From Verrucomicrobiaceae bacterium (GTDB taxonomy: Bacteria; Verrucomicrobiota; Verrucomicrobiia; Verrucomicrobiales; Verrucomicrobiaceae), in assembly GCA_029865835.1 (NCBI GenBank), contig JARXAL010000224.1:1-45537 (forward strand): a DNA stretch of 45,537 nt, in the 5' to 3' direction. The notes beneath the pieces were generated by a model that was given only the letters and a program-made list of their open reading frames with translations, was not told the DNA's origin and searched no databases. This document shows, piece after piece, positions 1-45,537 of this stretch. Made by a program: the position numbers and the translations under genes. Within the stretch, counting starts at the first letter, position 1. The number at the start of each line of letters is the position of its first letter.

Positions 1-2
1 GC

Positions 3-152
3 CATTCCCCACTCGAAACCGCCACTCTGACCGCCCGCATGCTTGCCGATCAAGGCAGCCTCGCCAAAGAAATGCGCAACCACATGGTTCCACCTCTCAG
101 CCTCCCCAATGCCGCCCACATGACCGCCGAAGCCATCCTTAGCCACCTCTAA
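3..152 (+). CDS. C-terminal end of an unidentified protein (5' truncated by window edge)
   Basis: Open frame 3 from the window edge, ...HSPLETATLTARMLADQGSLAKEMRNHMVPPLSLPNAAHMTAEAILSHL*, stop TAA at 150-152, 10 nt before the next start. Family not recognisable from 49 aa. Confidence 0.55.
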   Translation, partial: HSPLETATLTARMLADQGSLAKEMRNHMVPPLSLPNAAHMTAEAILSHL

Positions 153-162
153 ACCCTCCCCA

Positions 163-771
163 ATGCCCACCCCCTCCATCCTCGGCGACATAGGCAACGT
201 CATCGTTAGCTTCGACTTCCGCATTGCCTTCAGCCGCCTGGCCGCTCGGTCCGATTGTCCCGAAAACGATCTGCTCGACCGTCTCCATCACCTCAAATTG
301 CCTTTCGAAGACGGTCAAATCGACGACCAAACCTTCATCACCCAAGCCATCGATGCCATCGGCTTCAAAGACTCCGCCGCCGATTTCAGCCGAATTTGGT
401 GCGATATCTTCGCCCCAAACCTCGCCCTCACCCGCACCCTCGAACAACTCGCTTCGTCCCACCCCCTCTTCCTCCTCTCCAACACCAGCGGCCTGCACAA
501 AGACTTCCTCTTCGCCCAGTTTCCCGTCTTCAATCTCTTCCGTGGCGGCGTCTACTCCTACTCCGCCAAAGCCTCCAAACCCGGCCCTGAAATTTTTCAA
601 ATCGCCATTGAACAACTCGACCTCGACCCCGCACAAACCTTCTACATCGACGACCTCCTCCCAAACATCGAAACCGCCGCCCGCCTCGGCTTCATCACCC
701 ATCACTACGACCTGACCCAACACCACCTTCTTGAATCCTCTCTCTCCAACTGGACAAACCAACTCTCATAA
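163..771 (+). CDS. HAD-superfamily hydrolase (HAD-IA / YihX-like phosphatase)
   Basis: Motif I-like DIGNVIVSFD, LLSNTSG (motif II), SKPGPEIFQ (motif III Lys), YIDDLLPNI (motif IV). Confidence 0.85.
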   Translation: MPTPSILGDIGNVIVSFDFRIAFSRLAARSDCPENDLLDRLHHLKLPFEDGQIDDQTFITQAIDAIGFKDSAADFSRIWCDIFAPNLALTRTLEQLASSHPLFLLSNTSGLHKDFLFAQFPVFNLFRGGVYSYSAKASKPGPEIFQIAIEQLDLDPAQTFYIDDLLPNIETAARLGFITHHYDLTQHHLLESSLSNWTNQLS

Positions 772-838
772 AAACCGCGCTTGGCATACCCGCAAAGCGT
801 ATGGTACCTGAGGACCTAACCTCTCGATCCCTATTTCC

Positions 839-1342
839 ATGAAATGTGACGTCTGCACCAATGAAGCCACCGTTTTTCTGACCCAAATCATCAATGGGCA
901 GATGACCACGGTGAATTTGTGTGAGACCTGCTCCAAAGCCAAAGGTGTCACCGACGAAATGGGCTTCGGCCTTGCGGAAGCCTTCCTCGGAGCCGGCAAC
1001 ACCACCAACGTCCAACGCAACGACGTCCTCACCTGCCCCTCCTGCGGCTTCACCTCCGCCCAATTGAAAAAGATCGGTCGCATGGGCTGCCCGCATTGCT
1101 ACGACACCTTCCAGGAGGGTCTGGATCAACTCCTTTCCTCAATGCACAAAGGCACCCGCCATCTGGGAAAGATCCCCACCCGCGCCATCGCTGATTCCCG
1201 TCGCAACGCCTCCATGGAAGAACTCAAACACGCACTGCAATCCGCCATCGACGAGGAGCGCTACGAAGAGGCCGCCCGGATCAAAATCGAGATGCAAGCC
1301 TTGCAAACTCCAGCACCTCAAGCGGAATCCCAGGGCGCCTAA
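839..1342 (+). CDS. mcsA: McsA-like zinc-binding UVR-domain protein, activator of the arginine kinase McsB
   Basis: Four CxxC pairs (CDVC, CETC, CPSC, CPHC) and a C-terminal UVR motif (ELKHALQSAIDEERYEEAARIKIEMQAL); directly upstream of mcsB-clpC. Confidence 0.88.
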   Translation: MKCDVCTNEATVFLTQIINGQMTTVNLCETCSKAKGVTDEMGFGLAEAFLGAGNTTNVQRNDVLTCPSCGFTSAQLKKIGRMGCPHCYDTFQEGLDQLLSSMHKGTRHLGKIPTRAIADSRRNASMEELKHALQSAIDEERYEEAARIKIEMQALQTPAPQAESQGA

Positions 1343-1459
1343 ACTTTTTGTGACACCTTCACTCCATCTTTTCACCCACTCTCAAAAGCCGGTCCCCAAC
1401 GCGTCCTTGCGTTCCCTTCATCGCCTAGCCATCGTAATGCTCAGATCCCCTAGCATGCC

Positions 1460-2590
1460 ATGATGCGTTTCTCCACCCTCATCAAAAACCCTGCCGACTG
1501 GATGCGCGGCAGCGGTCCGCATTCGGAGATCGTCATGACCTCAAGGGTTCGCCTCGCCCGGAATCTCAGAGACTATCCCTTCCCCGGCTTCTCCCAGGAA
1601 CAACAACGCGTCGACCTTCTCGCCAATGTCCGATCCGTCGTCGAAGCCCTCCCCGAAATGAAGGATGGGTTCAGCGACGAATACGTCAATCTCTCCAAAA
1701 TCCGCAAACAAGTCCTCGTCGAACGCCACCTCATCAGCCGCGAACACGCCGCCCGCTCCACCGGCTGCGGCGTCGTGGTGGATCGCAAACAGTCGATCTC
1801 CATCATGATCAACGAGGAGGACCACTTCCGCATCCAGGGCATCCGCGCCGGCCTCAACCTCCGCAGCGCCTTCGCCCTCGTCGATCAGGTCGATACCGAA
1901 CTCGAACAAGAACTCGCCTACGCCTTCAGTTCCCGCTTCGGCTACCTCACCGCCTGCCCCACCAACCTCGGCACCGGCATGCGCGCCTCGGTCATGCTTC
2001 ACCTCCCCGCCCTCGTCCTCACCGACCAAATCAGCCAGGTCGTGAAAGCCGTCGGCAAAATCGGCCTCGCCGTCCGCGGTCTCTATGGTGAAGGCACCGA
2101 AGCCCTCGGCAACCTCTTCCAAATCTCCAACCAGCACACCCTGGGAGAAAAAGAGTCCGAAATCATCGCCCAAATCGAAAAAGTCATCGAAGGCGTGGTT
2201 CGTTCTGAAAACATGGCACGGGCCAAGCTCAAAGAGGATAGCCCAACGCACCTCCGGGACCAAATCGGTCGCGCCTACGCCATCCTCCGCCATGCCCACA
2301 TTCTTAGCTCCAAGGAAGCCCTCAATCTCCTCTCACTTCTCCGCCTCGGCGCCGATCTCGACATCGTCCCCGACTGCGACCGCGGCCTCCTCGACATGCT
2401 CCTTCTCGAAATTCAACCCGCCCACCTCCAACTCCAGGCCGAAAGGGAACTCACCCCTGATGAACGCGACATCATGCGCGCGGAAATCACCCGCCTAAGG
2501 TTGCAATCCATTGCCCCCCCCGTTAACGTATCCCATAGCGAATCCCCACCCCCAACTGGAGGCTCATTCCAGGAGACTAATGATGAATAA
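1460..2590 (+). CDS. mcsB: Protein arginine kinase McsB
   Basis: SRVRLARNL, MINEEDHFRIQ and ACPTNLGTGMRASVMLHLP (catalytic Cys loop), plus the RDxxRA-type motif RDIMRA near the C-terminus. Confidence 0.93.
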   Translation: MMRFSTLIKNPADWMRGSGPHSEIVMTSRVRLARNLRDYPFPGFSQEQQRVDLLANVRSVVEALPEMKDGFSDEYVNLSKIRKQVLVERHLISREHAARSTGCGVVVDRKQSISIMINEEDHFRIQGIRAGLNLRSAFALVDQVDTELEQELAYAFSSRFGYLTACPTNLGTGMRASVMLHLPALVLTDQISQVVKAVGKIGLAVRGLYGEGTEALGNLFQISNQHTLGEKESEIIAQIEKVIEGVVRSENMARAKLKEDSPTHLRDQIGRAYAILRHAHILSSKEALNLLSLLRLGADLDIVPDCDRGLLDMLLLEIQPAHLQLQAERELTPDERDIMRAEITRLRLQSIAPPVNVSHSESPPPTGGSFQETNDE

Positions 2591-5126
2591 CTTTACCCCA
2601 CGCGCCCAACAGGTCCTCGCCCTCGCCCGCAAAGAGGCAGATCGTTTCAACCACAACTACGTCGGCACCGAACACATCCTGCTCGGCCTGATCAAACTCG
2701 GCCAGGGCGTCGCCGTCAATGTCCTCCACAAACTCGGTCTCGATCTCGAAACCGTCCGCATGCAAGTGGAGCAACAGGTCGGCTCCGGTCCCGAGACCAA
2801 AATGGTCGGCAACATCCCTTACACCCCTCGCGTGAAGAAGGTCCTCGCCCTCGCTTCCAAAGAAGCCAAGGCCCTCAATCACTCCTACGTCGGCACCGAA
2901 CACATCCTCCTCGGCCTCCTCCGCGAAGGTGAAGGCGTCGCCGCCCAGGTCCTCCGGAACCTCGACATCAATCTCGACAAGGCCCGCAACGAAATCCTCA
3001 AAGAACTCGACCCCAACTTCACCAGCCAGGATGAAGACGAGGACGAAGACGAAGAAGGCAGCAGCAACAGCGGCAACGAGAAAGACCCCAGCGGTCAATC
3101 CGGCTCCAAGAAAGAAAGCAAAACCCCTGCTCTCCGCGCCTTCGGTCGCGATCTCACCGAACTCGCCCAAAAAGGCGAACTCGATCCCGTCATCGGTCGT
3201 GCGGATGAAATCGCCCGCGTCATCCAAATCCTCTGCCGCCGCACCAAAAACAATCCCGTCCTCATCGGTGAAGCCGGTGTCGGCAAAACCGCCATCGTCG
3301 AAGGTCTCGCCCAGGAAATCGCCATCGGCAACGTCCCCGAAATCCTCCGGGAGAAACGCGTCATCACCCTCGACCTCGCCCTCATGGTCGCCGGCACCAA
3401 ATACCGCGGCCAATTCGAAGAGCGCATCAAAGCCGTGATGGACGAAATCCGTCGCAATAAAAACGTCATCCTCTTCATCGACGAACTCCACACCATCGTC
3501 GGCGCAGGATCCGCTGAAGGTGCCATGGATGCCTCCAACATCATCAAACCCGCCCTCTCACGTGGCGAGTTGCAGTGCGTCGGCGCCACCACCCTCAACG
3601 AGTATCGCAAATACATCGAAAAAGACGCCGCTCTCGAACGCCGCTTCCAAATCGTCAAGGTCGAAGAACCCTCCGTCGAAGACGCCATCAAGATCCTTCG
3701 CGGATTGAAGAGCAAATACGAGATGCACCACAAGGCCCGCTTCACCGAGAAGGCCATCGTCGCTGCCGTCGAACTCTCCTCCCGCTACCTCCCTTCCCGT
3801 TTCCTCCCTGACAAGGCAATCGACATCATGGACGAAGCCGGCTCCAAAGCCCGCATCGCCGCCATGACCCGCCCACCCGAACTCAAGGGCATCGAGGAAG
3901 AAATCGAAACCATCCGCATCGAAAAAGAGGAAGCCATCCGCGAGCAGGACTTCGAAAAAGCCGCCCACCTTCGCGACAAGGAAAAGCAGGCCAAAAAACG
4001 CTTCGACGGCCTCCTCGAAACCTGGCGCAATGCTAGCCAGGAAAAAACCGTCGATGTCGATGAGGACGAAATCATGTCCGTCATCGCCAAATGGACCGGC
4101 GTCCCCCTTCAGCGCATGGAACAGGCCGAAGCCGAGAAACTCCTCAAAATGGAGGCCGAACTCAAAAGCCGCGTCATCGGCCAGGACGAAGCCGTCATCG
4201 CCATCTCGAAAGCTCTCCGCCGCTCCCGTGCCGACCTCAAAGATCCACGTCGCCCTATCGGCTCCTTCCTCTTCCTCGGCCCCACCGGCGTCGGCAAAAC
4301 CTTCCTCGCCAAAAACCTCGCCGAATTCATGTTCGGCAGCGCGGATGCCTTGATCCAACTCGACATGTCCGAGTACATGGAGAAACACACCGCCAGCCGC
4401 CTCATCGGAGCCCCTCCCGGATACGTCGGTTATGAAGAAGGCGGCCAACTCTCCGAAGCCGTCCGTCGTCGCCCCTACTCCGTCGTGCTCTTCGACGAAG
4501 TCGAAAAAGCCCACCCGGACGTCATGCACCTCCTCCTTCAGATCCTCGAAGAAGGCCAAGTCACCGACAACTTCGGCCGCAAGATCGACTTCCGCAATAC
4601 CATTGTCATCCTCACCTCCAACATCGGAGCCGAATCCATCAAACGCCAAACCTCCCTCGGTTTCGGCGCCATGGCCCAGGACTCCGCCGATCACGATGGT
4701 ATGAAGGGCAAAATCGGCGAACACGCCAAGAAGTTCTTCAAACCCGAGTTCCTCAATCGTCTGGATGACATCGTTGTCTTCCACATGCTGGACAAGACCG
4801 AACTCACCAGCATCGTCGACCTCGAAGTCAGCAAGGTCCTCACTCGCCTTCGCCACAAGAAGATCGAACTCGTTCTCGACCAAACCGCTCGCGAGTTCCT
4901 CATGAAGGAGGGCTACGATCCTCAATACGGTGCCCGCCCCATGCGTCGCGCCGTCGAGAAACACATCGAAGACCCCCTCGCCGAACACGTCCTCCGTGGC
5001 GACGTCAAAGCCGGTGACCGCGTCCAGGTCATCGCCAACGAAGAGGGCAAAGGCCTCAAATTCACTACCGACGCTCGCGTAACCGAAGACGCCGAACCCG
5101 CCGAAAGCACTTCCGACGCCTCCTAG
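2580..5126 (+). CDS. clpC: ATP-dependent Clp protease ATP-binding subunit ClpC
   Basis: Start [20 protein letters not shown]; two N-domain repeats with [11 protein letters not shown], two AAA+ modules ([25 protein letters not shown]), UVR middle domain. The listed ORF start at 2511 is too long: AGGAG at 2571-2575 precedes ATG 2580, overlapping the mcsB end. Confidence 0.95.
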
Positions 5127-5144
5127 AGGTCTTCACTTCAAATC

Positions 5145-5188
5145 ACCTGAACCGTTAGCCTCCCCTGGCACAGCGGTTCAGGTTTTTT
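5145..5188 (+). terminator. Rho-independent terminator downstream of clpC
   Basis: 10-bp stem ACCTGAACCG (5145-5154) / CGGTTCAGGT (5174-5183) followed by a T run. Confidence 0.85.
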
Positions 5189-5215
5189 GTGTCGTCGTTA
5201 ACCCGAACTACGGGT

Positions 5216-7411
5216 TCAGATCTTCCCCAAATAAACCGCCCCCAGCGGCGGCACATCCAGCACCACACTATGCGGCTGCTGTTGCCATTCCCCCGGCGTC
5301 GACAGCATCGCGGGCACATTCAGCACATTGGAACCGCCAAACTCACCCGCATCCGTATTCAACAACTCACGGTAAACACCCGACTCCGCCACTCCCATCC
5401 GATATCCCTTTCTTGGCACCGGTGTTGCATTCACCACCACGTAAACCTTCTCCCCGCTCGGCGCCAAGCGCACAAACACAAACAGGCTCCCATCCGCATC
5501 ATTCGCATCCAGCCATTGAAAACCCCCGGACTGATGACAACTCTCATGCAAAGCCGGATGCCCCGTGTACAAATGATTGAGCGTCCCAACCAGCTTTTGC
5601 AGTCCGGCATGTTCCGCCCCCAAGAACAAATGCCAATCAAGGCTACGTTCGTGACTCCATTCGTTCCATTGCCCGAACTCGCCCCCCATGAACAACAGCT
5701 TCTTCCCCGGATGCGCCCACATCCAGGCATAAAACATCCGTAAGTTCGCAAACTTCTGCCACCGATCCCCCGGCATCTTGTTGATCATCGATCCCTTCCC
5801 ATGCACCACCTCGTCATGGCTCAGCACCAAAATGAAGTTCTCGTCATAGGCATACAACATCGAAAAAGTTGCCTCCCCATGGTGATACTTCCGGTGCACC
5901 GGCTCATGCTCCATGTAACTCAGCGTGTCATTCATCCACCCCATGTTCCACTTGAACCCAAAACCCAACCCACCCGAATCCACAGGCTTCGACACACCCG
6001 GCCACGCCGTGCTTTCCTCCGCAATGATCGTCGTCCCGGGATTCTCTTCGTAACAAACCCGGTTCAACTCCTTCATGAATGCGATCGCATCCAAGTTCTC
6101 CCTTCCCCCAAACGCATTCGGCACCCACTCACCTTCATTGCGGGAATAATCCAGGTACAACATCGACGCTACCGCATCCACTCGCAGGCCATCAATGTGA
6201 TATTCCTTCAGCCAGAACAGCGCATTCGCTACGAGGAAATTCCGCACCTCATTGCGCCCATAGTTGAAGATCAAAGTCCCCCAGTCCTGATGCTCTCCCT
6301 GCCTCGGATCCGCATGCTCAAAAAGGGCCGTACCATCAAACTGCGCCAACCCATGCGAATCCTTGGGAAAATGCCCCGGCACCCAATCCAATATCACCCC
6401 CAACCCCACCTGGTGACACCGGTCCACAAACCCGCGGAACTCATCCGGATTCCCAAACCGGCTTGTCGGAGCATAATAACCCGTCACCTGATACCCCCAG
6501 GAGCCATCAAAAGGGTGCTCAGACATCCCCATGAGCTCAATGTGAGTGAAACCAAGACTCGTCACATACGGAATCAAATCATCCGCCATCTCCCCCCACG
6601 TTTGCCAGCGATTGTCCTCATGCGGCACCCGCTTCCACGATCCAGGATGCACCTCATAAATGCTCATCGCGGACGCATACAAATTCCGATTCCGCCGCTC
6701 CATCATCCACTCCCCGTCACTCCAGGCATACTGCTCCAAATCAAAAGTCAGGCTCGCCGTCTGCGTTCCATGCTGAGAGAAAAAGGCAAAGGGATCGCTC
6801 TTCGTCACAGGATGCCCCTCGGCATTCAACACCTCAAACTTGTAGTGCGCCCCCAACCCAACTCCCGGCAAAAAGATCTCCCAAATGCCCGATTCAATCC
6901 TCAACCGCATCGGGTTCACCCGCCCATCCCACTGGTTAAAATCACCCACCACACTCACCCGTCGCGCATTCGGCGCCCACACCGCAAACTGCATCCCCGC
7001 CACACCATCCAGCGTCTTGGGATGCGCCCCCAGACAGTCATACAACCGTCGATGCGTGCCTTCGCGAAAGTAATACATGTCCTGCTCGCCCAACAACGGT
7101 CCGAACGAGTAGGGGTCTCTCACCCGCCAGCGATGCCCTTCAAACGACTCATACTCCCACTCATATCGCCCCCCCATTTGTTCTTCAGTTAAGAGCAACT
7201 CAAACAACCCATAATGGTGCGCCTTCTCAGCCTCCACTCCGCTCATCGCCCCCTCGTGCCAAAACCAGGCCCGCAGAGCGGTCGGCTGAAAAGTCCGCGC
7301 CACCGCTCGCCCATCCCCTAGCCTCTGTCTCCCCAGAAACCCAAACGAGTTTCCGTGACGTGCTTCCAACAGGGCGAGAACTTCAGGCTGTGGAGAAAGA
7401 TTCCGAGTCAT
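5216..7411 (-). CDS. glgB: 1,4-alpha-glucan branching enzyme
   Basis: GH13 branching-enzyme motifs: WEIFLPG, GFTHIELMGMSEHPFDGSWGYQVTGYYAPTSRFG, DGLRVDAVASMLYLDYSR, IIAEESTAWPGVS, LSHDEVVHGKGS. Confidence 0.96.
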   Translation of the reverse strand: MTRNLSPQPEVLALLEARHGNSFGFLGRQRLGDGRAVARTFQPTALRAWFWHEGAMSGVEAEKAHHYGLFELLLTEEQMGGRYEWEYESFEGHRWRVRDPYSFGPLLGEQDMYYFREGTHRRLYDCLGAHPKTLDGVAGMQFAVWAPNARRVSVVGDFNQWDGRVNPMRLRIESGIWEIFLPGVGLGAHYKFEVLNAEGHPVTKSDPFAFFSQHGTQTASLTFDLEQYAWSDGEWMMERRNRNLYASAMSIYEVHPGSWKRVPHEDNRWQTWGEMADDLIPYVTSLGFTHIELMGMSEHPFDGSWGYQVTGYYAPTSRFGNPDEFRGFVDRCHQVGLGVILDWVPGHFPKDSHGLAQFDGTALFEHADPRQGEHQDWGTLIFNYGRNEVRNFLVANALFWLKEYHIDGLRVDAVASMLYLDYSRNEGEWVPNAFGGRENLDAIAFMKELNRVCYEENPGTTIIAEESTAWPGVSKPVDSGGLGFGFKWNMGWMNDTLSYMEHEPVHRKYHHGEATFSMLYAYDENFILVLSHDEVVHGKGSMINKMPGDRWQKFANLRMFYAWMWAHPGKKLLFMGGEFGQWNEWSHERSLDWHLFLGAEHAGLQKLVGTLNHLYTGHPALHESCHQSGGFQWLDANDADGSLFVFVRLAPSGEKVYVVVNATPVPRKGYRMGVAESGVYRELLNTDAGEFGGSNVLNVPAMLSTPGEWQQQPHSVVLDVPPLGAVYLGKI

Positions 7412-8481
7412 TACCCTTCGATACCCGCCTGGAGCAAAGGCACAAGCCGTTCTTTACACAGCCACCCCCAGTCATGCTCTCGCCAAATGCGCCGTCGCCC
7501 CAGCAGCCACTCATCCGTTCGACACCAACTCGCCATCCTTTCCCCCAATTCTTCCGCCCCGACCTGCGGTTCAAACCAATGCGCCGCCATCCCCATCACC
7601 TCGCGATGCGCCGGCAAATCGCTGCACCAAATCGCCAATCGATGCAGTTTCGCCTCCAGCAAAGGCAATCCAAACCCTTCGCTCCAACTGGGAAAAAACA
7701 ACCCGTCACATAAGGCATAGAGGCTTCTCAGGTCATCATGACCAAGCTCCCTTTCCTCTCCCCCAAACACCACCTGCTGCTCGACTCCAAGCTTCCCCGA
7801 CAATCCCTTCAGTTCATCAAAATAGCGCCTGCCATCGGCTTGATGCGGATCCGGAGCGCCCGTGACAATCAGTCTCGCCTCAACCCCCCGATCCCGAAGA
7901 CTCGCTATCAACCCGATCCCAAGCTCCACATTCTTCCTCCGCACCAGCCTCGCAGGTTGCAACAAGTTGAGATCACTCCCCCACAACTTCCGCACATCTG
8001 CCAACCGCCCCACCCGCTCAGTCAATCCCAAAACACCGGCAGCATCCACCCCATTGGGAATCACCACGACGTCTTCCACCCTCTTGCCCGAGACCCCCGC
8101 CCATTCTCGCGCCCTCAGGTTTGACACCGCCACATCAATCGCTTTCGGCGCCGGTTCCTCCCATCCTGCCTCCGCATACGCAGGATTCACCGCAGCCACG
8201 TCGTGAACCCAATTCACCCAACACACCCCGACGCTCTTCTCCGCCAGTCCGGTCAACTCCCTCGTCCAAGCCAAATCAAACGGCATTGTAAACACATTGT
8301 GCACGATCACCGCATCAAACCCACCCTCCTCAAGTCTTCTCCGGAACACTTCACGCTCGGCCGCACCGAACACCCAGACCGTCCAACCCAACCGCTCCAT
8401 CGCCCGCGCCTGCTCCCCCACAACACGCTCCACGCCACCCACCACAGGTGGCTTCGTGTAATGCAGGATCGCTAGGCGCAT
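7411..8481 (-). CDS. Family-4-like glycosyltransferase
   Basis: N-terminal GGVERVVGEQARAMERLGW; C-terminal LFFPSWSEGFGLPLLEAK (EGFGLPxLE). Stop overlaps the glgB start (TAATG). Confidence 0.88.
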   Translation of the reverse strand: MRLAILHYTKPPVVGGVERVVGEQARAMERLGWTVWVFGAAEREVFRRRLEEGGFDAVIVHNVFTMPFDLAWTRELTGLAEKSVGVCWVNWVHDVAAVNPAYAEAGWEEPAPKAIDVAVSNLRAREWAGVSGKRVEDVVVIPNGVDAAGVLGLTERVGRLADVRKLWGSDLNLLQPARLVRRKNVELGIGLIASLRDRGVEARLIVTGAPDPHQADGRRYFDELKGLSGKLGVEQQVVFGGEERELGHDDLRSLYALCDGLFFPSWSEGFGLPLLEAKLHRLAIWCSDLPAHREVMGMAAHWFEPQVGAEELGERMASWCRTDEWLLGRRRIWREHDWGWLCKERLVPLLQAGIEG

Positions 8482-8487
8482 GACGCA

Positions 8488-11058
8488 TCACACCACCACA
8501 TTCACCAATTTGCCGGGAACCACGATGATCTTCTTCACCGGCTTCCCTTCCATGAACTCCTGCACCCTCGCGCTCGCTAAGGCAATCTTCTCCACCTCTT
8601 CCTTCGCAGCGCCCACCGGCACTACGGCCTTGTCCCTCAACTTGCCGTTGACCTGAAACACGATCTCCACCTCGTCCTCCACCAGAGCCGCAGGATCAAA
8701 CACGGGCCAGACCGAATCCGCCACAAACCCAGCAGCCGCCTTCTCCGGGAACACCCCCCTCAAAAGCGCGTTCAACTCCTCCGCCACATGCGGCGCAAAC
8801 GGACTCAACACCCGCAGGAAAATCCCCACCACACTTGCAGGCCTCACCTCACTCTGCGTCAGCGCATTGGTCAAAATCATCATCTGGCTGATCGCCGTGT
8901 TGAAGCTCAATTTCTCAATGTCCTCTCCGCATTTCTTGATCGTCTCATGCAGCACCTTGGTCAGTTTCTTCTCGGGTGCCACATCCTGCAACTGACTGGA
9001 AACCACCCATTCCCCAGCTTGGTCTTGCTCCATCACTACCCGCCACACTCGCGCCAGGAATCGATGCACCCCCTCCACCCCCTTCATGCTCCATGGCTTC
9101 ACCTGTTCCAGCGGTCCCATGAACATCTCATAAAGGCGCAAGGAATCCGCCCCATACTCCGCCACCACATCGTCAGGATTCACCACATTCCCTCGGCTCT
9201 TCGACATCTTCTGTCCGTCCTCTCCCATGATTAACCCCTGATTCACCAGCCGCTGAAACGGCTCCGGCGTGCTCACAAACCCAAGATCAAACAGCACCTT
9301 GTGCCAAAACCGGGCATACAACAAATGCAGCACCGCATGCTCCGTCCCACCCACATACAAATCCACTCCGCCCGGCTTGCCTCCACCCATCCAATAGCGC
9401 TCCGCCTCCTCACTCACAAACCGCTCAGTGTTCGCCGCATCGCAATACCGCAGGTAATACCAGCACGATCCCGCCCACTGCGGCATCGTGTTCAATTCCC
9501 GCCTCGCCGTCTCCGAATAGCGCACCCAGTCCGTCGCCTTCGACAACGGCGGTTCCGGCGTCCCCGTCGGCTTAAAGTCCTCCATCTCCGGTGGCACGAC
9601 AGGTAACTCACTGTCCGCCACGGCCCGATGACTCCCATCCTCCCAAACAATCGGGAACGGCTCCCCCCAATACCGCTGCCGGCTGAACAACCAGTCGCGC
9701 AGCTTATAATTCACTGTCCCACGACCCAAACCCTTCTCCTCCAACCAAGCCGCCATCTTCACCTTCGCCTCAGCCGTCGTCAGCCCATCCAAAAACCCCG
9801 AGTTCACCGCCACACCATCATCCGTGAACCCCTGCCACTTCACGCCCTCCGGCGGTTGCACCACCTGCTTGATCGGCAACTTGAACAACTCTGCAAACTC
9901 AAAGTCCCGCTCGTCATGCCCCGGCACCGCCATGATCGCTCCCGTCCCATATCCCATCAAAACATAGTCAGCGATCCAAATCGGAATCCGTTCCCCATTC
10001 ACCGGATTGATTGCATACGCCCCGGTAAACACACCGCTCTTCTCCTTCGCCAACTCGGTCCGCTCCAAGTCTGACTTCGACATCACCGTCCTCTGATACA
10101 CCTCAACCGCCCCACGCTGCTCAGCCGTCGTGATCTCGCTCACCAAAGAATGCTCAGGGGCCAACACCATGTAGGTCGCCCCAAACAACGTGTCCGGCCG
10201 CGTCGTGAAAACCATCACCTCCCGCTCAAATTCTGCGATCTTGAAGGTCACATGCGCCCCCTCACTCCGCCCGATCCAGTTGCGCTGAAGCAATCGAATA
10301 CTCTCAGGCCAGTCCAGCCCATCCAACTCATCAATCAACCTTTGCGCATACGCCGTGATCCGCAGCATCCACTGCCGCATCGGACGCCGCTCCACAGGGA
10401 ACCCACCCACCTCGCTCTTGCCATCCACCACTTCCTCATTCGCCAACACCGTCCCCAACTCCGGGCACCAGTTCACCGGCGCCTCACTCACATACGCCAG
10501 CCGCCGCGCATCAATCTCCTCCCGACTCATCCCCTTCGCTTCCAACTCACTCACCGGCCGCGCCTTGCCCGTCACCTCATCGACATAACTGTTGTACAAC
10601 TTCAAAAAGATCCACTGCGTCCACTTGAAATACCCCGGATCCGTCGTGTTCACCTCCCGACTCCAGTCATACGCAAATCCCAATCGCTTCAACTGCCCCC
10701 GAAATCCCTCGATGTTCTTCTCCGTGGTCTTCCGTGGATGCTGCCCCGTCTTGATGGCATACTGCTCCGCCGGCAAACCAAATGCATCCCATCCCATCGG
10801 ATGCAGCACATTGAACCCCGACATCTTCTTGAACCGCCCAATGATATCCGTCGCCGTATAACCCTCCGGATGCCCCACATGCAATCCCTGACCACTCGGG
10901 TAAGGAAACATGTCCAGGACATAATACTTCGGCTTGGAAGCATCAAAATCAGCATCTCCCGGATTCGGTGTCCGGAAGGCTTGGGCGCCCTCCCACTGGT
11001 CTTGCCATTTCGGCTCAAATTCGTCGAAGGGGAACGGTCTGCGTTGGTCGCTGCTCAT
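8488..11058 (-). CDS. leuS: Leucyl-tRNA synthetase
   Basis: [56 protein letters not shown] (HIGH-type), [14 protein letters not shown] (KMSKS). Confidence 0.97.
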
Positions 11059-11131
11059 AAAAGGGAGCCATCACCAAACCCCGCCCCAGCCAACACGCAA
11101 GCCGGGATTCAACAGGATCGCTGCGGGACCC

Positions 11132-12124
11132 CTAAAACGCCTTGTTCCCGGCCTTCAAGTGAGCGGCATAATCACTCATCTTCAACTCCACCCGCTCTGC
11201 AATCGTCCTGACCTCAATCCCTTCACGCCCGGTCGCCACCAACGCCTTCAGCAGATTGACCATCGACTTCACGTCTTCCATCATCACATATTCCGCAGCG
11301 ATTTTCTTCGCCTCGTCCATGTTGTGATAATTGCCCAACGGCACGGACACACCCACGCTACGTCGACCACACGCCTGCATCGCACTCGCCTCGCACGCTC
11401 CCGCATCCAGCAAACAACGCTGCACCCTCAACCCCTGCTCCGCCGCCGTCAATGTCAGCGCCGCCACCGCCTCACCGTCAAAAACCGAAAGCCGATCCCC
11501 CACCCGCACAATCGGACCGCCACCCATCACCGAACCATTCACCGGCCGACTGGTCTCCACCGAAACAAACACCGCATCCTCAGGATAAGGCCACTTCTGA
11601 CCCACTTGCCACGCCCCCAGGAATCCCACCTCTTCCGCACGGGTAAACGCCGCATGAAACGTCGTTTCCATGTCCAAACTCGCCAGATCCCAGATCACCG
11701 CCAAAATAATCGCACACCCCACCAAATCATCACACGCCGCCGCTTCGATCTTCTCCCCACTGATCTTCACCGGAAAGTTCCAGGTCCCAATCTCACCTTT
11801 GATTTTCCGCAATCCCGCCTTGACCCCGGCTTCCACCTCCACCCTCGGCATCCCGCCCAAAAACTCCCACTCTCCCTTGCTCGCCGGATTTTTCACAAAC
11901 CCAGGATGATCCATGTGCGCCCCCAATACCCACGGCTCACGACTCTTCCGCTTCCCATTTTTGTAAGTCACCAAAAGATTCCCAAACTTGTCCACTTTCG
12001 TCTTCACATGGGGACAACCTTCCAGAATGTTCTGGATTTCACCCCTCACATGGTATTCGTGGAAAGGTGCAGTAGGCTGCTTCAAGATGCGCTTGAGAAT
12101 CGTCGTCAGGGTCGGCACTGGCAT
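11132..12124 (-). CDS. M42-family (glutamyl aminopeptidase-like) metallopeptidase
   Basis: LGAHMDHPGF, ACDDLVGCAIILAV, FTRAEEVGFLGA metal-ligand motifs. Confidence 0.85.
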   Translation of the reverse strand: MPVPTLTTILKRILKQPTAPFHEYHVRGEIQNILEGCPHVKTKVDKFGNLLVTYKNGKRKSREPWVLGAHMDHPGFVKNPASKGEWEFLGGMPRVEVEAGVKAGLRKIKGEIGTWNFPVKISGEKIEAAACDDLVGCAIILAVIWDLASLDMETTFHAAFTRAEEVGFLGAWQVGQKWPYPEDAVFVSVETSRPVNGSVMGGGPIVRVGDRLSVFDGEAVAALTLTAAEQGLRVQRCLLDAGACEASAMQACGRRSVGVSVPLGNYHNMDEAKKIAAEYVMMEDVKSMVNLLKALVATGREGIEVRTIAERVELKMSDYAAHLKAGNKAF

Positions 12125-12150
12125 CCTCCAACCTACCGCGATTTAACCAA

Positions 12151-13119
12151 GTGCCAAATGACAACGTGAAAAGGATTCGATATTTTCTGGAGGCCCAACT
12201 CGTCCGGTCGTTCGCCTGGCTCATCCCGCGACTGCCCCGCAGCCTCATCCTGTTTTTCGCGCGAACCATCGGCACCCTGGCCTATTGGCTCGACGCTCGT
12301 GGCCGACGCACCGCCCTCGAAAACCTTCGCGTTGCCTTCGGTGATCAATACACCCCCAATCAACGTGCCCAAATCGCTCGCCGCTCCTACCAAACCTTCG
12401 CCCGTACTTTCATCGACCTCTTTTGGGCACGCAGCCTCACCCGCTCCAATTGGCAGTCCCATGTCGAAATCCAACTCGACGACCCCGCCGCTGAAAATCA
12501 AGCCCGCGAAACCGGTGCCATCTGGGTCACCCCTCACTTCGGTAACTTCGAATTCGTCAGCCTCATCTGGGGTTTTCGCGACATCAAATTCAACGTCGTC
12601 GCCCAGGACTTCAAGAACCCTGCCCTCACCGAAATCTTCACCACCCTCCGTCAGCATTCCGGTCACCAAGTGATCTCCTCAGACGGTGCCATGCTCCGCC
12701 TCATCAAGAGCCTCAAACGCCAGGGCCACGCCGGTCTCCTGACCGACCTCAACATGAAGCCCGGTCGCGCCACCACCGTCATCGAATGCTTCGGACTCAA
12801 AACCTGCGTCCCCACCCTCCACACCACCCTCGCCCAGCGACTCGGCCTCTCAATCATCACCGGCGTCTGCATCCCATGGCCCAACGGCACCTACCGCGTC
12901 CAAATCTTCAGCGCCATCCGCCCCACTCCTGAAGACGACGTCACCGCCATCACCCAGCAGGTCTGGAACCATTTCGAAAAAGCCATCCGCGCACATCCTG
13001 AATGCTGGATGTGGATGTACAAACACTGGCGCTACCTTCCCACCGAAAACCCCGACCCCGCCTACCCGAACTACGCCAACCCCAGCGGAGCCTTCCGCAA
13101 ACTCCTCACCTCCTCGTAG
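12151..13119 (+). CDS. LpxL/HtrB-family lysophospholipid (lipid A) acyltransferase
   Basis: LENLRVAFGDQ, GAIWVTPHFGNFEF (HxxxxF-type variant), later conserved blocks; divergent from the M42 gene. Confidence 0.85.
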   Translation: MPNDNVKRIRYFLEAQLVRSFAWLIPRLPRSLILFFARTIGTLAYWLDARGRRTALENLRVAFGDQYTPNQRAQIARRSYQTFARTFIDLFWARSLTRSNWQSHVEIQLDDPAAENQARETGAIWVTPHFGNFEFVSLIWGFRDIKFNVVAQDFKNPALTEIFTTLRQHSGHQVISSDGAMLRLIKSLKRQGHAGLLTDLNMKPGRATTVIECFGLKTCVPTLHTTLAQRLGLSIITGVCIPWPNGTYRVQIFSAIRPTPEDDVTAITQQVWNHFEKAIRAHPECWMWMYKHWRYLPTENPDPAYPNYANPSGAFRKLLTSS

Positions 13120-13130
13120 AACGTCACAAA

Positions 13131-13161
13131 AAAGGGCGAACCGTTACCCGGTTCGCCCTTT
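13131..13161. terminator. Strong hairpin between convergent genes, probably bidirectional
   Basis: 13-bp perfect stem AAAGGGCGAACCG (13131-13143) / CGGTTCGCCCTTT (13149-13161) with 5-nt loop, between the acyltransferase and FKBP genes; A-run upstream. Confidence 0.85.
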
Positions 13162-13182
13162 CAAAAAAGTTGTCGCCAGGGA

Positions 13183-13932
13183 CTACTTCACGATCTCAAG
13201 CAACTCGACTTCAAACACGAGTGCCGAATCCGGACCAATGTCAGCCCCTGCACCTTGCTTGCCATAAGCCAGTTCGGAAGGAATAAACAACTTCCACTTC
13301 GACCCAACAGGCATCAACTGCAAAGCCTCGACCCAGCCCTTGATCACCCCTTGCACAGGAAAAGTCACTGGCTCTCCGCGATCACGCGAACTGTCGAACA
13401 CTTTACCGCCCACCAGCGTGCCATGATAGTGCACCTTCACTTGGTCAGTTGCAGCAGGCTTGGCACCGTCAGCCTTCGTGAGCACTTCATACTGCAGGCC
13501 ACTCGCCGTCGTCGTCACGCCCTCGCGCTTCTTGTTCTCAGCCAAAAACTTCTCGCCCTCAGCCTTCGCGGCCTCGAACTTCTTTGCTTCCTCAGCCTGC
13601 ATCACTGCCTGCTTCGCTTGCATCTCGCCTTCAAAGGCCTGCATCGCGGTGGCCAGCTGCTCTTGAGTGTACTTGGGTGTCCCACCCTCCAGCGCGGTCT
13701 TAATGCCTGCGGCCAACTCCTCCATGTTGATTTTGATCCCCTGGCTCTTCATCTGACCACCAATGTTGGTGCCAATGAAGTAACTCACCTTGCTCATGTC
13801 TGCAGGACCAGTTGCGGGAGCCGGAGCAGTCGCAGGTTCGCCCGCAGGCGCAGCAGGTTCTGGAGTTTGACTGAACAGGGGTGCGGCAACGGCAAGCGTG
13901 GCTGCGACGGCAGCTTGAAGGGTGGTTTTCAT
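13183..13932 (-). CDS. Secreted FKBP-type peptidyl-prolyl cis-trans isomerase
   Basis: Signal peptide; FKBP N-dimerisation-like region; VKVHYHGTLVGGKVFDSSRDRGEPVTFPVQGVIKGWVEALQLMPVGSKWKLFIPSELAYG. Confidence 0.95.
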   Translation of the reverse strand: MKTTLQAAVAATLAVAAPLFSQTPEPAAPAGEPATAPAPATGPADMSKVSYFIGTNIGGQMKSQGIKINMEELAAGIKTALEGGTPKYTQEQLATAMQAFEGEMQAKQAVMQAEEAKKFEAAKAEGEKFLAENKKREGVTTTASGLQYEVLTKADGAKPAATDQVKVHYHGTLVGGKVFDSSRDRGEPVTFPVQGVIKGWVEALQLMPVGSKWKLFIPSELAYGKQGAGADIGPDSALVFEVELLEIVK

Positions 13933-14003
13933 TTAGAGAGCGCCGAATCTACCCGTCGAACCTCCCAGGTCAACCGCCATTCCAGACTTCTTGCCTTCCT
14001 CTT

Positions 14004-14420
14004 CTACCCCACCACACTCACCACCACCGACCTCACATGCGGTGCCCGGCGATGCTCAAAAAGAAAAATCCCCTGCCACGTCCCCAGCGCTAGCCTCCCC
14101 TCCACCACCGGAATCACCTCCGACGTCCGCGTCAAAGCCATCCTCAAATGGCTCGGCATATCATCCGCCCCCTCATGCGTATGAACAAAATAGTCCGCCT
14201 CCTCCGGCACCAATCGGTCAAAAAACGCATGCAAATCCGTCCTCGCAGACCGGTCCGCATTCTCGAAGACCACCAACGAACAACTCGTATGCTGCACAAA
14301 CACCGTTGTCATTCCCGTTCTAACGCCACTCTTACGAACCACCTCCTCGCACGCCTCCGTAATCTCATAGGTCCCCTTCCCCTGCGTCCTCACCGTCAAT
14401 GCGTCAACAAATGCTGCCAT
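14004..14420 (-). CDS. YjbQ / UPF0047 family protein
   Basis: GMTTVFVQHTSCSLVVFENAD, DDMPSHLRMALT, LGTWQGIFLFEHR. The internal start MAAFVDALTVRTQGKG (14420) fits better than the ORF start 14591, which overlaps sucA. Confidence 0.88.
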   Translation of the reverse strand: MAAFVDALTVRTQGKGTYEITEACEEVVRKSGVRTGMTTVFVQHTSCSLVVFENADRSARTDLHAFFDRLVPEEADYFVHTHEGADDMPSHLRMALTRTSEVIPVVEGRLALGTWQGIFLFEHRRAPHVRSVVVSVVG

Positions 14421-14580
14421 CCCCCCCTTCTTCCCATCCCTTTCATCAAGGTCAATCCGAATTGACTCTTCACTAATCCCAAAATCACCAGTTTTCGGCT
14501 CATTTTCTACCACCTCGGCAGTTGCACACCACCTGAATGCGGTAGATGATTGACTCCCCCAAAAATATTCAGCACCATCC

Positions 14581-17340
14581 ATGAGCGCCACTTTACCGTC
14601 CCGTTCGAATCAGGACATCCTCGAATCCCAATACTCCCAATGGTCTCTAGACCCCAAATCCGTGGACGCCACCTGGGCCTCTTTCTTTGAGGGTTTCGAA
14701 CTCGGCATGGCCCACTTGGGCACCAAGAAAAACGCCTCTTCCAGCCTCCCCCAATCCCTCTCGGAAGAGACGCTCAACTTCCGGATGCGCGTCTCCAACG
14801 CACTCCACACCTTCCGCTCGCTCGGCCACACCGCATCCTGGCTCGACCCTCTCAGCAAGACCGCCCCCAGCCCAGCGATCCTCAGCCTGGCCTCTCTCGG
14901 ATTCAGCGAGAGCGACATGTCAGAGTCCATCCAGACTCAACTCTTCCGCCAAGGCAAATCCATGCCGCTCAGTGCGATGCTCAACGATCTCCGTTCCATC
15001 TACTGCGACCGGATCGGCTTCGAGTACATGCACATCCACACTCCCGAAGTCCGCCAGTGGCTTCAGGATCGCATCGAAAATCGCCTCGACCGCCCAGTTC
15101 CCCCTGCCAAAAAACAAATCAGCGCCCTCCGTTGGCTCCTCGAGGCCGAAACCTTCGAGCGCTTCCTCCACCGCCGCTACGTCGGCCAAAAACGCTTCTC
15201 CGTCGAAGGCGGTGAAGGCCTCCTCGTTGCCCTCGGCACCATCTTCGAAGGCCTGCCAACTTTCGGCGGCAAAGAAATCGTCATGGGCATGGCCCACCGC
15301 GGCCGCCTCAGCGTGCTCGCCAACTTCCTCCGCAAACCCCTCGAAGTTCTCTTCTACGAGTTCACCGAAAACTACGTCCCCAACATGGTCGCTGGCGATG
15401 GCGACGTGAAATATCACCTCGGCTTCGAAACCGTTCGCCAAACCGAGTCTGGCGACAGCGTCGGCATCATGCTCGCCGCCAACCCCAGCCACCTCGAAGC
15501 CGTCGACCCTGTTGTCGAAGGCAAGGCCCGCGCCCGCCAGCGCGCTCTCGATGACACCCTCGAACGCAAAAAAGTCATCCCCGTCCTCGTTCACGGTGAC
15601 GCCGCTTTCGCCGGCCAAGGCATCGTTGCCGAGGTGCTGAACCTTTCCCAACTGCCCGGCTATCGCACCGGCGGAACCATCCACCTCGTCGTCAACAACC
15701 AGATCGGTTTCACCACCCTTCCCGCTGACGCCCGCTCTTCGGACTACTGCACCGACATCGCCAAGTTCCTCGAAGTCCCCATCTTCCATGTCAATGGTGA
15801 CTGCCCCCTCGAAATCGCTTGGGTCACCCAGCTCGCCCTCGAGTTCCGGCAAACCTTCGCCCGTGATGTCGTCATCGACATCGTCTGCTACCGCCGCTAC
15901 GGCCACAACGAAACCGACGAGCCCGCATTCACCCAGCCCAACATGGCCCGCGCCATCGCCAGCCATCCTTCCACAGCCACCCTGTTCCGGGACCAACTCA
16001 TCGCTTCCAACGTCCTCACATCGGAGCAAGCCGCGACCCTCGAACAAGAACTCGTCCAGGAGCTCGAAGACGGCGTCCAAGGCCTTCAAAAACGTGAGAA
16101 AGAAGCCGGTGGCAACCCCTTCGAAGGTTTCCTCTTTATCCCTCAACCCGGCTACTGCTACGATGTCATCCCCACCGGGGTCCCCATCGATACCCTGCGC
16201 TCCGTCGGCACCAAACTCCTCGACACCCCCACCGAATTCCGCCTCCACCCCACCATCGAGCGCCGATTCCTCGCTGCCCGCCGCAAGGCCATCGAAACCG
16301 GTGAAGGCTTCGACTGGGCACACGCCGAGGCCCTCGCCTTCGGAACCCTCCTCACCGACGGCCATGGCGTCCGCCTCTCCGGCCAGGACAGCCGTCGCGG
16401 CACCTTCTCCCAGCGCCACTCCGTCCTCTACGACACCGAGACTCGCGAACGCTTCATCCCGCTCCAAAACCTCACCCCGGACCAGGGCCGGTTCTGCGTT
16501 TACAATAGCCTCCTCTCCGAAGCCGCCGTTCTCGGCTTCGATTACGGCTACTCCCTCCTGACACCCAACGTGCTCATCTGCTGGGAAGCCCAATTCGGCG
16601 ACTTCATCAATGGTGCCCAAGTCATCATCGACCAATTCATCGCCAGCGCGGAAAGCAAATGGATGCAAGCCAGCCACCTCGTGCTTCTCCTGCCACACGG
16701 CTACGAAGGCCAGGGCCCGGAGCACTCCAGCGCCCGCCTCGAACGCTTCCTCCAACTCAGCGCCGAAGGCAACTGGCAGGTCTGCAACTTCTCCACCCCC
16801 GCTCAGTACTTCCACGCTCTCCGGCGCCAAATGAAGCGCGGCATTCGCAAGCCGCTCGTCGTCATGACGCCCAAGAGCCTCCTGCGCCATCCCCTCTGCC
16901 AGTCCAAACTCGAAGACATGGCCGAAGGCACCTCCTTCCAGGAAATCCTCGACGACGACAAACTAACTGTCGCCCCTGAAAAAGTCACCCGCCTCATCCT
17001 CTGCTCAGGCAAAGTCTATTACGACCTCATCAAATACCGTGAAGAGCAGGGCATCAAAAATGCCGCCATCATCCGGATTGAGCAACTCTACCCCCTCCAC
17101 TGGGAAATGCTCAAAGCCATCGTCTCACGCTACCCTCGCGCTCAGAAAAAACTCGTCTGGTGTCAGGAAGAACCCCGCAACATGGGCTCCTGGTCTTACA
17201 TCTCTCGTCGCCTGCAAGAGGTCAGCAATCACCCCGTCCGTTACGCCGGTCGCGAACGCAGCGCCAGCCCCGCCGCAGGCTCCAAAGCCGTTCACCTCCA
17301 CGAACAACAACGCCTCGTCGAAGACGCCTTCGAAGTCTAA
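14581..17340 (+). CDS. sucA: 2-oxoglutarate dehydrogenase E1 component
   Basis: [118 protein letters not shown]. Confidence 0.97.
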
Positions 17341-17393
17341 GATCCACGCCATCGTTCTCCACCGCCCCTCTTCATCCTTCCCCTCCATCACTC

Positions 17394-18512
17394 ATGTCCA
17401 CAGAAGTCAAAATCCCAGCCCTCGGCGAGTCCGTCGCAGGTGGTCAAATCGCCAAATGGAACTTCAAAACCGGTGACGCCGTCAAAGTCGGTGACGTCCT
17501 CCTCACTCTAGAGACCGATAAAGTCGCCGCCGAAGTCACCGCCGAAGCCTCCGGCACCCTGACCATCCTCAAAAATGAAGGGGAAGATGTCGAAATCGGC
17601 AATGTCGTCGCTACCATCGCCGAGTCCGCAGGCGCTCCAACTCCAGTTCAACCTGAGCCCTCCGCTCCTGCCCCGGTCGCAGCCGCCCCAACTCCCGTCG
17701 CGGCACCTGCTCCAACGCCCGCTCCAGCGGAGCCCGCAAACATCACCGAATTCAAGGCCCCAGCCGAAGCTCCCAAACCTTCCGCTCCCGCTCCTCAGTC
17801 CACTCCTTCCACAGGCCGTGTCACCCGGAAGAAAATGACACCCCTGCGCCGCAAAATCGCCGACCAACTCGTCAGCGCCCAACAAACCGCCGCCATCCTC
17901 ACCACTTTCAACGAGTGTGACATGACCGCTGTCATGGACATGCGCAAGAAGCTCCAAGACGGTTTCCTCGCCAAAAATGGCGTCAAACTCGGCTTCATGT
18001 CCTTCTTCATCAAAGCCGTTGTCGAAGCTCTCAAAGCTGTCCCGGGCATCAACGTCCGCGTCGAGGGCGACGAAATCGTCCACCAACACTACTACGACAT
18101 CGGCGTCGCCGTCGGCACCGAACGCGGCCTCGTCGTTCCCGTCCTCCACGACTGCGACAAAAAATCCTTCGCCGACCTCGAACTCGACATCCTCGCCTAC
18201 GCGAAAAAGGCCAAAGATGGCAAACTCCAAATCAGTGACCTCTCCGGCGGCGTCTTCACCATCTCGAACGGCGGCGTCTACGGCTCGCTTCTCAGCACCC
18301 CTATCCTCAACCCGCCTCAAAGCGCGATCCTCGGCATGCACAGCATCCAGCAGCGCCCCATGGCCATTGATGGACAAGTCGTTATCCGCCCCATGATGTA
18401 TCTGGCCCTCAGCTACGATCATCGCGTCGTGGATGGCAAAGAAGCCGTCACCTTCCTCTTGCGGGTCAAAGACTGCATCGAGAGCCCTGCCCGGATGCTC
18501 GTCGGCGCTTAG
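17394..18512 (+). CDS. sucB: Dihydrolipoyllysine succinyltransferase (2-oxoglutarate dehydrogenase E2)
   Basis: Start [22 protein letters not shown]; lipoyl Lys in [14 protein letters not shown]3-binding region [15 protein letters not shown]; catalytic [18 protein letters not shown]. The listed ORF start 17160 lies inside sucA. Confidence 0.96.
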
Positions 18513-18769
18513 TCGGCCGATCAACACCCCTCAAGTGCATCCGGATAGCAGTGATCTGTTGTCCGCTGGCCGCTTGCGACTCGCTCCCGCTTCCGGCGCG
18601 GTTGCTTCTCTCGCAATTCCAGGTTACAATCACGAAACCTTTTTTGAAGAGAAAAGACGTTTCGATTGTCGTAACCCATCGAACGTCACTTTTCAGTTCC
18701 TCCGTGATCCCTCCCCTCCAACCCGAATCCCTAGTCCCACCCACTGCTGCTCCAGCAGCCGGGGGCGTC

Positions 18770-19672
18770 ATGGTGTGGATCCGAAACAAGTTCCTCGCCG
18801 GCCTCGCGCTCGCGCTCCCGCTGATCATCACCTTCGTCATCCTTCAGTTCATCTACAGCCTCCTCCACGGCTCCAGCGAGCCCATCGTCAAATGGTTCGC
18901 TGATCTCGCCAATGAACTCGCAGGAAAGCCGGTCATCAGCACCGAAGACCCTCGTTATCTCATGGCCACCCGGTTCATTGGTGTGCTCATCCCCATCGTT
19001 GCCTTGATCGCCCTCGGCTTCATGGCCACCAACTTCATCGGCGTTCATATCGTCACCGCCTTTGATCGCCTGATGCTTCGCATCCCCTTCGTCTCCTTCA
19101 TCTACAAATCTCTCAAACAAGTCATCGACTCGTTCAAGACCATCGGCGGCGCCCAAAGCTTCAAACGCGTCGCCTACATCGACTATCCTGTGCCCGGCAT
19201 GCGCCTCGTCGCTTTCGTCACAGGCCAATTCACCGATGCTAAGTCAGGCAAGGCTCTCACCTCGGTCTTCATCCCCACCACTCCCAATCCCACCACCGGT
19301 CTGCTCCTCGTTGTCGATTCCGAAAAAGTTACCGATGCCCCTCTCTCCATGGAGGACGCCATGAAACTCGTCTTCTCAGGAGGTCTCATCGGCCCCGATG
19401 CGGGCATCGCTCCGCTCAATCAGCGCCCCCTGGTCCAATCAAGTGAGCTTCCCCAAACCACGGAAACCGTCGCAGACGCTAGCGTTGACCTCTCCGCCAC
19501 CTTTTCGGAGCAAACCCTGCCCCCCGCATTCCTCAGCCTGCCCCGCGCAGAAGATTTTGATTCGGGTGATCCCGATATCTTGGCAGACTCCGACCTGCAA
19601 ACACCTCAGCCCTCGGCCTCCCGCAGCGTGACCGACCGATTGGCCAGAGTCCTCACCTGGAAACGTCGCTAG
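18770..19672 (+). CDS. DUF502 family membrane protein
   Basis: MVWIRNKFLAGLALALPLIITFVILQFIY and following DUF502-type sequence (IPFVSFIYKSLKQVIDSF, VTGQ, VFIPTTPNPTTGLLLVV). Start inferred; the ORF is open from 18551. Confidence 0.8.
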   Translation: MVWIRNKFLAGLALALPLIITFVILQFIYSLLHGSSEPIVKWFADLANELAGKPVISTEDPRYLMATRFIGVLIPIVALIALGFMATNFIGVHIVTAFDRLMLRIPFVSFIYKSLKQVIDSFKTIGGAQSFKRVAYIDYPVPGMRLVAFVTGQFTDAKSGKALTSVFIPTTPNPTTGLLLVVDSEKVTDAPLSMEDAMKLVFSGGLIGPDAGIAPLNQRPLVQSSELPQTTETVADASVDLSATFSEQTLPPAFLSLPRAEDFDSGDPDILADSDLQTPQPSASRSVTDRLARVLTWKRR

Positions 19673-19826
19673 TCGGAGCCATCCCTTCCGAATTGGCCAT
19701 TGCATCTGCCTGACGAGCGACGTATCTCACTCCCATCATCGGCTTCTTAGCGGTGGCTCATTGACATGCTTTGGCAGACGATTCGGTTCCAATTTGTGTA
19801 ACCGTTTTCTGCGATCCTTTCCTGCA

Positions 19827-19997
19827 GTGTTCGTTATCGGAATTAGTGGCCCGGCCCGATTCTTCAATCATGGGAGCGCTCGACCAGGAGGTTCTGTCAG
19901 GCCCCTCGGGGAAGACGACCTCCAGGATTCGCTGGGCTCCCACCTGGACTCGCTGGGATACGTGAGCCCTTATGCCGAACGGCACAGGTGGGATTCT
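19827..19997 (+). ncRNA. Candidate rod-shaped structured ncRNA (6S-like architecture, unassigned)
   Basis: Nested complementary segments around a CTCG loop (19905-19908): GTG+TTCG (19827-19833) with CGAA+CAC (19976-19985, 3-nt bulge); GGGAGC (19872-19877) with GCTCCC (19936-19941); GGAGGT (19887-19892) with ACCTCC (19918-19923); followed by a terminator. No convincing ORF. Confidence 0.4.
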
Positions 19998-20030
19998 AAG
20001 GCACCGTGACCTCGCGTCGCGGTGCCTTTC
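19998..20030 (+). terminator. Rho-independent terminator after the candidate ncRNA
   Basis: 9-bp stem AAGGCACCG (19998-20006) / CGGTGCCTT (20020-20028) followed by pyrimidine-rich TCTCTT. Confidence 0.75.
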
Positions 20031-20109
20031 TCTTCCCCACCAATCCCTCCAGTCTCCGATTCTGGGTTCAAAGCTTGTTCTCCACCTCCAATTCCCCTAC
20101 CCTCTTCTT

Positions 20110-20673
20110 GTGATCACCTACCACCGCTCACTTCTCGTTTGCTTTGTCGCACTCCTCGCCGCCTGCGCCTCCACCAGCAAAGACAGAGACTCAAAGGACG
20201 ATTCCGACAAACCCAAGAACGACCCCATCGCGGTGGGCATCATCGAATTCGTCAACCCTGACCAAAAGTTTGTTCTCATCAAGATGCAGTCACGTCAACC
20301 CATGCCCATTGGACAAGCCTTGACCGCCTTGGACGCAACGGGTGCCCTCACTCAACTGACCATCTCCCCCGAACGTAAAGGCACTCACATCACTGCCGAT
20401 ATCAAATCTGGAAACCCTCGCCCTGGCAATCTTGTCATCTTCCAGCCAGACCCAGCCGCTCCCCCTCCCATCCCAGCCCCCGCCGTCAATCCATCCCTTC
20501 CCTCAGCCACCAACCCTGGCGCGGTCGAATGGCGCGACGGACAGCCCCCTCCCATTCTCTCTCCCGACACCCAGTCGCTTGCACCTCCCCCCATAAACAG
20601 CCCTTCAACCCCTCTCCCAACAATTCCTTTGGAGCCTCTGCCTGAAGAGCCCCCTGCCTCTAGCGCCCCATGA
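20110..20673 (+). CDS. Putative lipoprotein, Pro-rich C-terminus
   Basis: From GTG 20110: hydrophobic segment and lipobox-like LLAAC, then a short conserved-looking domain (VGIIEFVNPDQKFVLIKM) and a Pro/Ala-rich tail. Overlaps the moeA start by 4 nt. Confidence 0.65.
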   Translation: MITYHRSLLVCFVALLAACASTSKDRDSKDDSDKPKNDPIAVGIIEFVNPDQKFVLIKMQSRQPMPIGQALTALDATGALTQLTISPERKGTHITADIKSGNPRPGNLVIFQPDPAAPPPIPAPAVNPSLPSATNPGAVEWRDGQPPPILSPDTQSLAPPPINSPSTPLPTIPLEPLPEEPPASSAP

Positions 20674-21869
20674 TCACCGAGTCCGAAGCCCTCGCCAAAA
20701 TTCTCGAAGCCATCCCAAAGAACACTACTTCGGAGTCCCTTCCGCTTCTTGAAACCCTGAATCGCCGCTGCGCCGCTCAGCAACGAGCCACCATCCCCCT
20801 TCCCGGATTCGATAACTCCATGATGGACGGCTACGCCGTTCGCGCTGCGGACACTCTCGACCCTTCACCCATCGCCGTCATCGGCACCCAACCCGCCGGT
20901 CCCGATCTCCAACTCACCATCGAAGCCCCCCGACACGCCATCCGGATCTTTACCGGCGCGCCGCTCCCCAAAGGCTGCGATGCCGTTATCATGCAGGAAG
21001 ACGTCACCGTTATCGACAACTCCATCTCCTGCACCGAACCCGTCGTTCCAGGCGAAAACATTCGCCTCCAAGGCAGCGATCTCTGCTCCGGCCAAATCCT
21101 CCTCCAACCCGGCGACCTCATTTCCCCAGGTCGGATCGGCCTTCTAGCCTCTCAAGGCCTCACTCACTTGCCTGTCTATCGCCTCCCTCGAATCGCCATC
21201 TTAAGCACCGGCGACGAACTCGTGCCCCCTGGCACAGCCCCCCTCTTACCCGGCCAGCTCTACAATTCCAACGGCTCCATGATCGCCGCAATGCTGCTCC
21301 AGCTCGGTCTCCCGATCACCGAACTGGCTCATACCCCTGATACGATGGCTGATACTACCTCCACCCTCCAAAGGCTGTCAGAACAAAACGATATCATTAT
21401 CCTGAGTGGCGGCGTCTCTGTCGGAGACAAAGACCATGTCAAGCCAGCCCTCTCCGAACTCGGCATGCCTCCTCAGTTATGGCGAATCAAAATCAAACCC
21501 GGCAAACCTTTCCTCTTCACCCATCGCTCGATGCCCAAGCCATTGTTCATCTTCGGCCTTCCGGGAAATCCAGTCTCCACTTTCGTCACTTTCCAACTCT
21601 TCGTTCGCCCTGCACTGCTCAAATGGTGCGGAACACCTTCCAGCGATCTCAGCCCTCCCACAGCAACCGCCACCCTCTCTCATGAAGTCACCAACCCTGG
21701 AGACCGCCCACACTACATCCGGGGTGTCCTTCAAAAAGGTCAGTTTACGGCCAGCGGACTCCAACGTAGTGACGCGCTCTTTGCTCTCTCAGAAGCCAAT
21801 AGCCTCTTGCGTACTAACCCCGATTCCTCAATCGAAGCAGGTAATAATGTAACGATATTGAAACTTTAG
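20670..21869 (+). CDS. moeA: Molybdopterin molybdenumtransferase
   Basis: LPGFDNSMMDGYAVRAAD, IFTGAPLPKGCDAVIMQED, ILSTGDELVPPG, LSGGVSVGDKDHVKPAL, FGLPGNPVSTFVTFQLFVRPAL. Confidence 0.95.
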   Translation: MITESEALAKILEAIPKNTTSESLPLLETLNRRCAAQQRATIPLPGFDNSMMDGYAVRAADTLDPSPIAVIGTQPAGPDLQLTIEAPRHAIRIFTGAPLPKGCDAVIMQEDVTVIDNSISCTEPVVPGENIRLQGSDLCSGQILLQPGDLISPGRIGLLASQGLTHLPVYRLPRIAILSTGDELVPPGTAPLLPGQLYNSNGSMIAAMLLQLGLPITELAHTPDTMADTTSTLQRLSEQNDIIILSGGVSVGDKDHVKPALSELGMPPQLWRIKIKPGKPFLFTHRSMPKPLFIFGLPGNPVSTFVTFQLFVRPALLKWCGTPSSDLSPPTATATLSHEVTNPGDRPHYIRGVLQKGQFTASGLQRSDALFALSEANSLLRTNPDSSIEAGNNVTILKL

Positions 21870-21946
21870 AGTTACGTAAATTGACACATCGCAGAAATCC
21901 CTGCATTCCGCGGTGCTCTTTGGCATCATAGAGCCAACGATTCCCA

Positions 21947-21974
21947 TTGAACCGCTAATTGTATCTGTTATAGT
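21947..21974 (+). promoter_or_regulatory. Sigma70-like promoter, predicted leaderless start
   Basis: TTGAAC (21947-21952), 16-nt spacer, TATAGT (21969-21974); ATG at 21982 lies only 7 nt beyond the -10 hexamer. Confidence 0.5.
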
Positions 21975-21981
21975 TTCCATA

Positions 21982-23439
21982 ATGGGAAAGCGCCTCATTC
22001 TTCTCCTTTGCCTCGGTTCCGCGATCATCGCCGGCACCGTCAAAGGGCTGAACGAAAGTCACGCCACCACTTGGAAAGCTCTCTGGACCCGATTGACTTT
22101 GGGCAGCGAAGATACCAAAAAAATCAACCTCTTCCGAGTCGGTCTGCTCGACTTTGCCAACTACACCCGAATCTCTAACTCCCAACCCCTCCTGCAAACG
22201 GACCAGGAACTCGAATCCTGGCTGCAGCGCGCCGTCGACGACGGACTCCCACTCGACAACCTCGACGCAGTCGTCAGTCAGATTCAGGAATCGTCACCCC
22301 GCTACCTCAAAATCTCCGTCAGCGCAGCTTCAGGCCCCACCTTGGACTTCGTTAAAGACAGCCTGACCGATTCCCTAAACAAAATCGCACCCGAAATGAC
22401 CCACTTGGCCAGTGTTCGCCGCTCCACCACGGGCGGCATGGCCCACCAAGTCCTCCTCGTCACCGGCCGTCGCCTGCGCGAATTCTCACCCAACCTCCTG
22501 CATCAAACCTCTGACGACGCCTTCTACAACGTCTGCCCTCTCTGCAAATCCAGCCACATCAGCCGCGCCATGCGCCACCAGGAGAGTTCCAGCCACGAGT
22601 GCCCGTCCTGCCATCGAACCTACGCCGTCATCGCCGCCGATACCTCTGGCCACTTCCACTACGTCAATCACTACCTCACAGGCTACCAGCCACCATCCAT
22701 TTATCCCAAAGGCCAGTCCCGTGTTGAGCAGTTATTCACCATTTGGTCCGCCGTTCATCAAAGTTGCGCCTACACTCGAGATCCCGGCGTGAAAAAAGAA
22801 AAAACGGACCGCTGGCAAACCGCGCTTCAAACTCAAACCCGCGGCATGGGCGATTGCGAAGATTCCGCTATCCTCCTCGCCGATTGGTTGGCCGCCCGGG
22901 GCTACGATGTTCGCGTCGCCCTCGGAAAATACGGCGACATCGGCGGACATGCCTGGTGCGTCGTTCGACTTGAAGGAATCGAGTACCTCCTCGAATCCAC
23001 CTCCGAAGGTCGCCCCGATTTCGACCAACCGCCTCTCGTGTCCCGCATCGGCAGTCGCTACGTCCCCGAAGTGCTCTTCGACCGCTGGCATCTCTACACC
23101 CGCAAAACCAATCATCAGAACTGGAATGGCGACTATTGGTCGCCGGAACAATGGACCAAAATCACCCCGCCTGGCACAGACGTCCCCGAAATCTCATCCA
23201 AAATCAAAACCGCATCCCCCACTGACCCATCCACCACCTGGGCTCCGCCAACCCCTCACAGCGTCCAAAAAGACTTCTTCAACTCCTCCGACATCGCCTA
23301 CACCAGCCGTACCGATCCCCAGGCAGCCCCCTTCCTGCACCTCGAGCAAACCGCAGACCAGCCCGTCGCCTGGCAATACCCCGCCGCCATTCCAGGGTCG
23401 CCAGGCACCGTTGAAACCAAGAAAAAACCAAAAGATTGA
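21982..23439 (+). CDS. Transglutaminase-like cysteine protease-fold protein with internal zinc ribbon
   Basis: N-terminal hydrophobic segment; CPLC...CPSC zinc ribbon; Cys-His-acid motifs GDCEDSAILLADWLAARGYDVRVALGK, GGHAWCVVRLEG, EYLLESTSE. Confidence 0.75.
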   Translation: MGKRLILLLCLGSAIIAGTVKGLNESHATTWKALWTRLTLGSEDTKKINLFRVGLLDFANYTRISNSQPLLQTDQELESWLQRAVDDGLPLDNLDAVVSQIQESSPRYLKISVSAASGPTLDFVKDSLTDSLNKIAPEMTHLASVRRSTTGGMAHQVLLVTGRRLREFSPNLLHQTSDDAFYNVCPLCKSSHISRAMRHQESSSHECPSCHRTYAVIAADTSGHFHYVNHYLTGYQPPSIYPKGQSRVEQLFTIWSAVHQSCAYTRDPGVKKEKTDRWQTALQTQTRGMGDCEDSAILLADWLAARGYDVRVALGKYGDIGGHAWCVVRLEGIEYLLESTSEGRPDFDQPPLVSRIGSRYVPEVLFDRWHLYTRKTNHQNWNGDYWSPEQWTKITPPGTDVPEISSKIKTASPTDPSTTWAPPTPHSVQKDFFNSSDIAYTSRTDPQAAPFLHLEQTADQPVAWQYPAAIPGSPGTVETKKKPKD

Positions 23440-23453
23440 CTCCATGCTAAAGT

Positions 23454-23482
23454 TTGACATAACGGCCTGAAAGCCGCTAAAT
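23454..23482 (+). promoter_or_regulatory. Sigma70-like promoter upstream of the chorismatase
   Basis: Consensus TTGACA (23454-23459), 17-nt spacer, weaker -10 CTAAAT (23477-23482); ATG at 23497. Confidence 0.4.
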
Positions 23483-23496
23483 CAGACTCTAGCTCA

Positions 23497-24462
23497 ATGA
23501 CAATCTCTCAAGGTCACGCCGCCCTCCAAGTCACGTTCAATGCCGAGCATGTCGAATTGAACGCGACGCCCGAAGCAGCCAACCTCCAGCTCCCCCTGCC
23601 CCTCCTTGCAGGTCCCAATACGGAGTCAATTGGAAGTGCCGCAACCAAAATTTGGTGGGATCAGGACTTCCTCTTGACCGAAAGTGAAACCCTCCTCATC
23701 GGAGCCATCGTCATCGACGCCCAAAACAGGCTCGAAGCCCCAGTTGAACGCGCTTATCAAGCTCTCCTGCGCCTCACCCAGAGCTGGCATCTCTATCGCA
23801 TTTGGAACTACATCCCCAATATCAACGAAATCCGCGACGGCCTCGAGTGCTACCAACAATTCAATATCGGCAGATGGACCGCCTTTGAATCCTGTTATGG
23901 ACGCCATCTTCGCTCCTACATGCCCGCAGCTTCTGCCGTCGGACTGGGTGGAGACAAAGCCGTCGTTGTCTTTAAAGCAGGCCGTTCCCGCCCCGAATAC
24001 CTTGAGAATCCCTCGCAGATTCCCGCCTACCACTATCCGGCCGAGTACGGCCCCAGACCTCCCTGCTTCGCCCGCGGCGTCGTCGCCACTTGTCCCGAAG
24101 TCCGCCGCGCCATCCTCTCCGGCACCGCCAGCATCGAAGGCCATCGCAGCATCGGCCAAGGCGATTGGGCGCGCCAGTTCCAGACCACCCAACAGAACAT
24201 CGAAATCATGCTCAATCGCATGCAGGTCTCTGCCGCTTGGATTCCCGATCTATGGCCTACCCATGGGATTCACAGCGCTCATTTCAAGTGCTACCTCCGT
24301 CACCCTGAAGCGCTCCCTCTAGTTCGAAAAGCCGTCCGCGATTCCTGTGGGCAAGACCATCACTTTAGCTATGTTCTTGCCGACATTTGCCGCAGCGATT
24401 TGGATCTCGAAATCGAAGGTCGAATCCTGACTGAACTACAACCCGAGTGCCATGAATTCTAA
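23497..24462 (+). CDS. FkbO/Hyg5/XanB2-like chorismatase
   Basis: Family motifs WNYIPNINE...GLECYQQFNIGR, MPAASAVGLGG, ENPSQIPAYHYPAEYGPRPPCFARG, LSGTASIEGHRSIGQGD, ADICRSDLDLEIEG (conserved Glu). Confidence 0.8.
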   Translation: MTISQGHAALQVTFNAEHVELNATPEAANLQLPLPLLAGPNTESIGSAATKIWWDQDFLLTESETLLIGAIVIDAQNRLEAPVERAYQALLRLTQSWHLYRIWNYIPNINEIRDGLECYQQFNIGRWTAFESCYGRHLRSYMPAASAVGLGGDKAVVVFKAGRSRPEYLENPSQIPAYHYPAEYGPRPPCFARGVVATCPEVRRAILSGTASIEGHRSIGQGDWARQFQTTQQNIEIMLNRMQVSAAWIPDLWPTHGIHSAHFKCYLRHPEALPLVRKAVRDSCGQDHHFSYVLADICRSDLDLEIEGRILTELQPECHEF

Positions 24463-25252
24463 TCTCATCAATCACCTCGCCTCTGCGAGATGTTGGGTGC
24501 AGTTCCTGGCCTTGGCTGCCTGCATGGCCATCCCCGTTTTGGGACAAACCGAAGGACCGTCAAAACCTCCCAGAAAACCCGCCAAAAACCTTCCTGCCGA
24601 TTCCGACAAAACCAACCCATCTCCCCCACCCGAGGAAATCGAACTGGCACGCCTGGATCACCACCACCAACTTCTCGAAGCCTCGCTAGGCCCGCTCAAA
24701 ACCGCCCTCTCAAAACTGGACGAACTCGCCCTCACCAATGCCCGCGCCCGCGAATACGAAGCCGCCATCGCCGCCCGCATCGAACGCGAGCACATCGCAA
24801 CTGACTTGGATCGCATCGCCAAAGAGTTGCTGATTCTCGAAACCCGCAAACAGTTCCTCCAAACGTCCCTCCTTCCCGATCATATCCTGCTTCCTCTGGA
24901 CAACGCCAAACTTGAAAGCGTTCGCTACGATGAAGAAAAAAAGTGGCTTACCCATTGGGATCGACCCGGTGCGTACGCCGAATGGACGCTGCCGAGCGTC
25001 CCTCCAGGTGGCTACGAAGTCCTCCTCACCTATCAATGCAGTCCGCTCGAGGGTGGCACCATCGTGATCAATGAAAAAACATTCAGCCTCTCCGGCGAAA
25101 TGGACACCACCCTGCGTGGCCCGGAAGTCAAAAATCTCGGCACTCTCAAAATCACCGACAGCAACAGCCCCCTCCGATTAACAGCTCGGACAATCGTCAA
25201 AAGCAACTTGATGAACCTCCTCAGCATCGAACTCATCCCTGCGAACCGCTGA
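24452..25252 (+). CDS. Secreted coiled-coil plus beta-sandwich protein (paralog 1 of 3)
   Basis: Signal peptide ending ...AIPVLGQ; Leu/Ala/Glu-rich coiled coil; C-terminal PGAYAEWTLPSVPPGGYEVLLTY. Overlaps the chorismatase stop by 11 nt. Confidence 0.7.
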   Translation: MNSNLINHLASARCWVQFLALAACMAIPVLGQTEGPSKPPRKPAKNLPADSDKTNPSPPPEEIELARLDHHHQLLEASLGPLKTALSKLDELALTNARAREYEAAIAARIEREHIATDLDRIAKELLILETRKQFLQTSLLPDHILLPLDNAKLESVRYDEEKKWLTHWDRPGAYAEWTLPSVPPGGYEVLLTYQCSPLEGGTIVINEKTFSLSGEMDTTLRGPEVKNLGTLKITDSNSPLRLTARTIVKSNLMNLLSIELIPANR

Positions 25253-25268
25253 TCTCCTGCCTCGTCTG

Positions 25269-26822
25269 ATGCCCTCTCTGTTCCGCATTCCAAAACGCAC
25301 TTCGACACTTCTTCTGTCGCTCGCGCTCATTTCCCTGGAGGCATCTTCTCTTCACGCTCAAACCCCTCCAACCTCTGCCGACGAACTCCAGGCCCTCGCC
25401 AACCTGAAGACCCTCTTCGCCACCGAAATCAACTCCCAGTCCCAAAAATTGACCGACCAATACGAACGCGCACTGGCTCGAATCGAGTCCGAAGTCGCTG
25501 ATGCGGGTGACTACGAACAAGCTCTGCAAATCAAAAAACGGCGTGACCAACTCCAGCAAATCCTGGCCTCCAATAGCTCCTCCACCAACCCCGCCCTCCC
25601 TCTGACTCCCCTCGCAGCCAAGGGCACCGGCATCACCGCTTCCTCCGACGGCAGCTTAACCGGTTGGCGAACAGCCAGCCACTACGCCGAGTGGACCCTG
25701 ACCAAACTCGCTCCAGGGGACTACTTCTTGGAACTCGATGCTCTCATGACGGCAATTCCCACAAGTATTAACGACCCCTCAGAGGAACCAGCCGAAACAG
25801 CCTTGTTCGAAATCCACGAAGTCTCTTTGCTCGCTGGAGCTGCCGACAACCGGCGCAGTTTCGAGTTGAGTTTAACGAAAGGAAGCCCCCTCGAATTCAA
25901 GCCCCAACGCATCGGTCCCATGCGCTTTGCCCGCTCACCCATTACCCTCCGCCTCGCGGCTTCGAAATCCTACGCCTCCAATCAAGTACAGTTCAAAAAC
26001 ATCCGCTTGGTCCCGGCTCCGACCTCAGTTCCACAAACCGCAACTAACACCGTCATCCCTCCCTCCAGCAATGTCGACTCGGTCAGGTCAGCACTCGCTT
26101 CCGCTTTGGAACTCGCCTACAAACCAATCAATGATCAGTACGCCAGCCAGTTGCAGGAACTTGAGCAACGATTCCCCGATTGGCAGTCCCTCTTGGACAA
26201 CGAACAACGCGGCATCGAAAGGCGCCGATCACCCACCTCCAAATCCAAAGACACCAACGCGCTTCACCTCCCGAAACCCCTGGCTAGCCTCGGAGGCATC
26301 TCCGGATTTCAAGACCTCGAAAACGTCACCTTTGTAAACCATCCGGAAAACACAGGCGACCGATTCCGAGTCAGCCAGGATGGCAAAGAGTTCTTCATTC
26401 ATTTGCTCTGGCTCAAGTGTGCTTCGCCCTCCTCCGATCCCGAATCTTCAACCGCAAACAACCCCTTCAATCAGCACTTCGGTCTCACCAATGAAGACGC
26501 CGCCCTCTTTGGTCGCGCCGCACTTCAATTCACCTCAGGCTACCTCTCTGGACGAACCTTCCGTCTTTTGGCCCGCAATACCCCCGACTCCGACGGCACC
26601 CTTCCTGCCTTGCTTTTCCTCCCCGATATCGGCCTCTTCCACAATCTGCTGATCGACCAGGGTCTCGCCGCGTTTGTGGGCAAAATGGGAAGTGGCGGCA
26701 CGCTGGAACGCGCCCTTCAACACTCCATTTCAGATCGGGAAAACGAGGCGCGTTCCCGCAATCCTCGCCCAGGCGCATGGGCTCTCAGTCCAACTCAACC
26801 CGCGGAATCCACTCAGCCATGA
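25269..26822 (+). CDS. Secreted coiled-coil/beta-sandwich protein with C-terminal SNase-like domain (paralog 2 of 3)
   Basis: Signal peptide ...SLHAQ; coiled coil (YERALARIESEVADAGDYEQALQIKKRRDQLQ); HYAEWTLTKLAPGDYFLELDAL; C-terminal GDRFRVSQDGKEFFIHLLWLKC...ALQFTSGYLSGRTFRLLARNTPDSDGTLPALLFLPDIGLFHNLLIDQGLAAF. Confidence 0.7.
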   Translation: MPSLFRIPKRTSTLLLSLALISLEASSLHAQTPPTSADELQALANLKTLFATEINSQSQKLTDQYERALARIESEVADAGDYEQALQIKKRRDQLQQILASNSSSTNPALPLTPLAAKGTGITASSDGSLTGWRTASHYAEWTLTKLAPGDYFLELDALMTAIPTSINDPSEEPAETALFEIHEVSLLAGAADNRRSFELSLTKGSPLEFKPQRIGPMRFARSPITLRLAASKSYASNQVQFKNIRLVPAPTSVPQTATNTVIPPSSNVDSVRSALASALELAYKPINDQYASQLQELEQRFPDWQSLLDNEQRGIERRRSPTSKSKDTNALHLPKPLASLGGISGFQDLENVTFVNHPENTGDRFRVSQDGKEFFIHLLWLKCASPSSDPESSTANNPFNQHFGLTNEDAALFGRAALQFTSGYLSGRTFRLLARNTPDSDGTLPALLFLPDIGLFHNLLIDQGLAAFVGKMGSGGTLERALQHSISDRENEARSRNPRPGAWALSPTQPAESTQP

Positions 26823-27586
26823 TGACTGCCCGATCATACCTCTTCGGGCTTGTTTCTTTGGGTCTTTGGGCTCTTCCACTTCACGCTCAAACCCCATCAC
26901 CCGCTATCCCTTCCGCTCCCACCACCGGTTGGCAACAACTCGAGTCGACCTATCAAAACGAGCTGAAAAAAATTCACCTCCCGCTGCTCAGTTCCTACAT
27001 AAACGAACTCACCCGCCTCGCTGCCGCCTCCCGCAGCGCCGAAACCACCGTCGCCATCAATCGAGAACTGCAGGAAATGCAAAAAGTCATCGCATCGGGT
27101 GGCGTGGTTGACCTGTCGCCCCCCAATACAAAAGAAGCACCTCCTGATCCCGCTCTCAAGCCAGCCCTAACGAAGGCGAAACCCGAACGCCTACTGGAAC
27201 TCCGCCCCGCATCAGCTCAAGAAATCTCCCCCTCTCCTCCCAACCCGATTCCCTCCATCGTTCCCATCCAGAAAATCACCTGGACAATCGATGCCCTGCC
27301 AAAAGGCAGATTCGAAGTAATCTGCCAGGGCGCCATCAGCTCGCTCGATGCTCCGGTCTCCCTCGTGATTCAAGTGGGCGATCAGTTGCTCAAACTTCCG
27401 CTCGAAAAACGCCACATCGCCACCGACCCGGAAAGCCTGCGCCTCATCCAAGTCGGCGTCTTCCAACTCGAAAACGACGTGACCCGACTCCCCTTGCTGG
27501 TTTCACTAGAAACCACCGCATCACCCCCACCTTCCTTCCTCCTCCGCCAAATCCTTTTCGCCCGTTCCAAGCCCACTCCACCCTAG
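26819..27586 (+). CDS. Secreted coiled-coil plus beta-sandwich protein (paralog 3 of 3)
   Basis: Start MMTARSYLFGLVSLGLWALPLHAQ (signal peptide); coiled coil (LESTYQNELKKIHLPLLSSYINELTRLAAASR...); C-terminal ITWTIDALPKGRFEVICQG. Overlaps the preceding stop by 4 nt. Confidence 0.65.
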   Translation: MMTARSYLFGLVSLGLWALPLHAQTPSPAIPSAPTTGWQQLESTYQNELKKIHLPLLSSYINELTRLAAASRSAETTVAINRELQEMQKVIASGGVVDLSPPNTKEAPPDPALKPALTKAKPERLLELRPASAQEISPSPPNPIPSIVPIQKITWTIDALPKGRFEVICQGAISSLDAPVSLVIQVGDQLLKLPLEKRHIATDPESLRLIQVGVFQLENDVTRLPLLVSLETTASPPPSFLLRQILFARSKPTPP

Positions 27587-27752
27587 ACCGGTTCTCGAAA
27601 AGATTGTCATTTTGATCTGGCGAGCGCAGCGGCCTCAGTGGCAAGGAAGTCGCGCAGCCCGCTATTAAACCAATAGCGGGCAAGCGGCTGACGCAGCCAA
27701 TGTGGCTGCTCCGCCGCTGGGCAAGGTGACAAGCATTTCGAGAGTCGGTCTA
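27584..27752. repeat. 169-bp imperfect palindromic element (MITE/REP-like)
   Basis: Terminal inverted repeats 27584-27609 and 27727-27752 match at 22/26 positions; perfect 10-bp central palindrome GCCCGCTATT-AAACC-AATAGCGGGC (27657-27681); intermediate arms 27624-27642 / 27696-27714 match at 15/19. Confidence 0.8.
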
Positions 27753-27756
27753 ACCA

Positions 27757-28587
27757 TCACTCCGCCCAATCCCGGGTCACCCGCTCAATTCGACGCGCTC
27801 TTCCCGTCAAACGTTCCACTTCAACGAACACCGCATTGACTCGGACCATCCCCCGACCCATGCCAAAACGCGTCGGCATCGCATTCAAAAAACGTCCCAC
27901 CACCGGCTCAATCTGACTCCCAATCACCGAGTCATACGGCCCGCACATGCCCGCATCCGTTAAGTAGGCCGTCCCCCCGGGCAACACACGCTCATCCGCT
28001 GTCGGCACATGCGTATGCGTCCCCACCACTGCCGACACCTTGCCGTCCAAATGCCAACCCAACGCCACCTTCTCGCTCGTCGCCTCAGCGTGAAAATCCA
28101 CAAAGATGACCGGCGTCTCTTCCCTCAACCTCTCCGCACAGGCCGCCACCAGGGTGAATGGATTGTCCACCTGCGGCCCCATAAACACCCGACCCAGCGC
28201 ATTGATCACCGCCACTTTCCCCTTCTTCGTCTCCAACACCACCGAACCCGATCCCGGCACTCCTTCTGGATAATTCAACGGCCTCAACATCCTCGGTTCA
28301 TCCGCCAAATACGGCACGATCTCCTTCTGATCCCAAATGTGATCCCCACTCGTCACCACCGCCGCCCCAGCCCGCATCAGCCCAATCGCTATCTTCGGCG
28401 TGATCCCGCGACCCGCTGCCGAATTCTCCCCATTCACGATCACAAAATCCACGTCCAGTTCCTCCTTCAACTTGGGAATCCAATCCGACACCGCCTTCCT
28501 CCCCCCCTCGCCAAACACATCCCCAAAAAATAACAGCCTCAAACAGTCATCTTCTTCAGCAGCCTCAGGAACAGGGACGGAATTCAT
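27757..28587 (-). CDS. ymdB: YmdB-family metallophosphoesterase
   Basis: LFFGDVFGEGGRKAV, VNGENSAAGRGITPK, TSGDHIWDQKEI, VDFHAEATSEK, VVGTHTHVPTADERVLPGGTAYLTDAGMCGP. Confidence 0.93.
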   Translation of the reverse strand: MNSVPVPEAAEEDDCLRLLFFGDVFGEGGRKAVSDWIPKLKEELDVDFVIVNGENSAAGRGITPKIAIGLMRAGAAVVTSGDHIWDQKEIVPYLADEPRMLRPLNYPEGVPGSGSVVLETKKGKVAVINALGRVFMGPQVDNPFTLVAACAERLREETPVIFVDFHAEATSEKVALGWHLDGKVSAVVGTHTHVPTADERVLPGGTAYLTDAGMCGPYDSVIGSQIEPVVGRFLNAMPTRFGMGRGMVRVNAVFVEVERLTGRARRIERVTRDWAE

Positions 28588-28640
28588 TCGACCCCTACTT
28601 AGTAGATGATGAACCAGTTGATCAAGTCTAGGATGTCAGA

Positions 28641-29906
28641 ATGATCATGCGCTTCTTGCAGCTTGCCGCCCTCTGCCTTCTGGCTCTGGCGCCGAGCCTC
28701 CGCGCCCAAACCACACCCCTAGGCTCCCCACCAGACTGGAATTCCCTGACCACCTACGCCCGCGCCCTCAGCGACGCTGACTTCACTGCCGCCCTGAAGT
28801 CCATCTACCTCGAACCCACCCACTATCCCACCCCCTGGATCATCGGACCCGATGGCGTCAAAATTCAAACCGGCGACCCGGTAAACCCCACCGTCACCAT
28901 CCCTTTCGCCAGCCGAATCCAGGCCAAAACCAGCCCACCTCGCTTCTGGAGCCGCGCCTCCGAACTCCCCCCGCTTGCTGACCGCCCACCTTTGAGCGAC
29001 ATCCACATCGCCATCGACCCAGGCCACATCGGTGGCAGCTATGGCGTCATGGAGGAACGTCACCTCAGCTTCAAACCCGGCGAAGCCATTCAAGAAGGCG
29101 ACCTCTCCCTCCTCACCGCCCGAATCCTCGCCGCCCGCCTCAAAACCCTCGGCGCTTACGTCACCCTCGTTCGCGACCAACCCAGCCCCGTCACCAAAAC
29201 CAAACCTTCCGACCATCGCCTCACCGCCATCGAAACCCTCAAACAGTCCGGCTTCCCCAACCCGACCGACAGCTACCAGGGCATGCAGGGCGAAGCCAAA
29301 CTCCTCACCATCCAGTGGCAAAGCGAAAAATTCTTCTATCGTGTCGCTGAAATCCACGCCCGCGCAGACCGGGTCAATCAGGAAATCAAACCTGATCTTG
29401 TCCTCTGCCTCCACTTCAACGCCGAATCTTGGGGAGACGCCACCGCCCCCCAATACTCCCCCGTCAATCACGCTCATCTCCTCGTCAACGGCTGTTACTC
29501 CCCCTCCGAACTCGCCAATCACGACACCCGCTTCGAAATGTTCACCCGCCTCTTCTCACGCATCCACGAAGAGGAAATCCCTCTGGCCAAAGCCCTCGCC
29601 ACCAGCCTCGCTGCCAGCACCGGACTCCCCCCCTACACCTACACCACTCCCAATGCCCTCCCCATTCCCGACAGCCCCTACCTCTTCGCCCGCAACCTCC
29701 TCGCCAATCGCCTCTACCGCTGCCCCGTCATCTTCTTCGAACCCTACGTCATGAACCACAAACAAACCTACCAGCGCCTCCTCCTCGGTCACTGGATCGG
29801 CCGCACCCTCATCGACGACTCCCTCCAATCCAGTCCCATCGAGGACTACGTCCAAGGCATCGTCAACGGCCTCCTCACCTACTACAAGGCCAACCGCCCC
29901 GCCTAA
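28641..29906 (+). CDS. Secreted N-acetylmuramoyl-L-alanine amidase (Amidase_3)
   Basis: Signal peptide; IHIAIDPGHIGGSYGVMEERH, LKTLGAYVTLVRD, LVLCLHFNAESWG. Confidence 0.88.
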   Translation: MIMRFLQLAALCLLALAPSLRAQTTPLGSPPDWNSLTTYARALSDADFTAALKSIYLEPTHYPTPWIIGPDGVKIQTGDPVNPTVTIPFASRIQAKTSPPRFWSRASELPPLADRPPLSDIHIAIDPGHIGGSYGVMEERHLSFKPGEAIQEGDLSLLTARILAARLKTLGAYVTLVRDQPSPVTKTKPSDHRLTAIETLKQSGFPNPTDSYQGMQGEAKLLTIQWQSEKFFYRVAEIHARADRVNQEIKPDLVLCLHFNAESWGDATAPQYSPVNHAHLLVNGCYSPSELANHDTRFEMFTRLFSRIHEEEIPLAKALATSLAASTGLPPYTYTTPNALPIPDSPYLFARNLLANRLYRCPVIFFEPYVMNHKQTYQRLLLGHWIGRTLIDDSLQSSPIEDYVQGIVNGLLTYYKANRPA

Positions 29907-29921
29907 AAACCCCTCACGATC

Positions 29922-31388
29922 ATGATCATTGTTGCCGGATGTGGATATGTTGGTGCCTCGCTCGCAGGCCATCTGCATGCCGCCGGACATCAAGTCATCG
30001 GCCTCACCCACTCAGCGGATTCCGCCGCTCGACTCGCCGCCGAACATCCCTGGCCCGTCGCCGCATGCGACATCACCTCACCCGATTCCCTCGCCCAACT
30101 CGCCAACAGCCTCGATCCAAACCAAACAGTCACCGCCTTTGTTCATTGCGCCAGCTCCGGACGCGGTGGTGCCGACGCCTACCGCTCCGTTTACTTGAAC
30201 GGCCTGGAAAACCTCATCGCCGCCTTCCCCTCCGCCCACCCGCTCTTTACCTCCAGCACTTCTGTCTACGCCCAAAAAGACGGCTCAACCGTCACTGAAT
30301 CAGACCCCGCCACCCCCCCTCGCGAAACCGGCCTCCTCCTCCGCCAGGCCGAAGACCTGGCCCTCGCCAAAGGCGGCACCGTCGCGCGCCTCGCAGGCAT
30401 CTACGGCCCTGGCCGCTCGTTCGTTCTGAAAAACCTCCTCCTCGGCAAATCCGGCGTCGAAACCGAAGACGGCATCGGCCGACTCATCAATCAAATCCAT
30501 CGGGATGATGCCGCCACCGCCCTCGCTCATCTCGTCCTGCAAAAACTCCCCGGCATCTTCAACGTCTGCGACGACGCCCCCACCACCCAACGCGACATCC
30601 TCAACCCCCTCGCCGACCTCTTCGCCCTCCCTCCTCCAGGCCCCAAACCCCCAGACCCCGACCGCAAACGCGGCTGGACCAATAAAGCCGTCAGCAATGC
30701 CAAACTCCGCGCCTCCGGTTGGACCCCCGCCTATCCCACCTACTTCGCCGCCCTTCAGCACGACCCCGACCTCGTCCCTTCCATCCTCGATCTCGTTCAA
30801 GAAGAAGCTCCAGACTGCCTGCCTCGCTCCCCCAACATCGTCCTCATCGGACTCATGGGCTCCGGCAAAACCACCGTCGGAAAAATCATCGCCCGCAAGC
30901 TCGGCTGGGATTTCATCGACACCGACTCCCTCATCATCAGTCAAGCCGACGGCCGGTCCATCCCTGACATCTTCGCGCAAGAAGGCGAAATCTCTTTCAG
31001 GCAGCGCGAATCCGCCGCCCTCCGCAGCTTGATAGGTCGTCGCAATGCCGTCATCGCCACGGGTGGAGGCATCGTCACCATTCCCCGAAACCTCGCCCTC
31101 CTGCGACACCTCGGCTTCATCGTCTGGCTCGAAGCCCCGGTCTCCCTCCTCGCTCGCCGCACTGCCCACAACAACGACCGCCCTCTCCTGCAGGACACCG
31201 ATCCTCACGCCAAATTGGAGGCCCTCCTCACCGCACGCAGCCCCCTATACAAAGCCCTCTCAGACCTCCGTATCCAAACCCAAGACCTCCTCCCGGAAGA
31301 AAGCGCCTACGGTGCCACCGAGAGTGCCCGCATCTTCTTCATCAATCAGCTCCGCCTCCGCAACTCCCTCCACTCCGATCCCACCTGA
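29922..31388 (+). CDS. Fusion: N-terminal NAD(P)-dependent epimerase/SDR (YeeZ-like) plus C-terminal shikimate kinase
   Basis: N-term MIIVAGCGYVGASLAGHLHAAGH, LFTSSTSVYAQ; C-term IVLIGLMGSGKTTVGKIIARKLGWDFIDTDSLI, GEISFRQRESAAL, IATGGGIV, NDRPLL. One open frame throughout. Confidence 0.9.
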   Translation: MIIVAGCGYVGASLAGHLHAAGHQVIGLTHSADSAARLAAEHPWPVAACDITSPDSLAQLANSLDPNQTVTAFVHCASSGRGGADAYRSVYLNGLENLIAAFPSAHPLFTSSTSVYAQKDGSTVTESDPATPPRETGLLLRQAEDLALAKGGTVARLAGIYGPGRSFVLKNLLLGKSGVETEDGIGRLINQIHRDDAATALAHLVLQKLPGIFNVCDDAPTTQRDILNPLADLFALPPPGPKPPDPDRKRGWTNKAVSNAKLRASGWTPAYPTYFAALQHDPDLVPSILDLVQEEAPDCLPRSPNIVLIGLMGSGKTTVGKIIARKLGWDFIDTDSLIISQADGRSIPDIFAQEGEISFRQRESAALRSLIGRRNAVIATGGGIVTIPRNLALLRHLGFIVWLEAPVSLLARRTAHNNDRPLLQDTDPHAKLEALLTARSPLYKALSDLRIQTQDLLPEESAYGATESARIFFINQLRLRNSLHSDPT

Positions 31389-31422
31389 TCGCGGCACCCA
31401 CCTGAAGCGCCGCCCTCCTCGA

Positions 31423-32439
31423 CTACGGCTTCGCCGGAGCAGCCGCCTCAGGCGCAGGCACCTCAAGCTTCGGTTCCACTGACTTCGCATCTGGAGCAGG
31501 CACTTCCACCTTAGGCGCTTCAATCGGCTTCGGAGCCAACGGTTTCACCGCTTCCGGATTCGCCGGCTTCGGCGTCACTTCAACAGCAGGTGCCGGAGCA
31601 GGCTTCACTTCGACCGCAGGCGTCGTCACCCCATTCGCTCCCACCGTCACCTTCATCGGAGCCGACGTTGCACCCGCCCCACCCAACTGAATCGGCGGAA
31701 CCGCTACACCCGCTGGCGCACCACCCACCGCTGGCGTTGGCGCAGCACCCGCTGGCGCTGGAGGTGCTGGTGGCGGGGCCGGAGGATCCACCTCCTTCGT
31801 CGGAAGCGCCGCTCCCACCCACTTCAACCGCTCCTGACCCTGATCAAAAAACGGCTGGTTCGTTCCAGGATACTTGCTCGGCAAGGTCTCATAGATCGCC
31901 TTCGCCTCATCCGTCTTACCCTCGCTCCAAAGCAAATCGCCCAACCGAATCGCAGCCAATGGCGTCACCTCGGAATCCGCATAACTCGTCATCAATTCTT
32001 CATACAACTTCTTCGCTTCCGCCTTCTCCCCCATCCCATCCAAACGCGACGCCAAGGCCAGCTTCGCCTGAGTCACCAACGGATGCTTGCTGTTCGTTTC
32101 CAAAAACGTCTTCAGCGCCGCTGTCGAGCTGTCCTTCTGGTTCTGCTCCCAAAGCATCTCAGCCTTCGCCAAAAGCGCATTCGCCGCCGCTTGGCTCCCC
32201 GGATACTTCGCGATCACCGCATCAAACCCGTCCACCGAATCCGCCGCCGTGAACGCCCCACCTGCCTCCCGGGCCACCGCATCCGTGCGATACTTCACCA
32301 CCCCAAAAGCCGCCAGTGCCACAATCACGAGGCAAACGAATATCAGCAAGGGCTTCAAATTCTTCTCCATCCAGGTTTCACTGGCAGAGGGGAGAACGAC
32401 AGCGGCGTCGATGACAGGAGCAGGAACTTTAGAGGACAT
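31423..32439 (-). CDS. Membrane-anchored TPR protein (YfgM-like N-terminus) with Ala/Pro-rich tail
   Basis: N-terminal TM (LKPLLIFVCLVIVALAAFGVVKY), TPR-like repeats (FDAVIAKYPGSQAAANALLAKAEML..., AIYETLPSKYPGTNQ), C-terminal PA-rich low complexity. Confidence 0.75.
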   Translation of the reverse strand: MSSKVPAPVIDAAVVLPSASETWMEKNLKPLLIFVCLVIVALAAFGVVKYRTDAVAREAGGAFTAADSVDGFDAVIAKYPGSQAAANALLAKAEMLWEQNQKDSSTAALKTFLETNSKHPLVTQAKLALASRLDGMGEKAEAKKLYEELMTSYADSEVTPLAAIRLGDLLWSEGKTDEAKAIYETLPSKYPGTNQPFFDQGQERLKWVGAALPTKEVDPPAPPPAPPAPAGAAPTPAVGGAPAGVAVPPIQLGGAGATSAPMKVTVGANGVTTPAVEVKPAPAPAVEVTPKPANPEAVKPLAPKPIEAPKVEVPAPDAKSVEPKLEVPAPEAAAPAKP

Positions 32440-32478
32440 GGAAATAAAAAGTCAGATCAAAAATTTCAAACGCGTGAA

Positions 32479-33444
32479 TCAAGCGCCCACCTTGGCCCGA
32501 GCTTCATCAGCCAGTGCCGTCGAAAGATAACGCTCACCAGTCGAGCACCCGATCGTCACAATCAACTTGCCTGCATTCTCAGGCCTCGCAGCCACTTGCA
32601 GCGCCGCACAAACATTCGCCCCCGTGCTGATCCCAACCAACAATCCCTCTTCAGCCGCCAAACGCCTCGCCATCGCAAACGCTTCATCATTGGAAACCTT
32701 GATCACCTCCGAGACCACCGCCAAATCGAGGTTCTTCGGCACAAACCCCGCGCCCGTCCCCTGAATCTTGTGCGGCCCCGGTTGCACCGGTTCACCCGCC
32801 ATCGTCTGGCTGATCACAGGCGAAGCCTCAGGCTCAACCGCAATCGCAGTGAAGGACTGCTTCTTCTTCTTCAAAGCATGTGCCACCCCCGAAATCGTCC
32901 CACCCGTCCCCACCGCTGACACCAAAAAATCCACTGCGCCCTCGCTATCGTTCCAGATCTCTTCCGCCGTCGTCTTCTCGTGAATCGCCGGATTCGCCGC
33001 ATTCTCAAACTGCTGTGGCATCCACGCATTCGGCGTCTGACTCAAAATCTCTTCCGCCTTCGCAATCGCCCCCTTCATCCCCTGCGCCCCAGGCGTCAAA
33101 ACCAAATCCGCGCCCAGCAAGGCCAGCAACGTCCGACGCTCAACACTCATCGTCTCAGGCATCGTCAAAATCAGCTTGTAACCCTTCGCTGCGCACACAA
33201 ATGCCAGCGCAATCCCCGTGTTCCCGCTCGTCGGTTCCACGATCACCGTGTCCTTCGTGATCAAGCCACGCGCCTCGCCATCCTCAATCATCGCCATCCC
33301 GATCCGATCCTTCACACTTCCCAACGGATTGAAGAACTCACACTTCAACGCAATCGTCGCCTGCACACCCGCAGCTACCCGATTGAGTTTGATCAATGGC
33401 GTATTGCCAACCGTTTCGACGACGTTGTTATAGATGCGGCTCAT
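32479..33444 (-). CDS. cysK: Cysteine synthase A
   Basis: [33 protein letters not shown] (PLP Lys), [22 protein letters not shown]. Confidence 0.96.
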
Positions 33445-33560
33445 GGTGTGAATGACAGAAGGTTGAAATGCTGTGCGATGACCCCCCTGGAAAAGCCCAA
33501 GGGTCGGCAGGGACGGAGTTTATAGTTTCCAGCAGCCCGTCTTGCAATGGAAAAAACCAC

Positions 33561-34292
33561 CTACCGCCGCCGCCAAGACGCCCCGGGCGCCAATTGCACC
33601 TTCCATCCCGACAGATGCCCGTTCGAGTAATCCGTCTTTCCATACGCCCCCACCAGCGTCAGCCCCGTCGCCTTCTTCCACGCCGCACTCATGCTCTCCG
33701 CCGTGTGACATCCCCAACTCTGGCAATACGCATTCGGTGTGAACGCACTCGCCCGAATCCGCTTCAAATCCGTCTCATGCAGCCACGCCCCCGAACCCCC
33801 ATACACATCGGAACTGTAATCAAACATGAAGCAAAACTTGTTCGAGTGCCCAAAATACTCAAACCCGCTCACCTTCACACTCCTCCGATTCATCCCACTG
33901 TTGATGTAATTGATCACGTCCGACCCCGACCGAAACCACACCAGCCTCACCCCATACGTGTCCCTCACCGACTCCACAAAACTCACCAAAGGCTGCCGAT
34001 CCTCCGCCGACCTCCGGTCATAGGCATCCCGATACACCATCCACGTAATGATCGTCCCCGGCGGCGTTCCCTTCTTGATCTCCTGCATCCGCACCCGCGC
34101 TGACCGCACAAAATTCCCCCACCAGCGATCATGCTGCTCCCCCGGCTTCCTCAAATCCTCCCATCTCCGCATCGCCGGCCCCCCGCTCACCACGATCACC
34201 TCCGTCTGCGCCCCCGCGGTTTCCGCTCCCAGGAACGACAGCGCAGCAATACACATGGCAAAAAACACGGGGCGGCTTGGGCTCATAGGCAT
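33561..34292 (-). CDS. Secreted protein with caspase-like/DUF4347-like His and Cys motifs
   Basis: Likely start MPMSPSRPVFFAMCIAALSFLGAETAGAQ (34292; 34286 also possible). Late FEYFGHSN and YCQSWGCHTAESMSAAW motifs. Confidence 0.6.
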   Translation of the reverse strand: MPMSPSRPVFFAMCIAALSFLGAETAGAQTEVIVVSGGPAMRRWEDLRKPGEQHDRWWGNFVRSARVRMQEIKKGTPPGTIITWMVYRDAYDRRSAEDRQPLVSFVESVRDTYGVRLVWFRSGSDVINYINSGMNRRSVKVSGFEYFGHSNKFCFMFDYSSDVYGGSGAWLHETDLKRIRASAFTPNAYCQSWGCHTAESMSAAWKKATGLTLVGAYGKTDYSNGHLSGWKVQLAPGASWRRR

Positions 34293-34340
34293 GTCAGTAA
34301 AAAGGCTATCCTTGCACCTTTGGCAAGCAATCTCCTTCAA

Positions 34341-35075
34341 TCAAGCCCACACCCCCTGCGCGAGCAGTTGCTTCGTCGCCGCCTCCGCCCACCCCCGATT
34401 CGCCGCCGGGCTTGCCGGACTCGGTTGGAGCTCCTTCCGGTCCTTCACCTTCAACCCACTCACTCCCACCGCCCGCGCCAACCGCTCCTCCGCAAACGCC
34501 CCCACCCCAATCACCCACTCCGGCTCCATCGCTTTCAATACCGCGCCCAAATGCGCATCACACGCCGCCTCCATCGGCCCACTCTCCGCCACCGGCAGCT
34601 TCTCCGGCGTCACATTCGCCCCCGTCGCACTCATGAACACCAGTGGACAATAATTCATCACCAAATGCTCCCTGAAAAAATCCTCAGCCGCCCCAAATCG
34701 CTCCTGAAACAATCCCCACAATCGTCTCCCACTCACCTCCGACTTGTCACACTGGAACCCCACCACCGGCCGCTTCGGATGCTCAACCTCCGGCTTCCCC
34801 ACCGCCACCTCGATCCCCATCCAATCCCTCACCGCCGCCACCTCCCCAAACGGCACCCCCGTCTGCGCCATCCCAAACGGCCCCGGATTCATCCCCAAAA
34901 ACACCACCCGCTTCTTCCCTCCCCCAAATCGCGTCAAATACGCCTCATGTGCCCCCCACGCATACTCCAGAGGCCGATAAACATGCGTCACCGGTTCTCC
35001 AAACCGCAAACCCTTCAGCGCCTCATCCAGCACCCGGGCCGCCGCCACCAACTCATTTTTAACCTTCTCACTCAT
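34341..35075 (-). CDS. SMUG-type uracil-DNA glycosylase family protein
   Basis: FLGMNPGPFGMAQTGVPFGEVAAVRDWMGI, MNYCPLVFM. Start MSEKVKNELV (35075) avoids overlap with the next gene. Confidence 0.85.
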   Translation of the reverse strand: MSEKVKNELVAAARVLDEALKGLRFGEPVTHVYRPLEYAWGAHEAYLTRFGGGKKRVVFLGMNPGPFGMAQTGVPFGEVAAVRDWMGIEVAVGKPEVEHPKRPVVGFQCDKSEVSGRRLWGLFQERFGAAEDFFREHLVMNYCPLVFMSATGANVTPEKLPVAESGPMEAACDAHLGAVLKAMEPEWVIGVGAFAEERLARAVGVSGLKVKDRKELQPSPASPAANRGWAEAATKQLLAQGVWA

Positions 35076-35116
35076 CCACCTCCGTTCGCTCAATCTCCCC
35101 ATCCGCGCAAGCCGCC

Positions 35117-35878
35117 TCACCAATCCTTCGCCATCCCCACCACCACCTTCAAAAACGCCGCCTGCGCCTTCACCCGATCGTCCAACGCAAACTCCGATGG
35201 CGTCTCAAACGTCAACGATACTCCGCAGCCCATGTCATAAAGCGCAATCGCCTCCGGCATCCCCGGCAACCCCACCGGAATCCGCCGCCGCTGAATCACC
35301 CCTCCCTCCGCCACCCGCCCCTCAATCCGCCGCCGCCCCTCCACCGGCAGCCTCCGCGTCGCGATCCGCCTCAGCACCTCCCCACTCCACCCCTTCGGCA
35401 GCCAGCTCAACTCATACACATACATCCCCTGCGCATCATAGTCCTCATGCAAACACACCCCCACCTTCACCCGCCTCCCCTGCATCACCTGCCGCCACGC
35501 TCCGCACACCGGATCATCCTCCACATGAAACCGCCGATTCAAATCCAACCCCCGACCATCCACCCGCGTGTTCGCCACCAACCCCACCGGATTCAAACAC
35601 GGAAAAATCAAAAACGCTCCCGCCTTCAACACTGCCTCGTTGGCCTCCGCCCACTTCAACAATCCCGACGTCGCCCCCGGCTCGTCCCCATGCACTCCCG
35701 CAGACAAATAAACACTCCGCTCCCCCGCCCTCGCCGCCGCCGTCTCCAACCAAATCACCCGATACCCCTCCACCCGGCACAATTCATTCACCTTCATCCC
35801 CACTCGCCTCGCCAATTCGCGCCACCGAGCCATCAGCGCGGCGTAATCATGACACAGGTGGTTCGGCAAAGCTATCAC
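35117..35878 (-). CDS. M14-like zinc carboxypeptidase / succinylglutamate desuccinylase-type protein
   Basis: YLSAGVHGDEPGATSGLL (HxxE), RGLDLNRRF, VCLHEDYDAQGMYVYEL. Confidence 0.82.
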   Translation of the reverse strand: MIALPNHLCHDYAALMARWRELARRVGMKVNELCRVEGYRVIWLETAAARAGERSVYLSAGVHGDEPGATSGLLKWAEANEAVLKAGAFLIFPCLNPVGLVANTRVDGRGLDLNRRFHVEDDPVCGAWRQVMQGRRVKVGVCLHEDYDAQGMYVYELSWLPKGWSGEVLRRIATRRLPVEGRRRIEGRVAEGGVIQRRRIPVGLPGMPEAIALYDMGCGVSLTFETPSEFALDDRVKAQAAFLKVVVGMAKDW

Positions 35879-35955
35879 CCCTCCACCTTCACCTCACCCC
35901 TCCCTCCGCGCAACCCTCTTGCTCATCCCCCCTTTCACCCCCAAACTCCCAACGC

Positions 35956-37548
35956 ATGATCCCCCGTGAAAAACCCGACCTCCGCGCCCGTCTCCACGAC
36001 GTCCCGCACCAGCCGGGTGTCTACGTCATGCGTGACCGCCTCAATCGCGTCATCTACGTCGGCAAAGCCCGCGACCTCCGCAAACGCCTCGCCAACTACT
36101 TCACCCCCGCCCGCTCCAAACTCGCCGACCGCAAAACACGCGCTCTCATCGACTCCATCTGGGACTTCGATCTCCACCTCGTCCGCAACGAACCCGAATC
36201 CCTCCTCCTCGAAGGCAAGCTCATCAAAGAGTTCCGCCCCCGCTACAACGTCAGCTTCCGCGACGACAAACGCTTCCTCCTCATCCGCCTCCCCCTCAAC
36301 GACCCCTTCCCCCGCTTCTCCCTAACGCGCCTCAAAAAAGACGACGGCGCCCGCTACTTCGGCCCCTTCGCCCACTCCGGTGCCCTCCGCACCACCATGA
36401 ACTGGCTCACCAAACGCTTCGGCCTCCGCGTTTGCCGCCCCATCAATCCCGGCGAAATCGATTACAAACACTGCTCCAACGACGTCATCAAAAACTGTTC
36501 CGCCCCCTGCATCGGCCGCATCTCCCGGGACGACTACCTCCGCCGCCTCGATGAAGCCTGCGACTTCCTCTCCGGCAAATCAAAGGACCTCCTCCCCGCC
36601 CTCGAACAGGAAATGCAAACCTACGCCGCCAAACTCGACTTCGAGCGCGCCGCCGAGCTCCGGGACATGATCACCGACCTCAAAAAAACCCTCGAACCCA
36701 CCCGCTCCTTCGAACGCGGCGCCCGCGCCAAAGTCGCCTCCACCATCGACCCCATGGCCGATGTCCGCGAACTCCAGGAGGAACTCCACCTCGACCGCCC
36801 TCCCCTCGTCATGGAGTGCTTCGACATCGCCAACATCGGCGCCACCCACTGCGTCGCCTCAATGGTCCGCTTCAAGAACGGCGTCCCCGACAACGCCAAC
36901 TACCGCCGCTACCGCATCCGCGCCACCTCCGGCCAAAACGACTTCATCGCCATGGCCGAAGTCATCCGCCGCCGCTTCTCCCGCATCCTCATCGAAGGCA
37001 AAAAAGCCCTCGGCGAAGACGCCGAATTCTCCCAGGAACCCCCACTCGAAGCCCTCCGCCGCCTCGAAAATCAAATCCCAAAAACCCAAACCTCGAAATT
37101 CGTCACCCTCCCCGACCTCATCATCGTCGATGGTGGCAAAGGCCAGCTCTCCATGGCCATGACCGAACTCCAACGCCTCGGCCTCAGCGGCGTCCCCATC
37201 ATCGGCCTCGCCAAAGAACGCGAGGAAATCTATCGCCCGGAAGAAAGTGAACCCCTCCTCATCTCCCACGACCGCGGTGCCCTCAAACTCCTCCAACGCA
37301 TCCGCGACGAAGCCCACCGCTGGGCCAACGGCTACCACCAACTTCTCCTCAGCCGCCGCATGGATGAAAGCCTCCTCGACGACTGCCCCGGCGTGTCCCA
37401 GGCCCGCAAAGCCGCCCTTTTAAAAACCTTCGGCTCCACCGCCCGCCTCCGCGCAGCCACCCCCGAACAACTCGCCACCACCCCCGGCATCTCCAAAACC
37501 CTCGCCGCCACCATCCACGACTTCCTCCAATCCCGAAAACCCACCTGA
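35956..37548 (+). CDS. uvrC: Excinuclease ABC subunit C
   Basis: GIY-YIG: QPGVYVMRDRLNRVIYVGKARDLRKRLANYF; UVR motif; MECFDIANIGATHCVASMVRF; LPDLIIVDGGKGQLSMA; HhH GVSQARKAALLKTFGS. Listed ORF start 35197 is too long. Confidence 0.95.
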   Translation: MIPREKPDLRARLHDVPHQPGVYVMRDRLNRVIYVGKARDLRKRLANYFTPARSKLADRKTRALIDSIWDFDLHLVRNEPESLLLEGKLIKEFRPRYNVSFRDDKRFLLIRLPLNDPFPRFSLTRLKKDDGARYFGPFAHSGALRTTMNWLTKRFGLRVCRPINPGEIDYKHCSNDVIKNCSAPCIGRISRDDYLRRLDEACDFLSGKSKDLLPALEQEMQTYAAKLDFERAAELRDMITDLKKTLEPTRSFERGARAKVASTIDPMADVRELQEELHLDRPPLVMECFDIANIGATHCVASMVRFKNGVPDNANYRRYRIRATSGQNDFIAMAEVIRRRFSRILIEGKKALGEDAEFSQEPPLEALRRLENQIPKTQTSKFVTLPDLIIVDGGKGQLSMAMTELQRLGLSGVPIIGLAKEREEIYRPEESEPLLISHDRGALKLLQRIRDEAHRWANGYHQLLLSRRMDESLLDDCPGVSQARKAALLKTFGSTARLRAATPEQLATTPGISKTLAATIHDFLQSRKPT

Positions 37549-37609
37549 CTGATCCTTTTCACCTTTCCATTCCGATCATCATCGCGTTCATTCCTTTCTG
37601 ACTTCCCGC

Positions 37610-39349
37610 ATGACCGTCGCCGCCTCCACGTTGCTGATCGCCAAAGCCCACTGGCGCATGTTTCAGCACCGCGCCCGGCATAGCCTCAGTGAGAATCGAC
37701 TCCTCACCCTCACCGTCACCACCTTCCTCGGCGTCTACGGCATCGCCGCCTACGCCCTCGTCAGCCGTGGCCTCGACTTCGTCCAAGCCCTCCCCCTCCT
37801 CGGCCCGCTCCTCACCGAGCGGTTGATGTACCTCCTTTTCTTCTTCTTCCTCGTCATGCTGGTGCTCTCAAACGCCACCATCACCGGCATGAGCCTCTTC
37901 CGCCGACGCGACACCGAATGGCAAATCGCCCTCCCCATCACCCCCCGTAGCCTCGTCCTCTGGAAAACAATCGAAGGCATGCTCCTCGCCAGTTGGGGCC
38001 TCCTCGTCCTCAGCGCCCCCATCCTCCTCGCCCTCGGACGCCTCTTCAACGCCGGTCCTGCCTTCTACCTCTCCGGCGCCATCAGCCTCGTCTGCCTCGT
38101 CACCCTCGCCGCCAACGCTTCCACCTGGTTCCTCCTCGCCCTCGTCCGCTGGGCCCGCCCCTGGTGGTGGAAACCCGCCGCCGTCGCTCTCGCCGCCCTC
38201 ATCGGCGTCGCCCTCTATCGCTTCTGGAGCACCGACCCCGAACAAGCCACTGCCGGTGACATGGTCGCCAACCTCAACGAGGTCCTCAAACACACCGAAA
38301 TCTGCATGCACCCTCTCCTCCCCAGCGTCTGGGTCACCGAGGGCCTCACCTCCGCCGGACGCGGTCTCTTCGAACGCTCCCTCTTCTACAACCTTCTCCT
38401 CATCGCCTACGCCCTCGTTTCCTTCGTCGTCACCGCCCTCATCGCCACCTCCTGGTTTCCCGCCGCCTGGCAGCGGGTCATGACCAACTCCGCCGCTGAA
38501 TCCGCCGGCGCCGCTGGCAACCTCTGGTTCCATCATCCCGACCGCCCCTCCAAGGGCATCGCCTTCTGGCAGCGCCTCTTCGGCCTCGACCGACCCTCGG
38601 CCTCCATCATGCTCAAAGACATCCGCACCTTCCTCCGGGAACCCGTTCAGTGGGGACAATGCGCCATGGTCTTCGGCCTCCTCTTCTTCTACGCCTCCAA
38701 CCTCCGCCGCCTCGGTTACGATCTCGAAAACCCCTTCTGGATCCACCTCATCAGTTACCTCAACCTCGTCGTCTGCGCCCTCGCTCTCTCCACCCTCACC
38801 ACCCGCTTCATCTTTCCCCAGTTCAGCATGGAAGGCCGCCGCATGTGGATCCTCGGCCTCTCCCCCGTCCCTCTCCACCGACTCCTCGGTCTCAAACTCC
38901 GCCTCAGCGCCGGCGTCATCGCCCTCCTCACCACCGCGCTCGTCGTCATCTCCAGTTCCAGCCTCAACCTCCCCCCCCAACGCACGCTCTTCTTCTCCGC
39001 CGCCATCATCCTCCTCAGCTATGGCCTCACCGCCCTCGCTCTCTCCATCGGCGCTCTCATCCCCAACTTCCGCGAACCCAACCCCGCCCGCATCGTCTCC
39101 GGCTTCGGCGGCACCCTCTGCCTCATCTCCTCCTTCCTCTACATCCTCCTCAGCGTCATCGTCCTCGTTCTCCCCACTTGGTGGCGATTCAAAACCGGCA
39201 CCATGCCGCCCGTAAACATCGCTCCAAACGCCCTTCCAGACCTCCTCGCGCTCCTTGGTGTCTTCGGTCTCACCCTCCTTTTTGGAGCCCTTCCGTACAC
39301 CCTCGCAAAAAATCAGACGAAAAAACTGGAATATTTAAGACTTCTGTAA
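37610..39349 (+). CDS. ABC-2-like exporter permease, multi-pass membrane protein
   Basis: Many hydrophobic TM segments; MFRRRDTEWQIALPITPRSLVLWKTIEG-type sequence typical of large ABC-2 permeases. Confidence 0.65.
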   Translation: MTVAASTLLIAKAHWRMFQHRARHSLSENRLLTLTVTTFLGVYGIAAYALVSRGLDFVQALPLLGPLLTERLMYLLFFFFLVMLVLSNATITGMSLFRRRDTEWQIALPITPRSLVLWKTIEGMLLASWGLLVLSAPILLALGRLFNAGPAFYLSGAISLVCLVTLAANASTWFLLALVRWARPWWWKPAAVALAALIGVALYRFWSTDPEQATAGDMVANLNEVLKHTEICMHPLLPSVWVTEGLTSAGRGLFERSLFYNLLLIAYALVSFVVTALIATSWFPAAWQRVMTNSAAESAGAAGNLWFHHPDRPSKGIAFWQRLFGLDRPSASIMLKDIRTFLREPVQWGQCAMVFGLLFFYASNLRRLGYDLENPFWIHLISYLNLVVCALALSTLTTRFIFPQFSMEGRRMWILGLSPVPLHRLLGLKLRLSAGVIALLTTALVVISSSSLNLPPQRTLFFSAAIILLSYGLTALALSIGALIPNFREPNPARIVSGFGGTLCLISSFLYILLSVIVLVLPTWWRFKTGTMPPVNIAPNALPDLLALLGVFGLTLLFGALPYTLAKNQTKKLEYLRLL

Positions 39350-39354
39350 TATAA

Positions 39355-39381
39355 CCATAGAGGAAATAATTTCCAATATGG
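39355..39381. promoter_or_regulatory. Dyad symmetry overlapping SD and start codon of the next gene
   Basis: CCATA-GA-GGAAAT-A-ATTTCC-AA-TATGG; contains SD-like GAGGA and the ATG (39378-39380). Confidence 0.5.
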
Positions 39382-40049
39382 CTATGGCACGCAAATCGAC
39401 CGCTTTTATCCGAGACGAAGAAGACAACGTCCTCCGCTTCGAACCCGTCACCGGTTTCATGGACGGCCCTGAAGACTCCATGGATGACGTCAATCACAAG
39501 GTCAAAGCCGCCCAGGAGCGCCTCACCCAGCTCCGCCAGCAGCAAGAAGAAATCGAGCGCGAACAAAAACACCTCGAAGAACTCCGCCAAAAACAAGAAC
39601 TCTTCGGTTCTGGAAAACGCGATATCCTCGAAAAACTCACCCGCAGCACCAGCAGCCTCGATCGCGAACTCTACGACGCCCAAAAACTCGTCGAAGAAAT
39701 CTCCATCACCCGCGATACCTTCTCCCGCCACCTCGAGATCATCCGCAATCTACAGCCCGAAAAGTGGTCCCGCTCCCAGGTCGAATCCGAACTCGACAAT
39801 GCCCTGACCGCGATCGAAGACGCCGACGAAGACTACACCAAAGGCATCCGCCGCCTCTCCACCTGCCGCCGCAGTGAAACCGCTTCCGCCCCGGACTCCC
39901 ACGACTTTCAGCCCACTCCCTCCAGCCTCCAGTCCACCCCTTTCGCCAACGACGATTGGAACGCCTGGCTCCGCCGTGGGCTCGCCTTCACCCTGCCCCT
40001 CATCGGCACCCTCATCTTCGCTCTCATCCTGATCCGCCTCATGTTCTGA
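39378..40049 (+). CDS. Coiled-coil protein with single C-terminal TM (tail-anchored topology)
   Basis: Charged coiled coil (KVKAAQERLTQLRQQQEEIEREQKHLEELRQKQELF...), C-terminal RRGLAFTLPLIGTLIFALILIRLMF. Confidence 0.75.
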   Translation: MAMARKSTAFIRDEEDNVLRFEPVTGFMDGPEDSMDDVNHKVKAAQERLTQLRQQQEEIEREQKHLEELRQKQELFGSGKRDILEKLTRSTSSLDRELYDAQKLVEEISITRDTFSRHLEIIRNLQPEKWSRSQVESELDNALTAIEDADEDYTKGIRRLSTCRRSETASAPDSHDFQPTPSSLQSTPFANDDWNAWLRRGLAFTLPLIGTLIFALILIRLMF

Positions 40050-40099
40050 TTTCACCCAGTCCCTTGTTAAGCCAATCAACCCTCGACTTCTCCCGAATC

Positions 40100-40483
40100 A
40101 TGGCCAACAAACGCATCCGCTCCCGCCGCCCTCAAGAAACTGAGGACATCCTCGCCGGCCTCGACCTCCCGACGCCCAAAAGACAACGCCAAACCACTCG
40201 CCGCGCCTCCGAAATCAGCGAGGAAATCCATCGCCTCGAGTGCGTCATCGCCGCTGCACCCACCCTGCAACGCCAGCGCGCCATCTCCCGACGCGACACC
40301 CTCCCTCCCCTCGAAGACGCTCGCCCCCGCAACCGCAGTACCCGCCCAAGCTCCGCCCCGCTTCCCCTCAACGCCCGCCGCCTCCGCTCCCAGCAGCGCC
40401 TCATGCAAGGCGCCCAACTCCTCATCATCCTCGTCGCCATCGCCGGCGTCGCTGGCTGGATGAAGCAGTGGCTTCAGTGGTAA
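40100..40483 (+). CDS. Small basic protein with C-terminal TM
   Basis: MANKRIRSRRPQETEDILAGLDLPTPKRQRQTTRR...LLIILVAIAGVAGWMKQWLQW; start inferred at 40100 after the upstream gene. Confidence 0.65.
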   Translation: MANKRIRSRRPQETEDILAGLDLPTPKRQRQTTRRASEISEEIHRLECVIAAAPTLQRQRAISRRDTLPPLEDARPRNRSTRPSSAPLPLNARRLRSQQRLMQGAQLLIILVAIAGVAGWMKQWLQW

Positions 40484-40489
40484 AAAGAC

Positions 40490-40816
40490 TCACTCCGCCG
40501 GCTCAATCGTCGCACTCATCGACCCCTTGCTCTCCGGCAACCGCGGGTCCGCTCCATACTCATGGATCTGCTCCAGCCGTAGCTCGGCCAACTCCTTGTG
40601 GCACGTCGCCACAATCACCCTCCCATCCGCATTCACCTTGTCCGCCAGCTTGAACGCCGTCTCGAACGGATGCCCAAACAAGCCCTGCAGCATCTCGATC
40701 ACATAAGCATAAGTATGCTTGTCATCGTCGAGTAAAATCACGTGATACGGAGGCTCCACCTCCGGCCGCGTCACCACCTGCGTCTGCGGCAATCCAGGAC
40801 GCCGCACTGGCGCCAT
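40490..40816 (-). CDS. clpS: ATP-dependent Clp protease adaptor ClpS
   Basis: PPYHVILLDDDKHTYAYVIEMLQGLFGHPFETAFKLADKVNADGRVIVATCHKELAELRLEQIHEYGAD. Start MAPVRRPGL (40816) avoids overlap with the 742-aa gene. Confidence 0.92.
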   Translation of the reverse strand: MAPVRRPGLPQTQVVTRPEVEPPYHVILLDDDKHTYAYVIEMLQGLFGHPFETAFKLADKVNADGRVIVATCHKELAELRLEQIHEYGADPRLPESKGSMSATIEPAE

Positions 40817-40839
40817 CGGAGCCGCCAAAACCGGACTCG

Positions 40840-43068
40840 TCAAACACCAGCCATCGCCAAATTTCGAGGCATGGATTCCACTTCGCACGCCCCAAATTGC
40901 CCCAAAATCGGCCTTTCGCAAGCCACCGTTGCCTGCCTGCTCCCCCACGCCCCCTCCGCCGCTTCCGCCGCCCGGCAAATCCACGCAAACACCGTCTGAT
41001 ACGCTTCCTCACAGCGATCCGAAACCGCCATCGCCGCATGCCCACTCGCCACCGACTCCGCCTGCGTCTCCCACCCCGGAAAACGCACGCCCTCCGTCAA
41101 CCACTGCGCCAAAGACATCCCCGGCTTCATCGGTGCCTCCACCTGCTCCAAATCCGCCAACAAACGCCCCATGCAATGCCGAATCTTCGGCACCAAATAC
41201 TCCAAAGCCTTGCCCTGCGCCTCCAACTCACTCCCCGCCTCCGCATGCTTGAACCCATCCACCTGCCCATCCAGCCCCAGTGACTCCAGCGCAAACACCA
41301 GATTGCGCATCTCCCACAGCACCGGCACCCGCGCCGACAGCGCCCCATACGCCATCCCCCACATCGGCAGCATCGCCGCCATCTCACCCAACTCGCCCGC
41401 GCAGCTCCCCGCTGGCCGGCTCATCATCAACCCCAGCGCCGCCGCCAATCGCCGCTCCATGTCCGCCTCAATCGCCCTCAGCGAATCATCCGAATGCTCC
41501 ATCGTGATCATCTGCCGATCAATCTCTTCCCGGTAAACCGCCGCCTCATGCGTCCGCAATCCATACTGCCTCGGATCCATCGGCATGCCCGCCAGCGCAA
41601 ACGCGTGCGCCATCTCCAAATCCCGACACCGCTGCCAAGCCATCGTCCACTCCTTCTGCACGATCCTCGCCTGCTCGCCTCGCTCCGCCATCATCCGCCG
41701 ACTCACCACCAACTGCTCCCTCATCTCCTCCTCCGTCGGCGTCGAATGCCCCTCTTCCACCAATCCGCACATCGGCCTCAGCGGATGCGCCAAACCTTCA
41801 AAATACCGCTGAATGTCCGCCAAAGCCACCTCATCCACCTTCCGCTGCGTCCCCTCACCCACCGCCACCAGTCGAATCAGATTCAGCGACAGCCCCAAAT
41901 CCTGTTGGTAATGCGTCTGCGTCAGCTGCCGGCAAATCTCCTGAAACCGGCGCACCAGCGCTGAGGCCGCCCCCCCTTCATTCAGCATCGCCTCCCCGCC
42001 TTTCTTCAAAGCCCACACCCTCCGCTTCTCCGTCTCCTTATCCTCGATCTCGGACACCTCTCCCACCAACGCCATCTCCTTGATCGTCTGCAGCACCACA
42101 TTGTCCGGCATCCGGTCCGTGTTCATCCCCTCCTCCAGCTTCCCTTTCACCGCCAAGCTAGCCAGCCGCAGCCGTTCCTTCGTCAGCAGCAACGCCGCAA
42201 ACCCTTCCCCACCCAGCATCTTCACCCCCGCTTTGTCACACGCCAGCTCGATCTCACTCAGCGCTGGTCGTGTCATCACACGCCCCAAGATCAGCATCAT
42301 CCAAATCGGCCGCCGCGTTAGCCACTCGTAGCCCTTCGCCAGCTTCATCACCGCTGGCCGCTGCCACCAGCTCTTCTTCCGCTTCGCCAATCCTTTGTAA
42401 CCCTTGTTCGGCCCCAAATCCACCTTCGCCTGGTGCTCCCCGCTCGCCGCCCGGTTCAACCACCGCATCACCCCTTCCATCAGCCAGTAACACCGACCAC
42501 TCACCCCCGCTGGCGACAGCCCCAAACTTGCCATCAACTCAGTCGTCAACTGCCCCTCACTGCAAACCCCCACCCAAGACGCCCCCACGGTCAGCCGATG
42601 CCTCCCTCTCAATCCGCCAATCACCCCGCCCAATGGCTCCAACCGCACCCCGCATCCCGAATCCAAACAAACCTCCACCGGCTTCGGCGCCTTCGTCTGC
42701 TCCACCGCAATCAAGACCGTCTCCATCCACTCCGGCTGCGCCCCCGGATGCATCTCCAGCTTCGAAATCGGCTTCTCGCCCTTCATCCAAAACGGCTTGA
42801 AAAACCAAATCCAAGTCGCCCCTCCCAGCATCAATCCCGCGCAAATCCCGATGTTCTTCCCGCCCCACCCCGGCTCCAACGCCCAGCGCTCAAACGTTTG
42901 CATCGTCGTCGTCACCAGCATCCACGCCGTCCAACCCAAAAACGCCAAATAAAGCATCGGCACCAACAAAACCAGCAACCCTCCAACCATCACCCGAATC
43001 CGGGTCATCATGGGCCAACGAAACGCTTGCGGCTTGTGGGAATCGGAAGAATCAGGCATCAGAATCAC
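40840..43068 (-). CDS. Large membrane protein resembling an M48-type peptidase without HExxH
   Basis: Two N-terminal TMs; HRLTVGASWVGVCSEGQLTTELMASLGL where M48 proteins have LTVG...LxxVLxHExGH; LSEIELACDKAGVKMLGGEGF resembling the downstream E..AD.aa motif. Confidence 0.5.
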   Translation of the reverse strand: MILMPDSSDSHKPQAFRWPMMTRIRVMVGGLLVLLVPMLYLAFLGWTAWMLVTTTMQTFERWALEPGWGGKNIGICAGLMLGGATWIWFFKPFWMKGEKPISKLEMHPGAQPEWMETVLIAVEQTKAPKPVEVCLDSGCGVRLEPLGGVIGGLRGRHRLTVGASWVGVCSEGQLTTELMASLGLSPAGVSGRCYWLMEGVMRWLNRAASGEHQAKVDLGPNKGYKGLAKRKKSWWQRPAVMKLAKGYEWLTRRPIWMMLILGRVMTRPALSEIELACDKAGVKMLGGEGFAALLLTKERLRLASLAVKGKLEEGMNTDRMPDNVVLQTIKEMALVGEVSEIEDKETEKRRVWALKKGGEAMLNEGGAASALVRRFQEICRQLTQTHYQQDLGLSLNLIRLVAVGEGTQRKVDEVALADIQRYFEGLAHPLRPMCGLVEEGHSTPTEEEMREQLVVSRRMMAERGEQARIVQKEWTMAWQRCRDLEMAHAFALAGMPMDPRQYGLRTHEAAVYREEIDRQMITMEHSDDSLRAIEADMERRLAAALGLMMSRPAGSCAGELGEMAAMLPMWGMAYGALSARVPVLWEMRNLVFALESLGLDGQVDGFKHAEAGSELEAQGKALEYLVPKIRHCMGRLLADLEQVEAPMKPGMSLAQWLTEGVRFPGWETQAESVASGHAAMAVSDRCEEAYQTVFAWICRAAEAAEGAWGSRQATVACERPILGQFGACEVESMPRNLAMAGV

Positions 43069-43198
43069 GATTGTTTATTCTAGTAATTATATTGGAGATG
43101 CTAAACATTGCAAACGCAAATCTTACACCCCACCCCTTTTGCTCCCACTTCCTGCACGATTTCCCGCTCAGCCAACGTAGGTATTTTTACCCCCCCAA

Positions 43199-45537
43199 AT
43201 GCCCCTCCGCTTCCTCCTTCTCCTCTTCCTCGTCACCGCCGCCCAGGCCGCCCCCGACTGGAAACCCGTCGCCTCCGCCATCGATGCCACCTGCCTCCAG
43301 TGCCATAGCGACAAAAAAACCAAAGGCGGCGTCAACCTCCAGCCTCTCCTCTCCGATCCCCAGGTCGAAAAGGAATTCGCTCTCTGGGAAAAAGTCCGCC
43401 AAGTCGTCGAAGCCGGCGAAATGCCCCCCGAAGACGCCGACGAAATCCTCCCCGCCGAAAAAGCCGCCCTCATCGCCTGGGTCAACGCCTCCCTGACCGA
43501 AGTCGCCAACCGCAACGCCGGCGACCCCGGCCCCGTCACCCTCCGCCGCCTCACCAACTTCGAATACGACAACACCATCCGCGACCTCACCGGCCAGGAC
43601 TACCGCCTCTCCAAAGAATTCCAACCCGACGGCGGCGGCGGCGAAGGCTTCTCCAACATCGGCGACGTCCTCTTCGTCAGCCCCCAGCAACTCGACAAAT
43701 ACCTCAAAGCCGCCCGCACCCTCGCCGATCACGCCACCATCCTCCCCGGCACCGGCGTCCAGTTCCACCCCCAGCGCATCGGCCTCCGCGGCGCCAAACA
43801 AATCAAAGACCAATCCCAGCAGGCCCTCTACGTCTGGTATCAAAAAGCCGCCACCCCCCTCCTACCCAAAGACGGCGAAGACTTCCGCGAGGACGACTAC
43901 ATGCTCGCCTGTTGGAAATGGAAACACAAGGACCTCACCGGCGCCCAATCCCTCGCCCAACTCGCCACCGACGCCAAACTCGTCCTCCCCTTCCTCGAAA
44001 ACTGGTGGACCATGCTCCACAACACCAAACTCGAATCCCGCTACCTCGACCTCACCCGCACCCCCTGGCACAACCTCCCTCCACCCGCTGCCGACAAACC
44101 CACCGAAGTCCCGCAGGCCGTCACCCAAACCCTCGCCAACATCAAAGCCGAACGCCGCTCCTGGCTCGGCGAAAAAGACCCTGGCACCGGTGTCCAACGC
44201 CGCCAGCAGGACGCCGACGGCCTCCGACCCTACAAACTCGCCGACCCCTTCGCCCGCCATGACGAAGACTGGGACGGCGCTGGCAGCGGCCTCCCCAACC
44301 AACCCAAAATCGACAAACCCAAACACGTCCACCTCGTCCTCGGTGACCTCGGCGACGGCAACAAAGGCGACTACGTACACGTCAACGACCTCAGCTTCAC
44401 CATCGCCGGCAAAAACCATGAATACTTCTCCTTCATGAAGCAGCGCCGCGACGCCAATCGCAAACTCCTATCCGAAATCGAAGCCGGCAAACCCGCCCCT
44501 CCAAACGCAACCCCCGCTCTCCTCAAAACCTGGATCACCGAAGCCGACCAGGCCCTCGCCCACTTCGGCAAAGACCCCCTCGGCAAACCCATCAGCGAAA
44601 AAACCCTCGCCCGCCAGGCCCCCGCCATCATCACCCTCCCCCTGCCCGAAGGCGTCACCCGCATGTACGGCTCCGCCAAACTCGACCTCACCAACCCCGA
44701 CGCCGAACACGCCACCGTCCAGTGGACCCTCACCCTCGCTCCCCCTCCTGACCCCGCCACCATCCTCCCCGGCATCCTCACCATCTGGAAACGCCAAACC
44801 GAAGCCGCTCGGCGCACCATGAACGACTTCAACCGCATGAAATCCGCCTTCCCCGACGTCCTCGAACGCCGGCTCGAAGAAGTCGCCAACAACCTCCAAC
44901 GCAACGGCCAGCCCGGCCTCGGCGTCTACTACTTCAACGACACCCAACTCGCCACGGTCCTCCCCGAAGCCGAAAAACAAAAACTCCAGCAAATGCGCGA
45001 CGACTGGGCCTACAACTCTCCCGCCCAGCTCAACAAACAAAAACAGGACGAGTACCACAACCGCCTCCGCACCCACCTCCACCGCTACGCCGACTGCGCC
45101 TGGCGCCGCCCCACCACCCCCGAAGAAAAAACCCAGCTCACCAAACTCTACGACACCTCCCTCACCGCCGACCTCGGCCCCGAAGCCGCCGCCCGCGAAG
45201 TCCTCGTCCGCATCCTCGTCTCTCCCCACTTCCTCTACAAAACCGAAACCCTCCCCACCGTGGAGCAAGCCGCTGGCTTGCCTCCCAAAAGTGACGCGGA
45301 CACTCCTGTCCGCCCCATCCCAGATTCCCAATCCGAAATCCAAAATCCGCAGCCGAGCGGAGCGAGACAGATAGCCGAAGCCAACCCGAAGGGCCCAGCG
45401 GGGACGCCGGGTCAATCCGCACCCCCCAATCCGCAATCCGCAATCCCTTTACCCCCCCACCAGCTCGCCTCCCGCCTCTCCTACCTCCTCTGGTCCTCCA
45501 CCCCCGACTGGCCCCTCCAGAAAGCCGCCCTCGACGG
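43199..45537 (+). CDS. Secreted cytochrome-c-like (PSCyt) DUF1587/DUF1592-type protein, 3' truncated by window edge
   Basis: Signal peptide MPLRFLLLLFLVTAAQAA; heme motif CLQCH; VTLRRLTNFEYDNTIRDLTG (DUF1587); ALDRRP-type W-R-R-P block (CAWRRPTTPEEKTQLTKLY), EVLVRILVSPHFLYKTE, LASRLSYLLWSSTPD (DUF1592). Frame checked to the window end. Confidence 0.88.
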   Translation, partial: MPLRFLLLLFLVTAAQAAPDWKPVASAIDATCLQCHSDKKTKGGVNLQPLLSDPQVEKEFALWEKVRQVVEAGEMPPEDADEILPAEKAALIAWVNASLTEVANRNAGDPGPVTLRRLTNFEYDNTIRDLTGQDYRLSKEFQPDGGGGEGFSNIGDVLFVSPQQLDKYLKAARTLADHATILPGTGVQFHPQRIGLRGAKQIKDQSQQALYVWYQKAATPLLPKDGEDFREDDYMLACWKWKHKDLTGAQSLAQLATDAKLVLPFLENWWTMLHNTKLESRYLDLTRTPWHNLPPPAADKPTEVPQAVTQTLANIKAERRSWLGEKDPGTGVQRRQQDADGLRPYKLADPFARHDEDWDGAGSGLPNQPKIDKPKHVHLVLGDLGDGNKGDYVHVNDLSFTIAGKNHEYFSFMKQRRDANRKLLSEIEAGKPAPPNATPALLKTWITEADQALAHFGKDPLGKPISEKTLARQAPAIITLPLPEGVTRMYGSAKLDLTNPDAEHATVQWTLTLAPPPDPATILPGILTIWKRQTEAARRTMNDFNRMKSAFPDVLERRLEEVANNLQRNGQPGLGVYYFNDTQLATVLPEAEKQKLQQMRDDWAYNSPAQLNKQKQDEYHNRLRTHLHRYADCAWRRPTTPEEKTQLTKLYDTSLTADLGPEAAAREVLVRILVSPHFLYKTETLPTVEQAAGLPPKSDADTPVRPIPDSQSEIQNPQPSGARQIAEANPKGPAGTPGQSAPPNPQSAIPLPPHQLASRLSYLLWSSTPDWPLQKAALD
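45262..45452. repeat. In-frame REP-like palindromes and phased AATCC repeats inside the cytochrome-c CDS
   Basis: Palindromes GCAAGCC-GCT-GGCTTGC (45265-45281) and GCGGACA-CTCC-TGTCCGC (45296-45313); AATCC at 45330, 45337, 45344, 45414, 45428, 45435, 45442, all in the same 7-nt phase. Confidence 0.8.

Follow-up and report, generated by a model that had tools for sequence, protein, structure and literature searches.

Putative REP-type repeats read in frame within an enlarged linker of a PSCyt1/DUF1592-type protein gene of a Verrucomicrobiaceae bacterium

REP sequences are short stem-loops thought to be mobilised or amplified by REP-associated tyrosine transposases, which are single-strand-acting Y1/HUH enzymes. 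Cyanobacterial STRR sequences consist of 7-nt tandem units dispersed between genes. REP doublets are designated REPINs, and RAYT genes flanked by REPs are designated REPtrons (PMC3116915, PMC6006769). The location of REPs in frame within genes was reported in 2013, with UvrA among the hosts; published tags of REP superfamilies are GTAG or CGTC, the highest intragenic GTAG count belongs to Opitutus terrae (Verrucomicrobia), and intragenic REP clusters encoding 43-82 aa are present in Thauera and Rickettsia conorii (PMC3733652). Rickettsia palindromic elements (RPEs) lie in frame in many unrelated genes and encode a conserved peptide (Ogata et al., reviewed in PMC10969869). With in-frame REPs and RPEs already reported, the kind of insertion described here is known. 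The unusual parts are the strand lock, the single reading frame and the reuse of one linker; no report of a strand lock together with a single frame and one linker reused by several repeat families was found in a limited literature search.

The window, i.e., the whole stretch of 45,537 nucleotides analysed, is the complete contig C178 of a 4.01-Mb MAG from Verrucomicrobiaceae with 292 contigs (G000). The host gene starts at 43199, its 3' part is lost at the contig end, and its frame stays open across a repeat mosaic at 45260-45446, in which hairpin A, hairpin B, array D, module C, and again array D follow one another in frame. The features are as follows:

43199 to 45537, plus strand: host ORF, coding for a PSCyt1/DUF1587 (PSD3)/DUF1595 (PSD5)/start of DUF1592 (PSD4) protein of which 779 aa are visible; the frame runs open into the contig end
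45260 to 45285, plus strand: hairpin A (putative REP), GTGGAGCAAGCCGCTGGCTTGCCTCC, read as VEQAAGLP(P)
45287 to 45313, plus strand: hairpin B (putative REP) with GTGAC tag, AAAAGTGAC and GCGGACACTCCTGTCCGC, read as SDADTPVR
45330 to 45350, plus strand: array D, part 1, three heptamer units of (AATCCGC)n type
45350 to 45413, plus strand: module C, CAGCCGAGCGGAGCGAGACAGATAGCCGAAG...GGGCCCAGCGGGGACGCCGGGTC, read as QPSGARQIAEANPKGPAGTPGQ, often with D units at its borders
45414 to 45446, plus strand: array D, part 2, AATCCGC units that keep the 7-nt phase of part 1, read as SAPPNPQSAI

Three domains of the host ORF scored above their Pfam gathering cut-offs, namely PSCyt1 (27.3 against 22), PSD3 (82.7 against 23), and PSD5 (54.3 against 34.2); PSD4, interrupted by the contig end, reached 22.8 against 23.3. 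Orthologous open frames of the same genus are 1,077-1,138 aa long. The AlphaFold2 model of the host protein, computed from an alignment of 10 sequences, is too poor as a whole (mean pLDDT 52) for the values of 23-30 in the linker to do more than suggest that this part is disordered. No match below E = 1 was obtained when the model was compared with PDB in Foldseek, and an Rfam search of 43000-45537 at the gathering level gave no match.

The repeats as such were described correctly in the first-pass annotation. There are two perfect palindromes with 7-bp stems, GCAAGCC-GCT-GGCTTGC within 45262-45285 and GCGGACA-CTCC-TGTCCGC at 45296-45313, and seven AATCC units in a single 7-nt phase (at 45330, 45337, 45344, 45414, 45428, 45435, and 45442), where about 0.5 would be expected in 191 bp. 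The 26-nt pattern of hairpin A occurs once in the window and in none of 100 shuffles; in the genome, the heptamer pattern gave 207 matches and the B pattern 11, while their reversed controls gave 0. A chance origin of the repeats is excluded. All genomes of relevance here are MAGs, but the same modules are in frame at the same place in the independent assemblies G000 and G001, which argues against an assembly artefact. A blastn search of the window's own genome gave matches at 56 places, each part of the mosaic recurs elsewhere in this genome, and the repeats are located between genes, too. In orthologues, the inserts are absent or present in other amounts. Thus, neither of the outcomes named beforehand as speaking against a repeat origin, an unrelated linker of equal length in all orthologues or a lack of further copies, was found. 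What had been seen as one repeat cassette does consist of repeats in frame, but of several families: the two REP-type hairpins, the heptamer array D, and module C.

Compared with the intragenic REPs (PMC3733652), the hairpins are similar in being short, transposase-flanked, mostly intergenic, and in some cases in frame, including in UvrA. They differ in their tags (GGAG/GTGG/GTGA), in having one orientation on the C-rich strand in this genus instead of forming inverted dimers, in being mixed with a heptamer array, and in using a single reading frame. From the Rickettsia case they differ in that almost always one reading frame and one DNA strand are used. As in RPEs, the repeats are in frame in unrelated genes and encode a conserved peptide; by description, however, an RPE is a single element of about 150 bp, while hairpins of 18-26 nt in a 190-bp mosaic are found here. 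Array D resembles STRR sequences, compared by description only, in its dispersed intergenic heptanucleotide tandem units, but its unit is AATCCGC, it is strand-locked, and it enters coding sequence.

The linker that follows the LYK/FLYK motif is 33 aa long in G003, 75 aa in the window, and 102 aa in G001, all of the same genus; the protein of G003 is 96% identical to that of the window over the matched part and that of G001 93%, and the DNA flanks of the linker are near-identical in the same-genus alignment. Most other relatives have a linker of 21-25 aa, as counted where the motif search worked. The proposed gain of about 64 codons was too high, since the 75-aa linker exceeds that of the nearest orthologue by about 42 aa and the typical length by about 50 aa. 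Nor is the linker a new creation, as had been proposed; relatives already have 21-25 aa at the same place, and it was therefore enlarged. In the G001 linker, two A-B units form a 63-bp tandem, accompanied by a further B and by the same module C. An additional in-frame B is present in G001 near residue 300 of the host protein, where G000 and G003 have a short native form.

The G003 linker contains CACCGGCATAGCCGC and keeps ACCGGC-NNN-GCCGC, a remnant of the B tail; the motif CGGC-NNN-GCCGC follows B in over half of the listed B copies. G003 is thus apparently a reduced form and not a site that was never occupied. A clean pre-insertion site with target duplication was not found among the orthologues, the nearest of which (G003) retains the remnant within a diverged surrounding linker. 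Judged from these alignments, the cassette is probably older than the three species and was probably shortened in G003; overall, growth is suggested by the shorter linkers in other genera. Five orthologues from a second genus (L075-L079) have linkers of 62-89 aa. B-type palindromes are present in L076, L078, and L079, with the readings AGTPAR, GTPAR, and ADTPVR; L077 has a different palindrome, present twice, and no palindrome was found in the P/A/S-rich linker of L075.

Y1 transposase genes (PF01797) were identified in 36 of the 38 genomes searched, and all those scanned clear the Pfam cut-off. On contig C226 of G001, a Y1 gene is preceded by five A-type hairpins and followed by two; with a score of 82.8 it is the only one of the scanned Y1 genes to pass the cut-off of 80 for NCBIfam REP_Tyr_transpos. 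B hairpins border Y1 genes on contig C8 of G001 and in G005, G017, and G023, and these B-flanked genes score 58-66 in the same model. The B tags, GGAGC and GTGAC or GTGAT, are common to these genera; none of the constant tags beside the hairpins (GGAGC, GTGAC/T, GTGG) is GTAG or CGTC. Hairpins of 24-26 nt (A) and 18-27 nt (B) in many dispersed copies agree with the REP size of about 20-40 nt, and the same hairpins adjoin REP-associated tyrosine transposase genes. The copies between genes, when the four repeat types are pooled, lie in 28 '++', 12 '--', 18 convergent, and 5 divergent gaps, as expected of REPs, which lie mainly in unidirectional and convergent gaps and rarely in divergent ones. 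A and B are taken to be REP sequences, and Y1 transposases may have moved the copies in the window. For C and D, no mover was demonstrated.

A REPIN arrangement was found for B in G005, as inverted pairs separated in most cases by about 131 bp at dozens of dispersed places, and for one pair at L331 (G001). The inverted B pair of G005 resembles REPINs and REPtrons in its almost constant spacing and in its position beside a Y1 transposase gene, which it flanks. Copies in the window and on the contigs scanned in G000, G001, and G003 are, unlike REPINs, direct and strand-locked, with the inverted pair at the transposase locus L331 as one exception.

Other transposase loci have related or different hairpins. 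At L330 and L329, a transposase that G000 and G003 share at one chromosomal position is bordered by GCAAGCATCTTGCTTGC, which is A-like with the loop ATCT; in G001, true A hairpins lie beside a transposase upstream of what is apparently the same neighbouring gene. The same-genus Y1 genes at L169, L172, L173, and L174 have strings of other hairpins on both sides, partly mirrored, and neither A nor B.

On the contigs of G000, G001, and G003, 129 merged copies were counted (A 27, B 26, C 26, and D 50, with a few loose matches included in the A and B counts). These contigs were chosen for their matches, a choice that favours no orientation. The GC skew of the window is -0.25 to -0.44 throughout, independent of gene strand, and its absolute value is mostly 0.3-0.42 on the contigs of the three genomes and mostly near 0.1 or below at the loci of G002 and other genera; about 2.5% is stated as typical of bacteria in the SkewDB report (PMC8941118), so that the asymmetry in this genus is extreme and far exceeds the usual few percent. 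All 129 copies have the same orientation relative to the skew. To avoid circularity in the orientation test, the stems, which are symmetric, were searched alone; on the C-rich strand, the loop was GCT in 30 of 30 A-type hairpins and CTCC or CCCC in 14 of 14 B hairpins, and D arrays were on this strand in 47 of 47 cases. The exception is the inverted B pair at the B-flanked transposase locus L331, located in a weakly skewed stretch (0.14). In other genera, B has both orientations. Two module C copies of the same orientation, 409 bp apart, were also observed in a 6.6-kb stretch of G001 without called genes (L189:8139-8613, contig C14).

The skew presumably marks the replication strands. IS608 and ISDra2 use the lagging-strand template (PMC6006769), so replication-coupled insertion would, by analogy, be a reasonable cause of the strand lock; strand-specific decay or slippage are the alternatives.

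Genes were called by our own procedure, in which the two strands have separate codon models because coding composition is strand-dependent, and N-terminal extensions of some calls may be false. A large portion of the copies on the match-selected contigs is within called genes, which because of this selection is no genome-wide estimate. An extra 739-kb sample of G000, mostly of unselected contigs, contained 5 A, no B, and 5 D, so that most of the statistics rest on the match-selected contigs. Hosts of in-gene copies include UvrA, an FAD-dependent protein, a family-4 glycosyltransferase, peptidase U32, a XylR-like regulator, MoxR AAA, DUF1501, and other PSCyt proteins; the repeats are thus inserted in frame in unrelated protein genes, as RPEs are. 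The unrelated glycosyltransferase gene has the A-B spacing of the linker unchanged, 34 nt. The distance from the ABC signature to LLLLDEPTTGLH in UvrA is about 32 residues, compared with about 7 in solved UvrA structures. Among UvrA genes, a UvrA-type ORF of 1,972 aa (L216:1910-7825, contig C199 of G000) holds three or more in-frame repeat inserts, one of which separates the ABC signature from Walker B. The UvrA of another genus has an in-frame B hairpin read as SEAGTPARSS (L318:1-1374, contig C31 of G017), much as REPs were reported in UvrA of Opitutus terrae (PMC3733652).

The stop-free property of (AATCCGC)n, noticed in the first-pass annotation on one strand, holds for both strands, and A, B, and D, read directly, are without stops in every frame of both strands. 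This permits insertion into coding sequence, but it is not the whole constraint, since A and B are read in one frame though all are open. All 15 genuine in-gene copies of A, at about seven gene loci, were read as VEQAAGLP or a close variant. In-gene B, present at about six to seven sites, was read as ADTPVR in 10 of 11 copies, and the remaining copy is at a doubtful ORF start. Two in-gene A matches with 5 mismatches (GASRWLAV and GASILLAP) were judged native or due to chance and excluded from the frame count. Because copies within one gene are non-independent, loci were counted rather than copies, and with three equal frames the chance of a single frame comes to about (1/3)^6 for A and about (1/3)^5 for B; the two values are not simply multiplied, as A and B sometimes travel together. 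All in-gene copies of A, B, and C accepted as genuine run in the sense direction of the host gene, and opposite-sense genes make up about 46% of the called coding bases in the 739-kb sample. Other frames of the repeats would encode peptides rich in Trp, Cys, or Leu, and their selective removal would be the simplest reading of the frame bias. The sense bias is explained only in part.

The extra linker is probably coding sequence of REP-type repeats that were inserted in a tolerant loop and then reshaped. In an ancestor of the genus, one or more repeat copies would have entered the loop that separates the DUF1595 helices from those of DUF1592, at a place tolerant and already variable, where length and frame of the insert kept the ORF open. 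Later changes at the site would comprise a tandem duplication (the 63-bp A-B unit in G001), the expansion of array D together with module C, and a deletion in G003. Slippage or recombination may have enlarged D and the A-B tandem, the linker would be disordered and nearly neutral to the host protein, and selection would remove the other frames and the opposite sense. Against this explanation speak the failure to find a clean pre-insertion site, the tags that depart from the published ones, the NCBIfam scores of the B-flanked Y1 genes below the cut-off, the lack of a demonstrated mover for C and D, and the ATCT loop of the A-like hairpins beside the transposase of G000 itself.

That the linker is an ordinary fast-evolving Pro/Ala/Ser-rich stretch, similar to repeats by composition and slippage, would fit the strong C bias of the genome and the variable length and P/A/S-rich character of this linker in relatives such as L075. 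Its probability is negligible, because exact copies of A, B, C, and D are found outside the host gene; exact matches of several families to intergenic copies, with none for the reversed controls and, for A, none in shuffles, the identical A-B spacing in the glycosyltransferase gene, and the position of the same hairpins beside transposase genes effectively refute it. Domesticated functional repeats, selected for their peptides (VEQAAGLP and ADTPVR) or for mRNA hairpins as a spacer, processing site, or mRNA control, would account for one reading frame across many unrelated genes, for their reappearance in this linker in a second genus, and for the sense-only placement. This explanation is nevertheless improbable, as only a remnant is present in G003 and nothing in other relatives, the hosts are functionally unrelated, and the removal of Cys-, Trp-, or Leu-rich alternatives accounts equally for the choice of frame.

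The strand lock of all families, the non-palindromic D included, together with the direct arrangement in this genus and the tandem expansion of the A-B unit, is what would be expected if the repeats spread without a transposase, by template switching linked to replication and by slippage on one strand, and transposase genes acquired the same hairpins. In several genomes, however, Y1 transposase genes have A or B on their flanks, and B is dispersed in G005 as inverted pairs with nearly fixed spacing, the arrangement known for REPINs and REPtrons, which makes a spread of this type rather unlikely. Insertion of REP-type repeats into a tolerant loop remains the preferred explanation. A broader proposal is more tentative and somewhat doubtful: in this clade of extreme replication-strand asymmetry, REPs and heptamers may be deposited or retained on one replication strand and enter genes in the sense direction and in a single frame only; single-strand transposition coupled to replication would then be a polarised generator of linker peptides, with joints reused across genera.

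A small selfish DNA would thus have repeatedly lengthened a protein joint that is presumably flexible and disordered. The locus is a well-resolved case of non-coding mobile DNA turning into protein sequence, with close relatives at different stages and with identifiable transposases. A link to the replication fork is documented for IS608 and ISDra2 (PMC6006769), none for REPs was found in a limited literature search, and the strand lock would offer a direct test of REP movement tied to the fork. In some Verrucomicrobiota, repeats that are named extragenic can make up a noticeable fraction of a protein.
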